A stretch of DNA of 64,000 bases from Flavobacteriaceae bacterium PS02337 (GTDB lineage: Bacteria; Bacteroidota; Bacteroidia; Flavobacteriales; Flavobacteriaceae), in the NCBI GenBank assembly GCA_029959285.1, contig JASCOE010000001.1:620001-684000 (forward strand), given 5' to 3'. Below are positions 1-64,000 of the stretch, one piece after another. A program made the position numbers and the translations under genes. Each line of letters starts with the position of its first letter. The first letter of the stretch is position 1. The notes beneath the pieces are model-generated. The model did no database searches. It had not been told where the DNA came from and saw only the letters and a list, made by a program, of their open reading frames with translations.

Positions 1-2512
1 TTACAATACCGCTCAAACCATAATAAGCAAATGAAATAACGCCATGAATGAAAGTGCGTAATTGAAAAGGCGGATTTCCTTTCTTAGAACGATTTGACAA
101 AAAGACTTTGAACAAAATCGGATAGAAAATAAAGGTAATAATTAGCGCGGCAAAAACCCCAATTAAAGAAACCGACGAAATGGATGTCAACGCTGGATGT
201 TTTGCAAAAATCATGGCGCCAATTCCGAGAATGGTTGTAATTACCGCTAGAATAATTGACGTTCTATAAATGGCAATTTCGTTTTTTCCGTTGGTATATT
301 CTTTTTGCAGCGCACTTGTCATGAAAATACTAAAATCGACTCCGTGTCCAAAAATCAAAGTGCAGACAATCATACTGAAAATATTCATTTGAATGCCAAA
401 AACGCCCATAATTCCTGCCGTTACAATTCCCGTTAAAGCAATTGGAATACAGCTTATTATTACTAATTCGATTCTTCGGAAAAAGAAAAATAAAATCAGA
501 ATTACGGCAACAAAAGAATAATTGACAAGCGAATTGAAATCGGTTTTTAAAGTGCTGAAAAACGTTTCGTTCATTTGCTGACGATCGATTGCAATTATAT
601 TTTCTTTTGCTGAAGCCGATTTTACAAAAGCATCTCGCTGTTCTGGTGTTACTTTTACTAAAGTTGAAATCGTATAAAAACCATTTTTTTCGGTTACAAA
701 TTCTTTTAATTGAAGCGCTTGAATTTTCAAATATTCTTTTGCCGAAATAGGTTTGAAATCAAAATTTAAATGATCGAAAAATAAAGAATAAGTAGTTGGT
801 TTAAATCCAAGTTTTGAACCTTCAAAAATTAATTCGGATTGTACTAATTGTTTTTTTTGTGAAGTCCAAAATGAATTCCATTTTTCAATTTTTTGTTGTT
901 GTTCCTTTTGAGAAAGTACAATTCCGCCAACAGAACTGAAATTCAAAATTTTATCCTGATTTTTTTCTTTAGATAAATCAGAAAAAAGCTGGCTATTATG
1001 TTGCAAAGCTTCTTCCATAGTTTTTCCATAAGAAGCGACATAAATAGTTTTGGAAGTTAAACTGGTGCTTTCTTCCAATTGTTTTTCGGCAGCTTTAATG
1101 TCTTTTGGAACAAAATTTAGTTGCGACAAATCGTTATTGAAACCAACATCATTATAGGTAAAACAACAAATAATCGTGATGATAACACAAAGCCCGATTA
1201 AGAATTTGTTGTTGTGAAATGAAAAATGAGCCATTTTATCAATCACATTTTTCTTGTGTTCGGCTGGATTTTCTTTTGGTTTGTATAAATGAGGAATAAT
1301 TAAAAGCGAGAAAATAGCCGAAGCCATTACGATCACGGCGGCAAAAATTCCAAGATCATTTAGCGCGTCAGATTTTACAAAAAGCAGACATAAAAAAGCA
1401 ACGGCGGTTGTAGAACTGCTCATGATAACTGGCATTGTAATATCTTTGTATAAAGTTTTTACATCGCTGTTATGCTTGTAATGTGTGAGAATATGAATGG
1501 AATAATCAATTGTAATTCCCAATAAAATAGAACCAATTCCTAATGAAATTGCTGAGATTTGTTCTCTAACGAAATATAAAAATGCAACAGCAAATAAACC
1601 TCCAAAAACCGTTGGAAGAAAAATAATAAGCGGAATCAAAACTTTGCGGTAAAATAAAATTAAAATCAGCATTAAAGTAAACATCGCAATTGATGTTGTC
1701 AAAATAATATCACCTTTAATCTGGTTGGCATTGGCAACCGCAATTAAAGCTGAACCAAAATAACTTATGGAAGTTTTTCCTTTAAATTTCTGATTTAGAT
1801 TTTCTTGAATTGATCTGAGTTTTTCGGCAAAAATGGTGTTTTTTTCTGTTTCGCTCGAAGAAATATCTGAAGTTATAAAAAGCAGTAATTTCTTTTTGTC
1901 CTTCGTCATTACAAAACCATTTTCTAGCGTAAAATCGTCGCCAATATTTAATTGTTGTAATTTTTTTAAAGCAATAAAAGAAATCCCAAACGGATCTTGA
2001 AGAATAAAATCTTTCGTAACAAATCCTGAAGGAGAAATAATTGATTTGTAATTTCCTTGAACGGTGGCAGCGATACTGTCTTTTTGCAGTTTTTGTTCGA
2101 TGTTTTTATAATCTTGATCATTTAGAAAAAGAGGAAGATTATTGTAAACAAAATCGATTGTTTCCTGAATGTTTTCTTCGTCGATTTTTCCTTGAATTCC
2201 AGTTATATAAGGTTTGCAAGATTTAGAAACGCTGTCTGAAAATGCGGTTGCCATTTCTTTTAAATCTTCTGCAGAACCATTTTTTTCTAGTTTGAAAATG
2301 ACGGTTGTTTTATCGGCAAAATTGAGTTGTTTCAGCACTTTTGCCGTAACGTCGGTTTTGTCGTTTGTTGGAATAAGTTTGGTAATGTCTTCTTCAAATT
2401 TTAATCTCGAAGCAAAAAATCCAAAAACTAGAAGCATCAAAATAGCCAAAAAAACCGATAAAGATTTTCTTCGATTTACAAATAAATGAATGGCGTAGAA
2501 GTATTGATGCAT
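1..2512 (-). CDS. MMPL/RND-family lipid exporter (3' part missing)
   Basis: An uninterrupted frame runs from the ATG at 2512 off the left edge of the window, at least 837 codons. It begins MHQYFYAIHLFVNRRKSLSV followed by a membrane helix, then a large soluble domain, then several hydrophobic helices; this is the layout of MMPL/RND 'predicted exporter' proteins (two repeats of helix, periplasmic loop and helix bundle). It is the last visible gene of the flexirubin locus. Aryl-polyene clusters carry an MMPL gene next to LolA-like carriers and acyltransferases, so moving the lipid-like pigment across the inner membrane is the likely job (inference). A composite repeat separates it from the upstream glycosyltransferase gene. 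Confidence 0.85.
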   Translation of the reverse strand, partial: MHQYFYAIHLFVNRRKSLSVFLAILMLLVFGFFASRLKFEEDITKLIPTNDKTDVTAKVLKQLNFADKTTVIFKLEKNGSAEDLKEMATAFSDSVSKSCKPYITGIQGKIDEENIQETIDFVYNNLPLFLNDQDYKNIEQKLQKDSIAATVQGNYKSIISPSGFVTKDFILQDPFGISFIALKKLQQLNIGDDFTLENGFVMTKDKKKLLLFITSDISSSETEKNTIFAEKLRSIQENLNQKFKGKTSISYFGSALIAVANANQIKGDIILTTSIAMFTLMLILILFYRKVLIPLIIFLPTVFGGLFAVAFLYFVREQISAISLGIGSILLGITIDYSIHILTHYKHNSDVKTLYKDITMPVIMSSSTTAVAFLCLLFVKSDALNDLGIFAAVIVMASAIFSLLIIPHLYKPKENPAEHKKNVIDKMAHFSFHNNKFLIGLCVIITIICCFTYNDVGFNNDLSQLNFVPKDIKAAEKQLEESTSLTSKTIYVASYGKTMEEALQHNSQLFSDLSKEKNQDKILNFSSVGGIVLSQKEQQQKIEKWNSFWTSQKKQLVQSELIFEGSKLGFKPTTYSLFFDHLNFDFKPISAKEYLKIQALQLKEFVTEKNGFYTISTLVKVTPEQRDAFVKSASAKENIIAIDRQQMNETFFSTLKTDFNSLVNYSFVAVILILFFFFRRIELVIISCIPIALTGIVTAGIMGVFGIQMNIFSMIVCTLIFGHGVDFSIFMTSALQKEYTNGKNEIAIYRTSIILAVITTILGIGAMIFAKHPALTSISSVSLIGVFAALIITFIFYPILFKVFLSNRSKKGNPPFQLRTFIHGVISFAYYGLSGIV

Positions 2513-2531
2513 GGTTTTGGTTTAAAATTTT

Positions 2532-2673
2532 TTTGCCACAGATTAAAAGATTAGCTTTAGTTTGTCACCCTGAGCGAAGTCGAAGGGCGTTCCAATTGGA
2601 CGTGGGCTTCGACTTCGCTCAGCCTGACAAACTGGATGTAAAAATCATTTTAATCCTTTTAATCTGTGGCAAA
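2532..2673. repeat. Composite nested palindrome, copy A
   Basis: Outer arms 2532-2552 (TTTGCCACAGATTAAAAGATT) and 2652-2673 are complementary; inside lies a 71-bp hairpin at 2561-2631 beginning TTTGTCACCCTGAGCGAAG. The same structure recurs near 30.5, 34.2 and 35.1 kb. Here it fills the gap between the GT2 and MMPL genes. It could act as a transcript-processing or attenuation signal. Confidence 0.9.
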
Positions 2674-2679
2674 CATAAC

Positions 2680-3855
2680 TTAAATATTCGTTTTGTTTTT
2701 AGAACTAAAAGTCGTTAAAAGTAAATAACTTATGAGACCAACTGATAGCGCTGAAACGGTTGCTAAAATAAGACTTCCGACGATATATTGAGCTGCATTT
2801 TTTTGAATATCGTCAAACGTCATCGAACTGTCTAAAATTAGTGGCGCGTCTGAAGTAAAAAAATAACTTCCAATTTTTAAAGAACCATAAATAATTAGCG
2901 GAATAAATGGCGGAAAACTAACGTTGGAAGTCAGAAAAGCAATGACTTTATTAAGCCTAAATAAAGCTGCTAAAGTAAAAAGCAATATAGTTTGAAATCC
3001 CCAAAAAGGAGAAAGTCCAATAAAAATGCCTAATGAAATCGCCGCCGATTTTTTAAAATTAGAATCAGAACTTTCTAAAATATCTTCTAAAAAGAATTTC
3101 TTAAATCCTTTTTTTTTTGCGTTCCTAAAGAAATCTCTAGGTTTTATGTACAATAAAGTATTGGTTACCAAAACAGTATTTAAAATACTAATTCGAGTAA
3201 AATCTTGAAACGGACGAAAATGCGAAACTCTTTCAGCAGGATCATACAAAACCTGAATCGGAATATTTTTCACCACAATTCCTTTCCATGCGGCACGCAC
3301 AATAACTTCGATTTCAAACTCAAATTTATTGGTATAAAATTGTTTTGGCAATAATCTTAAAGGATATAAACGAAATCCAGATTGTGTATCGTCGAGTTTG
3401 ATTCCAGTTTCAAACTTGAACCAAAAATTGGAGAATTTGTTTCCGAAACTGCTTTTCTTCGGGACATTTTCTTGTGTCATATTTCGACTTCCAATCAAAA
3501 GCGAATTTGGATTAATCTGAATTTCTTCCAAAAAAACCGGAATATCAGAAGCAAAATGCTGTCCGTCAGAATCGATTGTAATGGCGTATTCAAAATTCAA
3601 TTCAAGAGCTTTTCTAAAACCATTACGCAAAGCACGACCTTTTCCCAAATTTTTAGGATGGTGAATTTGTGTGAGTTGCGAATATTGTTTTAAAATTTCA
3701 CTTGTCGAATCGGTAGAACCGTCATTAACAATGATAATATTTGTGGTGAAATCTAAAATAGAATCCAATACTTTTTTCAGCGTTTTCGGGTTATTGTAAG
3801 TCGGCACAATAACGCAAAAGTTAATCGAATTAAGTAATTCTTGTTGTGATTTCAT
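2680..3855 (-). CDS. GT2 glycosyltransferase fused to DUF2062
   Basis: The 391-residue protein has an N-terminal family-2 glycosyltransferase domain (nucleotide-binding VNDGSTD at 43-49, metal-binding DSDGQH at 95-100) like dolichyl-phosphate-mannose synthases. From about residue 255 there is a hydrophobic DUF2062 domain with several membrane helices. The fusion is typical of aryl-polyene and flexirubin clusters. A role in modifying or anchoring the pigment at the inner membrane is inferred; the substrate is unknown. The start ATG at 3855 lies 16 bp from the upstream gene, consistent with one operon. Confidence 0.85.
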   Translation of the reverse strand: MKSQQELLNSINFCVIVPTYNNPKTLKKVLDSILDFTTNIIIVNDGSTDSTSEILKQYSQLTQIHHPKNLGKGRALRNGFRKALELNFEYAITIDSDGQHFASDIPVFLEEIQINPNSLLIGSRNMTQENVPKKSSFGNKFSNFWFKFETGIKLDDTQSGFRLYPLRLLPKQFYTNKFEFEIEVIVRAAWKGIVVKNIPIQVLYDPAERVSHFRPFQDFTRISILNTVLVTNTLLYIKPRDFFRNAKKKGFKKFFLEDILESSDSNFKKSAAISLGIFIGLSPFWGFQTILLFTLAALFRLNKVIAFLTSNVSFPPFIPLIIYGSLKIGSYFFTSDAPLILDSSMTFDDIQKNAAQYIVGSLILATVSALSVGLISYLLLTTFSSKNKTNI

Positions 3856-3871
3856 GAGGTGTTTTTTGAGC

Positions 3872-4357
3872 TTACTTCACGAATTGCTTCTCTTTTTCAG
3901 AGAAACTTTTAGATTGTAAAACGAAGTCTTTAAGGTACTCTTTCAAAGCTGCACCTTGTCCTGCATAATACGTTGTGATAAACTTTTTATCTTCTTTTAT
4001 GTTTTTTTTGTAACCCGTAATACCTGGAACATCTTCCTGAACGCTTAAGCGAATCATTCGCATTTCAATATTACTTGGATCACTTTTTATTGTAGCTTCA
4101 AGAAGTTTTGCGCCTTCCTTAAAACGTTCGATTTTTTCTCCTAACTTTTTTTCAAATTTAGAATCTACTAAAATAGAAGCCGCTTTATAAGCCACTAAAA
4201 TTTTATCATCATTATTAGAAACGCCAGCAAGTTTTGCGGTAAACTCTTTGGCATTTGCTTCTGATTTTGCTACGTCTGGATAAATTTTTCTGATAGAAGC
4301 CAAATCTGGCGTTGCCACAAAATTAACCCATAAAAATAATGTCAGTAATAATTTCAT
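3872..4357 (-). CDS. Exported protein of unknown function in flexirubin cluster
   Basis: A 161-residue protein with an N-terminal signal-like helix (MKLLLTLFLWVNFVATPDLA) and a helical, lysine-rich remainder without cysteine. It is probably periplasmic. I do not recognise a named family. It is separated by 2 bp from the FabZ-like gene upstream and 16 bp from the GT2 gene downstream, so it is co-transcribed with pigment genes and may take part in pigment trafficking (inference from position only). Confidence 0.75.
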   Translation of the reverse strand: MKLLLTLFLWVNFVATPDLASIRKIYPDVAKSEANAKEFTAKLAGVSNNDDKILVAYKAASILVDSKFEKKLGEKIERFKEGAKLLEATIKSDPSNIEMRMIRLSVQEDVPGITGYKKNIKEDKKFITTYYAGQGAALKEYLKDFVLQSKSFSEKEKQFVK

Positions 4358-4359
4358 AA

Positions 4360-4731
4360 TTATATTTTTTTGAACACTGTGCTCAATTTAAGAGCAGTCG
4401 TGTCGTTAAAGTAAGTCGTGTTTTTCACTTTTACCAAATTATCTTCAGTTGCCGTTATGTCTAATTCTAAACGTAATTCTGGCGTAGCTTCGGGATTAAT
4501 CAAAGCCATAAATTTTACATTTGTCAACGTTTGAATTAATAAAGATTGTTGTGTAAATTTCTCTGTCAATTCTTTAATAATCTGAATCATGCAAACTCCT
4601 GGCATAATAGGATTTCCTGGAAAATGGCCTTTAAAAACTTCATGTTTTTCATTAACCAAAATGGTAACATTATATTTTGAATCGGATACTTTTTCCTCCG
4701 ATAGGACTTTGTAAAAATCTTTTAAAATCAT
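4360..4731 (-). CDS. FabZ-like hot-dog protein, catalytic acid replaced
   Basis: The 123-residue protein has the FabZ signature HFPGNPIMPGV at 36-46, including the catalytic histidine H36. In FabZ the helix that follows reads PGVLIVEAMAQ, with the glutamate as second catalytic residue; here it reads PGVCMIQIIKE, so Gln50 stands at the glutamate position. It may therefore be a weak dehydratase or an acyl-binding partner rather than a normal FabZ. It lies between the beta-barrel pair and the exported unknown protein in the pigment operon. Confidence 0.8.
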   Translation of the reverse strand: MILKDFYKVLSEEKVSDSKYNVTILVNEKHEVFKGHFPGNPIMPGVCMIQIIKELTEKFTQQSLLIQTLTNVKFMALINPEATPELRLELDITATEDNLVKVKNTTYFNDTTALKLSTVFKKI

Positions 4732-4736
4732 ATTTC

Positions 4737-5345
4737 TTATTTTCCAAATGAATAGGAAACTCCCAACTGAAAATTAATATTTGTGTTATAATCTCCAAAT
4801 AAATAATAATTATTGGAGCTGTTTTGATAATAATCACTGCTTAAAATATCAAGCAAACCTTTCTTAAATCGTGCTTCAAATGTTAAACCTGAAGGTAAAG
4901 CATAAGCAACTCCTAAAACTAAACCAAGATCATTTTGTGCTTTTCTAACCGCAAGATTATCATTCAATAAAATATCTAAAGTTGGTCCCGCCTGAAACTG
5001 AAGTCCTTGTTTTAGAGTAAATTTATTCATTACAGAAAGTGACAAATAATTTATTTCAAGATCTAGATGTTCAACTCGATCAGTTTGCGTGTTTTCATCA
5101 TAATAATTACGGGCAACATTATTAGAGCCTTGTCTAGTGTAATTAAGTTCTGGCTGAAGCGCATAAATCTTCGTTACTTTTATTTCAGTAAAACCACCAA
5201 GATAAAAATCAGTTTTATAATCGGCATGCATTTCAGAAATGGTCGAAAAACTAAAACCTCCTCTTAAACCAGGTTTAACACTGATTTGAGCCTGTAGATT
5301 TAAAACCGTAAAAACAGCAATAAAGAAAAGTACGCTTTTTTTCAT
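4737..5345 (-). CDS. Outer-membrane beta-barrel protein, paralogue 1
   Basis: A 202-residue protein with signal peptide MKKSVLFFIAVFTVLNLQAQ and many short alternating hydrophobic strands ending in a C-terminal aromatic-rich strand (LGVSYSFGK). This matches the small PorT-like/OMP_b-brl_2 beta-barrels of Bacteroidetes. The adjacent upstream gene encodes a clear paralogue (shared PGLRGG, YVGG/YLGG, LTFEARFKKGL-type segments). The pair probably forms an outer-membrane site for pigment or lipid assembly; the exact role is unknown. Confidence 0.8.
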   Translation of the reverse strand: MKKSVLFFIAVFTVLNLQAQISVKPGLRGGFSFSTISEMHADYKTDFYLGGFTEIKVTKIYALQPELNYTRQGSNNVARNYYDENTQTDRVEHLDLEINYLSLSVMNKFTLKQGLQFQAGPTLDILLNDNLAVRKAQNDLGLVLGVAYALPSGLTFEARFKKGLLDILSSDYYQNSSNNYYLFGDYNTNINFQLGVSYSFGK

Positions 5346-5348
5346 GCA

Positions 5349-5942
5349 TTATCTTGTTTTAAATTTATAGCTAATACCAATTTGAAAAACTTGATTTAAA
5401 ACGGCATCATGAGTATAATATCCGTCGTTATTATAATAATCGTAACCATAAATATCTACCAATCCTTGTTTAATTCTTGCTTCAAAAGTCAATCCGTTTG
5501 GCAATGTGTAACCAATACCTCCAACTATTGCCAAGTCAAAATCTTCTGGATTACTATTGATGTAATTATCACCAACTTTTAAATCTAAAGACGGACCTGC
5601 CAATAGGTGAAAACCGCCACCGTTAAAGTTAAATTTTGCAACTGCTCCAAGCGTTATATAATTTAGCTCATAATTTATATTACGATAACTACCATCGTTA
5701 AAATATTCTCTTCCTTCATCACCTTGTCTAGAATAGGTAATCTCAGGTTGAAGTGAGAAGAATTTATTGAATCTAATATCGATTAATCCACCAACATAGA
5801 AATCTGTTTTTGAATTATTGTCGTCTATATTGGTTAATGTTGATACGTTCAAACCTCCTCGAAGTCCTGGACTAACTCTTACCTGCGCTTGTGCATTGAT
5901 TCCGATAAATAAAACAAATGCAATTACTACAATTTTTCTCAT
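5349..5942 (-). CDS. Outer-membrane beta-barrel protein, paralogue 2
   Basis: A 197-residue protein with signal peptide MRKIVVIAFVLFIGINAQAQ, closely similar in layout to the gene 3 bp downstream: both start the mature part with V(R/K)PGLRGG and both carry TLPNGLTFEAR/ALPSGLTFEAR. The two genes arose by tandem duplication. It belongs to the PorT-like beta-barrel families of Bacteroidetes. Its position in the flexirubin operon suggests outer-membrane insertion or display of pigment (inference). Confidence 0.8.
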   Translation of the reverse strand: MRKIVVIAFVLFIGINAQAQVRVSPGLRGGLNVSTLTNIDDNNSKTDFYVGGLIDIRFNKFFSLQPEITYSRQGDEGREYFNDGSYRNINYELNYITLGAVAKFNFNGGGFHLLAGPSLDLKVGDNYINSNPEDFDLAIVGGIGYTLPNGLTFEARIKQGLVDIYGYDYYNNDGYYTHDAVLNQVFQIGISYKFKTR

Positions 5943-5979
5943 TTCTAATTGATTAAAAGTTTATGATTAGTTTAATTTT

Positions 5980-6615
5980 CTATTCTGGTTTAAAATAATT
6001 CAGCTCGATTTTCAGTTTAATATTCTGATGAATTATCTGAATCTTTTCAGCAAAAATATTGTTTTCTGAATTGAAAAGCAGTGTGAATTTTTCTTTTGTT
6101 TTGGATGAATGAACAATCTTTTCTAAATTTTGATCTTTTTTGGAGATAAAAATGTAATTGTCGCGTTTTCCATCTTTTGATTTATAAATGTCACTCGATT
6201 CGTTTTCAAATTGTTCCTGAATCTGATATTCTTTTTTTAAAAGCAATCTAAAATCTTCTTTTAAAGTGTTAATCAAAATTTTTCGATCTAATTCGGATAC
6301 AATCGAATTGACTTTAAAATCAGTTTCAGAAATTTCAAAATCCATTAATTTGTTTCCGAATTCGGTTGTAAAAACAATTCGGTGTGTTGTATCGTTTATT
6401 TTTTTGGCAATGAAAATTCCTGATATTTCGTTTCCATAAACACTGATATTTGTTTTATAAACATAATCGGTTTTTGAATCTGCGAAATACGGAACCGTAT
6501 AAGATGTTTTGTCTAATTTTTTAGGCGTATAGTTTTTAGTGACCGAGCCACAAGAAATTAAAACAATCGCCAAAAAGCAATTAATTAGAAAAAAGGGAAT
6601 CGTCGATTTTTGCAT
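5980..6615 (-). CDS. Lipoprotein of unknown function
   Basis: A 211-residue protein with a type II signal peptide and lipobox ISCG at about 20-23. The rest is hydrophilic and beta-rich. Its start overlaps the 3' end of the LolA-like gene by 35 bp, which points to translational coupling. In Gram-negative aryl-polyene clusters a LolA-like carrier is accompanied by a lipoprotein, so a LolB-like acceptor function is possible, but I see no LolB motif. The function is unproven. Confidence 0.75.
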   Translation of the reverse strand: MQKSTIPFFLINCFLAIVLISCGSVTKNYTPKKLDKTSYTVPYFADSKTDYVYKTNISVYGNEISGIFIAKKINDTTHRIVFTTEFGNKLMDFEISETDFKVNSIVSELDRKILINTLKEDFRLLLKKEYQIQEQFENESSDIYKSKDGKRDNYIFISKKDQNLEKIVHSSKTKEKFTLLFNSENNIFAEKIQIIHQNIKLKIELNYFKPE

Positions 6616-7207
6616 TGATCACTTTATTTTTAAGTACAATTCGAGTATAATCTTCAGATGATTCTAATAATTTTACCTGAACCACAGTTGCTTCTTCCTT
6701 GTCAAAAGTCAATTCAATTTGTTTGATGTATTTTTTTAGCGTCGCATCTTTCGGAATAAATTTCGCCAAGTTTTGACCTTTCAATTTAAAATACGAAATC
6801 GTAAATTCCTTATCGTCAAACATATTCCCACTTACACTTCCAACAATCAATTTATTAATTCTTGCAAAGATTTTGCTGTTTCCAATATCAACTGCGCTTT
6901 TCTTTCCTTCGTCGTTAATCAGAATTTTTCCGTTTTTGAAAGTAATGCTGTAATTGTATGGTTTTTTATATTGCCATTGCAAAAGTGCAGGTTCTTTAAA
7001 AAACATTTTTCCAGAAGTTTCAATGTCTTTAGAAAGAAAATCCAAATGTTTATATTGAACAAAATCGGTACTTAAAGTTTTGATTTTTTTCGCCACAACA
7101 TTTACGTCTTCTTTAAATTGAGCTATTTCTGCAACAGTCATTTTTTGTTCCTGAGCGAACAAACTGCCTGAAATAAAAAGGATTAGTATAGCTATCTTAG
7201 TTTTCAT
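6581..7207 (-). CDS. LolA-like outer-membrane lipoprotein carrier
   Basis: A 208-residue protein with signal peptide MKTKIAILILFISGSLFAQ and a LolA/DUF-type fold pattern (TLSTDFVQYKHLDFLSKDIE followed by FKEPALLQWQY). The motif 'sG.m.f..P..l.W.y..P' is characteristic of the LolA family. Dedicated LolA homologues belong to the standard set of aryl-polyene and flexirubin clusters and are thought to ferry the lipid-like pigment through the periplasm. It overlaps the following lipoprotein gene. Confidence 0.8.
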   Translation of the reverse strand: MKTKIAILILFISGSLFAQEQKMTVAEIAQFKEDVNVVAKKIKTLSTDFVQYKHLDFLSKDIETSGKMFFKEPALLQWQYKKPYNYSITFKNGKILINDEGKKSAVDIGNSKIFARINKLIVGSVSGNMFDDKEFTISYFKLKGQNLAKFIPKDATLKKYIKQIELTFDKEEATVVQVKLLESSEDYTRIVLKNKVINAKIDDSLFSN

Positions 7208-7231
7208 ATTTTTTTAAATTGTGCTTATTTT

Positions 7232-7328
7232 TTTGCCACTGATTAAAAAGATTCTCACAGATTATTTTATTGAATTTAAAATCCGTTTTTATCCGCGTCT
7301 TCGCGAAAGCGAATCTGTTTTATCCGCG
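7232..7328. repeat. Degenerate intergenic repeat
   Basis: Contains TTTGCCACTGATTAAAAAG (a variant of the outer arm of the composite repeats) and a direct repeat TTTTATCCGCGT at 7289-7300 and 7317-7328, the second of which includes the stop codon and last two codons of the deacetylase gene. Confidence 0.5.
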
Positions 7329-8105
7329 TTCAATTTCATAAGCATTAAGATTCAGTAATTCTTCAATCGAAATCACTTCATAATTGTTTTGCTGTAAAAA
7401 TTGCAAAAACTGTTCCAAGACCAAAACAGAATGTTTTCCCGTATCGTGCAAAAGTACAATTCCACCAGGAGAAACTCGTTTTTTAATTCGATTCAAAATC
7501 GATTCTACATTTGTTGTTCCTCCGTCAAGCGAACGAATATTCCAACCAATTGTTTTATGTCCCGTTTTTTTTAAAGCTCTTCGGATCGAAGGAGTCGTAA
7601 CTCCGTAAGGCGGACGAAAAAAGTTTATTTTTTTTGAAGTGAATTTTTCTAGCAATTGATCTGTTTTTCGTAGTTCTTCGGTGATCTTATCTTCATTGTA
7701 AAAATCAAAAAATTTAGAATGAGAATACGAATGATTTCCAACCAAATGACCTTCGGCAATAATTTGTTTTACAATTTCTGGATGCTTTTCGATATTTTTT
7801 CCAATGCAGAAAAAAGTTGCTTTGGCATTGTATTTTTTTAGAAGTTCTAAAACTTCCAAAGTAAATTCACTTGGACCGTCATCAAAAGTTAAGGCAATTT
7901 TTTTCTCTGTTTCAAACGGATTATTGCAAAAAGCTTTTACATGATAATTAGAAGAAATTCTCGAAGAACCCACAGCATTTATTCCGATCCAAATTAAGAC
8001 GATTCCTAAAAACCAAAGAAAATTTATTGTCATATAAAGATTCAAAAGGTTCAGAAGAATCAATAAAATGATAAAAAATATCGAAATGTTTTTATGCGTT
8101 ATCAT
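7320..8105 (-). CDS. NodB-type polysaccharide deacetylase family protein
   Basis: A 261-residue protein: two membrane helices (about residues 8-45) and a NodB-homology domain. Visible motifs are TFDDGP (metal Asp76), HSYSH (metal histidines 125 and 129), RPPYG and the C-terminal LLHDTG. All catalytic motifs are intact. The stop-start overlap ATGA with the upstream ketosynthase-like gene shows operon coupling. Membrane-anchored deacetylases of this family recur in flexirubin clusters; the substrate is not known. Confidence 0.85.
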   Translation of the reverse strand: MITHKNISIFFIILLILLNLLNLYMTINFLWFLGIVLIWIGINAVGSSRISSNYHVKAFCNNPFETEKKIALTFDDGPSEFTLEVLELLKKYNAKATFFCIGKNIEKHPEIVKQIIAEGHLVGNHSYSHSKFFDFYNEDKITEELRKTDQLLEKFTSKKINFFRPPYGVTTPSIRRALKKTGHKTIGWNIRSLDGGTTNVESILNRIKKRVSPGGIVLLHDTGKHSVLVLEQFLQFLQQNNYEVISIEELLNLNAYEIERG

Positions 8106-9163
8106 TTTGAAAGTAACGTAAAACTATGATTTTTTCCGTTTAATTGATTGTAAAGTAAAACCGTTTTATAAGCCGGTTTTGTAACTGAATTAACGTTTAT
8201 GATTTCTGGAATTTCTTGCGTTTTTAAAATTTTAGCCGCCACCCAAAAAGCAAAAGCCGAAGCCGTATCGTATTCGCCACTCAAATGTTTGTAGTACAAA
8301 ACGGGAGTTTTTGCGAAAGTATTTTCAGCTAGATTTTTATAATAATTTTCGAAATTGACATTTCCATCAAAACCTAAAACCAAAGCGTCTATATCTGAAA
8401 TTTCTAAATTATTGGTTTTTAAGAAAGATTGAATTGCTGTTTCAACTTCGTTTTCTTCTAAAGTGTTTACAATAGCAACATCCAAAAGTTCGGCGTACGT
8501 ATTGTCTTTTCTTTCATTTTCTAAAACAAAAAAACTCGCGCCTTCTCCATAAACTGCGCCGCTTGTTGTCGAAGTTAAAACATCGTAAGGAGCAGAATTA
8601 TCTTTTTTAATGCGCCCGTTTAATTTGAAAAGGGCAGTAGTATAATCGCCGTTTTCATCAACGCCGCCAACCAAAATTGAATTCGCTTCGTCTTCTTCAA
8701 TTTGCATTTTTGCATCAATCAAAGCCGATTCAAAAGAAACTGCACCATTCACGTAAGTAAAATTATAACCTTTACATTGCTGTAAAAGTGCAATTTGTGC
8801 ACCGACCGTATTGTGTGTTGATTGAATAAATGAAGTCGGAGTCAAAAACTCTTCGTTATTATCTAAAATGCTTTTTAGGAATTTTTCTGAATCTTCAATA
8901 CAACCTAAACCCGTTCCGGTAATAATCGCATCGACGTTTTCGATATTTGCATCTTTCATGGCTATTGCCGAAGCTACAATTCCGTTTTTCACGCCTTTTG
9001 CCATTCTTCTGCTGGCAGCTGGCGAAATATATTCTTTGTATGCTGGCGGAACAATCGCCAACACATTTTCATCGTGATTTACATTGGCCTCTTCCAAAAA
9101 AACAGTATCAAATGTTTTTTGAGTCGAAATACAGCCTACTCCATTTATATATGTTTTTTTCAT
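8102..9163 (-). CDS. Ketosynthase-like chain-length-factor protein without active-site Cys
   Basis: The 353-residue protein has the beta-ketoacyl synthase fold (ITGTGLGCIEDSEKF, STHNTVGAQIA, SGAVYGEGASFFVLE). Where active enzymes have the nucleophilic cysteine it reads VNGAVSFESAL, and the first catalytic HGTAT motif is replaced by LGFDGNVNFE. It therefore resembles the chain-length-factor half of a ketosynthase heterodimer. I chose ATG 9163 because it follows the stop of the upstream ketosynthase by one base; a longer in-frame extension to 9211 would overlap that gene. The active partner is probably the adjacent 399-residue ketosynthase. Confidence 0.85.
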   Translation of the reverse strand: MKKTYINGVGCISTQKTFDTVFLEEANVNHDENVLAIVPPAYKEYISPAASRRMAKGVKNGIVASAIAMKDANIENVDAIITGTGLGCIEDSEKFLKSILDNNEEFLTPTSFIQSTHNTVGAQIALLQQCKGYNFTYVNGAVSFESALIDAKMQIEEDEANSILVGGVDENGDYTTALFKLNGRIKKDNSAPYDVLTSTTSGAVYGEGASFFVLENERKDNTYAELLDVAIVNTLEENEVETAIQSFLKTNNLEISDIDALVLGFDGNVNFENYYKNLAENTFAKTPVLYYKHLSGEYDTASAFAFWVAAKILKTQEIPEIINVNSVTKPAYKTVLLYNQLNGKNHSFTLLSK

Positions 9164-9164
9164 T

Positions 9165-10364
9165 TTAGCTTTTTGAAAATATAAGGGTTGAACAATTTCC
9201 TCCAAACCCAAAAGAGTTAGATAAAACGTGTTCGATATTTTTATTTATTAATGAAGTCTGTGGCGTCAAATCAAATTCTTCCATCGGAATTTCAAAATTT
9301 AAGTTTGGATAAACCACATTATTTTGGATCGCTAAAACGCTATAAACAGCTTCAATTGCAGCTGCAGCCGCTAAAGTATGTCCTGTAAAAGGTTTTGTTG
9401 AGCTAAAATCTGGAACTTTTTCATCTTTGTAAATTCGTAATAAAGCTCTTCCTTCAGATAAATCGTTGTTTGGCGTTGCGGTTCCGTGAACGTTGATGTA
9501 ATCAATTTCAGAAGGTTTTAAACCCGAAACTTCAAACGCTTTTTTCATTGCCAAATAAGCGCCGTCTCCATTTTCTGAAGATGCGGTTTGGTGAAAAGCG
9601 TCATTTGCATTTCCATAACCAGAAACTCTTGCGAGAACTTTTTTGTTTTGTTTGGCCACAATTTCATCCGATTCTAAAACTAAAAAAGCCGCAGCTTCTC
9701 CAAGATTTAATCCTTTTCGAGTATTGTCGAATGGTTTGTTATAATCGTCAGATAAAATCATTAAAGTTTTAAATCCGTTGATGGTGAACTTTGCCAAAGC
9801 ATCGGCTCCGCCCACAATTACGCGATCTAATTTTCCAGTTTTGATTAATCTCGCGCCTAACATAATCGAATTTGCAGCAGAAGAACAAGCTGTAGAGATA
9901 GTCGTTACCATTCCTTTTAAACCCAATTCTTCGGCAATTTTTTCGGCAACATCACCGCCGTCGTGACAAGTGATATATTTAACCAATTCTGGTTTTTCTA
10001 AATAATCGTAATAATGTTTCTCCGTCATGTCCATTCCGCCCACACTTGTAGCCGAAATAAGTCCAGTTCTAAATTCATTGATTGAGGTTATACCGGCATT
10101 TTCAACAGCTTGTTTTGCTGCCAAAGTACCAATCATAGCGGTTCTGGAGAAGTTATTATTCTCGTTTAATTTCAATTCATGGACAAGATCTTCGTTGGTT
10201 TTTTTGATTTCGCCCACTTTGATCACATCTGCATGAACCGTAGAAATATTTTGAATGCGAGAAATACCGATTTTATTTTCGATCAACGAAAGATAATTTT
10301 CCTCAACCGAATTACCAATCGCAGAAATAATTCCCATTCCCGTTATTGCAACACCTCTTGCCAT
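9165..10364 (-). CDS. Beta-ketoacyl-ACP synthase (FabF-like), active
   Basis: A 399-residue KAS I/II enzyme. The catalytic triad is intact: Cys160 in STACSSAAN, His in NVHGTATPNND, His in FTGHTLAAA. It condenses malonyl-ACP onto the growing acyl or polyene chain. With the downstream cysteine-less homologue (one base away) it probably forms a ketosynthase/chain-length-factor pair that builds the aryl polyene (inference from aryl-polyene systems). A tandem-repeat spacer separates it from the upstream ACP gene. Confidence 0.9.
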   Translation of the reverse strand: MARGVAITGMGIISAIGNSVEENYLSLIENKIGISRIQNISTVHADVIKVGEIKKTNEDLVHELKLNENNNFSRTAMIGTLAAKQAVENAGITSINEFRTGLISATSVGGMDMTEKHYYDYLEKPELVKYITCHDGGDVAEKIAEELGLKGMVTTISTACSSAANSIMLGARLIKTGKLDRVIVGGADALAKFTINGFKTLMILSDDYNKPFDNTRKGLNLGEAAAFLVLESDEIVAKQNKKVLARVSGYGNANDAFHQTASSENGDGAYLAMKKAFEVSGLKPSEIDYINVHGTATPNNDLSEGRALLRIYKDEKVPDFSSTKPFTGHTLAAAAAIEAVYSVLAIQNNVVYPNLNFEIPMEEFDLTPQTSLINKNIEHVLSNSFGFGGNCSTLIFSKS

Positions 10365-10370
10365 TTTAGA

Positions 10371-10466
10371 TTTTAGATTTATGATTTTAGATTTTAGATT
10401 TTGAACTTTGTCAAAGTTGTAGACTTTCAGATTTTCAGAAATCTAAAATCTAAAATCTGCAATCTA
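10371..10466. repeat. AT-rich heptamer repeats and inverted repeat
   Basis: Several direct copies of ATTTTAG(A/T) in the first half and inverted copies (ATCTAAA) in the second half, giving a potential stem between TTTTAGATTT and AAATCTAAAA. Comparable TTTTAGA tracts lie between araD and araA. No gene is present. Confidence 0.8.
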
Positions 10467-10469
10467 CAA

Positions 10470-10727
10470 TTACTTTGTTCTGTTAGCGCTAATATACGCC
10501 GCCATAGTTTCGATAGATTGGAAAATTGTTTTTCCTTCTTTCGGATCTACTAATTTAATTCCGTAATCTTTATCTAAAATCACGATCAATTCAAGTGCAT
10601 CAATCGAGTCTAAACCTAAACCATCTCCAAACAACGGATCGTTATCAGCAATGTCTTCAATTGTGATATCTTCAAGGTTTAAAGTTGTTATGATTTTATT
10701 TTTTAATTCTTCTTTTAATGCTTCCAT
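10470..10727 (-). CDS. Acyl carrier protein
   Basis: An 85-residue acidic protein with the phosphopantetheine attachment motif GLDSIDALEL, Ser41. It is a helical ACP carrying the intermediates of polyene or dialkylresorcinol synthesis. It sits 2 bp downstream of a truncated ketosynthase-like gene. A second ACP lies at about 22 kb; the two may serve different halves of the pigment, as aryl-polyene clusters also carry two ACPs. Confidence 0.9.
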   Translation of the reverse strand: MEALKEELKNKIITTLNLEDITIEDIADNDPLFGDGLGLDSIDALELIVILDKDYGIKLVDPKEGKTIFQSIETMAAYISANRTK

Positions 10728-10729
10728 GA

Positions 10730-11347
10730 TTATTTATTATATAATGTATTGATAGTTTCGTTTTTATACTCTGTGTTTTCTGCTGTACTAATCGTACAAA
10801 GAAAAGCTTTATAATTGTCATTGTAAAATTCTACCCAACCGCACAAAACCGTATCTGCCTTATTCGTATTCAGAAGAATATTAGAATAATTGGACATAAA
10901 TTCGGTATTAAAGGTGTCAAATATAAAGAAAGAATTCTCACTTTTTAGCTGATGACGAATACTTATTTCGCCCAAACAAATATTTGGCAGCGTATAAACA
11001 AAAACCGCTGGACTTGGAAAATAGTTTTCTTTGTCTGAAATCGATTCCTGATATTTTACATCGGTATCTAAACTTGACGATTTATTAGCCAAAACCAAAG
11101 CCATATTGTTTTCTTTTTCTTCTGAAGTGATCGGACTCAAAAGCAATTCTGATCCTAAAAAAGCCAGTTTGCTCAAAGCGTCCATTTTGAAAAACTTTGG
11201 ATACTGCATTTCAAAATTACGATATGCTTGTTTAGAGAAATCAGCAAAATCGGTTGGTTCAATTTTGAATACAGAAGTTCCGTTCAAAACAATTTCGTTG
11301 TTTTGGATTGTGATGTAAGATTGTATGTAGGTTTTGTTTTGAGTCAT
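10730..11347 (-). CDS. Truncated ketosynthase-like protein (N-terminal-half type)
   Basis: A 205-residue protein. The segment ALVLANKSSSLDTD followed by FPSPAVFVYTLPNICLGEIS resembles the first half of the thiolase fold of beta-ketoacyl synthases (GTGYGS... and the P.P..F..SLPN..aG.iSI region), the Ketoacyl-synt_2 type found in aryl-polyene clusters. No catalytic cysteine or histidine motif follows, and the C-terminal half is missing. It is not a recent pseudogene: the frame is open and tightly packed. A structural or scaffolding partner role is likely. Confidence 0.65.
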   Translation of the reverse strand: MTQNKTYIQSYITIQNNEIVLNGTSVFKIEPTDFADFSKQAYRNFEMQYPKFFKMDALSKLAFLGSELLLSPITSEEKENNMALVLANKSSSLDTDVKYQESISDKENYFPSPAVFVYTLPNICLGEISIRHQLKSENSFFIFDTFNTEFMSNYSNILLNTNKADTVLCGWVEFYNDNYKAFLCTISTAENTEYKNETINTLYNK

Positions 11348-11356
11348 TTTGCTAAT

Positions 11357-12040
11357 TTAAGAAACCCAGGTTTGAACAATTTTTTTAACTTTCCATTTTC
11401 CTGCTTTGTTTTCGATTATAATTAGAAAACCTCTTCCGCATTTTCCACCGCCGCAAGAAGCTCCAGCCGTTAAAATTCCTTTTGTTTTTGTTTTATTAAA
11501 TTGAATCCTTGATATAAAAACAGTTCCAACTGGTATTAAAGAATTACTTATGTCGTTTAAATCCCATTTTTTTTCATGAAGATATTTGGAAGTTTTTTCA
11601 AAATGAAACTTTTTATTGTTTTTAAAAGGTTTTAAATCTAATGTATATTCTTCCGCTTCTCTTAGAGTATCGTATTTATATCCTGAAGTATCAATTTCTT
11701 TTTGAATCATTTCTAATTCGAGAGAACTAATCTTAGTTATTGTATCATAAACACCAAGTAGTATTCTTGTTTTATCTTTTTTGATGCTATCTCGATAGTG
11801 CCAATATTCTTTTAATTCTTTATGGTGACCAGTTGTGTCGACTTTATTTGTTTTTTCATTAAATCTTGGCGGTTGAGGTGGAGTAATAATTCTCCTATCC
11901 ATATATATAGAATCTACAATTTCGACAAAGACACTATTCAAGGCATCTTTTTCAAAATCAGATTCAGACACTTCTTTCTTTTTACATCCAAAAAATGAAA
12001 GAAGAATTAGAGTTATATATATGAATTTTGATAATTTCAT
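11357..12040 (-). CDS. Lipoprotein of unknown function inserted in operon
   Basis: A 227-residue protein with lipobox SFFGC at about residues 15-19 followed by lysines, then a charged region and a glycine/cysteine-rich C-terminal stretch (ASCGGGKCGRGF). It resembles no pigment enzyme I know. It lies between two ketosynthase-type genes with 1 and 9 bp gaps, and its codon usage looks more AT-rich than its neighbours. It may be a hitchhiker gene inserted into the operon. Confidence 0.7.
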   Translation of the reverse strand: MKLSKFIYITLILLSFFGCKKKEVSESDFEKDALNSVFVEIVDSIYMDRRIITPPQPPRFNEKTNKVDTTGHHKELKEYWHYRDSIKKDKTRILLGVYDTITKISSLELEMIQKEIDTSGYKYDTLREAEEYTLDLKPFKNNKKFHFEKTSKYLHEKKWDLNDISNSLIPVGTVFISRIQFNKTKTKGILTAGASCGGGKCGRGFLIIIENKAGKWKVKKIVQTWVS

Positions 12041-12041
12041 C

Positions 12042-13181
12042 TTATTTCACTTTCTCAAAAACAACAGCCGTATTACAACCACCAAATCCAGAAGCTGTTT
12101 TCAGGAAATAGTCAATATTCTTTTCGTCATTTTTCCCAATCACATTGATAGATTCACTAACACCAATTTCATCAAAACCTTTTGATTCAAAAAGTATATT
12201 TTGATTGGCAGATTCTATTGCAATTACGGTTTCCAGTAATCCCGAAGCACCTAATGTATGACCGTAAAATCCTTTTAAACTATTTACAGGAACATTTTGT
12301 AAACCTAAACGATTTAAAGCAATCGCTTCCATTTCGTCGTTGAATGGAGTTGCGGTTCCGTGTGCTGAAATATAATCTAATTTGTTGGCTTCGATTTGAG
12401 CTTCTTTTAAAGCATTTTGAATACTTCTAAACAAACCTTCACCCGTTCTTGACGGACCAGAAATATGATTCGCATCATTTATCGAACTGTCGCCAATTAC
12501 TTTTATTTTGGCATTTTGGGCTTCCGCCGAAACTAAAACTGCTGCTGTCGCTTCGCCTAAACTTACTCCAGTTCTGTTTTTAGAATACGGCTTACATGGC
12601 AATTCGCTCATCGCTTGAAAAGCATTAAAACCAGACAAAACAAATTCTGAAACTTCGTCGCCAGCCACTACAAAAACATTGTCGTAAAGTTCAGACTGAA
12701 TCATTCTTTTAGCAATTGAAACTGCTAAAATTCCCGAAACACAAGCGTTTGAAATTACAATTGGCTGTGTTTGAAATTTGAAGAAATCGGCAACATTCTT
12801 TGCTAAAACATCTAAATGTGCGTTGTTGAAACTTTCTTCAGAATCATTTGCTAAATCCGTAACATTTCCTTTTGTGGTAGAAAGTATAAAAGCAGTTTTC
12901 GAATTTAATTCAACTCCAGAATTTTTGATAATCGGCTCTAAAGCCAAAATCATCATTTTCTCTAAACGAGAATATTTGGTATCAGTACTAATTTTTGAAA
13001 AAGCACTGTTTATTTTTTCATCAGAAATAATAGAAGCATAAAATGAATTCGGCATTAAAGAAATATCATTATGAAGCTGAATGCCAGAATCGCCACGAAG
13101 AATCGCTTCGATGTTGGATTCTACATCAAAACCTAAAGGCGTGATACAATTTGTTTCAGTAATGTATATTTCTCTAATCAT
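12042..13181 (-). CDS. Beta-ketoacyl-ACP synthase, active
   Basis: A 379-residue KAS-family protein with intact catalytic residues: Cys147 in SNACVSG, His in SAHGTATPFND, His in FYGHTLGASG. It is one of three catalytically complete KAS I/II-type genes in the cluster, so each probably has its own priming or elongation step. It is flanked by the non-pigment-like lipoprotein (downstream, 1 bp) and a small membrane protein (upstream, 24 bp). Confidence 0.9.
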   Translation of the reverse strand: MIREIYITETNCITPLGFDVESNIEAILRGDSGIQLHNDISLMPNSFYASIISDEKINSAFSKISTDTKYSRLEKMMILALEPIIKNSGVELNSKTAFILSTTKGNVTDLANDSEESFNNAHLDVLAKNVADFFKFQTQPIVISNACVSGILAVSIAKRMIQSELYDNVFVVAGDEVSEFVLSGFNAFQAMSELPCKPYSKNRTGVSLGEATAAVLVSAEAQNAKIKVIGDSSINDANHISGPSRTGEGLFRSIQNALKEAQIEANKLDYISAHGTATPFNDEMEAIALNRLGLQNVPVNSLKGFYGHTLGASGLLETVIAIESANQNILFESKGFDEIGVSESINVIGKNDEKNIDYFLKTASGFGGCNTAVVFEKVK

Positions 13182-13205
13182 TTTATTAATTTTCTATTCG
13201 AAACA

Positions 13206-13721
13206 TTATTCAAATTCATAATGTCGAGAAGTAATGGATTTCCATTTGTGTTTTTCATGCCCCAATTTATTTATAGAATTTTCAATAAAAATAGTTTCAA
13301 TTTTGCTAAAATTAAAATATAAAAATTGCGGAAGTTCTAATTTTCCCCCATTTTTCAAATACAATATTATCGACTTAAAAGTCCAAATTTTTAATGGATA
13401 TTCTGATGTACTGAAACCTTTAATATCAGTTTTTTTTAATAATTCCTTTTTTCCAGATAAGATAGAAACTATGAATATATTTCCTTCATCAATTATAAAA
13501 TTATTTGATTGCTTAATAATAAGAACGATAAAATGATAAGCAAGGTATATCATTATCATACTGAATATTATTGCAAATATAACTTCAGTTGAAAAACCTT
13601 TTGATTTTAAATTTTCAATTAAAATATAAATCATTATGAAAGATAATCCTGCAAAAAATATTGAGAAGATAAATCTCAAAATAAGAATTATATAATTGAA
13701 TCGAGTTTTAAAAAAGTCCAT
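13206..13721 (-). CDS. Small membrane protein of unknown function
   Basis: A 171-residue protein with two strongly hydrophobic helices in the first 70 residues and a soluble beta-rich C-terminal part that could be a PH-like fold (IIDEGNIFIVSILSGKKELL). It is not a known flexirubin enzyme. It is very AT-rich and separates the thioesterase gene from a ketosynthase gene, so it is probably an accessory insertion into the operon. Confidence 0.65.
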   Translation of the reverse strand: MDFFKTRFNYIILILRFIFSIFFAGLSFIMIYILIENLKSKGFSTEVIFAIIFSMIMIYLAYHFIVLIIKQSNNFIIDEGNIFIVSILSGKKELLKKTDIKGFSTSEYPLKIWTFKSIILYLKNGGKLELPQFLYFNFSKIETIFIENSINKLGHEKHKWKSITSRHYEFE

Positions 13722-13728
13722 ATAATTT

Positions 13729-14178
13729 TTACTTTAATAACCCAACTTTTCGTTTCCACTCTTCATAAAAAGGAGGATTCGTCAGCATCAAATTTCCTGC
13801 TGCATCTAAAAAAACCTGAGTTGTTTCGCCGGTGCAGGCAACTTCTCCTTTTTCATCAATAATTTTAAAACGGTAAATCATTTTTGCAGCGGGCGTGTCT
13901 ACAACCGTTGTTTCAATTGTTACCACATCGCCGTAACGCAAAGACAATTTATGTTCGCAAGTCGATTTTACAATTGGCGTAGTATAACCTGTTGCCGCGA
14001 TGTCCAAATAGGTAAGTCCGTGTTGACGGCCAAAAGCTTCGCGTCCATCTTCGAAATAAGTAATATAGTTTCCGTGCCAAACAATTCCAAGCGGATCTGT
14101 TTCGTTAAAACGAATTCTAATTTCGTGTGAAACGGTCAAGTCTGTAGCCTCGTTAAACTGCTCTTTTCTTTTTATCAT
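13729..14178 (-). CDS. Hot-dog acyl-CoA/ACP thioesterase (YbgC/4HBT type)
   Basis: A 149-residue single hot-dog domain with the 4-hydroxybenzoyl-CoA thioesterase signature RFNETDPLGIVWHGNYITYF, containing the catalytic aspartate. Aryl-polyene clusters encode a thioesterase that hydrolyses or releases aryl-primed intermediates. The start overlaps the ABC permease gene by 26 bp, so translation is coupled. A 4-coumaroyl or polyene thioester is the likely substrate (inference). Confidence 0.85.
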   Translation of the reverse strand: MIKRKEQFNEATDLTVSHEIRIRFNETDPLGIVWHGNYITYFEDGREAFGRQHGLTYLDIAATGYTTPIVKSTCEHKLSLRYGDVVTIETTVVDTPAAKMIYRFKIIDEKGEVACTGETTQVFLDAAGNLMLTNPPFYEEWKRKVGLLK

Positions 14179-15436
14179 AAAATAATGCGATGGAAGTTGT
14201 AATAATGAAAAACAAAAATAATAAACTTATTTCTGGAATGATTTCTAGGAAAGAAACGCTGCGTAATAAAACATCGTAAAAGGCTTCTAATGCCCAATTC
14301 ATTGGTGAAGATTTAGCGATAATTTGCATGATTTTCGGCATCGCAAAAACAGGAACCCAAACACCACCAACGGCAGCTAAAATAATCACACTTGTTGCGC
14401 CAAAAGGAGCAGATTGTTCTTGAGTGCTTGCTACGGTTCCTAATAAAATTCCGAAACCAATTGCCGCAAAACCTGAAAATAAAGCTACGATACTCATCAT
14501 CAATAAATGTCCTTCGATATTTAAAGAAGGTAATCCAATTGAAGGAAATAAGAAAACGGCAACGGCAACCATCATATAAAACTGAATCATACAAATGATT
14601 GAGTAAGTGATGGTTTTTCCAATAATCACCACTAAATTAGAAACAGGATTTGTTCTCAATCGAACGAAAGTTCCTTGTGATTTTTCCTTTACAATATTAA
14701 TAGACAACGGAATTACAATAAAAAAGATCGCAAAAAGCGTCCACGCTGGAACGTTGTGCTGTGTCGAGTTTGGACGAACTTCTTTATTATTGATTCTCGG
14801 AATTATTTCTTTAAAATTGATAAAACTTTTTTGCTCAAAATCGACAGTTCCTTCTCCAAGTTGTTTTTGAAAAGTACTGTAAATCGATTTGGTTTCAATT
14901 TGCGAAATCATTTTGTCAATCGAACTCATAACTGCATTTTTGAAACTCATCTGAACCGCTGGATCAAAATATAGTTTTACTTCTTTTTCTTTTATAATGC
15001 GTTGAGGTTCTGATGTTGCAGTGCTATCTGTCAAACCTAAATTGCTAACAATTTTTTCTACATTCTGATCTACTTTTGCCTGTAAATCTGAGCTTAAGTT
15101 TTGCGGAATCACAATCGCCAATTGAAATTTTCCTTTGTAAACATTCTCTTTGGCAATTTCTTCTGTTACAGGTTTGTTGTCAATTTTTGTAACAACGGTA
15201 AACAAATTGCTTTTTTCTAAATTTTCAAAAACCGTTTTTGCAACAGAACCTTTGTCGTTATCCACAATCAGAATCTGAATTTTAGAATCGGTTACAGCTT
15301 TAAAAGTGCTATCTTGAATTAAAGTCACGGTAATTACCAAAACCAAAGGCATGATAAATAAAATAATCAATCCGCCTAAATCTCTTTTTAGCAAAAGGAA
15401 TTCTTTTACTATCGACCTCCAAATTTTATACATCAT
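14153..15436 (-). CDS. ABC-2 type exporter permease
   Basis: A 427-residue membrane protein: one N-terminal helix, a large periplasmic domain (about 45-230) and five or six C-terminal helices, the layout of the ABC2_membrane_3 (YhgE/Pip-like, DrrB-like) family. The ATG ATG pair at 15436 and 15433 overlaps the end of the ATPase gene by 11 or 6 bp. Together they form a two-gene exporter, probably for the pigment or a precursor. Confidence 0.9.
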   Translation of the reverse strand: MMYKIWRSIVKEFLLLKRDLGGLIILFIMPLVLVITVTLIQDSTFKAVTDSKIQILIVDNDKGSVAKTVFENLEKSNLFTVVTKIDNKPVTEEIAKENVYKGKFQLAIVIPQNLSSDLQAKVDQNVEKIVSNLGLTDSTATSEPQRIIKEKEVKLYFDPAVQMSFKNAVMSSIDKMISQIETKSIYSTFQKQLGEGTVDFEQKSFINFKEIIPRINNKEVRPNSTQHNVPAWTLFAIFFIVIPLSINIVKEKSQGTFVRLRTNPVSNLVVIIGKTITYSIICMIQFYMMVAVAVFLFPSIGLPSLNIEGHLLMMSIVALFSGFAAIGFGILLGTVASTQEQSAPFGATSVIILAAVGGVWVPVFAMPKIMQIIAKSSPMNWALEAFYDVLLRSVSFLEIIPEISLLFLFFIITTSIALFYDKKKRAV

Positions 15437-16178
15437 CTCTCAACGCTTTTCCGGTTAATGAAATAAAAACATCTTCGAGATTTCGGGCATCTTTTGTAGC
15501 TTCAATCAATGCCGACGGAGTGTCTTGTGCATAAATCTGACCTTGATCTAAAATAGCAATTTGCGTACAGAAATCTTCGGCTTCAGCCAAATGATGTGAA
15601 GTATAAATGATTGTTGTTCCACTTTCGTTTAAAACTTTCAAATAATCGATAATCGCTGCTTTAGAATGTACATCGACACCAACAGTTGGTTCATCCAAAA
15701 ATAAAACTGTTGGTTTGTGCAGAATTCCGGCAATTAGATTAACGCGACGTTTCATTCCGCCCGAAAAAGTCTGAACTTGTTTATCAGCAAATTTCAATAA
15801 ACCCAAAAGATCTAACGCTTCGATTACTTTTTCTTTTAAATCAGAACCTTTCAAACCGTACATACTTCCAAAATAATGCAGATTTTCTCTCGCCGTCAAA
15901 GTTGGATACAAAGCATATTCTTGAGGAACAACGCCAATAATTTTTTTAATTTTTGAAGCTTGATGCTGATAGTCTAAACCATCAATTGAAAAATGTCCAG
16001 AAGTTGGTTTTACCAATCCGCAAAGCATAGAAATTAAAGTTGTTTTTCCAGCGCCGTTTGGACCTAATAAACCAAAAATCTGACCTTCGTTTATGTTTAG
16101 CGAAACGTTGTTCAAAGAATACATTTCTGCATTTTTGTACTTTTTCGAAAGGGATTCTATTTGAATGATAGACTGCAA
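15426..16178 (-). CDS. ABC exporter ATPase, TTG start
   Basis: A 250-residue nucleotide-binding subunit: Walker A GPNGAGKTT, ABC signature FSGGMKRR, Walker B LFLDEPTVGVD, H-loop YTSHH. No ATG exists between the upstream stop and residue about 19, so TTG at 16178 is the best start; it gives the normal N-terminus (QSIIQIESLSKKY). It belongs to the DrrA/CcmA-like drug- and lipid-exporter class and is coupled to the permease gene downstream. Confidence 0.9.
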   Translation of the reverse strand: MQSIIQIESLSKKYKNAEMYSLNNVSLNINEGQIFGLLGPNGAGKTTLISMLCGLVKPTSGHFSIDGLDYQHQASKIKKIIGVVPQEYALYPTLTARENLHYFGSMYGLKGSDLKEKVIEALDLLGLLKFADKQVQTFSGGMKRRVNLIAGILHKPTVLFLDEPTVGVDVHSKAAIIDYLKVLNESGTTIIYTSHHLAEAEDFCTQIAILDQGQIYAQDTPSALIEATKDARNLEDVFISLTGKALRDDV

Positions 16179-16187
16179 AATATTGTT

Positions 16188-17186
16188 TTAGCTAATCGCT
16201 TTTTTTAGTTTTTTGAAAAAGATTTCTTCTCTATTGGCAATGTCCAAAAGTTCATCGGCAATAGTATTGTACGCATCTTCTTTGGCACTTCTATTTTTAT
16301 AAATTCTTGAAGCTTCAACAGCAAAATCGCGCCATGAATCGCCAATTTTTGTCATTTCTTTAGAAAGTTCTTTCAGTTCTTCATTACCTAAAATAACCGA
16401 AGCTTCTTGTAAAAACGCCGCATAAATAAAACGGAAACCACCGCCTCCAGTTCCAATTTCTTCTTGCATACGAACCATTTGCGCCAAATAATGATTGGCT
16501 TTTTTGGTTCCGTGTTTTATCGGCCATTTTCTAATTTGCTTCGAAACAAATTTGATTCCGCGAACACCAACAATTGGCATTGGCGCCAGCATATCGCGGC
16601 ACGTATTTTTTATTCCTTTAATAATGGCGCTTTTTAAATCGACATTCGCAGGAACTTGAATTGGATAATACATTTGTCCGCGTGGCGCAAAAGCTCCTTT
16701 GGCAAAACGTACTTTATCTAATTCTTCGTGTGTTAAAGTCGTAACGGTTTCCATAACGGGATCGCTCACTAAATAATCGGTTTCGGTTTTTCCGTAAACC
16801 ACTAAATTGTGTGCATTAAAATGAAAACGATATTCGTCTGGAAAATAACTTAAATTGTAAACCCCAACCTGTAATCCCGTTGGAATGTTATTTTTTAAAT
16901 TTTCGTCTAATGCTTTATTCGCGTTTGAAACAGAAGAAAATTTTTGTCTTTTTATTTTTAAATTTAAACGAGTTGCCACTTTATTAAAAATCTGTCCAGG
17001 TAAAGTTCTATAACTAATTGCCGGCGCATAATTGACTTTTATAAAAGGCAGATATACAAAAAATAATCCAGAGCCAATACCAAAAACCATCGGTTCGCTG
17101 ATGTTTAGTCCGCTGTTTTTTAGCAGATTCGACGCTACTCCATTCTCGCAATGAGCAGACTGATGATGTGTGAAAGTTAATTCCAT
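16188..17186 (-). CDS. BtrH N-terminal domain protein (possible acyltransferase)
   Basis: A 332-residue protein beginning MELTFTHHQSAHCENGVASN, the pattern of BtrH N-terminal/DUF4872 proteins. In butirosin synthesis BtrH moves an acyl chain from an ACP to an acceptor; conserved H-C residues near the N-terminus (HxxxHCENG) support a papain-like or transferase active site. In a flexirubin cluster this makes it a candidate for ester formation between polyene acid and dialkylresorcinol. ATG overlaps the upstream stop (TAATG). Confidence 0.75.
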   Translation of the reverse strand: MELTFTHHQSAHCENGVASNLLKNSGLNISEPMVFGIGSGLFFVYLPFIKVNYAPAISYRTLPGQIFNKVATRLNLKIKRQKFSSVSNANKALDENLKNNIPTGLQVGVYNLSYFPDEYRFHFNAHNLVVYGKTETDYLVSDPVMETVTTLTHEELDKVRFAKGAFAPRGQMYYPIQVPANVDLKSAIIKGIKNTCRDMLAPMPIVGVRGIKFVSKQIRKWPIKHGTKKANHYLAQMVRMQEEIGTGGGGFRFIYAAFLQEASVILGNEELKELSKEMTKIGDSWRDFAVEASRIYKNRSAKEDAYNTIADELLDIANREEIFFKKLKKAIS

Positions 17187-17590
17187 TATTTGGTAATGCT
17201 ATTTTTTAATTCTTCAATTGAAATTTCAAAAGTATTGGCATATTTCTGCAGAATACTATCGCTTAATGTTGCAAAAACACTTGGTTTAAAATGTCTTTTT
17301 ACGCGCCATTTCCAGAATCCTACATAACTTGCTAAAATCGTAAGATCCATTTTATTGACTTCCATAAAATACACAATCGGACTTGCTTCGCCATTTACAA
17401 CTTGTTGTTTGGCATCGGCAATTCTTTCGTTTATTTCATCGATAGAATTTGAAAGCGCGATTGTTTTAGGTTCCCAACCAGTACTTAAGGTTGTCGTGTA
17501 ATTGCCATTTTCATCTGTTGCGTACAAAAGCTCTTTAACGTTATTTTTCGTTAAGTTACTTTGGTCTTGTGGTACTTTATCTTTTTCCAT
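17186..17590 (-). CDS. Conserved protein of unknown function paired with BtrH-like gene
   Basis: A 134-residue hydrophilic protein, no signal peptide or membrane helix. The C-terminal half contains a helix-rich segment (MEVNKMDLTILASYVGFWKW followed by RVKRHFKPSVF). Its stop codon overlaps the start of the BtrH-like gene by one base, so the two are probably expressed at equal levels and may interact. No family recognised with certainty. Confidence 0.7.
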   Translation of the reverse strand: MEKDKVPQDQSNLTKNNVKELLYATDENGNYTTTLSTGWEPKTIALSNSIDEINERIADAKQQVVNGEASPIVYFMEVNKMDLTILASYVGFWKWRVKRHFKPSVFATLSDSILQKYANTFEISIEELKNSITK

Positions 17591-17607
17591 AAAAGCTGTA
17601 TTAAAAT

Positions 17608-17868
17608 CTACACCAATAATTGTAGTAAAATCAAAAATGGTAGTATTTCGATTATAATTATAATTGCAAGATTTATCAAGGCTAACTTCCTGTTTTTTTT
17701 AATAAAAAGGTAAATCATTTCCAAAAATAAAAACAAACAATAAGTTTGGCTCAAAAAGAAAGCTAATTCATCTATAGAGTTTGCTTTTACATATATAAAA
17801 AGACCAATCAATAGCAACATTAAAATTCCTATCCGAATTGCTAAATGATAAAGCATTTTTTGGTTCAT
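17608..17868 (-). CDS. Small hydrophobic membrane protein
   Basis: An 86-residue, almost entirely hydrophobic protein with three predicted membrane helices (about 8-28, 36-55 and 63-85). It lies 13 bp from the dehydratase gene upstream and 17 bp from the next gene. It has no recognisable enzyme motif, and its low sequence complexity makes family assignment impossible by eye. It is probably a real gene because it is tightly packed and has an ATG start. Confidence 0.55.
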   Translation of the reverse strand: MNQKMLYHLAIRIGILMLLLIGLFIYVKANSIDELAFFLSQTYCLFLFLEMIYLFIKKNRKLALINLAIIIIIEILPFLILLQLLV

Positions 17869-17881
17869 TTTTACTATTTGA

Positions 17882-18352
17882 TTATTCTGGAACCGAAACT
17901 GTTTTCTGAATGAACAAATTAATTTCGCATTCTAAGAGAATCTTGTCTTCGACTAAGCTTTTACATCTCATCGTGCATAAAGTGTAATCGTCTCCAGTAA
18001 ATTTAGAAACCAAGTCGGCTTTTGTGGTTATTGTATCGCCAACTTTTGGTAGTGCATGTATTTTTACGCTTTTTAAAGCACTGATAAAACCAATTACATT
18101 TACGTTTTCATTCTCAAGTCCGTTATCATCAAAAAAATATTTTTTTCCAACAATTGCCGAACAAGTTTGTGCTGTATTTTCAATTAAACCAGCTTCAATA
18201 AAAACATTGTTTTGAACAAAAATATTGTCTTCTTCAATAAGAAAAATAGTTTCTACTGAACTTGAATCAATATTCAAAATCAAATCCACCATAAGCATTG
18301 GCGCTCGGTGCGGAAGATAATTTTGTATGTCGACAGCAGAAGTTGTTTTCAT
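17882..18352 (-). CDS. Hot-dog 3-hydroxyacyl-ACP dehydratase (ApeP/FabZ-like) 1
   Basis: A 156-residue hot-dog protein with the FabZ-type N-terminal motif LPHRAPMLMVD and the helix motif GLIENTAQ, which holds the acid residue. I start at ATG 18352; the frame is open to a TTG three codons upstream, which is less likely. With the neighbouring dehydratase it forms a pair like ApeI/ApeP, which generate the conjugated double bonds of aryl polyenes. Confidence 0.85.
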   Translation of the reverse strand: MKTTSAVDIQNYLPHRAPMLMVDLILNIDSSSVETIFLIEEDNIFVQNNVFIEAGLIENTAQTCSAIVGKKYFFDDNGLENENVNVIGFISALKSVKIHALPKVGDTITTKADLVSKFTGDDYTLCTMRCKSLVEDKILLECEINLFIQKTVSVPE

Positions 18353-18359
18353 TATCAAT

Positions 18360-18791
18360 TTATTTTGCCAAAACGGTTTTCATTTGTCCTCTGGCAATTT
18401 CTTCATTATTTAAAGTTGTCACAATATCGACTAAAGTAATTCCGGCAAATTCTTGCAGAATCGTTACTTCAGATTGAATGGTGTCATTTAATTCTGGAAG
18501 TTTTTTAATTTCAATTTCTTTAATAGACCCAATATAACCCGTTGGAGCAATTTCATTTTTTAGAAAAAATTGATAACCAGTGTGCAACGCCACAGATTGC
18601 GCCATATGTTCTATTAAACCCGCTTCTAGAAAAGAATTGTTGGCTACGAAAATATTTTCACTTTGAATTTTTAAACCAGAAACCAAAGAAGTTTCGGTGT
18701 AAGAAAGCATTGAGTCTACCATTACAAAAGGGAACTTTTGAGGCAATAAATTTTCGACCGTTTCTTTTTCTAAAAGCGCCATTGTTTCCAT
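18360..18791 (-). CDS. Hot-dog 3-hydroxyacyl-ACP dehydratase (ApeP/FabZ-like) 2
   Basis: A 143-residue hot-dog protein with LLPQKFPFVMVD at its N-terminus and GLIEHMAQS, similar to its neighbour. ATG 18791 overlaps the stop of darB by one base (TAATG); a second ATG three codons later is possible. The two paralogous dehydratases probably form a heterodimer as reported for aryl-polyene systems (inference). Confidence 0.85.
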   Translation of the reverse strand: METMALLEKETVENLLPQKFPFVMVDSMLSYTETSLVSGLKIQSENIFVANNSFLEAGLIEHMAQSVALHTGYQFFLKNEIAPTGYIGSIKEIEIKKLPELNDTIQSEVTILQEFAGITLVDIVTTLNNEEIARGQMKTVLAK

Positions 18792-19924
18792 TAGCAAACT
18801 GTTAAATACGCATAAGCGAAAGAAAATCTTCCACTTTCAGGAACAGATAATAAAATTTTATCTCCTTTTTTCAAGTTTCCTGTATTCATCAATTCTTCTA
18901 GAGCTAAATAAATAGAGGCAGAACCAACATTTCCTACTCGAGAAAGATTCATAAACCATTTGTCATCGCTCATTCCGATTCCTTTTTCGGTAAGACCTTT
19001 TTTCAATCCTTCAACAAAAAAGTTAGAAGAAACGTGAGGAATAAAATACGTAATATCGTCAGATTTGATGTTGTTTTTATCCATCGCGTCTTTCATGCTT
19101 TCCGCACCTTTAGACAGGATAAATTCATCTAATAATTTTACATCTTGTTTAATAGAGAATACAGATTCGTTTAGCCATTGCTCTGGCGCATAATCACTCC
19201 AGGATTTTATTTCTCCATTTTCCAATTTATCACCTCCAGCATACATGCAGGTTTCTAATTCGTATGCATACGAAAAAGCTTCCATCCATTCTATTTTAAG
19301 AGAAATTGGTCCTTTAGGTTTGTTTTCTAATAAAAAAGCTCCTGCTCCGTCTGATAACATCCAACGTAAGAAATCTTTTTTGAAAGCAATAATAGGTTGT
19401 TCTTCAAGGCTTTTTAAATTATCAGCCTCGTGATTGTATTTTTGAGCATTCAGCCAAGTCGAAACTTTTTCTGATCCTGTGCAGATTGCATTTTTTGAAT
19501 TTCCAGATTTTATAGAAAGATAACCAAACTTCAATGAGTTCATTCCCGCGCAGCAAACTCCTGTTGAAGAATTTAATTCTACCGATCTATTTTTTAATAA
19601 ACCATGAACCATTGCAGCGTGTGAAGGCAAAAAGATATCCGGAGTTGAAGTTCCGCATGAAAGCACTTCTAAATCCTGAGGCGTAAAATCTTCATCGAAT
19701 AACGGTAAAATTGCATTTTTTGTTAATTCGGCGTTGCTGTGCGTGCTTTTTCCGTCTTTATCAACGGCATAATATCGGCTTGTAATTTTATTGTTGCGCA
19801 AAATAATGCGTCTTGCTTTAGAAGCAGTATCATTTATTAAACCTAAATAAGCTTCCATTTCATCATTCGAAACAGCTTCATTTGGCAAATATTTTGCAGC
19901 TTTTGTAATATATACTTCAAACAT
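18791..19924 (-). CDS. darB: DarB: dialkylresorcinol-forming ketosynthase
   Basis: A 377-residue FabH-like (KAS III) protein. Visible features: the nucleophile region STGVCCAGMNS (Cys125 fits the ACAG-type cysteine), IPHVSSNFF (catalytic His) and RVGNVGSAS (catalytic Asn). DarB joins a beta-keto acyl thioester and an alpha,beta-unsaturated acyl thioester into a cyclohexanedione, the precursor of the dialkylresorcinol half of flexirubins. The neighbouring gene upstream is darA, the standard pairing. Confidence 0.9.
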   Translation of the reverse strand: MFEVYITKAAKYLPNEAVSNDEMEAYLGLINDTASKARRIILRNNKITSRYYAVDKDGKSTHSNAELTKNAILPLFDEDFTPQDLEVLSCGTSTPDIFLPSHAAMVHGLLKNRSVELNSSTGVCCAGMNSLKFGYLSIKSGNSKNAICTGSEKVSTWLNAQKYNHEADNLKSLEEQPIIAFKKDFLRWMLSDGAGAFLLENKPKGPISLKIEWMEAFSYAYELETCMYAGGDKLENGEIKSWSDYAPEQWLNESVFSIKQDVKLLDEFILSKGAESMKDAMDKNNIKSDDITYFIPHVSSNFFVEGLKKGLTEKGIGMSDDKWFMNLSRVGNVGSASIYLALEELMNTGNLKKGDKILLSVPESGRFSFAYAYLTVC

Positions 19925-19941
19925 AATTTAAATTTCGTCTT

Positions 19942-20844
19942 CTAAACTCCCTGATAATATTGAGTTTCCTTTTTTATAGATTTTAACTTAAGCGGATAGG
20001 TAATAAGGTGCAATATATACACTATTGGTGAAATTAACCATATCGCAAGGAATAAATAAACATTAAATACTTTAAGCAGCTGTTTTCGGTTTTTTTGATT
20101 TTTAGAAATGATGTTCGACCATTTGGTAAAAATTTTATTTGCCGTTTTGTCAACAGTTACTAAATATGAACTTATTTTTACTGCACCAGCGTTGACTAAT
20201 TTTGGCTGTAATTCGGTAAAATTATTTTTTTGTAAAGAATCCAGCATGATTTCTCCAAATTTATCTGATTCTTGTATGTCTTTTTCTGAAACTCCTGGAA
20301 GCGGAAAAATTCCCAAATATTTTTTCTTAACTCCAGAAAACATCCATTCTACAATCGTAATCACGCTGATTAAATTTCCAACGCGATCTACCAAAGCAAC
20401 ATTTCCAACCAAATTTGCATTTGCTTTTCTTATTAAAACTTTGATTTTTTCCTGCGCCATAATCCACATGTTTCTAGAACCGCTGATTGTAATTACTGGC
20501 GTATTATTTAATATTTTTTTGGCGTCATCACTTTTCAAAAATGAATTAATCGGAATTGAAGGCGATAAATACCAAACCTGATAATGAAATAAAACCAAAT
20601 CAAATTTTGTATTTAAAATTTCTTCTGGAACAGGTTTTAATGCTGTCGGAATCTGTAAAAAAGATTCTGGAAAAGCATCGAAAAATGAATCTTTGTTCCA
20701 CGGAAATGGAAACGGTTTTTCTAATTGTATTTCGTGAAAAGTGAGATTTATTTCTTCTGAGCTTAGAAACGGTTTTGCAATGTTTCTTGCAATAGATTCC
20801 AGTTGTCCAGACTGAGAATAATAAATTATGAGAACATTTTTCAT
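19942..20844 (-). CDS. darA: DarA: flavodoxin-like aromatase of dialkylresorcinol synthesis
   Basis: A 300-residue protein with a flavodoxin-like FMN phosphate loop near the N-terminus (YYSQSGQLESIA) and two hydrophobic helices at the C-terminus (about 265-290) that anchor it to the membrane. DarA oxidises the DarB-made cyclohexanedione to a dialkylresorcinol. It lies 17 bp upstream of darB. The box TATTTTTG (minus strand) 27 bp upstream of its start suggests its own promoter inside the cluster. Confidence 0.9.
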   Translation of the reverse strand: MKNVLIIYYSQSGQLESIARNIAKPFLSSEEINLTFHEIQLEKPFPFPWNKDSFFDAFPESFLQIPTALKPVPEEILNTKFDLVLFHYQVWYLSPSIPINSFLKSDDAKKILNNTPVITISGSRNMWIMAQEKIKVLIRKANANLVGNVALVDRVGNLISVITIVEWMFSGVKKKYLGIFPLPGVSEKDIQESDKFGEIMLDSLQKNNFTELQPKLVNAGAVKISSYLVTVDKTANKIFTKWSNIISKNQKNRKQLLKVFNVYLFLAIWLISPIVYILHLITYPLKLKSIKKETQYYQGV

Positions 20845-20870
20845 TTAGGTTTTCTGGCTTTGGTGGTTAG

Positions 20871-20878
20871 CAAAAATA
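20871..20878 (-). promoter_or_regulatory. Candidate -7 box for darA
   Basis: Minus-strand TATTTTTG matches the Bacteroidetes consensus TAnnTTTG; predicted transcription start would leave a leader of about 20 bases before darA. No clear -33 TTG at the usual distance. Confidence 0.45.
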
Positions 20879-20981
20879 GGTAAATTTATTTAAACGAATT
20901 TTCTTATCTCTGCGATTCATCCAGAATTGCCAATTTTTAAATTTATTTCAAAAAATCAGGTAAAAACGATGTGTTTAAGTA

Positions 20982-21881
20982 TTATTTTGACAATGAATTC
21001 TTATTTTCTATTTGATTCCAAAAATCAAAATAATTGAACCATTGTAAAGGATATTGTTTTAAGATGCTTTCTACACTTTTTACATATTCTTTTAAGAGTC
21101 CTTTTTCGTCACGATGTTTTACTTCGGCCTCTCTTGCGTACAAATGATAATGAAGATTTGGTTCTTTCATTACATAAACAAAAACTACAGGAACTTTTAA
21201 TCGTGAAGCAATTAAAAACGGTCCAGCCGGAAAGTTGGCTTCTTGGCCTAAAAGATTTTCAGAAAGCGATTTTGTGCCTTCAAAATAACGATCGCCCGTA
21301 AAACAGATTAATTCGTTATTTGCCAAAGCGGCATTGATTTCAAAAATATGCGATAAATCTTCCCTGATAATGATAAATTTTACGGTAGGTTTTTTAGAAA
21401 CGCTTTCCAGGTAATTTTTAATAGCAGAATGTTCTAAATCTGTAGTCACTAAATTGATTTGAAAATCGAGATCTATTTCTCCGAAAAAGTGTTCTGCGAT
21501 TTCAAAATTTCCAACGTGCGCACTAATTAAAACACCGCCTTTTTTCTCGGCAAGTAATTTTTTTAGAGTTTCGATTCCGTCAAATTCGTAAGTGAATTTA
21601 TTTCGCAGACCAGCAGAAATCGAAATTTTATCAATAATAGTTTGTCCAAAAGTATAGTAACTTTTGAAAACCATTTTTTTGGATTTGAAATAAGAATGTT
21701 GAAGTCTTTCTTTAAAGTAATAGAAAATAGCTTTGTTGCTTTTTCTTAGAAATAAAAAATAATAAGAAGCAACAAAGTAAAGTAAGACATAAGCGGCTTT
21801 TACACCCGCTTTTTGAATTAAAAAAACGAATATTCTATAACCTAAAACAGTTCCTTTGGATTTACCATCCCATTGACTCAT
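20982..21881 (-). CDS. LpxL/HtrB-family lysophospholipid-like acyltransferase
   Basis: A 299-residue protein with an N-terminal membrane segment and the acyltransferase HX4E motif in ISAHVGNFEIAE, plus GDRYFEG and FPAGPFLIASR typical of the LpxL family. In flexirubin and aryl-polyene clusters such enzymes attach the polyene acid to a lipid or, proposed for flexirubins, to the dialkylresorcinol hydroxyl. The start ATG directly abuts the ACP stop codon. Confidence 0.85.
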   Translation of the reverse strand: MSQWDGKSKGTVLGYRIFVFLIQKAGVKAAYVLLYFVASYYFLFLRKSNKAIFYYFKERLQHSYFKSKKMVFKSYYTFGQTIIDKISISAGLRNKFTYEFDGIETLKKLLAEKKGGVLISAHVGNFEIAEHFFGEIDLDFQINLVTTDLEHSAIKNYLESVSKKPTVKFIIIREDLSHIFEINAALANNELICFTGDRYFEGTKSLSENLLGQEANFPAGPFLIASRLKVPVVFVYVMKEPNLHYHLYAREAEVKHRDEKGLLKEYVKSVESILKQYPLQWFNYFDFWNQIENKNSLSK

Positions 21882-22136
21882 TTAAGCTGATTTGGCTTTT
21901 ATTTTGGTTTCGATAAGGTCGTAGAAACTTTGAAAATCAGAAATTCCAACAAAATCTGCTTCAACTAGTTTTACACCAAAGTTTGCTTCAATTGAAACTA
22001 CCAAGTCAACATAATCCAGACTATCTAACCCAAGTGTATCTTTTAAATTAGCATTTGGTTCAATGTCGTCATTGTCTACTTCAAATTCATCAACTAAAAA
22101 ACCATTTATTCTTGCTATAATCTCTTCTTTATTCAT
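21882..22136 (-). CDS. Acyl carrier protein
   Basis: An 84-residue ACP with phosphopantetheine motif GLDSLDYVDLV, Ser39. Its start overlaps the end of the ketosynthase gene by 8 bp. It is the second ACP of the pigment cluster and probably works with the adjacent ketosynthase, FabG reductase and acyltransferase. Confidence 0.9.
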   Translation of the reverse strand: MNKEEIIARINGFLVDEFEVDNDDIEPNANLKDTLGLDSLDYVDLVVSIEANFGVKLVEADFVGISDFQSFYDLIETKIKAKSA

Positions 22137-23364
22137 CGTTTAATTTAAACTTTTTAACCACCAACGCAGAGTTGGTTCCTCCGAACCCGAAAGAATTGGA
22201 CAAAAATATGTCAAATTTTTTGTTTAACGTAGTTTTAACTAAATTTAATTTTGATGCATCTTCATCAGGGTTTTCCAAATTAATGTTTGGCGCAATAAAA
22301 TCGTGCTGCATCATTAAGATAGAGTATATAATTTCGCTAGCTCCAGCCATCCAACATTCGTGTCCCGTCATTGATTTTGTAGAACTTACGTACGGATTTT
22401 TTTCACCAAAAACCTCAAAAATGGCTTTTGCTTCGTTTGCATCTCCAACTGGAGTTGAGGTTGCGTGCGCATTTATATATTCAATATCCGTAGCTTTTAA
22501 TTTTGCATCATCAAGCGCACGTTTCATAGCTGTCGCTGGTCCTTCGACGTTTGGAGTCGAAATATGTCCTCCATTTGAAGAAAATCCGTAACCAGAAACT
22601 TCTGCGATAATATTTGCTCCGCGTGCAATAGCAGATTCGTAACTTTCTAAAATTAACGTTGCGCCGCCACCACTCGGAATTAATCCGTCGCGATCTGCAT
22701 CAAAAGGTCTTGAGGCTTTTTGCGGATCATTTTCTCTGTTAGAAAAAACACCTAATCCTTCAAAACTGCTCATCGCATATTTGTTGATTTCTTGAGCGCC
22801 GCCGGTAATGATAATATCTTGAAAACCACTTTTGATTAAAAAATAAGCCAATCCAATAGAATGCGAACCGCTTGCGCAAGCCGCACTAACGGTAAGATTG
22901 ATTCCGCGAAGTTTGAAAATCGTCGAAAGATTCATTGTTACTGTAGAATTCATCGACTTAAAAATTGCACCAGAACCAATTAAAGCCGTGTCTTTTTTCT
23001 CGCGAACAATATCTGTTGCGTCAATAATAGCTTTAGAAACACTATCATTTCCGTACATAATTCCGACTTCGTGCTCATCAAAAAAGGCATCGTCGATGTT
23101 GGCATTTTTTAATGCTTCTATAGTGGCCATATAAGCATATTCGGTTTCTTCACCGATGCTCATACGTTGTCTTCGCGTCAATAAATTTTTAAGATCGGTT
23201 TTCGGAACCATTCCTGTTAAGGCAGATTGAAAACCAAATTCTTTACGTTCAGAATCAAACTGAATACCAGATTTTCCTGCGTATAAGGAATCTTTTACTT
23301 CGTCTAAAGAAGTTCCGATACACGAATAAATTCCCATTCCAGTAATTACAACTCTTCTATTCAT
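22129..23364 (-). CDS. Beta-ketoacyl-ACP synthase (ApeO/FabB-like), active
   Basis: A 411-residue KAS enzyme with Cys163 in VSAACASGSHS, His in NAHATSTPVGD and His in SMTGHECWMAGASE, a sequence style typical of FabB-like aryl-polyene ketosynthases. It probably elongates the aryl-primed chain together with the ACP and FabG at this end of the cluster. A candidate promoter box lies in the 85-bp gap upstream. Confidence 0.9.
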   Translation of the reverse strand: MNRRVVITGMGIYSCIGTSLDEVKDSLYAGKSGIQFDSERKEFGFQSALTGMVPKTDLKNLLTRRQRMSIGEETEYAYMATIEALKNANIDDAFFDEHEVGIMYGNDSVSKAIIDATDIVREKKDTALIGSGAIFKSMNSTVTMNLSTIFKLRGINLTVSAACASGSHSIGLAYFLIKSGFQDIIITGGAQEINKYAMSSFEGLGVFSNRENDPQKASRPFDADRDGLIPSGGGATLILESYESAIARGANIIAEVSGYGFSSNGGHISTPNVEGPATAMKRALDDAKLKATDIEYINAHATSTPVGDANEAKAIFEVFGEKNPYVSSTKSMTGHECWMAGASEIIYSILMMQHDFIAPNINLENPDEDASKLNLVKTTLNKKFDIFLSNSFGFGGTNSALVVKKFKLNDE

Positions 23365-23434
23365 CGTCTTTCAAAGTAATTTTTTTATCCTTAAAATGTA
23401 ATTTGCTATGTTTAAAAATCTTGAAATAATCTCG

Positions 23435-23442
23435 CAAACATA
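23435..23442 (-). promoter_or_regulatory. Candidate -7 box for ketosynthase/ACP genes
   Basis: Minus-strand TATGTTTG matches TAnnTTTG; it lies in the 85-bp gap between the FabG gene and the ketosynthase gene. No -33 TTG is visible at the normal distance, so confidence is limited. Confidence 0.4.
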
Positions 23443-23449
23443 GTATTCT

Positions 23450-24181
23450 TTAAGAATATATTCCGCCGTTAATATTGATAATTTCTCCTGTAATATAACT
23501 TGCTTTTTTAGAAATCAAAAAGCTTACCAAATCTGCTACTTCCTCAGCTTCGCCAAAACGATTTACTGGAATAAGTTTTAATAATTCTTTTTCGTCAAGC
23601 TCGCTCGTCATATCGGTTTTGATAAAACCTGGAGCGACAGCATTTACCGTAATATTTCGTTTCGCAACTTCTTGAGCCAAGGCTTTAGTTGCGGCAACAA
23701 TTGCACCTTTTGCAGCCGAATAATTGGTTTGTCCTGCAGTTCCTTTTACTCCAGAAACAGAAACAATATTTACAATTCTGCCATATTTATTGCGAAGCAT
23801 TTTTTGAATGAAAAACTGTGTAACATTAAAAAAACCGTTCGCACTTGTATTCATTACATTATTCCAGTCTTGCGGCGTCATCCACATAAAAAGACCGTCT
23901 TTTGTAATTCCTGCATTGTTTACAATTGCTTCAACCAATTTTTCAGGATTTGCTTCTTGCCATTGTGTAAGAACATTTTGTACTTGTTCAAAATTAGCAA
24001 CATCAAAACCTAAAATTTCTCCAGTTGCGCCTAATTTTTGTATTTCTTGTAATGTTTCTTCGGCAGCCGTTTGATTAGAATGATAATTGATCAGAATATG
24101 ATAATCGGATTCTACGGCTAATTTTTTACAAATTGCACTTCCAATTCCTCTCGAACCGCCTGTTACTAATACACATTTCAT
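23450..24181 (-). CDS. FabG-like 3-oxoacyl-ACP reductase (ApeQ type)
   Basis: A 243-residue short-chain dehydrogenase: NAD(P) loop TGGSRGIG at 8-15, NNAG, catalytic Ser in VSVSG and YSAAKG (Tyr/Lys), C-terminal GEIININGG. It reduces the 3-oxo intermediates of the polyene chain. It follows a 95-bp gap with a 12-bp stem-loop that separates it from the WG-repeat gene. Confidence 0.9.
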   Translation of the reverse strand: MKCVLVTGGSRGIGSAICKKLAVESDYHILINYHSNQTAAEETLQEIQKLGATGEILGFDVANFEQVQNVLTQWQEANPEKLVEAIVNNAGITKDGLFMWMTPQDWNNVMNTSANGFFNVTQFFIQKMLRNKYGRIVNIVSVSGVKGTAGQTNYSAAKGAIVAATKALAQEVAKRNITVNAVAPGFIKTDMTSELDEKELLKLIPVNRFGEAEEVADLVSFLISKKASYITGEIININGGIYS

Positions 24182-24210
24182 TTATGTAGGTTTTGATTTT
24201 TATTCGTCAT

Positions 24211-24244
24211 AAATGAAATCGCTTTTAAGAATGCGATTTCATTT
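24211..24244. promoter_or_regulatory. Perfect 12-bp stem-loop between WG gene and fabG
   Basis: AAATGAAATCGC and GCGATTTCATTT are perfectly complementary with a 10-base loop. On the transcribed strand only a weak T-run follows, so partial termination or RNA processing between the first two genes and the biosynthetic operon is possible. Confidence 0.6.
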
Positions 24245-24276
24245 ATACAAATTATATTATTTAGTGGAGATAAATG

Positions 24277-25500
24277 TTATTTCTTTTTCTTCGCTACAGG
24301 TTTTGCAGCTGGTTTTTTTGCAGCGGCCGGTTTTGTTTCCTGTTTTGGTTTTTCGGCAGGAGCAGCAACTGGTTGTGGTTTTTCTGATTTTGAAAATAAT
24401 TCAGCATTTTCAAACCATTGATTGCTTAAAACGGTCCCGTCTGGTTTAAGAAATCCCCATTTTCCTTCGTTTTTTACTCTGGCAACGCCGTCAATAAAAC
24501 CTTTATCTTGTTGTGTAAACATGGCAATAATGGCATTAGTTGTAATTCCATATTGAGTTGGAATTACCAATTTTCCAGATTCGTTGATAAATCCCCAATT
24601 GCTTTCTTTCACGGGAGCAAGACCATTTGTACTGAAAACTTCTGCATCGCTGTAAGTTGGTTCAATTACAAATTTTCCTTCCGGATTAATGAATCCCCAT
24701 TTTTTTCCAACTAAAACTGGCGCCAGATTTTTTGAGAATGCTTTTCCTTTATCATAAATAGGAAGAATTGCCCAGTTTCCTTTTAAATCGATATAACCAA
24801 TTTTTCCGTTTTTCTTAGCAAAAGTCAAATCTTGAGTTTCAAAATCCCAAATTTTTTCGGCTCCTTCAACAGGAATAAATTTTCCGCCACTTACAAGTCC
24901 AAAAGTTTTGTCTTTTCTAGCCCAAGTAGTTCCTTTAAAATAATTTCCGATTTCCGCATAAATTGGTTCAACCAATTCTTTTCCTTCGGTATTAATAATT
25001 CCCCAGTTTTTGTTTAATTCAACTCTGGCGTAACCATTTTCAAAAGGTTTGATCTGATCGTATTTTGGTTCTAAAACAACAGTCATTTTGTTGTTAATTA
25101 AACCAACTTTATTGTTTTGTCTGATGAAAGCAACTCCATCATTAAAATCAAATACTTTTTCTGTAACAGGCGCTTTTTGAATTTCACCTTTTGTATTAAT
25201 ATAAACCCACTCTTTTTCTTTTTGTACAACAGCAATTCCGTTGTTAAAGTCTTTTGCATCTTTAAAATCGGCTGGAATTACCCAAGTTCCTTTTATGTCA
25301 ATAAATCCCCATTTTCCGCCATTTTCTACAGCAGCTAATCCTTCAGAAAAACTTCTGGCAGATTTATATTGAGGTTCAATTTTAAAAGATCCATCTTTAG
25401 CGATATATCCTATTTTAGAATTTTTCTTAACTAATGCTAATTCTTGACTATTAACAAATTGAATGCAGCTTAGTAATAAAAAAACAAGTGACTTTTTCAT
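24277..25500 (-). CDS. Exported WG-repeat protein
   Basis: A 407-residue protein with signal peptide MKKSLVFLLLSCIQFVNSQ followed by about ten WG (KWGFI) repeats of roughly 35-45 residues (patterns such as GKWGFIDIKGTWVIP). The C-terminus is a lysine/alanine/proline-rich tail (about 365-407) with repeated PAAKKPAAK-type motifs. WG repeats form beta-propeller-like binding domains; function here is unknown. I take ATG 25500 rather than an upstream in-frame start because it gives a clean signal peptide. Confidence 0.8.
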   Translation of the reverse strand: MKKSLVFLLLSCIQFVNSQELALVKKNSKIGYIAKDGSFKIEPQYKSARSFSEGLAAVENGGKWGFIDIKGTWVIPADFKDAKDFNNGIAVVQKEKEWVYINTKGEIQKAPVTEKVFDFNDGVAFIRQNNKVGLINNKMTVVLEPKYDQIKPFENGYARVELNKNWGIINTEGKELVEPIYAEIGNYFKGTTWARKDKTFGLVSGGKFIPVEGAEKIWDFETQDLTFAKKNGKIGYIDLKGNWAILPIYDKGKAFSKNLAPVLVGKKWGFINPEGKFVIEPTYSDAEVFSTNGLAPVKESNWGFINESGKLVIPTQYGITTNAIIAMFTQQDKGFIDGVARVKNEGKWGFLKPDGTVLSNQWFENAELFSKSEKPQPVAAPAEKPKQETKPAAAKKPAAKPVAKKKK

Positions 25501-25540
25501 GATTTTAAGATTCAATATTAATACTGTAAATTAAAGATTT

Positions 25541-27061
25541 TTAGCTATTTATCAAATAATCTTTTACTTTTTGTACAAAAGGATACATTACTTGATCCTC
25601 TTTGAATTCTGGAATTATGTTTCGAACATCGTCGTACCATTTTTTAGTAACAGACGAAATTTTGTCTTTTTGTTTTAAATAATCAATTGCCTGAACAATT
25701 GTGATTAATTCGATTGCCAGAACCTCAAAAGAGTTCTCAATCACTTTTGATGTAATCACCGCTGCGTTTGTTCCCATACTTACAATGTCTTGATTGTCAT
25801 TGTTGTTTGGAATACTGTGAACGTACATTGGATTTGATAACATTTGATTTTCGGCAGTTGTTGAAGTCGCCACGAATTGAACACCTTGCATTCCGAAATT
25901 AAATCCTAATGTTCCTAAGTTTACAAATGGAGGCAAAATTTCGTTGATTTTTGAATTCAATAAATAATTCAATTGACGTTCTGCCAGCATCGTTAATTTT
26001 GTAATAACTATTTTCAATTTATCCATTTCTAACGAAATATAATCTCCGTGGAAATTTCCTCCGTGATAAACGTGTTTGTTTTTTACGTCGATAATTGGAT
26101 TGTCGTTTGCCGAGTTAAATTCGTCTTCTAAAATAGAAGCGACATTATTTATAGTTTCTAAAACAGGTCCTAAAATTTGAGGAACACATCTTAGTGAATA
26201 ATATTCTTGGACTTTTTCTTTGAAGATTTCTTCTGTGTTTTCGCCAGAATATAAATGATCTTCTCTTTTACGGATTAAAGTACTGTCAGAAAGATTTTTT
26301 CTCATTCTTTCTGCAACTTCCTGCTGTCCTTTATGACGTTTGGTTTGGTTTAATTCTTCAGAGAAATGATCGTCATAAGCTTGAACTAATTCGTTAATTG
26401 CACAAGAAGCTTTTAACGACCAGTCTAATAATTTTTTTGCATAATGAACATTTACAACGCCAATTCCTGTCATTACAGAAGTTCCGTTGATTAACGCCAA
26501 ACCTTCTCTAATTTCTACCTGAATTGGTTTTAAACCTTCAATTTCAAAAACTTCTGAAGTTGGACGTCTTTCACCTTTATAAAAAACTTCACCTTCACCA
26601 ATTAAAACCAAAGCTAAATGAGATAACTGAACTAAATCTCCGCTGGCACCAACACCACCGTGCTCGAAAATTAAAGGCGTAATATCTCTATTGATTAATT
26701 CTGCCATTAAATGAATTACAGAAGAATGAACTCCCGAATTTCCTAAAGACAATGTATTTAATCTAGCTAAAATGGCAGCTTTTGCACATTCAGCGTTTAA
26801 AGGTTTTCCTGTTCCAGAAGAGTGACTTCTAATTAAATTGTATTGCAGTTGAATTTGATCTGACTCTTTAATTCTATATTGAGCCATTGGACCAAAGCCA
26901 GTATTTACTCCGTAGATTACTTTGTTTCCTGAGAATTCTTTCAAGAAATTAAAACTTTCGTTTACTCGATTTTGAACAACATCGCTTATGACAACTTTGT
27001 TTTTTCCAAAGATTATGGCTTCAAATTCTGCTAAACTTAAATATTCATTTATTGTATTCAT
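25541..27061 (-). CDS. Aromatic ammonia-lyase (probable tyrosine ammonia-lyase)
   Basis: A 506-residue HAL/PAL-family enzyme. Seen: catalytic Tyr50 in IYGVNTGFGP, Ser79-His80 in the selectivity loop (LIRSHSSGTG), and GVGASGDL where Ala139-Ser140-Gly141 form the MIO cofactor. The family covers histidine and tyrosine lyases; the pigment context argues for tyrosine to 4-coumarate, the aryl starter of flexirubin. A start at ATG 27061 is used (the preceding in-frame codon is TTG). No hutU, hutI or hutG neighbours are present, against histidine degradation. Confidence 0.85.
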   Translation of the reverse strand: MNTINEYLSLAEFEAIIFGKNKVVISDVVQNRVNESFNFLKEFSGNKVIYGVNTGFGPMAQYRIKESDQIQLQYNLIRSHSSGTGKPLNAECAKAAILARLNTLSLGNSGVHSSVIHLMAELINRDITPLIFEHGGVGASGDLVQLSHLALVLIGEGEVFYKGERRPTSEVFEIEGLKPIQVEIREGLALINGTSVMTGIGVVNVHYAKKLLDWSLKASCAINELVQAYDDHFSEELNQTKRHKGQQEVAERMRKNLSDSTLIRKREDHLYSGENTEEIFKEKVQEYYSLRCVPQILGPVLETINNVASILEDEFNSANDNPIIDVKNKHVYHGGNFHGDYISLEMDKLKIVITKLTMLAERQLNYLLNSKINEILPPFVNLGTLGFNFGMQGVQFVATSTTAENQMLSNPMYVHSIPNNNDNQDIVSMGTNAAVITSKVIENSFEVLAIELITIVQAIDYLKQKDKISSVTKKWYDDVRNIIPEFKEDQVMYPFVQKVKDYLINS

Positions 27062-27097
27062 CAAATCAATTTTGGTTGCGCTAATTTAATTTTATTT

Positions 27098-27123
27098 ATC
27101 AAAATAATTGTAGTTATTTTGAT
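27098..27123. promoter_or_regulatory. Perfect palindrome between divergent lyase and halogenase-like genes
   Basis: ATCAAAATAA and TTATTTTGAT are exact inverted repeats around TTGTAG. The palindrome sits directly downstream of the candidate -7 box of the lyase gene, where a repressor could block transcription start. No regulator gene is adjacent. Confidence 0.6.
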
Positions 27124-27128
27124 GATGG

Positions 27129-27136
27129 CAAATGTA
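27129..27136 (-). promoter_or_regulatory. Candidate -7 box for ammonia-lyase/flexirubin operon
   Basis: Minus-strand TACATTTG matches TAnnTTTG. The predicted start of transcription (about 27122) lies at the edge of the adjacent palindrome and leaves a leader of about 60 bases before the lyase ATG. Confidence 0.5.
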
Positions 27137-27162
27137 GGTTAATTAATGATAATAATTCTAAT

Positions 27163-28413
27163 ATGATAAAGGAGTTTGTTGATGTTTTAGTGATTGGTGC
27201 AGGACCATCTGGTTGTGTTTCGGCGTCGTATCTTTATAAAAACAACGTTAAAGTGAAAGTTGTAGAAAAGCAAAAGTTTCCGAGACTTGTTGTTGGAGAA
27301 AGCCTTATTCCGCGCGTAATGGATCATTTTGCTGAGGCAGAATTGTTTGACGCGCTTGATGCAATGAACTTCGAGAAAAAGTTAGGTGCTCGTTTTATTA
27401 GAGGTGAAGAGATTTGCAATTTCGATTTCAGTAAAAAATTTGGAGAAGGCTGGGATTGGACTTGGCAGGTTCCTCGTGCTGATTTTGACAACACAATGGC
27501 GCAAGAAATTGTGCGAAAAGGAATTGATCTTGAATTTGAAAGCGAAGTTTTGGAAGTTTCTTTTGAAGGAAAAAAATCAAAAACAATCGTAAAAGATAAA
27601 GAAGGAAATCTAAAAGAAATTCACGCCAATTTTATAATTGATTCAAGCGGATACGGACGTGTTTTACCAAGGCTTTTAGATTTGGATACGCCATCAAAAT
27701 TAGATCCGCATTCTTCGATTTTCACACACGTAAAAGATATTAACAGGCCAGAAGGTGAAGAAGGAACTCAAATTTCTTTTGATATTTTGGAAACTGAAGT
27801 TTGGCTTTGGGTAATTCCGTTTTCTAATGGAAATACAAGTTTAGGAGTTGTTGGTCCGACAGATTTTATTAATTCGCTTTCTGAAAATAAAAATAATGCA
27901 GAGGCTTTAAAAAATGCCATTCAGAAATCTGATTATTATATTAAAAGATTTGCTGGAACAGAATTTTTATTCGAACCAGTTAAATTAGAAAACTATTCTA
28001 GAGCCGTAAAAAGAATGTATGGCGACGGTTTTGCTTTGACAGGAAATAGTTCTGAATTCTTAGATCCAGTTTTCTCGTCAGGTGTAGCTTTTGCAACAGA
28101 ATCTGGAATGCTGGCAGCAAAATTATATTTGAAAGAATCGAAAGGAATTCCTGTTGACTGGGAAGTAGAATTTACACAATATATGAAACGAGGAATTGCT
28201 GTTTTCACTACTTATGTACAAGAATGGTATACTGGAAATCTTCAGACTTTATTTTTCCATCAGCCAGAAAATCCTGAAGTAAAAGAAAAAATATGTGCTG
28301 TTTTAGCAGGTTATGTTTGGAACGAAGAAAATTCGTTTGTCAAAAAACACGATCACGTAATAGCGAATATGGCGTATTTACTAAATATGCAAAAAGAACA
28401 AAGCCCTGAATAA
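27163..28413 (+). CDS. FAD-dependent halogenase-like oxidoreductase
   Basis: A 416-residue flavoprotein: FAD loop GAGPSG at 12-17, GESLIP at 45-50, the lysine-containing segment FEKKLGARF (Lys73) and W-L-W-V-I-P at 214-219, the halogenase signature WxWxIP. These are the marks of phenolic or tryptophan halogenases, though non-halogenating hydroxylases and reductases of the superfamily share parts. Divergent from the ammonia-lyase with a shared control region, it could chlorinate or hydroxylate the aryl ring or resorcinol of the pigment. It ends in a strong terminator. Confidence 0.75.
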   Translation: MIKEFVDVLVIGAGPSGCVSASYLYKNNVKVKVVEKQKFPRLVVGESLIPRVMDHFAEAELFDALDAMNFEKKLGARFIRGEEICNFDFSKKFGEGWDWTWQVPRADFDNTMAQEIVRKGIDLEFESEVLEVSFEGKKSKTIVKDKEGNLKEIHANFIIDSSGYGRVLPRLLDLDTPSKLDPHSSIFTHVKDINRPEGEEGTQISFDILETEVWLWVIPFSNGNTSLGVVGPTDFINSLSENKNNAEALKNAIQKSDYYIKRFAGTEFLFEPVKLENYSRAVKRMYGDGFALTGNSSEFLDPVFSSGVAFATESGMLAAKLYLKESKGIPVDWEVEFTQYMKRGIAVFTTYVQEWYTGNLQTLFFHQPENPEVKEKICAVLAGYVWNEENSFVKKHDHVIANMAYLLNMQKEQSPE

Positions 28414-28428
28414 TCAGGGCTTTTTTTT
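28401..28428. terminator. Terminator after halogenase-like gene
   Basis: AGCCCTGA, loop, TCAGGGCT followed by eight T. The hairpin begins inside the last codons of the gene, and the stop codon lies in the loop. Confidence 0.9.
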
Positions 28429-29029
28429 ATTTCGTTTTCTTTATTATAAGTTTTGACATAGATTTTGCCGTTTTTGCAAATCCTTCACCAATTCTGGTTT
28501 CATTACTAAAATTGCTTCCCCATTGATCTCCAGGAGCTTCTTCGCTAGTGATTTCCAATAAAACATTTGATTTATTAGCCGTTTCAACAAATTTTAGGTT
28601 TGTGGTAACTTTTGCTGGTTGTTTCATAATTCCTGCATCCCAACCTGGGTAAATCCATACCGCTTTTACAATTAAAGTATAAGGCGTTTTTAATCCTTCT
28701 TGAAAGTTTAAATCTTTTTTTTCTTTTGTTAAAACAATATTAGCAATTTCTAAAAATTTCGGCGTCCAGATCTGTTCTCTTGCATTGACCCACTTTTTCT
28801 CCCAGATATTTCCGTTTCCTTTTGCTTTTTCATCAAGCTCAGCTTTGTGTTCTTTTACATATTGTGCTTCAGACTTTTTTTCTTTCATCATAGTAAAATC
28901 ACTATAATCAAATTCGGTATTGATTTCTTTTTGATCTTTTAAAAAGTCAAAATTTCCCTGAACCACATTCATGTCCTGAGCAAAAACAGCTCCTGAAAAT
29001 AAGAAGCATGCAATAATTAGTTTTTTCAT
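28427..29029 (-). CDS. Exported protein of unknown function
   Basis: A 200-residue protein with signal peptide MKKLIIACFLFSGAVFAQ. The mature part is mixed alpha/beta, with WIYPGWDAGIMKQPAKVTTN as the most distinctive segment; it ends in a basic helix. This pattern occurs in Bacteroidetes periplasmic or outer-membrane-associated proteins without known function. It is a single-gene unit converging with the halogenase-like gene. Confidence 0.75.
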   Translation of the reverse strand: MKKLIIACFLFSGAVFAQDMNVVQGNFDFLKDQKEINTEFDYSDFTMMKEKKSEAQYVKEHKAELDEKAKGNGNIWEKKWVNAREQIWTPKFLEIANIVLTKEKKDLNFQEGLKTPYTLIVKAVWIYPGWDAGIMKQPAKVTTNLKFVETANKSNVLLEITSEEAPGDQWGSNFSNETRIGEGFAKTAKSMSKLIIKKTK

Positions 29030-29133
29030 TTGTTGATTAATTGAGGTTAATTTTCTATAATTTAAAATTAATTAAAATCATTAATAAACAACATATTACG
29101 TGTTAAAATAAAATTACCATTTGTTATAAAACA

Positions 29134-29169
29134 AAAAGAGGATTTCAATTTTGAAATCCTCTTTTTTAT
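29134..29169. terminator. Bidirectional terminator
   Basis: AGAGGATTTCA and TGAAATCCTCT form an 11-bp stem flanked by A-run and T-run. It closes the mutarotase-hydrolase operon on the minus strand. Confidence 0.85.
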
Positions 29170-29192
29170 TTTTTTGAATGAAAAATTGAATA

Positions 29193-29528
29193 TTACAATC
29201 CAAAAATCTTATCCATTAAAATCCATTTTTGTCCTGGTTTTGCCCACGGTAAAGCTTGTTGGAATTTCCACATTAAAGTTTCCCATTCCTGAACTTTTTC
29301 GTTTGCAGCATCGGCTTGATCTTTCTTTTCGAAAGTGAAATCAGCGTCAGCTTCTATAATCATAAATAATCGGTTTCCAGTGCAGTAAATATCCAAAACT
29401 TCAATTCCAGAATCTTGAATACTTTTTTTAATTTCTGGCCAGACATTTTCATGCAGTTCTTTATATTCTGCAATTAAATCGGCGTCATCTTTTAAGTCTA
29501 AAGCCAGATAGAATTTTTGAGTTGCCAT
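29193..29528 (-). CDS. L-rhamnose/L-fucose mutarotase family protein
   Basis: A 111-residue ferredoxin-like protein of the RhaM family (COG3254): LKDDADLIAEYKELHENVWPE at the start (catalytic His in HENVW) and WKFQQALPWAKPGQKW near the end. Members interconvert anomers of L-rhamnose, and related ones L-fucose. Its position 4 bp after an FAH hydrolase and near two SDRs and a UxaA dehydratase favours a role in non-phosphorylative deoxysugar oxidation. Confidence 0.85.
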   Translation of the reverse strand: MATQKFYLALDLKDDADLIAEYKELHENVWPEIKKSIQDSGIEVLDIYCTGNRLFMIIEADADFTFEKKDQADAANEKVQEWETLMWKFQQALPWAKPGQKWILMDKIFGL

Positions 29529-29532
29529 AATT

Positions 29533-30390
29533 TTAGTTTTGTTGATACGCTACGGCAGTTTGTTTACTTGTGCCTAAACCTTCGATTCCTAATTCGATTA
29601 CGTCGCCCGCTTTAATGTAAATTGGATCTGGTTTGATTCCTAATCCAACTCCCGGAGGTGTTCCCGTACTGATCACATCGCCAGGAAGCAATGTCATAAA
29701 CTGGCTTAAATAATGAACCAAGAAAGGAATTTTAAAAATTAAGTTTGAAGTATTACTGTTTTGAAACGTTTTTCCGTTTACAGTCAACCACATTTTTAAG
29801 TTATTTACATCGCCAACTTCGTCTGGAGTTGCCATAATTGGACCAAGAGGAGCGAAGGTATCAGAACCTTTTCCTTTTGCCCATTGTCCGCCGCGTTCGA
29901 TTTGGAATGCTCTTTCGCTATAATCATTTAAAAGACAATATCCAGCGATGTAGTTTGGTGCATCTTTTTCAGAAACGTAGCTTGCTTTTTTACCTACAAC
30001 AAATGCTAATTCTACTTCCCAGTCTGTTTTTTCGCTGTTTTTTGGAATGATCAAATTGTCATTTGGTCCACATAAAGAAGTGGTTGATTTGAAGAAAATA
30101 ATTGGTTCTTCTGGAATTGCAGCTCCAGTTTCTTCGCAGTGATCTACATAATTTAATCCGATGCAGATAATTTTTGAAGGACGCGCAACAGGTGAACCTA
30201 AACGAACTGAATCGCTAACTTCTGGCAATGCTGGATTATTTTTTAAAGCTTCTTCTAATTTTGCTAAACCGTCATTTTCAAAAAAAGCTTCGTTGTAATC
30301 TGTTACAATAGACGAAACATCGTATCTTTTTTCATTTAGTAAAACACCTGGTTTTTCCTTTCCTTCTTCTCCGAATCTAATAAGTTTCAT
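29533..30390 (-). CDS. FAH-family hydrolase (diketo-deoxy-sugar acid hydrolase)
   Basis: A 285-residue fumarylacetoacetate hydrolase-family enzyme: IICIGLNYVDH, the metal-binding DWEVELAFVVG, NDYSERAFQ, and GDVISTGTPPGVG. In non-phosphorylative L-fucose or L-rhamnose routes this family cleaves 2,4-diketo-3-deoxy acids to pyruvate and lactate, which fits its neighbours. A homologous role in aromatic degradation is less likely since no such genes are nearby. A composite repeat separates it from the SDR gene upstream. Confidence 0.8.
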   Translation of the reverse strand: MKLIRFGEEGKEKPGVLLNEKRYDVSSIVTDYNEAFFENDGLAKLEEALKNNPALPEVSDSVRLGSPVARPSKIICIGLNYVDHCEETGAAIPEEPIIFFKSTTSLCGPNDNLIIPKNSEKTDWEVELAFVVGKKASYVSEKDAPNYIAGYCLLNDYSERAFQIERGGQWAKGKGSDTFAPLGPIMATPDEVGDVNNLKMWLTVNGKTFQNSNTSNLIFKIPFLVHYLSQFMTLLPGDVISTGTPPGVGLGIKPDPIYIKAGDVIELGIEGLGTSKQTAVAYQQN

Positions 30391-30420
30391 ATTTTAATTT
30401 TTTTAGTAATGTGTATTTTT

Positions 30421-30589
30421 TTTAGCCACTCCCGATAGCTATCGGGATAAAAGGATTAAAATGATTTTTAAATCCAGTTTTGTCAGGCTGAGCGAAGTCG
30501 AAGCCCACGTCCAATTGGAACGCCCTTCGACTTCGCTCAGGGTGACAAACTAAAGGGAATCCTTTTAATCTTTTTAATCTGTGGCTAAA
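30421..30589. repeat. Composite nested palindrome, copy B with inserted 16-bp palindrome
   Basis: Outer arms TTTAGCCACT (30421-30430) and AATCTGTGGCTAAA (30576-30589); inner hairpin 30478-30548 in reversed orientation relative to copy A. The left arm is split by the perfect palindrome CCCGATAGCTATCGGG at 30431-30446, itself a separate small repeat. It lies inside the operon between SDR and hydrolase genes. Confidence 0.9.
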
Positions 30590-30596
30590 TTTTTTT

Positions 30597-31361
30597 TTAG
30601 TTGTTCAATTTAATGAATCCGCCATCAATTGGATAATCTGAACCTGTGATGAAAGACGATTCGTCGCTGCATAAAAATAATGCTAAAGTTGCGATTTCTT
30701 CTGGTTTTCCCATTCTTCCAATCGGTTGCGATTGAGAAAGTTTTTCGAAAATTTCTTCTTCTTTCCCTGGATAATTTTTAGCGATAAACCCGTCTACGAA
30801 AGGCGTGTGAACGCGTGCAGGAGAAATAGAATTACATCTGATTTTATCGTGTAAATAATCTTTTGCAACTGATAAGGTCATGGCCATAACTGCTCCTTTT
30901 GCAGTAGAATAAGCAAAACGATCTGGAATTCCAACCCAGCAAGCGATTGAAGCTAAGTTCAAAATAACACCTCCGCCAGAATTTCTTAGCGCCGGAATCG
31001 AAGCGTGAAGGCAGTTGTAAACCCCTTTTACGTTTACATTCATGATTCGGTCAAAATCAGATTCTGAAGTTGTGTCTACTTTTCCAACGTGAGCAATTCC
31101 CGCGTTGTTTACCAGAATATTGATATTTCCGATTTTCTCGAAAGTCGTTTTGACTTGTTCATGATTTGAAACGTCGCACGCGTGAGCAAAAACATTTCCA
31201 CCAGCTGATTTAATTTCTTCAACCGTTTCTTTTGCGCTTTCTTCCGTCAATTCTAAAATATGAACTTCAGCTCCTTGTTTAGCAAATAAAACCGAAATCG
31301 CTCGTCCAATTCCGCTTCCTCCGCCAGTGATAATTGCTTTTTTATTTTGTAATGAAAACAT
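30597..31361 (-). CDS. SDR dehydrogenase, probable 2-keto-3-deoxy-fuconate dehydrogenase
   Basis: A 254-residue short-chain dehydrogenase with TGGGSGIG, NNAG and intact YSTAK catalytic motif, C-terminal GSDYPIDGG. In L-fucose or L-rhamnose oxidation an SDR of this type oxidises the 2-keto-3-deoxy acid before the FAH hydrolase step, matching the gene order. I take ATG 31361 (MFSLQNKKAIIT); an upstream in-frame extension of 44 residues overlaps the dehydratase gene and looks non-coding. Confidence 0.85.
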   Translation of the reverse strand: MFSLQNKKAIITGGGSGIGRAISVLFAKQGAEVHILELTEESAKETVEEIKSAGGNVFAHACDVSNHEQVKTTFEKIGNINILVNNAGIAHVGKVDTTSESDFDRIMNVNVKGVYNCLHASIPALRNSGGGVILNLASIACWVGIPDRFAYSTAKGAVMAMTLSVAKDYLHDKIRCNSISPARVHTPFVDGFIAKNYPGKEEEIFEKLSQSQPIGRMGKPEEIATLALFLCSDESSFITGSDYPIDGGFIKLNN

Positions 31362-31399
31362 TTGATATAAATTTTTATGAGTTGTTTTTAATAGTCTTT

Positions 31400-33055
31400 T
31401 TACAAAGATACGCCGCGTTTCCACGGAATAAAATCGTCTTGGTTTAATTGAACTGCTTTCGGAATAATTTCGCCGCTTGCCGCTTTGATGCAATATTCTA
31501 AAATTTCCTCGCCCATTTCTTCAATAGATTTTTCACCACTAATGATTGGTCCGCAGTCAATATCGATAATATCTTTCATTCTGGTTGCTAGAACAGAATT
31601 TGTTGCTACTTTAATTACAGGACAAACTGGGTTTCCTGTCGGAGTTCCCAATCCGGTTGTAAATAAAATTAAAGTTGCTCCAGAAGCTGCTTTTCCAGTT
31701 GTCGCTTCAACGTCATTTCCTGGCGTACAAACTAAACTTAAACCTGGTTTTGTAACCAATTCGGTATAATCTAAAACATCAACAACAGGTGAAGTTCCGC
31801 CTTTTTTTGCTGCTCCAGCACTTTTGATCGCATCTGTAATCAATCCGTCTTTGATGTTTCCAGGAGAAGGATTCATATGAAAACCAGAACCTACTTTATG
31901 GGCAAGTTCATCATAAGATTCCATTAAATCGATGAATTTTTTAGCCTTATCTTCCGTAATGCATCTGTCAATTAAATTCTGTTCGGCACCACATAATTCT
32001 GGGAATTCGGCCAAAAGAATTTTTCCGCCTAAAGCTACTACTAAATCTGAAGTATAACCAACAGCAGGATTTGCAGAAACACCGCTGAAACCATCGCTTC
32101 CGCCACATTTTACACCAATGCATAAATCGCTTAAAGGTGCATCGGTTCTTTCATATTTATTGATTTCGATTAAACCTTCAAAAGTTTTTTTGATGGCATT
32201 TGTAATCAAAACTTCTTCGCTTTCTGTTTGCTGCTGTTCAAAAATAAATAACGGTTTATCGAAATCTGGGTTTTGTCTTTTTACATCATTTACAAAATCC
32301 TGAACTTGTAAATGCTGGCAACCTAAACTCAAAAGCGTGATGCCGCCCACGTTTGGATGATTCGCGTAAGAAGCCAATAAAGCGCTCAAAGTAGAAGCAT
32401 CTTGACGTGTTCCGCCGCAACCACCTTGGTGATTTAAGAATTTAATTCCGTCCACATTTTCAAAAACGCGTTTGTTTTTTGGAGTCGGATTTAATTCAAT
32501 ATTAATATCGTTAATGTCATTTCCTTTCAAATAACCTTCCAGTAATTCGTGCGTAAATTGGTTGTATTTGTCTGTTACAGCATAACCCAATTGTTTGTGT
32601 AAGGCTTCTTTTATGACATCTAAATTTCTGTTTTCACAAAAAACAGTCGGAACAAAAAGCCAGTAATTTGCCGTTCCAACGCGTCCGTCTTTTCTTTTAT
32701 AACCTTTAAAAGTTCTGTTTTCGAATTTTGAAACATCAGGTGCATTCCATTCGTAAGAAGCATTTCTGTAAGCGTACGGATCTGCGGCATGTTTAAGGTT
32801 TTCGGTTGTCATTAGACTTCCTTTCGCTAAATCGTTTTGCACTTTTCCTACCAAAACACCGTACATATTTACTTCTTCTCCCTGCTTCATGTCCTGCATG
32901 TAGAATTTATGTTTGGCTTTGATGAGGTCTTGCAAAACGTAAGTTTCATTTTCAAAATGAATGGTTTCGCCTTTCTGAAGATCGGTTAAGGCAACCAATA
33001 CATTATCGTCTGGATGCAGTTTTACAACCAGTTTTTTTGTGTTATTCTCAGACAT
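31400..33055 (-). CDS. UxaA/GarD-family sugar-acid dehydratase
   Basis: A 551-residue protein: N-terminal SAF domain (about 1-90, KLVVKLHPDDNVLVALTDL) and the altronate/galactarate dehydratase core with conserved cysteines in NHQGGCGGTR, GVKCGGSDGFSG and CTPGNDVEATTG, which bind the iron centre of this family. Family members dehydrate altronate, galactarate or related sugar acids. Between an SDR and an AraC regulator it probably dehydrates L-fuconate or a similar acid; altronate is the main alternative. Confidence 0.85.
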   Translation of the reverse strand: MSENNTKKLVVKLHPDDNVLVALTDLQKGETIHFENETYVLQDLIKAKHKFYMQDMKQGEEVNMYGVLVGKVQNDLAKGSLMTTENLKHAADPYAYRNASYEWNAPDVSKFENRTFKGYKRKDGRVGTANYWLFVPTVFCENRNLDVIKEALHKQLGYAVTDKYNQFTHELLEGYLKGNDINDINIELNPTPKNKRVFENVDGIKFLNHQGGCGGTRQDASTLSALLASYANHPNVGGITLLSLGCQHLQVQDFVNDVKRQNPDFDKPLFIFEQQQTESEEVLITNAIKKTFEGLIEINKYERTDAPLSDLCIGVKCGGSDGFSGVSANPAVGYTSDLVVALGGKILLAEFPELCGAEQNLIDRCITEDKAKKFIDLMESYDELAHKVGSGFHMNPSPGNIKDGLITDAIKSAGAAKKGGTSPVVDVLDYTELVTKPGLSLVCTPGNDVEATTGKAASGATLILFTTGLGTPTGNPVCPVIKVATNSVLATRMKDIIDIDCGPIISGEKSIEEMGEEILEYCIKAASGEIIPKAVQLNQDDFIPWKRGVSL

Positions 33056-33215
33056 TGTGTTGTTGTTTTTTTCTTTTTTTTTGATGTCAATGCTTTCGTT
33101 TTATAACAATTTAATCCTTTGATTTTGTATAGAATTCGGGCAGTTAACGAAAAATAAAATTAGCCTTTTTACACATTTGTTAATAGTCTGATATTATCCG
33201 TGTCTAATCTTTAAT

Positions 33216-33223
33216 TATCTTTG
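33216..33223 (+). promoter_or_regulatory. Candidate -7 box for AraC gene, next to ATG
   Basis: TATCTTTG, exact TAnnTTTG, ends 4 bases before the start codon at 33228, so transcription would begin at or near the ATG (leaderless mRNA). No -33 TTG at 17-23 bp. Confidence 0.4.
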
Positions 33224-33227
33224 CAAC

Positions 33228-34118
33228 ATGAAATTGGAACAAACAAAAATAGCGTCTTATCTCAACACCAAAGTTTCGGTGCTGAATCGTATTGAGCCTT
33301 TTTTTCAAGCGCCTTTTCATTCGCATCCGGAATTGGAATTGGTGTATGTAAAAGAGAGTTTTGGCAAGCGAATTATCGGAAATTCGGTAATGCCATTTGA
33401 ACCTGGAGATATGGTTTTTTTAGGTTCTGATATTCCGCATGTTTGGTTAAATGACGAAAAATATTATCAAGGAATTGAAGATTTAAAAGCCAATTCGATT
33501 GTTGTATATTTTCATAAAGACATTTTCGGACCCACTTTTTACGAATTAAAAGAAACCCAAAAAATCAACGAACTTTTTTTTCAGGCTGGAAAAGGAATTT
33601 CGATTATCGGAAAAACCAATAAACAGATTGCGAAAAAATTGGAAAAATTAGTTTCTAAAAAAGACTTCGAAGTTATTGTGGGACTTTTTGAGATTTTGTC
33701 TATTCTTTCCGAAAGCCAGGATACGATTTACATCAATGACGAGATTTATTCTTTGATGCAAAAGGATTCTAAAGTAGATCGTCTTTCGGAGGTTTTTCAA
33801 TACGTCAATAAAAATTACAAAAAGAATATTTCATTAGAAGAGATTGCCGCTGTCGCGAATATGACTCGAACTTCTTTCTGCAGAATGTTCAGGGCAAAAA
33901 CGAAAAAGAATTTTGTAGATTATTTACACGAAATCCGAATTTCAAATTCCTGTAAATTGCTTTTGGAAACCGATAAAAGTATGTCTGAAATTGCGTATGA
34001 ATGCGGTTATAAAACGGCTTCGAATTTTAATAAACTTTTCAAAAAAGTTAAAGGAATAACGCCTTCCGATTTTAAAAATAATGCGAAGGTTAGTTTTGCC
34101 ACAGATTATAAAGATTAA
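33228..34118 (+). CDS. AraC-family transcriptional regulator of sugar-acid operon
   Basis: A 296-residue regulator: N-terminal cupin sensor (FHSHPELELVYV at about 31-42) and C-terminal double helix-turn-helix (EEIAAVANMTRTSFCRMFR; MSEIAYECGYKTASNFNKLF). It is divergent from the UxaA-family gene with 172 bp between, so it probably controls that operon. The last seven codons (FATDYKD) and the stop lie in the outer arm of composite repeat copy C, so the repeat has supplied the C-terminus. Confidence 0.9.
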   Translation: MKLEQTKIASYLNTKVSVLNRIEPFFQAPFHSHPELELVYVKESFGKRIIGNSVMPFEPGDMVFLGSDIPHVWLNDEKYYQGIEDLKANSIVVYFHKDIFGPTFYELKETQKINELFFQAGKGISIIGKTNKQIAKKLEKLVSKKDFEVIVGLFEILSILSESQDTIYINDEIYSLMQKDSKVDRLSEVFQYVNKNYKKNISLEEIAAVANMTRTSFCRMFRAKTKKNFVDYLHEIRISNSCKLLLETDKSMSEIAYECGYKTASNFNKLFKKVKGITPSDFKNNAKVSFATDYKD

Positions 34119-34250
34119 AAGGATTCGCCTTAGTTTGTCACCCTGAGCGAAGTCGAAGGGCGTTCCAATTGGACGTGGGCTTCGACTTCGCTCAGCCTGA
34201 CAAAACTGGATTTGAAAATCCTTTTAATCTGTGTAATCTGTGGCAAAAAA
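34094..34250. repeat. Composite nested palindrome, copy C, overlapping gene 3' end
   Basis: Left outer arm starts TTTTGCCACAGATTATAAAG within the AraC coding sequence; the right arm ends CTGTGTAATCTGTGGCAAAA. The inner hairpin beginning TTTGTCACCCTGAGCGAAG has the same orientation as copy A. It lies between the convergent AraC and SDR genes and could serve as a terminator for both. Confidence 0.9.
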
Positions 34251-34254
34251 CATT

Positions 34255-35034
34255 TTAAATAGATCTGTCTAAATGAGTATAACCACCATCAACATAAATA
34301 ATTTGACCTGTAGTATGGCTTGATTTTTCAGACAATAAGAAAACCACCATATTCGCGATTTCTTCAGCTGTAGTCATTCTGTTTTCTAACGGAATATTTT
34401 TGGTAATTGCAGCTAATTTTTCTTCTTTATTTTCAAAAGTATTAATCCACGTTTCATAAAGCGGTGTGTAACATTCTGCTACGATTACAGCATTTACGCG
34501 GATGCTGTATTTCAATAATTCAACCGCCCATTCTCTAGTTAAAGCATTTCTTCCGCCATTTGAAGCGGCATAAGCTGAGGTGCCACCTTGACCAGTTTCG
34601 GCAGTTTTGGAACCAATGTTGACAATTGCTCCTTTAGATTCTTTCAAATATGGAAGTGCGTGTTGTGCCATTAAATAATAATGGACTAAATTTTTGTGAA
34701 GAGAAGCAGCAAAATCTTCATAATTTCCGTTTTCCAATCCAACGCCGTCGTTAACTCCGGCATTATTTACAAGTCCGTCGATTCTGCCGAATTTTGCAAT
34801 TACGGCTTCAACGGCTTTTTTGCAGTCTTCAGGTTTTGTTAAATCGGCGGCAACTTGGTGCGCTTCTTTTCCAATGGCTTTTAATTCTTCTACGGCTTTG
34901 ATGTTGTCATTTTCGTTACGTCCAACGATAAACGGAATGGCATTTTCTTCGGCTAAGACCTTAACGATTCCTAAACCGATTCCTTTTGCGCCTCCCGTAA
35001 CGATAATGATTTTTTGGGTTAATGATAACTGCAT
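34255..35034 (-). CDS. SDR family protein with Asn in place of catalytic Lys
   Basis: A 259-residue SDR: TGGAKGIG loop, NNAGVNDGVG, Ser in VNIGSK, and C-terminal GQIIYVDGG. The catalytic YxxxK reads YAASN; the Asn codon AAT is at 34558-34560, so the usual proton-relay lysine is missing. Similar sequences sit with L-fucose or L-rhamnose genes and are annotated as sugar dehydrogenases; this one may use another relay or act on the free sugar (inference). Adjacent to the symporter gene. Confidence 0.8.
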   Translation of the reverse strand: MQLSLTQKIIIVTGGAKGIGLGIVKVLAEENAIPFIVGRNENDNIKAVEELKAIGKEAHQVAADLTKPEDCKKAVEAVIAKFGRIDGLVNNAGVNDGVGLENGNYEDFAASLHKNLVHYYLMAQHALPYLKESKGAIVNIGSKTAETGQGGTSAYAASNGGRNALTREWAVELLKYSIRVNAVIVAECYTPLYETWINTFENKEEKLAAITKNIPLENRMTTAEEIANMVVFLLSEKSSHTTGQIIYVDGGYTHLDRSI

Positions 35035-35066
35035 GATTTTATTTATTATAATTTATTGCTAATATT

Positions 35067-35185
35067 TTTTTGCCACAGATTAAAGGGATTAAAATGATTT
35101 TACTTTGCTGTTTGTCAGGCTGAGCGAAGTCGAAGCCCGATTCCAATTGGGACGCCCTTCGGCTTCGCTCAGGGTGACAATCTAA
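35067..35185. repeat. Composite nested palindrome, copy D, right outer arm decayed
   Basis: Left outer arm TTTTTGCCACAGATTAAAGG and an inner hairpin at 35111-35179 in copy-B orientation. The right outer arm is only recognisable as AAATCTTTTAAATT. It lies between the symporter gene and the SDR gene, both on the minus strand. Confidence 0.85.
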
Positions 35186-35307
35186 TTCATAAATCTTTTA
35201 AATTCATAGCTTTTATCTCTACTGTAAGAACTTTTTTTAAAAATTTACAGCTGTTGTTCATGACAAACAACAGCTGCAAAAATAGAGAGAATTGAACTGA
35301 TAATTTA

Positions 35308-36993
35308 TTACCAGAACTTAACATAAAGCGCCACAATAATCAATAATGTAATTACGATTAAGACTGTTGTTTGCGGTTTAACTTTAAACATTCCAGGTTC
35401 TGTCTCGAATGCTTTAGGGTTTACTTTTGGTCCAGCGAAACTCATCAAAATCATCACAAGCATTGTGAAGAAAAATGATAATCCCATACAAATGTGGAAA
35501 GGAATTTCAAATCCTCCTTTTCCGTTAGGGTAAGCTGTATATAAAAGTGTGTCGTTTCCAAATAATGCAGGAGCGTATTCGTTGAATAAAACAGATAATA
35601 AGAATCCTAAAATTACCCCAACAATTGCTGCAGCTCCAGTTGTTCTTTTCCAGAACATACCTAAGAAGAACATAGCAAAAACTCCAGGGCTGATAAATCC
35701 AGTATATTTTTGGATGTATGTAAATCCTCCAACACCACCGATTCCTAAAACGTCATTCCATGTAAATAAAACAGCTAAAAGCATTGCAGCAAAAACGGCA
35801 AGTCTACCAATGTTTACCTGTTGTTTTTCACCAGCTTCTTTTTGGATGTATTTTTTATGAATATCTAATGTGTAGATTGTAGAAATACTGTTTACTTTTC
35901 CTGCCAAAGAAGCTACAATTGCAGCCGTTAAAGCAGCAACAGAAAGTCCTTTTAATCCAGTTGGAAGGAATGTTAAAACAGCAGAATAAGCTCCATCTTT
36001 TCCTCCAACTAATTGAGGTAAATGTCCGTTTGTGTATAAAACGTAAGCAGCGATACCTGGCAACATTACAATAAGTGGCATCAATAATTTTAACATACCA
36101 GCAAATAAAATTCCTGTACGAGCTGTTTGTAAATCTGCTCCAAGTGCTCTTTGCGTAATGTATTGGTTACATCCCCAGTAGTTTAAGTTGATGATCCAGA
36201 TACCAGCAGCGTAAGATAATAATCCTGGGAAAGTTAAATATTTATTGATATCCTCCTGAGACGAAGCAGCAGTAGGTTTAGGAATAATCATTTTGAAATG
36301 CTCAGGCGCTTCTCTCATCAAAACTTTGAAACCAGCAATTGCATTTTCACCAACACCAAAGTATTGACCAACTGTTGTTAAAGCGATATAAGAAGTTACT
36401 AAACCTCCAATAATTAAAACAGCAACTTGAATTACGTCTGTGTAAGCTACAACTTTCATTCCTCCAAGAGAAATAAATAAAGCAAAAACAGCTAATCCTA
36501 CCATGATAACATGAAGATATTGTCCGCCTGCAAGACCGTTAATCGCAACAGCTCCTAAATAAAGAATAGAAGTTAAGTTTACAAAAACATACAAAAACAA
36601 CCAGAAAACCGCCATAATCAAAGCAGTAGATTCGTTGTAACGTGTTTTTAAGAACTGAGGCATTGTGTAAATCTTATTTTTAAGATATACTGGGATAAAC
36701 CATACAGCCACAATAATAAGTGCAATAGCAGCAAGCCATTCGTAAGCAGCAACAGCGATTCCTAAAAAGAAACCTTCACCGCTCATTCCGATAAATTGTT
36801 CTGCAGAGATGTTAGATGCAATAAGAGAAGCTCCAATTGCCCACCAAGTTAAATTTCCTTCAGCCAAAAAGTAAGCTTTAGCATCTTGTTCGTCTTGTTT
36901 ACGTTTGCGGTAAACCGTGTAACCGTAGACAGAAACTACGATAAAATAGATAATAAAAACCGCATAATCTGCGAAAGCGAGGTTTTGGTTCAT
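35308..36993 (-). CDS. Sodium/solute symporter (SSS family), sugar type
   Basis: A 561-residue membrane protein with about 14 helices of the SSS/SGLT family: YFLAEGNLTWWAIGASLIAS near residues 41-60, where SGLTs have their fingerprint, and NYWGCNQYITQRALGA. It imports a sugar with sodium. It stands between the deoxysugar genes and the galactose genes, so L-fucose or galactose are the two reasonable substrates. A candidate promoter lies 140 bp upstream. Confidence 0.9.
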   Translation of the reverse strand: MNQNLAFADYAVFIIYFIVVSVYGYTVYRKRKQDEQDAKAYFLAEGNLTWWAIGASLIASNISAEQFIGMSGEGFFLGIAVAAYEWLAAIALIIVAVWFIPVYLKNKIYTMPQFLKTRYNESTALIMAVFWLFLYVFVNLTSILYLGAVAINGLAGGQYLHVIMVGLAVFALFISLGGMKVVAYTDVIQVAVLIIGGLVTSYIALTTVGQYFGVGENAIAGFKVLMREAPEHFKMIIPKPTAASSQEDINKYLTFPGLLSYAAGIWIINLNYWGCNQYITQRALGADLQTARTGILFAGMLKLLMPLIVMLPGIAAYVLYTNGHLPQLVGGKDGAYSAVLTFLPTGLKGLSVAALTAAIVASLAGKVNSISTIYTLDIHKKYIQKEAGEKQQVNIGRLAVFAAMLLAVLFTWNDVLGIGGVGGFTYIQKYTGFISPGVFAMFFLGMFWKRTTGAAAIVGVILGFLLSVLFNEYAPALFGNDTLLYTAYPNGKGGFEIPFHICMGLSFFFTMLVMILMSFAGPKVNPKAFETEPGMFKVKPQTTVLIVITLLIIVALYVKFW

Positions 36994-37134
36994 TGTTAGT
37001 AGTATTTTAGATAATTATTTATAGGGTTAAATTTGTTTATTCGTTTTAAATCGACGTTTTTGTTATATAGTCTTGTTAAAATTGAAAAATGTGTTTTATT
37101 TCTGTTATTTTTTTATGAAAATAAGAGTGGAAGC

Positions 37135-37163
37135 CAAATGTAAAATAAAAATTTAGAAATCAA
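37135..37163 (-). promoter_or_regulatory. Candidate promoter for symporter gene
   Basis: On the minus strand TTG (37161-37163), 18 bp spacer, TACATTTG (37135-37142), fitting TTG-N17-23-TAnnTTTG. The leader to the symporter ATG would be about 135 bases. Confidence 0.45.
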
Positions 37164-37246
37164 TCATCAGCAAATGTGTTTTTTACATTTATGAGCTGAT
37201 TATTGTGTTAAATTTTCAATTCTAAACTTCATTCACATTACAATTA

Positions 37247-38305
37247 TTAAGCTTTTACAAGACTTTTATAATGTACGTCTGATAATTGTCGCAAAATTTC
37301 AGCACTTTTTTCGGGTGTAATATCGCGTTGTGATTCGCCTAACATTTCGTATCCAACCATGAATTTTTTTACTGTTGCCGATCTTAATAATGGCGGATAA
37401 AAATGCATGTGAAAATGCCATTCAGGATGATCTAAACCATCTGTTGGAGATTGGTGAATTCCTGAAGAATATGGAAATGAAGTATTAAATAAATTATCGT
37501 ACTTCGTTGTCAATTGTTTTAATATTTTAGCGAAAGCGCTACTTTCAGCTTCAGTAAAATTGGTGATTTTATTTACTGCTCTTTTGCTTACAATCATAGT
37601 TTCGTAAGGCCAAATTGCCCAAAAAGGAACCAAAGCCACAAAATGATCATTTTCGATTACGATACGTTCTCCAGCATTTAATTCTGCCTGAACATAATCT
37701 TCTAAAAGTGTCTTTTTGTTTTTATCGTAATAGGACTTTAAACTATTTTGTGTTTTTTCAACCTGAGTTGGAAGTGAAGATTGCGCCCAAATTTGTCCGT
37801 GCGGATGCGGATTGCTGCATCCCATTACACTTCCTTTGTTTTCAAAAATCTGAACGTGGTTAATGTATTTGATATTTCCTAAATCGGTGTATTCTCTCTG
37901 CCAAGTTTTGATGATGTTTTCGATATCAGCAATTTCCATTTCTGGAAGAGTCAAATCGTGACGTGGAGAAAAACAAACCACTCTCGAAATTCCTTGTTCT
38001 GGTTTTGCTTTAAAAAAAGTATGTTTAATATCGTCTTCAAAAATAATTTCGTCCTGTTTCATGGCAGCAAAATCATTTTCAAAAACAAAGCTGCTTTCGT
38101 ATGCTGGATTACTTACTCCGTTGGCACGAACATTTCCTGGACACAAATAACAAGTTGGGTCGTATTTTGGAAGTTCTTCTGTTGAGATCGTTTCGTTTTG
38201 TCCTTGCCAAGGGCGTTTTGCACGATGAGGTGAAACTAAAACCCATTCATTTATCAATGGATTAAAGCGTCTGTGCGGATCTTCGTTAATGTCAAAATTT
38301 TTCAT
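37247..38305 (-). CDS. galT: Galactose-1-phosphate uridylyltransferase
   Basis: A 352-residue GalT: N-terminal NEWVLVSPHRAKRPW, the zinc-binding CYLC pair (CYLCPGN), the active-site NPHPHGQIWA histidines and a C-terminal HFHMHFYPPLLRS metal site. It transfers UMP between UDP-glucose and galactose-1-phosphate in the Leloir pathway. It lies 17 bp after galK in a galM-galK-galT operon. Confidence 0.95.
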   Translation of the reverse strand: MKNFDINEDPHRRFNPLINEWVLVSPHRAKRPWQGQNETISTEELPKYDPTCYLCPGNVRANGVSNPAYESSFVFENDFAAMKQDEIIFEDDIKHTFFKAKPEQGISRVVCFSPRHDLTLPEMEIADIENIIKTWQREYTDLGNIKYINHVQIFENKGSVMGCSNPHPHGQIWAQSSLPTQVEKTQNSLKSYYDKNKKTLLEDYVQAELNAGERIVIENDHFVALVPFWAIWPYETMIVSKRAVNKITNFTEAESSAFAKILKQLTTKYDNLFNTSFPYSSGIHQSPTDGLDHPEWHFHMHFYPPLLRSATVKKFMVGYEMLGESQRDITPEKSAEILRQLSDVHYKSLVKA

Positions 38306-38322
38306 TGTAGTGTGTTGTGGTG

Positions 38323-39483
38323 TTAAAGTAGCGTTGTTCCGTTTGAGATTTTTACATCATAGAATTTTAATTCAATTCCAAATGTATCCAAATAAAGTTT
38401 AGAGAACTTACGTTTTACCTCATTTTCATTTCCTTTCTTAACTAGATTGATTGTGCATCCGCCGAAACCACCGCCCATAAGTCGGGAACCAATAATGGCT
38501 TCATCTTCTTTTGCTGTATCAACCAGCATATCTAATTCTTCGCAGCTTACCTCGTATTCTTTAGATAAACCATAATGTGTTTCAAAAAGCAATTCTCCTA
38601 AAAGTTCGATATTTCCTTCGTCCAAAGCTTCGCAGGCTTTTATAACACGATTAATTTCTTTTACAACAAAATGAACTCGATCAAAAACTTTCTCACTCAT
38701 TTTATCTTTCAAACTTAAAACTTGTTCTACAGAAGAATCTCTAAAACTTTTTACTTCTGGAAAATGATTTTTTATAATAGATAAACCTTCTTCACATTCA
38801 ATTCTTCTCGTATTGTATTCTGAAGTAAAAAGCGAATGTTTTACATTAGAATCAAATAAAATCAGAGAATAATCTTTAAAATCAGCGTTGTGATATTCAA
38901 AATCTAAAGTGTTGCAGTCTAATTTAATTACTTTATTTTCCAAACCATGAACGCTCGAAAACTGATCCATAATTCCGCAGTTGATTCCAACCCAATGTTC
39001 TGCTTTTTGTCCTAATAAAGAAATATCAACTTTCTCCAATTTTAAATCAAAAAGAGATTTGATTCCGAAAATCGTTCCGCATTCTAAAGCCGCAGAAGAA
39101 GATAATCCAGAACCAACTGGAATATTACTGCTGAAAACGCAGTTGAAACCTTCAAACGAAAATCCGTTATCTTGCAATTGTTTAATTACGCCTCGAATAT
39201 AATTTGTCCAAACGACATCACTCAATTTTACTTCTTGAGTCAAATCGATTTGAAATTCTTCATTCAAATCGATGGCGATTATTTTAGAAGTTTTGGTGTT
39301 GTTTTTAGAAAAAGCAAAACAAATTACTTTGTCAATTGCCGCAGGTAAAACATAACCGTCATTGTAGTCAATATGTTCTCCGATAATATTAATTCTACCT
39401 GGAGAAAGTACCGTTTTTTCTGGAGAAGAACCGAAAGATTTTTCAAAAAAAGCAACGGTATTTTGTATTAAAATATCATTCAT
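38323..39483 (-). CDS. galK: Galactokinase
   Basis: A 386-residue GHMP kinase: the galactokinase signature GRINIIGEHIDYNDGYVLPA, the phosphate loop PVGSGLSSSAALE and the C-terminal GGGFGGC motif. It phosphorylates alpha-D-galactose, the second step after the mutarotase encoded 36 bp upstream. Confidence 0.95.
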   Translation of the reverse strand: MNDILIQNTVAFFEKSFGSSPEKTVLSPGRINIIGEHIDYNDGYVLPAAIDKVICFAFSKNNTKTSKIIAIDLNEEFQIDLTQEVKLSDVVWTNYIRGVIKQLQDNGFSFEGFNCVFSSNIPVGSGLSSSAALECGTIFGIKSLFDLKLEKVDISLLGQKAEHWVGINCGIMDQFSSVHGLENKVIKLDCNTLDFEYHNADFKDYSLILFDSNVKHSLFTSEYNTRRIECEEGLSIIKNHFPEVKSFRDSSVEQVLSLKDKMSEKVFDRVHFVVKEINRVIKACEALDEGNIELLGELLFETHYGLSKEYEVSCEELDMLVDTAKEDEAIIGSRLMGGGFGGCTINLVKKGNENEVKRKFSKLYLDTFGIELKFYDVKISNGTTLL

Positions 39484-39519
39484 TATATAGTTAGTTGTAT
39501 TGTGGTTTTTTGTTTTTTA

Positions 39520-40572
39520 TTAATTTAAACTTTCAAATTTGTAAAGCGTTTTTTGCGTGTATTCTTCACCTTTTTTCAAAATGGCATTCGGAAAATGAGC
39601 GTGATTTGGTGCGTCTGGAAAATTTTGTGTTTCAAAACAAATTCCGCTTTGCGCATTATAAGCTACATTTTCTTTTCCTTTCAGTTTTCCGAAACAATTT
39701 CCGCCTACATATATATGTACACTAGGTTGATCGGTGTAAACATTCATTCTTAAATTATTTTTCAAACTAATTAATTGTGCTACAATTTCTGTTTTAGAAT
39801 TTACCACAAATGAATTGTCAATTGGAAACGGACAGTTTTTAGGCGTTCTAAAATCAAAATCATGATTCGCTAAATCGGTGTAATTTCCGGTTGGAATATT
39901 ATCTGGGTTCGTTTCCAGCATTTTTGCCGATTTGATAAACATTTGCTGTTCTAACACATTTCCGTCGTGTCCGTCAAGATTAAAATAACTGTGATGCGTC
40001 AAGTTGATAACCGTATCTTCTGTTGATGTTGCTTTATATTCTAACTTTAATTCGTTTTCTTCAGTTAAAGTATAAGTCAAATAAACGGTCATTTCTCCAG
40101 GAAAACCTTCGTCTAAATGTTCGCTCAAAAGACTAAAAGTAACCGATGGATTTTCTCCAGAAATTGAGCTTGCTACATTCCAGATTTTTCTTCCAAATCC
40201 CATATCGCCGCCATGAAGCGTATTTCCGTTATTATTTTCATCAAGCTTAAATTCAATATCATCTAGACTAAAAGAACCTTTATGAATACGTCCGGCATAA
40301 CGCCCAACAGTTGTTCCAAAATAAGGAGCGCTTGGTAAATTATACGATTCTAAATACGATTCTAAATTATCGAACCCTAATACAACATCTGTTAATTTTC
40401 CATTTACTGGAATTTGGATAGAAGTTACAGTTGCACCATAATTAATGATTTGCACTTTCATTCCGTTTTGATTGACTAATTCAAAAGAATAAATTTCTTC
40501 TTTATTGGGCATTAAACCGAACAATTTGCAATTATGTATCTCCTTTAAATGCGATATGTGTTTTATTTCCAT
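39520..40572 (-). CDS. galM: Aldose 1-epimerase (galactose mutarotase), cytoplasmic
   Basis: A 350-residue GalM-family enzyme with VQIINYGATVTSI, catalytic His in THHSYFNLDGH, and the C-terminal catalytic Glu in GICFETQNFPDAPNH. No signal peptide when started at ATG 40572 (MEIKHISHLK); an in-frame ATG at 40611 would add 13 hydrophobic residues but overlaps the promoter region of the divergent GntR gene. First gene of the gal operon. Confidence 0.9.
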   Translation of the reverse strand: MEIKHISHLKEIHNCKLFGLMPNKEEIYSFELVNQNGMKVQIINYGATVTSIQIPVNGKLTDVVLGFDNLESYLESYNLPSAPYFGTTVGRYAGRIHKGSFSLDDIEFKLDENNNGNTLHGGDMGFGRKIWNVASSISGENPSVTFSLLSEHLDEGFPGEMTVYLTYTLTEENELKLEYKATSTEDTVINLTHHSYFNLDGHDGNVLEQQMFIKSAKMLETNPDNIPTGNYTDLANHDFDFRTPKNCPFPIDNSFVVNSKTEIVAQLISLKNNLRMNVYTDQPSVHIYVGGNCFGKLKGKENVAYNAQSGICFETQNFPDAPNHAHFPNAILKKGEEYTQKTLYKFESLN

Positions 40573-40615
40573 ATAATTTTTACCAAAAATGAAATCCAAA
40601 AATAGAAACATTTAT

Positions 40616-40642
40616 TATTTTTGCATACCAGTACCTACCAGT
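40616..40642 (+). promoter_or_regulatory. GntR promoter -7 box and TACCAG repeat operator
   Basis: TATTTTTG (40616-40623) matches TAnnTTTG and is followed by TACCAG-TACC-TACCAG (40626-40641), a direct repeat one helical turn apart between the divergent galM and GntR genes. It is a plausible binding site for the GntR protein, giving autoregulation and control of the gal operon. Confidence 0.55.
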
Positions 40643-40673
40643 TTTTAAACTTTATAGTCAAAATGACTTTATT

Positions 40674-41672
40674 ATGAGCATTATTTCAATTCAAAATAAT
40701 ATTGGTCTGCCAAAATATAGGCAGATTATTCTTTCAATAGAAAAAGCTATTGAAGTCGGAAATTTGATAAAAGGAGATCGTCTTCCATCGGTAAATAAAG
40801 TCTGTTTGGCATTTTCTTTATCGCGCGATACGGTCTTATTAGCGTACGATGAACTCAAGAAAAGAGGAATTATTTATGCCATTCCTGGAAAAGGATATTA
40901 TGTTAAAAGTGTTGAAATCACTATAACTCAGAAGGTTTTTTTACTTTTTGATGAATTGAATATTTTTAAAGAAGACATTTATAATTCGTTTTTAAAAAAC
41001 ATTGGAAAAAATGTTCAGGTCGATATTTTCTTTCATCATTTTAATGTTCAAGTTTTCAAAAAACTGATAAATGACAGTAATGGAAATTACACAAAATATA
41101 TTATCATGCCGACGAACTTAAACGATATCGTTGATACTATAAAAACCCTACCAGTAAGTGATGTAATTATTTTGGATCAGACCAATTCAGATTTGAAAAT
41201 GTTTCCAGCAATTTATCAAAATCACCAAAGAGACATTTATGAAGGTTTGGTAAAAGGCAAATCGAGATTATCAAAATATAAAAAGCTGATTTTAATTTTT
41301 GCAGGTTTTAGAGAACCTCCAGGAATGAAAATTGGTTTTGAATCTTTTTGCCAACAATATGGTTTTGATTATGAAATTATCTCCGATTTCAGCAATCAAT
41401 CTATCGCTTTGGGAGATTTATATATTATTCCGCACGATCGAGATTTACTTTTGGTAATAGAAAACGCCATTACACGAAACTTAAAATTAGGAGAAGACTT
41501 CGGAATTATATCTTATAATGAAACAGCATTGAAGAAAATTGCAGCAAACGGAATTACAACAATTTCGACCAATTTTGAATTAATGGGAAGAATTTTAGCC
41601 GATATGGTTTTGAGAGGAACAAAAGAGCAGATCGAAAATAAATCTGCTCTTATAGTTAGGAATTCTTTGTAA
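40674..41672 (+). CDS. GntR-type regulator with sugar-binding domain
   Basis: A 332-residue protein: winged helix of the GntR family at residues 1-75 (GDRLPSVNKVCLAFSLSRDT) and a C-terminal periplasmic-binding-like domain of LacI type (IILDQTNSDLKMFPAIYQNH). This domain pairing is common in Bacteroidetes regulators of sugar operons. Divergent from galM, so it probably represses the gal operon; the ligand would be galactose or an intermediate (inference). Confidence 0.85.
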   Translation: MSIISIQNNIGLPKYRQIILSIEKAIEVGNLIKGDRLPSVNKVCLAFSLSRDTVLLAYDELKKRGIIYAIPGKGYYVKSVEITITQKVFLLFDELNIFKEDIYNSFLKNIGKNVQVDIFFHHFNVQVFKKLINDSNGNYTKYIIMPTNLNDIVDTIKTLPVSDVIILDQTNSDLKMFPAIYQNHQRDIYEGLVKGKSRLSKYKKLILIFAGFREPPGMKIGFESFCQQYGFDYEIISDFSNQSIALGDLYIIPHDRDLLLVIENAITRNLKLGEDFGIISYNETALKKIAANGITTISTNFELMGRILADMVLRGTKEQIENKSALIVRNSL

Positions 41673-41685
41673 ATTTTGCAGCCTA

Positions 41686-42375
41686 TTATAAATTAAGCAC
41701 AAAATCGTTTAATAATTTTTCTTCGTATTTCTCTTTATTAAAGGTGTATAAATAAGAACCTTTTCGAGAAGACTGCATATCTTTTTCGTCTAATTTATTT
41801 AAGATTTCTAAAGAATTGATTTTACTGATGAAATTTCTTTTATCCAATTCTTTGCTCAAAATAGCTTCATATAATTCTAAAAGCTGACGCATAGTGAATT
41901 TCTCAGGAAGCAATTCAAAACCGATAGGTTTTACAGAAGTTTTGTATCGAAGTCTTTTAATTGCATTTTGAACCATTTCGTTGTGGTCAAAAATCAAGTT
42001 TGGCGCATCATTAATTGGAAACCATTGCGCATTATAATTTTGAATCAATTCTGCATTATGATTTTCGATATTGATTAAAGCAAAGTATGAAACCGAAATT
42101 GTTCTTTCGACAGGGTCACGATCAATTTCGCTGTAAGCATACAATTGCTCCATATAAATATCGTTTAGACCTGTGTACGTATTTAAGATTCTTGTAGCAG
42201 CAGCGTCTAAAACTTCGTCACGTTTTAAAAAACCTCCAATCAAAGACCATTTTCCCTTTTCAGGTTCAAAATCTCTTTGAATTAAAAGTATTTTCAGACC
42301 TTCATTATCGAATCCGAAAATGATGCAGTCAACCGCCAATAAAACTTTATCGGCAGAGCTATAACTATTTAGCAT
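41686..42375 (-). CDS. NUDIX-fold transcriptional regulator (AraR-like)
   Basis: A 229-residue protein with an N-terminal NUDIX-like domain (DCIIFGFDNEGLKILLIQRD, GKWSLIGGFLKRDEVLDAAA) whose hydrolase signature GX5EX7REUXEE is not intact (no REUXEE), and a C-terminal winged helix (MRQLLELYEAIL). Such proteins (AraR in Bacteroides) repress arabinose genes and respond to L-arabinose. It faces away from the arabinose genes at the head of their control region. Confidence 0.85.
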   Translation of the reverse strand: MLNSYSSADKVLLAVDCIIFGFDNEGLKILLIQRDFEPEKGKWSLIGGFLKRDEVLDAAATRILNTYTGLNDIYMEQLYAYSEIDRDPVERTISVSYFALINIENHNAELIQNYNAQWFPINDAPNLIFDHNEMVQNAIKRLRYKTSVKPIGFELLPEKFTMRQLLELYEAILSKELDKRNFISKINSLEILNKLDEKDMQSSRKGSYLYTFNKEKYEEKLLNDFVLNL

Positions 42376-42444
42376 ATATAATTAATTTGGATGGTAAATA
42401 TATGAACTTCTTAAAACGTTTCATAATTTATTAATGTTGATTTT

Positions 42445-42452
42445 ACACTTAT
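42445..42452 (+). promoter_or_regulatory. Candidate AraR half-site 1
   Basis: ACACTTAT in the imperfect palindrome ATTTTACACTTATGTTAAAA, about 70 bp upstream of the AraR-like gene. Confidence 0.45.
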
Positions 42453-42830
42453 GTTAAAATTGAAACAAAAAGAAGTCGTAATAATTGATTTATCTGCTGA
42501 AAACGGGTGTTTTAAACCAAAAATTTCATTGAATAAAATCTAAAAATTACGGGTCAAAGGTAGAAACATTTTTAAAAGAGTATTAAACTGTGATCCATAA
42601 TTTCAAATTCAAAGTATAAAAGTTACATTTTTTGTTACAAAGCGGTATAGTTTTCTGTTTTTTTGTCAATTTTTTGAGATTTTTATTTTTTATAAATTGA
42701 ATAAAATTCCTTTATTAATACTGCTTGTAGAATTTTTTCATTGCGAATTCTCTTTTTTACAACCAGTTGTTCTGTGATTTTAATTTTTTTATGAGACTTT
42801 TTTTTGTTTAAATTTACAAATGTTAAACAG

Positions 42831-42838
42831 ACACTTAT
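42831..42838 (+). promoter_or_regulatory. Candidate AraR half-site 2
   Basis: ACACTTAT preceded by TGTTAAACAG, 78 bp upstream of the GH51 gene. Confidence 0.45.
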
Positions 42839-42915
42839 AATATCTAAAAATCACAAACTGTTATAAAATATGTAAACCACCGTATTTTTTAACAACCAAA
42901 AACCACAAAAAAATT

Positions 42916-44460
42916 ATGAAAAAACCACTTTTATTAATGGTTATGGCGTTTTGCATGCAAACCATAACCGCCCAAAAAGAAGCTGTAATTATTGCTGTCA
43001 AAAATGATGCGTCTGCACCAACTATCAATAAAAATATCTATGGACATTTTGCTGAACATTTAGGACATTGTATTTATGGTGGATTTTTTGTTGGAGATAC
43101 TTCTAAAATTCCAAACACAAATGGAGTTCGAAATGATATTATTAAAGCATTGAAAGATTTAAAAATTCCGAATTTAAGATGGCCTGGCGGATGTTTTGCC
43201 GACACATATCATTGGAAAGACGGAATTGGTCCAAAAGAACAGCGTCCGACAATTGTAAATCAATGGTGGGGAGGAGTTACGGAAGACAATAGTTTCGGAA
43301 CGCATGATTTTTTAAATATGTGCGAATTGCTTGGCGCTGAACCCTATTTATCGGGAAATGTCGGAAGCGGAACAGTTCAAGAATTAGCAGATTGGGTTCA
43401 ATACACCAATTTTGGAGGAAAAAGTCCGATGAGTGATCTTCGTAGAAAAAACGGAAGAACAGAACCTTGGAAAGTAAAATATTGGGGAATTGGAAATGAA
43501 GCTTGGGGCTGCGGCGGAAATATGACGGCAGATTATTATGCGAATGAATACCGCAAATTTGCCACGTTTATGTCAGATTGGAGCAATACCGGCGGCATTA
43601 CAAGAATTGCTTCAGGATCTAATAGTTCAGATTATAATTGGACAGAAGTTTTAATGAAAAATATTCCGCTAAATATGTTAGGCGGACTTGGTGTTCATCA
43701 TTATGCCGTAATTGATTGGGGCAAAAAGGGTTCAGATGTTGACTTTACAGAAAAAGAATATTTCCTGACCATGCAATCTGCACTAAAAATGGAAGAATTA
43801 GTAACCAAACACGCCGCAATTATGGACAAATATGATCCAGAGAAAAAAGTTGCAATGATTGTAGACGAATGGGGCGGTTGGTACGAAGTTCAAAAAGGAA
43901 CAAATTCAGGATTTTTATATCAGCAAAATACAATGAGAGACGCAGTTTTGGCTGGCGCAACTTTAAATATTTTCAATAATCATTCAGATCGAGTTCGTAT
44001 GGCAAATTTGGCACAATGCGTAAACGTGCTTCAAGCTGTAATTTTGACTGACAAAGCAAAAATGATTACAACACCAACGTATAGCGTAATGAAAATGTAT
44101 AGCGTGCATCAAGACGCAAAATTAATTCCAGTAGATTTTAAATCGCCTTCTTATACTTTTGAAGGACAAACGATTCCGGCAGTTTCAGCTTCTGTTTCAA
44201 AAGATAAAAGCGGATCTGTTCATATTTCATTGGTGAATGTTGATGCGGTGAATAAAAACAAAATCGAAATTGATACTAAAGATCTTGGAGTGAAGAATTT
44301 TACTGGAAGTATCATCACCTCTCAAAAATTACAAGATTATAATTCTTTCGAAAATCCGAATAAAATTGTTCCTGTTGCTTTTAAAGGTTTTGAAAACAAA
44401 AATGGAAAGTTAACAATAACACTTCCGCCTTTTTCTGTATTGGTTTTAGAAGGAAAATAA
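42916..44460 (+). CDS. Secreted GH51 alpha-L-arabinofuranosidase
   Basis: A 514-residue protein with signal peptide MKKPLLLMVMAFCMQTITAQ and a GH51 catalytic barrel: NLRWPGGCFADTYHW, acid/base Glu195 in GIGNEAWGCGG and nucleophile Glu318 in IVDEWGGWYE. A C-terminal beta-sandwich follows (about 400-514). It releases L-arabinofuranose from arabinans or arabinoxylan, probably in the periplasm. First gene of the arabinose operon, 9 bp before the GH127 gene. Confidence 0.95.
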   Translation: MKKPLLLMVMAFCMQTITAQKEAVIIAVKNDASAPTINKNIYGHFAEHLGHCIYGGFFVGDTSKIPNTNGVRNDIIKALKDLKIPNLRWPGGCFADTYHWKDGIGPKEQRPTIVNQWWGGVTEDNSFGTHDFLNMCELLGAEPYLSGNVGSGTVQELADWVQYTNFGGKSPMSDLRRKNGRTEPWKVKYWGIGNEAWGCGGNMTADYYANEYRKFATFMSDWSNTGGITRIASGSNSSDYNWTEVLMKNIPLNMLGGLGVHHYAVIDWGKKGSDVDFTEKEYFLTMQSALKMEELVTKHAAIMDKYDPEKKVAMIVDEWGGWYEVQKGTNSGFLYQQNTMRDAVLAGATLNIFNNHSDRVRMANLAQCVNVLQAVILTDKAKMITTPTYSVMKMYSVHQDAKLIPVDFKSPSYTFEGQTIPAVSASVSKDKSGSVHISLVNVDAVNKNKIEIDTKDLGVKNFTGSIITSQKLQDYNSFENPNKIVPVAFKGFENKNGKLTITLPPFSVLVLEGK

Positions 44461-44469
44461 TGCAATAAA

Positions 44470-46458
44470 ATGAAAAAGTATAACTTTTATTTATTGACAG
44501 TTTGTATGCTGATTTTATTTTTGGTTTCCTGTAAAGAAACCAAAAATAAAGTCGTGCAATCTGATGAAAAAACTTCGGCATTAAAAGCCGGATATCAGAT
44601 TGAACCAGTTAACATTCAAAATGTAAAACTGACCGATTCTTTTTGGCTTCCGATTATCAAAAGAGTGCAAGAAATCACGATTCAATATGCGATTAAAAAA
44701 TGTGATGAAGAAGGACGTTTTGAGAACTTTTTAATTGCAGGAAAACAAAAAAGCGGCACGACGAGAGGAGAAATGCCTTTTGATGATACAGACGTTTATA
44801 AGATTATTGAAGGCGCATCGAATACGTTAATCAGTGCGCCAAATCCGAAATTAGAAAGGGTTTTAGATTCGATGATTGCCATTGTAAAAATTGGTCAAGA
44901 ACCAGACGGATATATTACAACTTGGAGAACTATAAATCCGGCAAAACCCCCTGCAAGTTGGGTTCCAGTAATAGAAGGAAAACGTTGGGAATCATTGCAA
45001 ATTAGCCATGAATTGTACAATCCGGGACATTTAATCGAAGCGGCGATTGTACATTATGAAGCGACTGGAAAAACTAATTTTCTAGAAATTGCCATAAAAG
45101 CAGCTGATATGCTGGTTCGAACTTTTGGCGATAATCCCGGTCAGGTAAAAGGCGTTCCTGGACATCAAATTGTAGAAACTGGTTTGTTGAAATTGTATCA
45201 AATTACAGGAAAAAAAGAATATCTGAATCTGGCGAAATACTATTTAGACAATCGCGGAAATCCGAATAATCATAAATTATATGGAGAATATGCGCAAGAT
45301 CATATGCCGATTTTAGAACAAAAAGAAGCGGTTGGTCATGCGGTAAGAGCGGTTTATATGTATGCGGGAATGACTGATATTGCGGCTTTAATGAAAGATA
45401 AAGGTTATGAAAATGCCGTAAATAAGCTGTGGGAAAACATGGTAAACAAAAAAATGTATATCACAGGCGGAATCGGTTCTAGACACGACGGCGAAGCTTT
45501 CGGAGCAAATTATGAACTGCCGAATTTAACGGCTTATAACGAAACTTGTGCAGCAATCGGCGATGTATATTGGAATCATAGATTGCATAATTTATACGGA
45601 GATTCTAAGTATTTTGATGTTATCGAAAGAACGATGTACAATGGATTAATATCGGGAATTTCGCTTGACGGAAAACAATTTTTTTATCCAAATGCATTGG
45701 AAGCAGATGGCGTTTACAAATCAAATCGCGGTTCTTGTACACGACAAGGCTGGTTTGACTGTTCTTGTTGTCCAACCAATTTGATTCGTTTTATTCCGTC
45801 AATTCCAGGATTGATTTATTCGAAAACAAATGATGTTTTATACGTTAATTTATATGCTTCAAACAATGCTTCTTTTCAATTAGGAAAAACAGATTTGCAG
45901 ATTTCACAACAGACTTCTTATCCTTGGAACGGGAAAATTGCGATTTCGGTTAATCCTAAAAAAGAAAGTCAGTTTACCATTAAACTTCGTGTTCCAGGAT
46001 GGTCTAGAAATGAAGTTTTGCCTGGAGATTTATACAGTTATAAAAAGGCTTCAACTCAAAAAGCAACTGTTGTTTTAAATGGAGAAACTTTAGCAATTCA
46101 ACCTGAAAGTGGTTATTTCAATATTAATAGAAAGTGGAAAAAAGGAGATAAAATTAATCTCAATCTCCCAATGGAAGTTCAGGAAGTGTTTACGAATCCA
46201 AAAGCCGCAATTAATACGAATAAGATTTCTTTGGAATACGGACCAATAGTTTATGCGGTTGAAGAAATTGATAACAAAAACAACTTCGATAAAATTGATG
46301 TTACATCTTTTGATACTTTCAAAGTAAAAAAAGAAGCCAATTTATTGCAGGGAATAAATGTGATTGAGAACTCAAAGTTGAAGGCAATTCCATATTATTC
46401 TTGGTCGAATCGAGGAGTTGGAAAAATGAAAGTTTGGTTAGATTATAAGAATCAGTAA
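44470..46458 (+). CDS. GH127 beta-L-arabinofuranosidase lipoprotein
   Basis: A 662-residue protein with lipobox VSCK at about residues 19-22. The catalytic zinc site of GH127 is intact: Glu342 in GEAFGAN, Glu358 and Cys360 in YNETCAAIG, and Cys433-Cys434 in CSCCPTN, where the first cysteine is the nucleophile; the spacing of Glu342, Glu358 and Cys360 agrees with the characterised family. It hydrolyses beta-linked L-arabinofuranose. Together with GH51 it supplies free arabinose for araA/B/D. Confidence 0.9.
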   Translation: MKKYNFYLLTVCMLILFLVSCKETKNKVVQSDEKTSALKAGYQIEPVNIQNVKLTDSFWLPIIKRVQEITIQYAIKKCDEEGRFENFLIAGKQKSGTTRGEMPFDDTDVYKIIEGASNTLISAPNPKLERVLDSMIAIVKIGQEPDGYITTWRTINPAKPPASWVPVIEGKRWESLQISHELYNPGHLIEAAIVHYEATGKTNFLEIAIKAADMLVRTFGDNPGQVKGVPGHQIVETGLLKLYQITGKKEYLNLAKYYLDNRGNPNNHKLYGEYAQDHMPILEQKEAVGHAVRAVYMYAGMTDIAALMKDKGYENAVNKLWENMVNKKMYITGGIGSRHDGEAFGANYELPNLTAYNETCAAIGDVYWNHRLHNLYGDSKYFDVIERTMYNGLISGISLDGKQFFYPNALEADGVYKSNRGSCTRQGWFDCSCCPTNLIRFIPSIPGLIYSKTNDVLYVNLYASNNASFQLGKTDLQISQQTSYPWNGKIAISVNPKKESQFTIKLRVPGWSRNEVLPGDLYSYKKASTQKATVVLNGETLAIQPESGYFNINRKWKKGDKINLNLPMEVQEVFTNPKAAINTNKISLEYGPIVYAVEEIDNKNNFDKIDVTSFDTFKVKKEANLLQGINVIENSKLKAIPYYSWSNRGVGKMKVWLDYKNQ

Positions 46459-46468
46459 AAATTCTAGA

Positions 46469-46530
46469 GCCACAGATTCACAGATTAAAAGGATTAAAAA
46501 ATCATTTGAATTCTTTTAATCTGTGGCAAA
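46469..46530. repeat. Outer-arm palindrome without inner hairpin
   Basis: GCCACAGATTCACAGATTAA and TTCTTTTAATCTGTGGC form complementary arms. This is the outer part of the composite repeats standing alone, directly after the GH127 gene; it could work as a weak terminator. Confidence 0.8.
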
Positions 46531-46763
46531 AAAATAAAATTCAGTACGATTTTAAAGCACGATTCAATAACGATTTGAAGATTAAGCTGAAATAATCGCA
46601 ATGTTATAAATGTATCGTTAACATTTATTTTTTAAAAAGATGCTAAAATGCTGTTTTAATGCATTTATAGCAAAAATTAATTATGCAATTTCAATTAAGT
46701 GTTTTTTGTACACTTATAAAATATTTATATTTATATTTGTCAATATTTTAAAAATAAAATAGA
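46531..46763 (+). promoter_or_regulatory. araB promoter and candidate AraR operator
   Basis: AAGTGT (46698-46703) and ACACTT (46710-46715) form an inverted repeat containing ACACTTAT, the word also found twice upstream of the regulator and GH51 genes. TTG at 46706-46708 and TATATTTG at 46732-46739 give a promoter with 23-bp spacer; the inverted repeat overlaps the -33 element, as expected for repression. No gene lies in the preceding stretch. Confidence 0.65.
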
Positions 46764-48455
46764 ATGAAAAATTATGTAATAGGATTGGACTACGGAACAG
46801 ATTCTGTTCGTGCGGTGCTGATTGACGCTGAAAATGGACAAGAGTTAGCATCGAATGTTTCTCATTACAAAAGATGGAAAAACAAGCAATATTGTGACGC
46901 ATCGATAAATCAATTTCGTCAGCATCCTTTGGATCATATCGAAGGATTGGAAACAACCATTCAAAATGTAGTTAAAGAAAGTAAAGTTGATCCTTCGTTA
47001 GTAAAAGGAATTTGTATTGATACAACAGGATCGTCTCCAGTTCCAGTTACAAAAGACGGGACGCCATTGGCATTAACAAAAGGTTTTGAAGAAAATCCAA
47101 ATGCAATGATGGTTTTATGGAAAGATCATACTTCTATAAATGAAGCAAACGAAATCAATGAATTGGCAGTAAGCTGGGGCGGAGAAGACGTGACAAAATA
47201 TGTAGGCGGAATTTATTCTTCGGAATGGTTTTGGGCAAAAATCCTTCACATTGCAAGACAAGATGAAGCTGTTCGAAATGCAGCGCACACTTGGATGGAA
47301 CACTGCGATTTAATGACATATTTGTTAATTGAAGATAAAGATTTAAAAACCTTCAAAAGAAGCCGTTGTGCTGCGGGACACAAAGCAATGTGGCATGCAG
47401 ACTGGAACGGATTACCTCCTGTTGAATTCTTAGAAAAATTACATCCATATTTGGCGCAACTTCGCGGTAATTTATATGATGAAACCTATACTTCAGATTT
47501 AGTTGCTGGAAAACTAAGCCAAGAATGGGCAGACCGTTTGGGACTTTCAACAGAAACAGTAATTGCTGTTGGAACTTTCGATGCGCATTCTGGAGCAGTT
47601 GGAGCTAAAATCGAAGAGAATACTTTAGTTCGCGTTATGGGAACTTCAACTTGTGATATTCTGGTAGGTTCTTATCATGAAGTGGGAACAAAAACCGTTC
47701 GTGGAATCTGCGGACAAGTTGATGGTTCGGTTATTCCAGGCTTTATTGGATTAGAAGCTGGACAATCTGCTTTTGGAGATTTATTGGCTTGGTACAAAGA
47801 ATTATTGCTATGGCCAACGGAACATTTATTAGGCGCTACATCTCTTTTAAATGAAACTCAAAAAGAACAATTAAGAGAAGAATTCAGCGATAAATTAATT
47901 GTAGAATTGACAAAAGAAGCAGAGAAAATTCCAGTTTCAGAAAGTCTTCCAATTGCTTTAGACTGGATTAACGGGCGAAGAACTCCAGATGCAAATCAGG
48001 AAGTAAAAAGTGCGATTTCGAATCTTTCTTTAGGAACAAAATCGCCTCATATTTTTAAAGCTTTAGTAAACGCAATCTGTTTTGGAGCAAAGAAAATTGT
48101 AGACCGTTTTGAAGAAGAAGGAGTAAAAATTGACAGCGTTATCGGAATTGGTGGTGTTGCTCGTAAATCTCCTTTTATCATGCAGACTTTGGCAAACGTT
48201 TTAAACAAGCCAATTAAAATTGCAGCTTCAGACCAAACTCCAGCTTTAGGTGCGGCAATTTACGCAGCCGTTGCAGCAGGAATTTATCCAAACGTAATCG
48301 AAGCAAGCCAAAAAATCGGAAGCGATTTTGATGGTGAATATTTCCCTCAAACTGATAAAGTAGAAGCGTATCATAAACTGCTTTTAGCATACGAACAATT
48401 GAGTGCATTTGCAGATCCAACTATTAAAATTTCTCAAAATGAGTTCTCTTTATAA
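46764..48455 (+). CDS. araB: Ribulokinase (FGGY family)
   Basis: A 563-residue FGGY kinase: N-terminal GLDYGTDSVRAVLID, the ribulokinase motif DTTGSSPVPV, and C-terminal GVARKSPFIMQTLANVL with DQTPALGAAIYAA. Length and the neighbouring araD and araA identify it as L-ribulokinase. It has its own promoter and candidate operator. Confidence 0.95.
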   Translation: MKNYVIGLDYGTDSVRAVLIDAENGQELASNVSHYKRWKNKQYCDASINQFRQHPLDHIEGLETTIQNVVKESKVDPSLVKGICIDTTGSSPVPVTKDGTPLALTKGFEENPNAMMVLWKDHTSINEANEINELAVSWGGEDVTKYVGGIYSSEWFWAKILHIARQDEAVRNAAHTWMEHCDLMTYLLIEDKDLKTFKRSRCAAGHKAMWHADWNGLPPVEFLEKLHPYLAQLRGNLYDETYTSDLVAGKLSQEWADRLGLSTETVIAVGTFDAHSGAVGAKIEENTLVRVMGTSTCDILVGSYHEVGTKTVRGICGQVDGSVIPGFIGLEAGQSAFGDLLAWYKELLLWPTEHLLGATSLLNETQKEQLREEFSDKLIVELTKEAEKIPVSESLPIALDWINGRRTPDANQEVKSAISNLSLGTKSPHIFKALVNAICFGAKKIVDRFEEEGVKIDSVIGIGGVARKSPFIMQTLANVLNKPIKIAASDQTPALGAAIYAAVAAGIYPNVIEASQKIGSDFDGEYFPQTDKVEAYHKLLLAYEQLSAFADPTIKISQNEFSL

Positions 48456-49140
48456 AGATTTAAAACAAGAATGTTACGAAGCCAACATGCAATTAAATGC
48501 ATTGAATTTGGTGGTTTATACATTCGGAAATGTAAGCGCTGTTGACAGAGAAAATGGTGTTTTTGCCATTAAGCCGAGCGGTGTTCCTTACGAAGATTTA
48601 AAACCTGAAGATATCGTAATTGTCGATTTTGATAATAATGTTATTGAAGGAACGATGCGTCCGTCATCTGACACGAAAACGCATGCTTATTTATACAAAA
48701 ACTGGCCAAATATTGGAGGCGTTGCACATACACACGCCACTTATTCTGTGGCTTGGGCGCAATCGCAGCAAGATATTCCAATTTTCGGAACCACGCATGC
48801 CGATCACTTAACGGCAGATATTCCGTGCGCGCCGCCAATGGCAGATCATTTAATTGAAGGAAACTACGAACACAACACCGGAATTCAGATTTTGGATTGT
48901 TTCAAAGAAAAAAATCTTTCGTACGAAGAAGTAGAAATGATTTTGATAGGAAATCACGGTCCGTTTGCATGGGGAAAAAATGCTGCAAAAGCGGTTTACA
49001 ACAGTAAAGTTTTAGAAGTAGTTGCCGAAATGGCGTACTTGACTTTGCAAATAAATCCAAACGCACCAAGATTAAAAGACTCATTAATAAAGAAACATTA
49101 CAACCGCAAACACGGAAAAGATTCGTATTACGGACAGTAA
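48439..49140 (+). CDS. araD: L-ribulose-5-phosphate 4-epimerase
   Basis: A 233-residue class II aldolase-type epimerase: GNVSAVDRENG, KPSGVPYEDL, metal histidines in VAHTHATYSVAWA, and IGNHGPFAWG. I use ATG 48439 (MSSLYKDL), which overlaps the end of araB by 17 bp; the open frame to 48403 is only shared araB sequence. It converts L-ribulose-5-phosphate to D-xylulose-5-phosphate. Confidence 0.95.
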   Translation: MSSLYKDLKQECYEANMQLNALNLVVYTFGNVSAVDRENGVFAIKPSGVPYEDLKPEDIVIVDFDNNVIEGTMRPSSDTKTHAYLYKNWPNIGGVAHTHATYSVAWAQSQQDIPIFGTTHADHLTADIPCAPPMADHLIEGNYEHNTGIQILDCFKEKNLSYEEVEMILIGNHGPFAWGKNAAKAVYNSKVLEVVAEMAYLTLQINPNAPRLKDSLIKKHYNRKHGKDSYYGQ

Positions 49141-49142
49141 AT

Positions 49143-49235
49143 AATTTTAGATTTTAGATTTTAGATTTTAGATTAACGATTTTAGATTAACGATTTTAGA
49201 TTTAGGATTTCAACTTGAAACCTGAAACCTGAAAC
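49143..49235. repeat. AT-rich heptamer repeats and GAAACCT repeats
   Basis: At least six copies of ATTTTAGA(T) followed by three copies of (T/C)GAAAC(C/T)T. It fills the gap between araD and araA and resembles the tract at 10.4 kb. Confidence 0.8.
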
Positions 49236-49256
49236 TTGAAACAAAAAACAACAAAA

Positions 49257-50765
49257 ATGATAGATATATCTCAAAAAGAAGTATGGTTTGTAGTAGGAAG
49301 CCAGGAATTATACGGTGAAGAAACACTTAGAAAAGTAGCAGAACATTCACAAATTATTGCTAAAGGATTAGACGCTTCGTCTTCAATTCCAGTAAAAGTG
49401 GTTTATAAAGATGTGGTGAAATCGCCTTCGCAGATTTTAGATGTATGTTTGGCTGCAAACTCTGCTAAAAACTGTATTGGAATTATCGCTTGGATGCATA
49501 CTTTCTCTCCAGCAAAAATGTGGATTGGTGGATTAAATATACTTAAAAAACCATTGTGTCATTTACATACACAATACAATGCTGAAATTCCTTGGGGATC
49601 TATCGACATGGATTTCATGAACTTAAACCAATCTGCTCACGGAGATCGTGAATTTGGTTTTATAATGTCAAGATTACGTAAAAAACGTAAAGTTGTAGTT
49701 GGACATTGGGAAGATCAAAGAGTTCAAAAACAATTAGGAATCTGGTCAAGAGTAGTTCTTGGATGGGATGAACTACAAAATTTAAAAGTAGCTCGTATTG
49801 GAGACAATATGCGTGAAGTTGCCGTTACAGAAGGCGATAAAGTTGAAGCTCAAATTCGTTTTGGCGTTTCTGTAAACGGATATGATTCTTCAGATGTTAC
49901 AAAACATATTGAAAAAGTAACAGACAAACAATTGGCTGATTTATTAGCGGTTTATGAATCTTCATATACTTTAACTGATTCTTTAAAAGAAGGCGGATCG
50001 CAAAGAAGCTCTTTAGTGGAAGCGGCAAAAATTGAATTAGGTTTAAGAGCTTTCCTTGAAGAAGGAGGTTTTGGAGCTTTTACAGATACATTTGAAAATC
50101 TTGGAGTTTGGAAACAACTTCCAGGAATTGCCACACAAAGATTAATGGCCGATGGTTATGGTTTTGGTGGAGAAGGAGATTGGAAAACCGCTGCAATGGT
50201 TAGAGCTTTAAAAGTGATGAATATTGGCTTAGAAGGTGGAACTTCTTTCATGGAAGATTATACATACCACTTCACACCACAAAAATCTTATGTTTTAGGT
50301 TCTCACATGTTAGAAATTTGTCCTTCTATCGCTGACGGAAAACCTTCTTGCGAAGTACATCCTTTAGGAATTGGAGGAAAAGAAGATCCAGCTCGTTTGG
50401 TATTTAATTCACCAGCTGGAGATGCAATCAATGTTTCTTTGGTTGATATGGGAACTCGTTTCCGTTTAATCGTTAACGAAGTTGAGGCAGTTAAACCGAT
50501 GGCAGAATTACCAAAACTTCCAGTTGCACGTGTTCTGTGGGATTGTAAACCAAATTTAGAAGTTGCTGCAACAGCTTGGATTTTGGCTGGTGGAGCGCAT
50601 CACACAGTTTACAGTCAGTCGATTACAACAGAATATATGGAAGATTTCGCAGACATCGCAGGAATCGAATTGTTGGTTATTGATGAAAAAACAACAGTAA
50701 GAGATTTTAAAGATAAAATTAATGCCAACGAAGCCTATTATCATTTGTTTCAACACGGATTGTAA
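49257..50765 (+). CDS. araA: L-arabinose isomerase
   Basis: A 502-residue AraA: N-terminal [28 protein letters not shown], catalytic acids in the [10 protein letters not shown] region and HMLEICPS with metal-site histidines. ATG 49257 ([10 protein letters not shown]) is the start; an in-frame TTG upstream lies in repeat sequence. Converts L-arabinose to L-ribulose; it completes the araB-araD-araA set. Confidence 0.95.
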
Positions 50766-50768
50766 TTT

Positions 50769-50850
50769 TAGATACTAAGTTACTAAGTGGCTAAGGTTCT
50801 AAGTTTTTTTGCTACTTTTAACTTTTAACATCTAACATTTTACTTTTTAC
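50769..50850. repeat. TCTAAG/ACTAAG tandem repeat
   Basis: Imperfect copies of TACTAAGT, GGCTAAGG, TTCTAAGT and then CTTTTAAC units. The same TCTAAG words recur around 54.9-55.1 kb. No gene. Confidence 0.65.
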
Positions 50851-50868
50851 AAACCAAAAAAAATATTT

Positions 50869-52053
50869 ATGAATGTATTAAAACGTTGTGTTTTCGGATT
50901 AAGCCTTTTGAGTTTGGCTGCAGTTTCAGTTCAATGTAAAAGCGATAAAAAAGCCGATGCAGAAAAAGTTGCTACCGAAGGAAAAGATTTAGTTACAATT
51001 GAAAAATCAGAATACGGGAAAACGGCAAAAGGAGAAAACGTAGAGAGCTACAAACTGAAAAACCAAAATGGGATGGAAGTTGATATCATCACTTTTGGTG
51101 GAAGAATTACAGATTTGAAAGTGCCAAATAAAGCGGGTGTTTCAGAGAATGTAGTAATTGGCTTTAATTCTTTGGCACAATACGAAAAAGAAAATCCTTT
51201 CTTCGGAGCTTTAATTGGAAGATATGGAAACCGTATTGCTAAAGGGAAATTTTCTCTTGACGGAAAAGACTATCAGTTAGCAATTAACAATGCGCCAAAT
51301 GCTTTGCACGGTGGCCCGCAAGGATATTTTAACGTTGTTTGGAAAGCTGATGAGGTTAAATCTGGCGAAACAGCTTCTTTAAAATTATCTTATGTAAGTA
51401 AAGATATGGAAGAAGGTTATCCTGGAACCTTGAAAGTTTTTGTGACTTATACATTGACAAATGACAATCAGTTAGAAGTTTTATACGAAGCAACAACAGA
51501 CAAGAAAACAGTTGTAAACTTGACGCAGCATTCGTATTTCAATTTATCTGGAGATTTTACAAAAACAATCTTAGATCACGAATTGACTTTGAATGCAGAT
51601 AAATTAGTTCCGGTTGATGCGACTTTAATTCCAACAGGAAAATTAGAAGATGTTGCTGGAACTCCTTTCGATTTCAGAACTCCAAAATTAATTGGAAAAG
51701 ATATTAATGCTAAAAATGATCAATTAGAAAAAGGAAAAGGTTACGATCATTGTTGGGTATTGAATAATCCTGAAAAAGGAAAAACTATCATTGCAAAAGT
51801 ATATCACGCGCCAAGCGGAAGAATCATGGAAGTGACAACAGACGAACCTGGAATTCAGTTTTACTCTGGAAATTTCCTTGACGGAACTTTGCCAACTCGA
51901 GACGGAAAAACATACGCTCACAGAACAGGATTATGTTTAGAAACAGAACATTATCCGGATTCTCCAAATCAGAAAAATTTCCCAACAACGGTTTTAAACC
52001 CTGGAGAAAATTATAAAACGAAAACTACTTTTAAGTTTTCAGTAAAAAAGTAA
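50869..52053 (+). CDS. galM: Secreted lipoprotein aldose 1-epimerase
   Basis: A 394-residue GalM-family protein with lipobox SVQC at about 21-24 and a lysine-rich linker. The catalytic His is in TQHSYFNLSG and the catalytic Glu in GLCLETEHYPDSPNQ. Unlike the cytoplasmic galM at 39.5 kb it is exported, so it probably converts anomers of arabinose or galactose released by the periplasmic glycosidases. Last gene of the arabinose operon, before a terminator. Confidence 0.9.
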   Translation: MNVLKRCVFGLSLLSLAAVSVQCKSDKKADAEKVATEGKDLVTIEKSEYGKTAKGENVESYKLKNQNGMEVDIITFGGRITDLKVPNKAGVSENVVIGFNSLAQYEKENPFFGALIGRYGNRIAKGKFSLDGKDYQLAINNAPNALHGGPQGYFNVVWKADEVKSGETASLKLSYVSKDMEEGYPGTLKVFVTYTLTNDNQLEVLYEATTDKKTVVNLTQHSYFNLSGDFTKTILDHELTLNADKLVPVDATLIPTGKLEDVAGTPFDFRTPKLIGKDINAKNDQLEKGKGYDHCWVLNNPEKGKTIIAKVYHAPSGRIMEVTTDEPGIQFYSGNFLDGTLPTRDGKTYAHRTGLCLETEHYPDSPNQKNFPTTVLNPGENYKTKTTFKFSVKK

Positions 52054-52086
52054 TTTTTTAGAATTTGTTAATTAATTTTAATTCCG

Positions 52087-52122
52087 AAAAACCTCGAAAG
52101 TTATGCTTTCGAGGTTTTTTTT
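52087..52122. terminator. Terminator after secreted mutarotase gene
   Basis: AAACCTCGAAAG, loop TTATG, CTTTCGAGGTTTT: 12-bp stem followed by eight T. Confidence 0.95.
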
Positions 52123-52155
52123 ATTATTTACGATTTAAATAATGTGAGTTTTTTG

Positions 52156-52220
52156 AATCTCGCAAAGTCTCAAAAGCGCAAAGTTTTTATTTTTTCGCGA
52201 CTCTGCGACTTTGCGAGATT
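52156..52220. repeat. Inverted repeat AATCTCGCAAAGT
   Basis: AATCTCGCAAAGT and ACTTTGCGAGATT flank a 39-bp spacer with further GCGCAAAG and CGACTCTGCG words. Similar 'CTTTGCGA' words occur at 55.2 kb. It lies between the terminator and the OsmC gene. Confidence 0.7.
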
Positions 52221-52257
52221 AATTAATTTACAGCTGATAAAATCTTAACTTAGCGAA

Positions 52258-52722
52258 ATGAAACATCTATTCAAAGCGCAATTAAACTGGATTTCCAAAC
52301 AAAGTCCCGAAGAATTATCTAAAAGATTCTACAGCAAAACCCATCAAATTAAAATTGAAGGAAAACCAACTTTAGATGTTTCGGCAGCAAAAGCATTCAA
52401 AGGCGATCCGTCATTATATAATCCAGAAGATTTATTGTTGAGCAGTTTAGTTTCCTGCCATATGATGTCGTATTTATATATCTGTTCTCAAAATGGAATA
52501 GAAGTTCTGGAATATTCAGATAATGCCGAAGCAACTTTAGAAGTAAATCCAGACGGAAGCGGACGTTTTGTTGAGGTAAAATTATTTCCGAAAGTTAAAA
52601 TCTCGAATCCAGATAAAGTTGAATTGGCGTTAGAATTACATCAAAAAGCAAATCAATTGTGTTTTATTGCTAATTCCTGCAATTTTCCTGTTTTGCATGA
52701 GGCAATTTGCGAAGTTGTATAA
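52258..52722 (+). CDS. OsmC family peroxiredoxin-like protein
   Basis: A 154-residue OsmC/Ohr fold protein. It contains the two conserved cysteines of the family: one in LSSLVSCHMMSYL (Cys about 64) and one in NQLCFIANSCNFP. Members reduce organic hydroperoxides with a cysteine pair. It is a single-gene unit with a terminator right after the stop. Confidence 0.85.
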   Translation: MKHLFKAQLNWISKQSPEELSKRFYSKTHQIKIEGKPTLDVSAAKAFKGDPSLYNPEDLLLSSLVSCHMMSYLYICSQNGIEVLEYSDNAEATLEVNPDGSGRFVEVKLFPKVKISNPDKVELALELHQKANQLCFIANSCNFPVLHEAICEVV

Positions 52723-52724
52723 AT

Positions 52725-52757
52725 GAAAAAACCTCTTCCGTTAAGAAGAGGTTTTTC
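52725..52757. terminator. Terminator between osmC-like gene and tRNA-Leu
   Basis: AAACCTCTTCC, loop, GGAAGAGG-type complement (AAGAAGAGGTTTTT) with flanking A- and T-runs; works for both convergent genes. Confidence 0.85.
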
Positions 52758-52758
52758 G

Positions 52759-52838
52759 TACCCGGAGCCGGAGTCGAACCGGCACGGTTTCCCACAGGTG
52801 TTTGAGACCAGCGCGTCTACCAATTCCGCCATCCGGGC
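52759..52838 (-). tRNA. tRNA-Leu (anticodon CAA)
   Basis: On the minus strand the sequence starts GCCCGGATGGCGGAATTGGT and ends GTTCGACTCCGGCTCCGGGT plus discriminator A. The acceptor arms pair (GCCCGGA with TCCGGGT, one G-U), the D-arm has the Leu-type GGTAGACGC, the anticodon loop is CTCAAAC (anticodon CAA), and a variable arm is present. CCA is not encoded. About 80 nt. Confidence 0.95.
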
Positions 52839-52996
52839 TTAGCAGACGAAAAAACAATCAAAAGTGATCATTTTAACGCAATAGAATGAAGTCATAAATG
52901 GCGTCATTCCTTTAACACGGTGCAAATGTAAAAAATAAAATTAAACCAACTACTAAAAATACTTAAATTTTTCCTTTCAGTGTCCAATAAATTTTA

Positions 52997-53004
52997 TAAA
53001 TTTG
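52997..53004 (+). promoter_or_regulatory. Candidate -7 box for prs
   Basis: TAAATTTG matches TAnnTTTG; it implies a leader of about 115 bases before the prs ATG. The leader contains ACACACAACT (53024-53033). Confidence 0.5.
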
Positions 53005-53126
53005 CACCTCGTTAAAACGAAGCACACACAACTAACTACATTCGAGGCATTTATAAGACTTTTTCTTTGTTCGAAATTATAAAGATAAAATCAGACTAAG
53101 TGCAGCGGAGCAAAAACAACAATATA

Positions 53127-54068
53127 ATGTCGCACCTAGAACCAGAAGCTAAAATTTTTGCTTGTTCACAAAGTGTTTATCTTGCAGAAAAAATTGCAAA
53201 AGAGTACGGAATTCCGTTAGGAAAAGTAACGATGTCAACGTATAGCGATGGAGAATTTCAGCCATCTTACGAAGAATCGATTAGAGGTTTACGAGTTTTC
53301 ATCGTATGTTCAACTTTTCCAAGTGCAGATAATCTGATGGAATTGTTGTTAATGATTGATGCAGCAAAACGTGCATCAGCAAGACACATTACAGCTGTTA
53401 TGCCTTATTTTGGTTGGGCAAGACAAGATAGAAAAGACAAACCAAGAGTGCCGATTGGAGCTAAGTTAGTGGCAAACCTATTAACTGCTGCAGGAGCAAC
53501 AAGAATCATGACAATGGATTTGCACGCAGATCAAATTCAAGGATTCTTTGAAAAACCAGTAGATCATTTATTTGCATCTACAATCTTTTTACCATACGTA
53601 GAAAGTTTAAAGTTAGAAAATCTGACAATTGCATCTCCTGATATGGGAGGTTCAAAAAGAGCATATGCTTACTCTAAGTTTTTAGAATCAGACGTAGTAA
53701 TCTGTTACAAACAAAGAAAAGCAGCCAACGTTATCGACACTATGGAGCTAATTGGTGAAGTAAAAGGACGTAACGTAATCTTAGTAGACGACATGATCGA
53801 TACAGGAGGGACTTTAGCAAAAGCTGCCGACCTAATGATCGAAAAAGGAGCGCTAAGTGTAAGGGCAATTTGTACACACGCTATTTTATCTGGTGGGGCG
53901 TATGAAAAAATCGAGAACTCAAAATTAACTGAGTTAATCGTAACCGATTCGATCCCATTAAAGAAAGAATCAAAGAAAATAAAAGTGGTAAGCTGTGCGC
54001 CTCTATTTGCTGAGGTTATGCAGATGGTTCACCACAACAATTCCATCAGTGGAAAATTTATAATGTAG
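53127..54068 (+). CDS. prs: Ribose-phosphate pyrophosphokinase
   Basis: A 313-residue PRPP synthase: SDGEFQPSYEESIRG, the catalytic WARQDRKDKPR, DLHADQIQGFF and the PRPP loop VDDMIDTGGT. Length equals the bacterial norm when started at ATG 53127 (MSHLEPEAK); a GTG nine codons upstream is unlikely. It makes PRPP for purine, pyrimidine, histidine and NAD synthesis. Confidence 0.95.
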   Translation: MSHLEPEAKIFACSQSVYLAEKIAKEYGIPLGKVTMSTYSDGEFQPSYEESIRGLRVFIVCSTFPSADNLMELLLMIDAAKRASARHITAVMPYFGWARQDRKDKPRVPIGAKLVANLLTAAGATRIMTMDLHADQIQGFFEKPVDHLFASTIFLPYVESLKLENLTIASPDMGGSKRAYAYSKFLESDVVICYKQRKAANVIDTMELIGEVKGRNVILVDDMIDTGGTLAKAADLMIEKGALSVRAICTHAILSGGAYEKIENSKLTELIVTDSIPLKKESKKIKVVSCAPLFAEVMQMVHHNNSISGKFIM

Positions 54069-54070
54069 AA

Positions 54071-54155
54071 GCAGTAAGCTTTAGGCTATAAGCCATAAGC
54101 TTTATTCTCATTTTAAAAAGCCTAAAGCTTAAAGCGTATTGCCTAAAGCCTATAG
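54071..54155. repeat. AAGCTTTAGGC direct and inverted repeats
   Basis: Several copies of (A)AGCTTTAGGC/GCCTAAAGCTT in both orientations (GTAAGCTTTAGGCTATAAGC, GCCTAAAGCTTAAAGC, GCCTAAAGCCTATAG) fill the prs-rplY gap. It resembles other low-complexity intergenic tracts in this window. Confidence 0.75.
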
Positions 54156-54196
54156 AAAACAAGAATATTTATATTAATAACTATATTTTTTTTACA

Positions 54197-54808
54197 ATGA
54201 AATCGATTACAATTAAAGGATCAGAAAGAGAAAGCGTGGGCAAAGTGTCAACTAAAGCCTTACGTAATGCTGGAGCGGTTCCTTGCGTGTTATACGGAGG
54301 AAATCAGGCAGTACACTTCTCAGCAGACGCTGCAGCGTTCAAAAACTTGGTTTACACTCCAAACGCACACACAGTTGTGATTGAGCTTGGAAAAGGAAAA
54401 TCATTCAATGCAATTTTGCAAGATATCCAAGTTCACCCAGTATCAGACAAAATTTTACACATTGACTTCTTCCAATTATTTGATGATAAAGAAATCACAA
54501 TGGAAGTTCCTGTGAAAATTGTTGGTACATCTAAAGGTGTTCTTGCAGGTGGTGTTTTACGTTTAAACACTCGTAAATTAAAAGTTAAAGCTTTACCAGC
54601 AAATCTTCCTGATTTTGTTGAAGCTGACATCACTCCACTTGAAATGGGTAACAAATTATACGTTACTAAAGTTGGAAAACCTGAGTACAAAATTATGCAC
54701 CCAGACAACACAGTTGTTGCTCAAGTAAGAATTTCTCGTGCTGCTATGAAAGCTGCTCAAGAAGCTGCAAAAGCTGCAAAAGCTCCTGCAAAAGGAAAGA
54801 AAAAATAA
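54197..54808 (+). CDS. rplY: 50S ribosomal protein L25/general stress protein Ctc
   Basis: A 203-residue L25 of the long Ctc type: N-terminal 5S rRNA-binding domain ([43 protein letters not shown]) and a C-terminal TL5-like domain ([16 protein letters not shown]). An alanine/lysine-rich tail ends the protein (about 183-203). The gene follows prs, the usual neighbour in Bacteroidetes. Confidence 0.95.
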
Positions 54809-54823
54809 TTTTTTCAAACTATA

Positions 54824-54859
54824 CAAAAAGCCTCAATCTTACGATTGGGGCTTTTTTTT
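54824..54859. terminator. Terminator after rplY
   Basis: AAAAAGCCTCAATC, loop TTAC, GATTGGGGCTTTTTTTT: G-U containing stem followed by T-run. Confidence 0.9.
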
Positions 54860-54869
54860 GTTTTAAAAT

Positions 54870-55260
54870 TTCAAAGTTGCTAAGATTCTAAGAGGCTAAT
54901 TTTTAGTATGTCAGGCTGAGCGAAGTCGAAGCCCTTTGCCAACTTTTCGGTTATTTTTTTGAAGCAGAAATCTTCGGCTTTTTCAAGATCCGACATTCCT
55001 GCCATCCGCTATATCTTTTCCTGGCTAAAGAAGCCAGAAAAAGGATGCCGCTTCTGTCAGGGCTAGTAAGAAAATATCTTTTTTATAAGATTCTAAGATA
55101 CTAAGAATCTGAGTTGCTAAGAGAAAATCTGCACAATCAGCTAAATCTGTGAGAGATATTTTTTTGTGCTCTTTGAATATTATCACAACTGTAAGGAGTT
55201 ATTTCTTTGCGATCTTTGCGTAAAACCTTTGCGAACTTTGCGGTTAAATCACGACCAGTA
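54870..55260. repeat. Repeat-filled 390-bp spacer between rplY and pth
   Basis: No gene. Contents in order: TCTAAG-type repeats, one half of the composite inner hairpin (GTCAGGCTGAGCGAAGTCGA at 54910-54929), a hairpin block 54991-55065 with CATCCGCTATATCTTTTCC and GGATGCCGC arms around a CTGGCT/AGCCAG stem, more CTAAGA repeats, and CTTTGCG repeats at 55206-55245. Confidence 0.75.
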
Positions 55261-55281
55261 AATAATTATCTAATTTTCACA

Positions 55282-55312
55282 TTGGCAAATTATCTAATTA
55301 GTTCTATTTTTG
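55282..55312 (+). promoter_or_regulatory. Promoter of pth
   Basis: TTG (55282-55284), 20-bp spacer, TATTTTTG (55305-55312): a full Bacteroidetes promoter. The box ends 4 bases before the annotated ATG, so the mRNA would be leaderless, or translation begins at a later ATG. Confidence 0.65.
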
Positions 55313-55316
55313 TCAA

Positions 55317-55994
55317 ATGATAAAATGGATAACAAAACTGTTTTCATCAACATCAAAAGAAGAGAACATAGAAGATAGTATGAAACCGCAGGTTTACGAA
55401 CACCAAAAAAATAATACAAAAAGCGTGAGTAAAAAATATTTAATCGTTGGTTTAGGAAATATAGGAGCTGAATACGTAAATACCAGACATAACATCGGCT
55501 TTAAAGTCCTTGATTTTTTAGCAAAAAAGGAAAGCCTTTCATTCGAAACCGTAAAGCTTGGTGCTTTGGCTGAATATAAATTTAAAGGAAGAACCTTTTT
55601 TCTTTTAAAACCAAATACGTATATGAACCTAAGCGGTAAAGCCGTAAAATATTGGATGGACAAAGAAAATATTCCGTTAGAAAATATTTTGGTCATTACA
55701 GATGATTTAAATCTTTCTTTTGGAACCATAAGAATCAAACCAAAAGGAAGTGACGGCGGCCATAACGGACTAAAAAACATCAATTTGGTTTTGAATACAC
55801 AAAACTATACACGTTTTAGATTTGGAATCAGCGATCAGTTCAAAAAAGGACAGCAAATAGATTATGTTTTAGGAGAATGGAATGCTGAAGAGGAAGCAAA
55901 ATTACCGGAGCGTTACGAAACTGCTGCAGAAATTATTAGAACTTTTGGAACAGCAGGTTTAGAAAACACAATGACAACATTTAACGGAAAATAA
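55317..55994 (+). CDS. pth: Peptidyl-tRNA hydrolase
   Basis: A 225-residue Pth: YLIVGLGNIGAEYVNTRHNIGF with catalytic His, NTYMNLSGKAV, DDLNLSFG and GSDGGHNGLKNI. Relative to E. coli Pth there is an extra N-terminal stretch of about 40 residues that is charged and poorly conserved. ATG 55380 (MKPQVYEHQ) would give 204 residues and fits the promoter position better. The enzyme recycles peptidyl-tRNAs. Confidence 0.9.
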   Translation: MIKWITKLFSSTSKEENIEDSMKPQVYEHQKNNTKSVSKKYLIVGLGNIGAEYVNTRHNIGFKVLDFLAKKESLSFETVKLGALAEYKFKGRTFFLLKPNTYMNLSGKAVKYWMDKENIPLENILVITDDLNLSFGTIRIKPKGSDGGHNGLKNINLVLNTQNYTRFRFGISDQFKKGQQIDYVLGEWNAEEEAKLPERYETAAEIIRTFGTAGLENTMTTFNGK

Positions 55995-56089
55995 AGATTT
56001 ACAGCTATTTATATAATTAAAAAGTAAATTATCAGTTAATTTAATTGAATTATAACGAAATAGTATTTTCAATTACAAAGTTAAATGTC

Positions 56090-56097
56090 TAAATTTG
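56090..56097 (+). promoter_or_regulatory. Candidate -7 box for sod
   Basis: TAAATTTG matches TAnnTTTG, with a leader of about 30 bases before ATG 56134. Confidence 0.5.
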
Positions 56098-56133
56098 GGA
56101 TAAATTATTATAAACCATAAAAATCCTTATATC

Positions 56134-56745
56134 ATGGCTTTTGAATTACCACAATTACCTTATGCATACGATGCATTAGAACCACATATTGATGCTCGTA
56201 CAATGGAAATCCATCATACAAAGCACCACAATGCATATACTACAAATCTTAATGCTGCAATTGCAGGAACAGATTTAGAAGGAAAAACAATCGAAAATAT
56301 CTTAATCAACTTAGATAAATCTAATGCAGCAGTTCGTAACAATGGTGGAGGTTTTTACAACCACAATTTATTCTGGACTGTAATGTCTCCAAATGGAGGA
56401 GGATTGCCAACTGGTGATTTATTAGCGGCAATCGAAGCTTCTTTTGGAACTTTCGAAGAATTTAAAGCAAAATTTGCTAAAGCTGGTGCTACACAATTCG
56501 GTTCTGGATGGGCTTGGTTAACAGTTCAAAAAGGAGGAAAATTAGAAGTTGTAGGTACTCCAAATCAAGATAATCCATTAATGCCAGAAGTTGCTGGTAA
56601 TGGTGGAACTCCAATCTTAGGAATGGACGTTTGGGAACACGCTTACTACTTAAACTACCAAAACAGAAGACCAGATTATATTGAAGCTTTCTTCAGTGTA
56701 ATTAACTGGACAGAAGTTGCTAGAAGATTTGCTTTAGACAAATAG
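56134..56745 (+). CDS. Superoxide dismutase (Fe/Mn family)
   Basis: A 203-residue Fe/Mn SOD: metal ligands in [12 protein letters not shown] (first His), GFYNHNLFW (second His) and [19 protein letters not shown] (Asp and third His), plus FGSGWAWL. The protein has no signal peptide, so it acts in the cytoplasm. Iron or manganese preference cannot be decided by eye. Single gene with its own promoter and a strong terminator. Confidence 0.95.
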
Positions 56746-56769
56746 TCAAAAATTAAGTAAAGAATATAG

Positions 56770-56804
56770 AAAAAGACGAGTATCGAAAGATACTCGTCTT
56801 TTTT
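56770..56804. terminator. Bidirectional terminator between sod and lipoprotein gene
   Basis: AAAAGACGAGTATC, loop GAAA, GATACTCGTCTTTTTT: 10-bp stem with flanking A- and T-runs. Confidence 0.95.
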
Positions 56805-56807
56805 GTT

Positions 56808-57179
56808 TTACCACTTTCCGAAGAAACTGTTGATGTCAAAATAATATTTTACGGCTTCTCCTTTTTCATTTGTCAAATTTAGAACATCGTAATGTTTCTT
56901 TCCTTCGCTTATTAAAGCTTGTCCGTTTATTTTGCAATTAGGGCAAAGCTTTTTCGCAATTTGATACTCTTCGGCAATACTTTTTACTTTAATGGCATTT
57001 TTTACAGAACTACCTGCTTCATTCGAGTCTTTATTAAAAGATGCTTCTTTCTCAGAGGTTGAGCTATTTTTGTTTGCAATAGAAGTGCTAGCAAGTGTGT
57101 TTTTAGGTTTAGCACCAGAACAGTTGAAAAGAAATAAACTGAATAAAACGATTAAAGAAATTTTAGAAAATTGTTTCAT
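56808..57179 (-). CDS. Small lipoprotein of unknown function
   Basis: A 123-residue protein with lipobox LFNCS at about 16-20, a Ser/Asn-rich linker and a C-terminal segment with two cysteines (AKKLCPNCKINGQALI), which could be a metal or redox site. It is followed by the sod-side terminator and has the tandem sRNA-like array just upstream. Function unknown. Confidence 0.75.
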   Translation of the reverse strand: MKQFSKISLIVLFSLFLFNCSGAKPKNTLASTSIANKNSSTSEKEASFNKDSNEAGSSVKNAIKVKSIAEEYQIAKKLCPNCKINGQALISEGKKHYDVLNLTNEKGEAVKYYFDINSFFGKW

Positions 57180-57222
57180 AGGGTGGATTTTAGTTGGACA
57201 ATATTATAAAATTTATTCCAAT

Positions 57223-57292
57223 AAAAAAGGTGGAATCTCTTCCACCTTTTTTGCCCCAAATCTACCATAAACTTAACCTACTAATGTTATGG
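57223..57292 (-). ncRNA. Putative sRNA, array copy 1
   Basis: Conserved hairpin core and terminator stem GGTGGAAGAGATTCCACC plus T-run on the minus strand. Its upstream box is TACCTTTA (57298-57305), a weak -7 match. Confidence 0.5.
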
Positions 57293-57505
57293 TTTAGTAA
57301 AGGTAGGGAGAGATGTTTCGGGGAAAAAACTTTTCAGATGAAATGTACTAATATCCGATAAATGGATTATAATTTATAGCCTTGTCCTTTTAAAGGAAAA
57401 AAGAGAATAAAATAGCCTTTGGAGCATAGAATAAAGAATGTGAAATAAAGAGAATAAGATATTACAAGATAAAGGATTGTTGCTTGAAGTCTATGGAAAT
57501 AAAAT

Positions 57506-57575
57506 AAAAAAGGTGGAATTTCTTCCACCTTTTTTGCCCCAAATCTACCATAAACTTAACCTACTAATGTTATGG
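57506..57575 (-). ncRNA. Putative sRNA, array copy 2
   Basis: Core identical to copy 1; terminator stem GGTGGAAGAAATTCCACC. Upstream box TACTTTTA (57581-57588). Confidence 0.5.
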
Positions 57576-57790
57576 TTTAGTAAAAGTAGTTAAGGATGTT
57601 TCGATTAAAAAAAATTTCAGACGAAATGGACTAATATCCGATAAATGGAATATAATTTATTGTCTTGTCCTGTTAAAGGAAAAATGGGAATAAAATAGCC
57701 TGTAAAAGAGTAAAATAAGGAATGTAGAACAAAGAGGATAGGATATCAAATATAAAAGATTATTTTTTCAAACCTTATAAGGAAAAAAAT

Positions 57791-57860
57791 AAAAAAGGTG
57801 GAATCTCTTCCACCTTTTTTGCCCCAAATCTACCATAAACTTAACCTACTAATGTTATGG
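57791..57860 (-). ncRNA. Putative sRNA, array copy 3
   Basis: Core identical to the others; terminator stem GGTGGAAGAGATTCCACC. Upstream box TACTTTTA (57866-57873). Confidence 0.5.
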
Positions 57861-57976
57861 TTTAGTAAAAGTAATGAAGGATATTTCGATTAAAAAAAAA
57901 TTCAGATGAAAGGTAAGTATATCCGATTAAATGAAGTATAATTTGTTGCTTTAGAAATACTTGAGTTTATTCCAAT

Positions 57977-58046
57977 AAAAAAGGTGGTATTTCTACCACC
58001 CTTTTTGCCCCAAATCTACCATAAACTTAACCTACTAATGTTATGG
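57977..58046 (-). ncRNA. Putative sRNA, array copy 4, best promoter
   Basis: Core identical. Upstream it has TTG (58080-58082), 20-bp spacer and TACTTTTG (58052-58059), a full consensus promoter. The terminator stem reads GGTGGTAGAAATACCACC: both sides changed together relative to copies 1-3, which keeps the pairing. Confidence 0.6.
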
Positions 58047-58147
58047 TATCTCAAAAGTATCATTGCTTTTCAATTTTACCAAACAAACAGGATGAACGGC
58101 AAAAAAAACCGATGAAATGCACAAATTAACCTTTTATTAATACTTTT

Positions 58148-60046
58148 TTAATAAGCTCTAGCGTCTTTTCCTTCGTAAAAATTCATAAAAGCACGATTTA
58201 CGACACGATTTCCACCTGGAGTTGGGTAATCTCCAGTGAAATACCAGTCACCTAAATTTTTAGGACATGCAATATGAAGATCTTCTACCGTTTGGAAGGT
58301 TATTTTTACTTCGGCATTGATTTCTGGAGAGCTTAACATTTCTGCTATTTTATCTGAAATCTCTTCATTTGTAAATTGATCGTAAATTTCTGTTACATAA
58401 TTTACAACATCATTATCTGAGAAATTTTCTTGTGCCTTACATTTTGCATAAACTTGATCTACAATATGATAAAGGTTTCTTTCTTTTAATAATGCAAGAG
58501 CTGCTCTAAAAGCAACTAAACCTTCCAATTTCGCCATATCAATTCCGTAACAATCTGGGTAACGAATTTGTGGTGCAGATGAAACAATTACAATACGTTT
58601 TGGATTTAAGCGATCCATCATTTTTATAATGCTCATTTTTAATGTAGTACCACGAACAATACTATCGTCAATAATAACCAAATTATCTTCTGGTTTAATT
58701 ACGCCATAAGTAACATCGTAAACGTGAGCAACTAAATCGTCACGGCTGCTGTCTTCGGTAATAAAGGTTCTAAGTTTAGCATCTTTAATTGCTACTTTTT
58801 CTGTACGTATTTTTACAGCCAAAAGTTCCTGAAGTGTGTCAGCAGTTAATGTATTTCTGTTTTCTAAAATATAATTGTTTTTTCTCTGATTCAAGAAATC
58901 CTGAGCAGCTTCTACTAAACCATAAAATGATGTTTCGGCTGTGTTTGGAATATATGAGAAAACGGTATTGTCTGTATCGCTGTCAATTGCTTTAAGAACA
59001 GCAGGTAAAATTAATTTACCTAAATCTTTACGTTCTTGGTAGATTTCAGCATCACTTCCTCTTGAGAAATAAATTCTTTCAAAAGAACAAGCTTTTTTAA
59101 CTGTCGGTTCCAAGATTTGTTTCATAGAAACATTTCCATTTTTCTTGATAATCAAAGCATTTCCTGGATCAATTTCTTGAACACTTTCAAAAGGTACATT
59201 AAATACAGTTTGAATAACAGGTCTTTCTGAAGCTACAACTACAACTTCGTCATCTTGATAAAAGTAAGCTGGACGAATTCCTGCAGGATCTCTAAAAACA
59301 AAAGCATCACCGTGACCTAATAAACCAGCCATTGCATAACCTCCGTCTAAGTTTTTAGCGGAACGCGCTAAGATTTTTGCAATATCCAAACGCTCTGCAA
59401 TTACTGGAGAAGCTTCTCTTTTAGAATATCCTTCTGCTTTGCAATCTTGATATAATTGCATTACTTCTTTATCTAAGAAATGACCAATTTTTTCCATTAC
59501 AGTAACAGTATCCGCCATTTCTTTTGGGTGCTGTCCTAATTCAACCAAATTTTCGAAAAGCTCTTTAACATTTGTCATGTTAAAGTTTCCAGCTAAAATC
59601 AAGTTGCGGTGCATCCAGTTACTTTGACGTAAAAATGGGTGAACGCTTTCGATGCTATTTTTTCCAAAAGTTCCGTAACGAACGTGTCCTAAAAATAATT
59701 CCCCAACATAAGGAATTTGAGATTTTATTTTTTGAACATCTTCACCAATTTCTGGATTCGCTTTTAATTCTTCGCTAATTCTTTCATTGATCTGTTTAAA
59801 AACATCTTGAATTGGCTGTGCATGATTAGAACGAACTCTGCTTATGTAGCGTTGTCCAGGTTCAACATCCAATTTAATGCTTGCAAAACCAGCTCCGTCT
59901 TGTCCGCGGTTGTGCTGTTTTTCCATCATTAAATACATTTTCTGAATTCCGTAAAATGCAGTTCCGTATTTTTCTTTATAATATTCAAGCGGTTTCAGTA
60001 GTCTAACTAAAGCTATTCCACATTCGTGTTTTAAAGCGTCGCTCAT
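58148..60046 (-). CDS. purF: Amidophosphoribosyltransferase (PurF-like)
   Basis: A 632-residue enzyme with a class II glutamine amidotransferase domain (catalytic Cys9 in HECGIALVRL, NRGQDGAG, GHVRYGT, NFNMTN) and a C-terminal phosphoribosyltransferase domain with PRPP loop VIIDDSIVRGTT. It is longer than the E. coli enzyme (505), as is usual for Bacteroidetes. An 8-residue propeptide must be removed to free Cys9, as in the B. subtilis type. First committed step of purine synthesis. Confidence 0.95.
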   Translation of the reverse strand: MSDALKHECGIALVRLLKPLEYYKEKYGTAFYGIQKMYLMMEKQHNRGQDGAGFASIKLDVEPGQRYISRVRSNHAQPIQDVFKQINERISEELKANPEIGEDVQKIKSQIPYVGELFLGHVRYGTFGKNSIESVHPFLRQSNWMHRNLILAGNFNMTNVKELFENLVELGQHPKEMADTVTVMEKIGHFLDKEVMQLYQDCKAEGYSKREASPVIAERLDIAKILARSAKNLDGGYAMAGLLGHGDAFVFRDPAGIRPAYFYQDDEVVVVASERPVIQTVFNVPFESVQEIDPGNALIIKKNGNVSMKQILEPTVKKACSFERIYFSRGSDAEIYQERKDLGKLILPAVLKAIDSDTDNTVFSYIPNTAETSFYGLVEAAQDFLNQRKNNYILENRNTLTADTLQELLAVKIRTEKVAIKDAKLRTFITEDSSRDDLVAHVYDVTYGVIKPEDNLVIIDDSIVRGTTLKMSIIKMMDRLNPKRIVIVSSAPQIRYPDCYGIDMAKLEGLVAFRAALALLKERNLYHIVDQVYAKCKAQENFSDNDVVNYVTEIYDQFTNEEISDKIAEMLSSPEINAEVKITFQTVEDLHIACPKNLGDWYFTGDYPTPGGNRVVNRAFMNFYEGKDARAY

Positions 60047-60093
60047 TGTTTTTGTTTTTTTGTGTTGTGTAAGTTGTGTGTATTAACGTAATA

Positions 60094-60120
60094 AAAAAGC
60101 CCCGTTTTACCGAGGCTCTT
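60094..60120 (-). terminator. Terminator of PfkB kinase gene
   Basis: Minus strand: GAGCCTCGG, loop TAAAA, CGGGGCTTTTTT. It separates the kinase gene from purF. Confidence 0.85.
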
Positions 60121-60125
60121 AGGCA

Positions 60126-61049
60126 TTATATTTCTATGTCAAACTGAGTTAACGACTTAAATTGCTGTAATCGAATCGCCACCTCGGCTTTGCTTAATGT
60201 TTCCATTCGTTCTGTTCCAAATTTTTCTACGCAGAACGAAGCTAAATTTGAACCGTAAATAATTGCATTTTTCATATTGCCAAACGAAATGTTTTCGCTT
60301 TGCGCAATAAATCCAGAGAAACCACCTGCAAAAGTGTCACCCGCTCCAGTTGGATCGAAAACTTCTTCTAATGGTAAAGCTGGTGCAAAAAATACTTCTC
60401 TATTGTGGAATAAAAGTGCGCCGTGTTCTCCTTTTTTGATCACCACATATTTTGGTCCCAATTCTTGGATTTTAGCCGCCGCTTTCACTAATGAATATTC
60501 ACCAGAAAGTTGTCTTGCTTCTTCGTCATTGATTGTAATAACATCTACACGTTTAATAACGTCTAAAAGTTCTGGAAGTGCGCAATCCATCCAAAAGTTC
60601 ATTGTATCTAAAACAACTAATTTTGGTTTTTTCTCCATTTGGTCTAAAACGCTGCTTTGTACTAACGGATGTAAGTTTCCTAACATCACAACATCAGCAT
60701 CTTTGAAATTTTGAGGAACTTTTGGCTGAAAATCTGCCAAAACATTCAATTCAGTAACTAAAGTATCTCTAGAATTTAAGTCATTATGGTACAAACCGCT
60801 CCAGAAAAAGGTTTTTCCGCCTTTTACAATTTCGATACCAGAGATATCGATATTTTTTGAAGTCAATAAATCTAAATGTTCTTGAGGAAAATCGTCTCCA
60901 ACTACAGAAACAATAGCCGATTGTAAGTTGAAAAATGACGCTGATAATCCGATGTAGGTTGCAGCACCACCTAAAATTTTATCTGTTTTTCCGAAAGGAG
61001 TTTCAATCGCGTCGAAAGCAACTGTTCCAACAATCAATAGTTTATTCAT
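60126..61049 (-). CDS. PfkB-family sugar/nucleoside kinase
   Basis: A 307-residue ribokinase-like enzyme: N-terminal GTVAFDAIETP and GGAATYIG substrate site, C-terminal DPTGAGDTFAGG with catalytic Asp (near 253). The substrate cannot be decided; in Bacteroidetes this conserved gene stands next to purF and may phosphorylate a nucleoside or sugar in purine salvage (inference). The gene ends just before the terminator. Confidence 0.85.
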   Translation of the reverse strand: MNKLLIVGTVAFDAIETPFGKTDKILGGAATYIGLSASFFNLQSAIVSVVGDDFPQEHLDLLTSKNIDISGIEIVKGGKTFFWSGLYHNDLNSRDTLVTELNVLADFQPKVPQNFKDADVVMLGNLHPLVQSSVLDQMEKKPKLVVLDTMNFWMDCALPELLDVIKRVDVITINDEEARQLSGEYSLVKAAAKIQELGPKYVVIKKGEHGALLFHNREVFFAPALPLEEVFDPTGAGDTFAGGFSGFIAQSENISFGNMKNAIIYGSNLASFCVEKFGTERMETLSKAEVAIRLQQFKSLTQFDIEI

Positions 61050-61256
61050 TTTATGAATTTCGAATTAGGGTGCAAAGATACTCTATAAGTTACAATCTTG
61101 CAATGGTTTAGGTTCTCAAAATTTTCTTAAAAAAATGACATCGATTTCGTAGTAAAACTATTGTAAATGAATTGGTTAAAATTGATTTTTTAGAAAGCTT
61201 AAAATATGTTTTCTGGAATTAAAATGCAATTTTTTTTCAAAAAAACTGCGATTATT

Positions 61257-61661
61257 TTACAACTCATACTTCTTATCAAAATAATTCTTCAAAACTCCAA
61301 CCTGAATCAAAATCATAATAGGAACAATTAAAATAGCGTATAAGATATTTTTAGAAAAATGAATACCTGAAAACTTCGTTGCAATTTTAGCAGAATATAA
61401 TTTTCCAATTTCGTTTATTTCTAAATCATTTTGAGATACAGAAAAAAGAGAAACATAAATTACCAAAGCGGCCAAAGCCAATCCGATAGAAATCCAGACT
61501 GGTTTAGAGATTAAAGGTTTATATGCTTTAAGTTTTTTTTCTTCTAATACATGAACTTCAGCCATTATTTTAGAAGTAAAATCGAACGATGGCGATTGCA
61601 GTTTGTCTTCGGCCATCATTTTCTCAATAAGTTGTTCTATATTTTTATCGCTCTCTTTCAT
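61257..61661 (-). CDS. Putative anti-sigma factor, two membrane helices
   Basis: A 134-residue protein: an N-terminal cytoplasmic segment (IEQLIEKMMAEDKLQSPSFD) and two membrane helices at about 53-73 and 104-123. It follows an ECF sigma gene by 33 bp, the normal place of an anti-sigma factor. No zinc-binding HxxxCxxC motif is visible, so it is not a standard ZAS domain. Confidence 0.65.
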   Translation of the reverse strand: MKESDKNIEQLIEKMMAEDKLQSPSFDFTSKIMAEVHVLEEKKLKAYKPLISKPVWISIGLALAALVIYVSLFSVSQNDLEINEIGKLYSAKIATKFSGIHFSKNILYAILIVPIMILIQVGVLKNYFDKKYEL

Positions 61662-61694
61662 ATGAAGATAATATTTGTTTTTTAAAGGAATATG

Positions 61695-62315
61695 TTATCG
61701 GCACTCTTCATTTTGTTTTTGTTTCGGAATCTTGCCGATTTCATAACATTCTATTATTTCTGGTTCTAACTGCTGTCTCAAAATTACGGCTAATTTCTGT
61801 CGGCTCCTAAATAATTTTACTTTCGCATTATTGGCCGATATATTCATTATTTTTCCAATTTCTTCTAAATTCTGATCATCAAAATAAAATAAATTTAAAA
61901 GGAAATTTTCATCATTGGGTAATAAATTTAAACATTTCTGAATGGTTTGCTTTCGTTCTTTTTCTTCTAAAGCGCTCAAAGCATTGTCCATTGTTTTAAT
62001 TAAATGAGAAGAAAATTCATCAATAGATATATTTAAATCTTCTTTCTTGCTTTTCTTCAAACGATCCAAACAAGTATTATATGCAATTTTATAAATCCAA
62101 GTCGAAAATTTAGATTCACCTTTAAACTTTGTCAGCGAATTATAAATCTTTATAAATGTATCTTGCGCAACTTCTTCTGCTTCTTCTCGGTTTTTAACCA
62201 TTTTTAGAGCCAAAGTAAAGATCATATCTTTATAACGATCAACAAGAACAGCAAAAGCATTTGTCTCGCCTTGCAGAATTTTATCGATATAATGTTGATC
62301 ACTTAATGTACTCAT
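61695..62315 (-). CDS. RNA polymerase sigma factor, ECF subfamily
   Basis: A 206-residue ECF sigma factor: region 2 (FAVLVDRYKDMIFTLALKMV, EEVAQDTFIKIY, STWIYKIAYNTCLD) and region 4 (LEEIGKIMNISANNAKVKLF). It has a short C-terminal extension of about 25 residues with IIECYEIGKI. Co-transcribed with the membrane protein downstream. The regulon is unknown. Confidence 0.9.
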   Translation of the reverse strand: MSTLSDQHYIDKILQGETNAFAVLVDRYKDMIFTLALKMVKNREEAEEVAQDTFIKIYNSLTKFKGESKFSTWIYKIAYNTCLDRLKKSKKEDLNISIDEFSSHLIKTMDNALSALEEKERKQTIQKCLNLLPNDENFLLNLFYFDDQNLEEIGKIMNISANNAKVKLFRSRQKLAVILRQQLEPEIIECYEIGKIPKQKQNEECR

Positions 62316-62576
62316 ATTATATAGGACGACAGTTTGTTTATTTAGGTTACAAGAATTTTAAAATAAATTCAAAATCTTTTACATATAAAGATGTGTTGTT
62401 GGGATTTGTCAAAGTTTCAAACTTTGATAATTTTTTTAGAGATTAAAATTAACTGATTATCAGTGAGTTTTTAATTTTTGAGTTTGAATTTTAAAATTTT
62501 TCACCAAAACTTGTAACCTCAATTTAAAAAGCCTCGTCATATGGAATATATCAATCAATTAAAAACGTAAATTATC

Positions 62577-62924
62577 ATGGACGACAAAATTTTAATCCCA
62601 ATTAGCTTTTTCTTAATGGTCTTCGGAATTGTTTATCTTATTTATTCAACAAGAAACAGAGAGCGTCTAGCTCTTATAGAAAAAGGTGTAGATGCCAGTA
62701 TTTTTATTCAAGGAAAAGGAAATGGAGTTCCTGCATGGAAAATCTTTGTGGTAAATCTAGCATTCTTATTAATAGGATGTGGTGTCGGAATTTTTATTGC
62801 ATTACTTATCACAACTTACACATCACTTAATGACGGAGCGGTTTATCCTTCAATTATTTTCATAATGGCAGGAATCGGACTTTTGACTGGATTTAAAACA
62901 GCAAAAGATTTAGATAAAGAGTAA
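62577..62924 (+). CDS. Small membrane protein (DUF6249-like)
   Basis: A 115-residue protein with three hydrophobic helices (about 5-25, 57-82 and 92-110) and the juxtamembrane motif NRERLALIEKGVD, which recurs in Bacteroidetes membrane proteins of the DUF6249 kind. It is divergent from the ECF sigma gene and may belong to its regulon (inference). It ends in a bidirectional terminator. Confidence 0.75.
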   Translation: MDDKILIPISFFLMVFGIVYLIYSTRNRERLALIEKGVDASIFIQGKGNGVPAWKIFVVNLAFLLIGCGVGIFIALLITTYTSLNDGAVYPSIIFIMAGIGLLTGFKTAKDLDKE

Positions 62925-62944
62925 TTAAAAAATTAAGTTAGTAC

Positions 62945-62977
62945 AAAAAACGCATCAAATAGTTGATGCGTTTTTTT
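62945..62977. terminator. Bidirectional terminator between membrane protein and rnhA
   Basis: AAAAAACGCATCAA, loop, TTGATGCGTTTTTTT: 8-bp GC-containing stem plus A/T runs; the T-run overlaps the rnhA stop codon. Confidence 0.9.
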
Positions 62978-63455
62978 ATTCTTTAGATCCAATAGTTTCG
63001 TAATAAACATCGACAGAAAGTTTGGGTTGCATGGATGCCATAACGGCCAATTGGTCGCAACGCTCATTTTGCGGATGGTTGTTATGACCTTTTATCCATT
63101 TAAAATCTACTTGATGTTTTCGGTAAACAATTAAAAAACGTTTCCATAAATCTGGATTTTTTCTTCCAGCAAATTTCTTTTTCTCCCAGCCTAAAACCCA
63201 TTTTTTTTCTACAGAATCAACAACGTATTTAGAATCCGAAATAACAAGAACTTTCATGTTTGGGTTTTTTAGTTTTTCCAGACCAACAATTACAGCAAGA
63301 AGTTCCATTCTATTATTTGTTGTTAGACGAAACCCTTCGTAAAATTCTTTTTTATGAGGTGTTCCGACCAATTCCATCACCACGCCGTAACCGCCATTTC
63401 CTGGATTTCCTTTTGCCGCGCCATCTGTATATATATGTACTTCGTGTTGGGACAT
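62976..63455 (-). CDS. rnhA: Ribonuclease HI
   Basis: A 159-residue RNase H: catalytic acids in YTDGAAKGNPG (Asp11), NRMELLAV (Glu), ISDSKYVVDS (Asp) and NERCDQLA (Asp), with GHNNHPQNE as the catalytic His loop. It removes RNA from RNA-DNA hybrids. The C-terminus is extended by about 15 residues. Confidence 0.95.
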   Translation of the reverse strand: MSQHEVHIYTDGAAKGNPGNGGYGVVMELVGTPHKKEFYEGFRLTTNNRMELLAVIVGLEKLKNPNMKVLVISDSKYVVDSVEKKWVLGWEKKKFAGRKNPDLWKRFLIVYRKHQVDFKWIKGHNNHPQNERCDQLAVMASMQPKLSVDVYYETIGSKE

Positions 63456-63472
63456 TTTTTTTTTTTTTGTTA

Positions 63473-63596
63473 ACCATATAAGTTATATAAGTCCATTTAA
63501 AGTATTGTCTTATATTTCTTAGGTTATTTAAAAGTTTATTCTGATTTTAATATTTTTTACCGTCAGCCTTAAATTATCTTATATAACTTATATGGT
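63473..63596. repeat. Perfect 19-bp inverted repeat spanning purN-rnhA gap
   Basis: ACCATATAAGTTATATAAG (63473-63491) is exactly complementary to the sequence at 63578-63596, with an AT-rich spacer of 86 bp between. The right arm includes the purN stop and last two codons. It may be a mobile-repeat remnant or a terminator-like structure. Confidence 0.85.
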
Positions 63597-64000
63597 AGAG
63601 TTTGAATCTTCAAGAATTCTATGAATAATCTCTGGAAAATGTTTTTGTTCCAATTCATGAATCTTTTCAGCAACTGTTTCTGGCGTATCTTCATCTGTTA
63701 AAGCAACATTTGCCTGAAAAATGATGCCACCTTCATCATAATTTTCGTTTACATAATGAATTGAGATTCCCGTTTCTTTTTCCTTATTGTTAACTATAGC
63801 TCTATGTATGTGCATTCCGTACATTCCTTTACCTCCATAATTAGGTAAAAGTGCCGGATGAATGTTTATTATTTTATTTGGATATTGTTCAATTATGTTC
63901 TCAGGAAATTTTAAAAGGAAACCAGCAAGAACTATCAAATCTGGGTCGATTTTCTGTATTTTTTGTAATACATTTCGTTCTAAAAGTTCGTTTTTTGAGA
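63588..64000 (-). CDS. purN: Phosphoribosylglycinamide formyltransferase (5' part outside window)
   Basis: The C-terminal 137 residues of PurN. The frame is open to the right window edge (IDPDLIVLAGFLLKFP). Visible motifs are NIHPALLPNYGGKGMYG with the catalytic Asn-His, and HYVNENYDEGGIIFQA with the catalytic Asp. It transfers a formyl group from 10-formyl-THF to GAR in purine synthesis. The last two codons and stop lie in an inverted repeat. Confidence 0.95.
   Translation of the reverse strand, partial: SKNELLERNVLQKIQKIDPDLIVLAGFLLKFPENIIEQYPNKIINIHPALLPNYGGKGMYGMHIHRAIVNNKEKETGISIHYVNENYDEGGIIFQANVALTDEDTPETVAEKIHELEQKHFPEIIHRILEDSNSTI

Follow-up and report, generated by a model that had tools for sequence, protein, structure and literature searches.

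The array located between purF and sod in the window (the whole stretch of 64,000 nucleotides from Flavobacteriaceae bacterium PS02337 analysed here) consists of four 74-nt units on the minus strand, spans positions 57220-58047, and almost certainly represents a real small RNA (sRNA) family. We slightly favour an explanation in which, in Flavobacterium, a LytTR-type regulator would drive this tandem sRNA and the RNA would block translation of a peptide gene, forming a negative feedback. The family, its structure, its synteny, the shared operator and the conserved complementarity to a target were all computed here; the new elements are the double-repeat LytTR-like operator, the adjoining LytTR, peptide and TPR-kinase genes, and the predicted pairing of the linker before the peptide start. 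Each unit is composed of a hairpin (ACCATAA...TTATGGT), followed by a linker (AGATTTGGGGC) and a terminator. The units, their linkers and the flanking genes are:

58148..60046, minus strand: purF, conserved upstream neighbour of the array (open reading frame; position conserved across loci, see below)
57974..58047, minus strand: sRNA copy 4, nearest purF (hairpin, linker and terminator; model match 102.1 bits, fold z -4.3)
58008..58016, minus strand: linker GATTTGGGG of copy 4, proposed pairing segment (pairing tests)
57788..57861, minus strand: sRNA copy 3 (102.2 bits, fold z -5.1)
57822..57830, minus strand: linker GATTTGGGG of copy 3 (as copy 4)
57503..57576, minus strand: sRNA copy 2 (103.5 bits, fold z -4.5)
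57537..57545, minus strand: linker GATTTGGGG of copy 2 (as copy 4)
57220..57293, minus strand: sRNA copy 1, nearest sod (102.2 bits, fold z -5.1)
57254..57262, minus strand: linker GATTTGGGG of copy 1 (as copy 4)
56134..56745, plus strand: sod, convergent, downstream of the array in many relatives (open reading frame; tblastn)

The core ACCATAACATTAGTAGGTTAAGTTTATGGTAGATTTGGGGC is the same in all four copies, the sequence outside the core differing between them, and the fold energy of every copy is lower than that of shuffled sequences (z -4.3 to -5.1). The terminator stem reads GGTGGAA/TTCCACC in three copies and GGTGGTA/TACCACC in the purF-proximal one. A first-pass annotation, made from the letters alone, had described four minus-strand units with an invariant core and a covarying terminator stem (copies 1-3 against copy 4), and all of this is borne out by our analysis. 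It had also placed the array between sod and purF. Both genes do flank the array, but an ORF of 123 codons (56808-57179, minus strand) intervenes on the sod side; this ORF has a lipoprotein-like start, lies beside the array in few relatives and has no match in Pfam. The statement that the array contains no open reading frame holds in part: mechanical ORFs of 43-92 aa overlap it, but a coding core is argued against by a one-nucleotide indel between genera (GGTAG versus GGTAAG) and by the varying terminators, so that a peptide encoded in the array RNA was dropped as a candidate.

The first-pass annotation had proposed a search of other genomes of the genus. Using one unit as blastn query, we obtained matches in 123 of 150 of them; in one listing of hits, those with E above 1e-8 were set aside. 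A covariance model built from 76 copies (alignment A2, hand-picked from distinct copies plus the window) detected the RNA at E 0.001 in 240 of 299 Flavobacteriaceae genomes, covering 193 of 236 genera, a recurrence which rules out chance as the origin of the array pattern. In an order-wide draw of 296 genomes, 40 matched at E 1e-5 and all 40 are Flavobacteriaceae, at least 10 other members of the family in this draw being without a match. A phylum-level draw gave matches in 19 of 198 genomes, the four outside Flavobacteriaceae being marginal (E 0.0025 to 0.0072). Most hits of model R2 (E up to 0.1, 37 of 40 genomes) represent generic terminators, and such hits were not taken as evidence that the RNA is present. 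Zobellia, Maribacter, Aquimarina, Winogradskyella, Salegentibacter and Flavobacterium species are among the matches listed by a pattern scan, and the phage records searched for the RNA yielded a single match, located in purF.

The genomic place of the RNA is conserved. PurF is encoded upstream on the same strand at 147 of 156 loci (at least 11 of which repeat a genome region already in the set), mostly 70-125 nt from the first RNA and at a few loci up to 771 nt away. There is no PurF match at eight loci, three of which (L116, L123 and L146) are truncated by the limits of the retrieved stretch or of the contig, and L111 was scored otherwise through a stray plus-strand match; others without PurF are second sites, and some of these belong to genomes with an additional array at purF. 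The number of copies per locus is one in 48 loci, two in 49, three in 31, four in 20, five in four, six in two and seven in two, these counts being lower bounds because some loci are cut. The median copy spacing is 204 bp, and all copies lie on one strand at 155 of 156 loci. In the genome of the window, 26 nt of the core (up to three mismatches) were found at the four array places only, and the reversed pattern at no place. A multicopy, tandem arrangement could also be expected of a dispersed DNA repeat or mobile element without RNA function, a reading made extremely improbable by the fixed place after purF, the single orientation, the conserved promoter register and the restriction to four copies in this genome. 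The first-pass annotation had named a dispersed repeat without covariation as the case that would speak against an sRNA; what we found is a core at four places and a terminator that covaries.

Some copies deviate from this pattern. Three diverged arrays beside PurF (L353, L358 and L359), accepted by eye, define a Flavobacterium clade that retains CATTAGTA and TTTGGGGGC, the rest being changed, with units of the form ...CATTAGTAAATTAATTTTTACGGTATTTTTGGGGGC followed by a terminator. Two genomes have one additional copy at a shared site away from purF (L335 and L340), where two neighbour genes are conserved, and one genome has a second, diverged five-unit array besides its purF array (L150 2016-2918, minus strand, and L149). 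Eight non-purF stretches were examined; two represent the same site, hence seven distinct sites. LytTR genes are present near two of these seven: a LytTR regulator and a histidine kinase lie near the RNA at L348, and a Crp-type regulator together with a weak LytTR match (23.1 bits, cut-off 22.6) at L150.

In an alignment of 145 copies (123 distinct rows), which was fitted to the covariance model and so favours the model structure, standard pairs occupy 91.7% of pair cells and 19 of 23 pairs are changed on both sides. The covariation score is 0.411, compared with 0.151 in shuffles and at most 0.093 when slid. This support comes mostly from the terminator, in which 12 of 13 pairs change on both sides. 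Two modelled 5' pairs fail in most of the 123 rows (columns 7-52 in 88 and columns 17-46 in 112), so the loop is larger in most genera than in Flavobacterium; the remaining 5' pairs hold, but with both-side changes in one or two rows at most, and the genus alignment contains one compensatory pair in the 5' stem. The segments AAGTAGGTTAAGTT and GATTTGGGG hardly vary over most of Flavobacteriaceae. Together with the distribution and the promoter register described below, the covariation supports the multicopy small-RNA family that the first-pass annotation had suggested.

None of the array copies matches an Rfam family at the gathering score. Weak matches below gathering (e.g., STnc40 and sraA) cover the whole model, with the best alignment over the terminator, and were rejected. 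The first-pass annotation had raised an identity with Flavo-1 (RF01705) and an Rfam check; this flavobacterial RNA motif does occur once in the window, at 54991-55068 on the minus strand (73.2 bits, gathering 42), between two genes, as the only Rfam sRNA match at the gathering score, which no array copy reaches for this family, so that the identity was rejected. FopS (RF04319) was likewise rejected (18.5-19.1 bits for the copies, gathering 56). As described in the part of the source available to us, FopS of Bacteroides thetaiotaomicron comprises paralogous sRNAs that repress translation by pairing near start codons (PMC11697453). It thus resembles the array RNA as a multicopy sRNA family of the same phylum with start-codon pairing, but FopS has a single-stranded 5' stretch with a 5' seed followed by a terminator, as far as the same part of the source goes, whereas the array RNA begins with a hairpin and its proposed seed is the linker. 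Rfp18 of Flavobacterium psychrophilum is presented, in the available part of PMC9723704, as an sRNA conserved in the genus that pairs through its third stem-loop and has protease targets. Both are Flavobacterium sRNAs and, compared by this partial description, Rfp18 has a third stem-loop versus two stem-loops in the array RNA; the latter may be Rfp18 or another of the F. psychrophilum Rfp RNAs. Parts of four further papers were drawn on (PMC9331221, PMC4847170, PMC6193735, PMC4064291). Searches of the open-licence literature on flavobacterial sRNAs and on peptide signalling in the phylum yielded no description of this RNA or of the gene cassette presented below. Mimicry of the 23S rRNA 5' end was dropped after a test on the 23S gene of this genome.

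Upstream of each copy, we identified a promoter element and a double direct repeat:

58052..58059, minus strand: -7 element TACTTTTG of copy 4 (sequence; register kept in the genus as TAnnTTT)
58088..58121, minus strand: double direct repeat (LytTR-like operator) of copy 4 (matrix score 32.6)
57866..57873, minus strand: -7 element TACTTTTA of copy 3 (sequence)
57902..57935, minus strand: double direct repeat of copy 3 (matrix score 28.1)
57581..57588, minus strand: -7 element TACTTTTA of copy 2 (sequence)
57617..57650, minus strand: double direct repeat of copy 2 (matrix score 23.5)
57298..57305, minus strand: -7 element TACCTTTA of copy 1 (sequence)
57334..57367, minus strand: double direct repeat of copy 1 (matrix score 23.7)

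The promoter TTG-N20-TACTTTTG previously noted at copy 4 is present, and TAnnTTTA occurs at the same position in the other three copies. We compared the upstream regions of 147 genus copies and 132 copies of other genera, anchored at the hairpin and excluding mismatches to the anchor expression, duplicates and N-containing sequences. TAnnTTT is found in exact register in 118 of the 147 and 53 of the 132, and two boxes near -70 and -50 are present in both sets. Identity at an offset of 20 bp is 0.463 in both sets, compared with 0.249-0.349 at the other offsets from 8 to 33. The motif TTN[AG] occupies both boxes in 100/147 genus copies (background mean 0.3%, highest 3.4%) and 54/132 other copies (background mean 0.7%, highest 6.1%); the pair is missing in 47 and 78 copies, respectively. 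The box consensus, GC[AC][GT]TTC[AG]TC, is similar to the site GGCATTTCAT of the Escherichia coli LytTR regulator YpdB, likewise a direct repeat, and to the AlgR site CCGTTCGTC, as given in the parts of the literature available to us, which characterise LytTR sites as repeats of 9-11 nt lying 11-13 nt apart. The array boxes are 20 bp apart start to start, i.e., with a spacer of 11 if the boxes are 9 nt long, at the short edge of this range. The double direct repeat is very probably a LytTR-type operator, as predicted from its sequence. Counted over the whole genome, the operator core TTYATC-N14-TTYATC shows no clear excess (19 versus 13 in the control), nor does the linker complement GCCCCAAATCTAC with up to two mismatches (53 versus 46); the signals of operator and linker appear in position-specific tests only, as opposed to such whole-genome pattern counts. 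In several arrays of other genera (L151-L153, L155-L157 and L220), the upstream sequence of the last copy is a different one (TTTATTTCCCACAATACCAGTAATTTAGT-like) that lacks the double box; individual copies may thus respond to separate inputs.

A matrix derived from the boxes of the genus gave scores of 23.5 to 32.6 for the array copies, the best other site in the window scoring 12.5. Over 400 kb (798,400 positions), 13 sites reach 13, three reach 16.7 and a single one reaches 18; this site (23.7) is located in the promoter of a LytTR gene, G000:C11:321846-322694. The next-best site (17.1; L459 8707, plus strand) lies 143 nt before the gene for a probable secreted protein of this genome. A site scoring 20.7 was found at a second LytTR locus, but within a different ORF and more than 1 kb from the LytTR gene. 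Among 22 Flavobacterium loci of the LytTR orthologue, the box is present at 19, scoring 16.7 to 29.1 and being the best site of each locus; the matrix detected none at L416, L421 and L422, and two of these three genomes retain the box at the array. None of eight LytTR loci of other genera, several of which are distant homologues, has a box detectable with the Flavobacterium matrix. A clade-specific matrix for other genera is weak, with a median training score of 10.2 and similar scores at several places. The receiver carries FLE instead of FLD in the 17 LytTR orthologues, of 20, that were matched by the expression, and those at L421 and L422 also have Glu at this position, which we take to be the phosphorylation site. 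On this sequence evidence, the C11:321846-322694 gene is quite probably the regulator of the RNA in Flavobacterium, the genus to which the evidence for both regulator and target is restricted.

Another regulator could act instead, the operator being common to the array and this gene through a larger regulon or a related LytTR protein, while the linker would still block several mRNAs. We regard this as rather unlikely. In its favour, there are 18 LytTR genes in this genome, array boxes exist in genomes whose LytTR orthologue lacks the box and box-like repeats occur in other genera without a matching LytTR promoter; against it, the only site of at least 18 in 400 kb lies at this very gene and the box is kept at most orthologous Flavobacterium loci.

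The preferred LytTR gene is part of a conserved cassette: class II tRNA synthetase, LytTR, small peptide, TPR kinase and NarL-type regulator, some cassettes having one or two genes in between. This order was found in 10 of 11 regions inspected (L430, L432-L435 and L437-L441), L436 being different. At L430 (4543-8856, minus strand), for instance, the cassette comprises a Glu-receiver LytTR gene, a variable repeat-peptide precursor, a TPR histidine kinase and a NarL-type regulator. In genomes G005, G142 and G010, some 3.8 kb separate the LytTR gene from the RNA, and the cassette in its entirety falls within about 8.5 kb. The peptide precursors, predicted by eye to be secreted, have a common N-terminus (MKKxxLTxGLFSL...TSF type) followed by a variable part, which consists in some of them of repeat units (IDGGAVGGVIKKRD three times; VDLVGGASAGGNKK, IIGQNAAGGNVKVD or AAGQGAVGGSVRLD four times; ETGGKQDPTPTML four times with the last one altered) and in others of a single unit. 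The variable units suggest a species-specific peptide. A role of the peptide as signal is putative, the findings that bear on it being gene order and precursor variability. One precursor has no match in Pfam and four have none in NCBIfam. Related cassettes are present in other genera, e.g., in G181, with at least six CDDCAHDSDDR units. A full-text search of open-licence papers retrieved no description of a peptide-based communication system in this phylum.

The gene for this peptide is also the clearest candidate target of the RNA. We compared the linker with the 30 bases preceding the peptide ATG, at a threshold of -10 kcal/mol and after dropping the repeated loci L432 and L437, which left 21 starts. 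The linker reaches -10 kcal/mol or better at 17 of these 21, versus 14 of 244 background starts; for the reversed linker the numbers are four and seven, respectively, and 150 shuffled linkers reach the threshold at a mean of 0.36 and a maximum of eight peptide starts, none attaining 17. The linker misses this threshold at L412, L410, L418 and L419. In many loci, the nine bases directly before the ATG pair with GAUUUGGGG (e.g., CCTCAGGTC, CCCCAAATT, CCCCAGATT and CCTCAGATC). In a fixed register, 103 of 117 positions pair over 13 distinct nine-mers, a good part of the variation being C/T or A/G with pairing kept; as the loci are related, these and the other counts by locus are not independent. 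Such conserved complementarity to a target start, the criterion for trans-acting base-pairing RNAs, was found in Flavobacterium only: none of six small-peptide candidates of other genera reaches -10, although the linker is invariant there too. The linker GAUUUGGGG is therefore predicted to pair at the peptide start, which we consider probable from these sequence comparisons.

The linker is also predicted to pair at other gene starts of this genome. Among 389 starts (peptide gene included), 24 reach -10, compared with a mean of 6.8 (sd 4.1) for shuffled linkers, 0/150 of which score as high; in mid-ORF stretches the corresponding values are 20 versus 12.1, with 19/150 shuffles as high. The best other candidate starts include those of a 163-aa protein, an 810-aa protein and a regulator-like 209-aa protein. 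The loop, which the first-pass annotation had taken for the target-binding segment, reaches -10 at only nine of the 389 starts (shuffle mean 7.0), a count equalled or exceeded by 45 of 150 shuffled loops. That interpretation thus stands as regards the sRNA family and is not supported for the loop, the linker instead having a conserved candidate target. By analogy with CsrB-type RNAs, which bind protein and whose several copies raise the dose, the loop and linker might be bound by an RNA-binding protein. This is quite improbable. In its favour, the loop is nearly invariant over the family without an antisense signal and there are multiple copies; against it, the linker shows its complementarity mainly at gene starts and at a single target.

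We propose the following circuit as a hypothesis, with transcription, binding, direction of regulation and translational block as steps that we infer. The four units would each be transcribed on their own, as copies of a single base-pairing sRNA about 74 nt long. In Flavobacterium, a LytTR-type response regulator would activate them through the two direct repeats, which are spaced 20 bp apart and lie about 45-75 bp upstream of the RNA. This regulator would likely be the product of G000:C11:321846-322694, which has the same double box in its own promoter and Glu for the usual Asp in its receiver. The single-stranded linker would pair immediately upstream of the start codon in target mRNAs, thereby blocking translation initiation. 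With the secreted-peptide precursor adjoining the regulator as the clearest target, the result would be a negative feedback within a putative peptide-signalling system of LytTR regulator, peptide, TPR kinase and NarL-type regulator.

Regulatory RNAs are outputs of signalling systems elsewhere: AgrA of agr/RNAIII is a LytTR regulator, and the Qrr sRNAs of vibrios exist as several near-identical copies. The array RNA would work like these without being a member of either, since phyla and RNAs are different, and here the copies are arranged in tandem, with the peptide gene itself as the proposed target. It is tentatively conceivable that Flavobacteriaceae have an undescribed form of peptide signalling, a Bacteroidota counterpart of agr/RNAIII or Qrr. 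In this view, identical tandem sRNAs would be driven by a Glu-receiver LytTR protein (possibly phosphorylation-independent) together with a TPR sensor kinase and a species-specific secreted peptide, often encoded as repeats; the sRNAs would in turn exert feedback on the peptide precursor and on other genes of signalling, their dose being set by the number of copies in the array. If the proposed circuit is true, Flavobacteriaceae would possess an sRNA that hardly varies across the family and that comes with a defined pairing segment, a candidate regulator and a candidate target; the circuit would also point to peptide-based communication in the phylum. The tandem copy number, which varies from one to seven, would offer a natural way of testing why a bacterium maintains more than one copy of the same sRNA.
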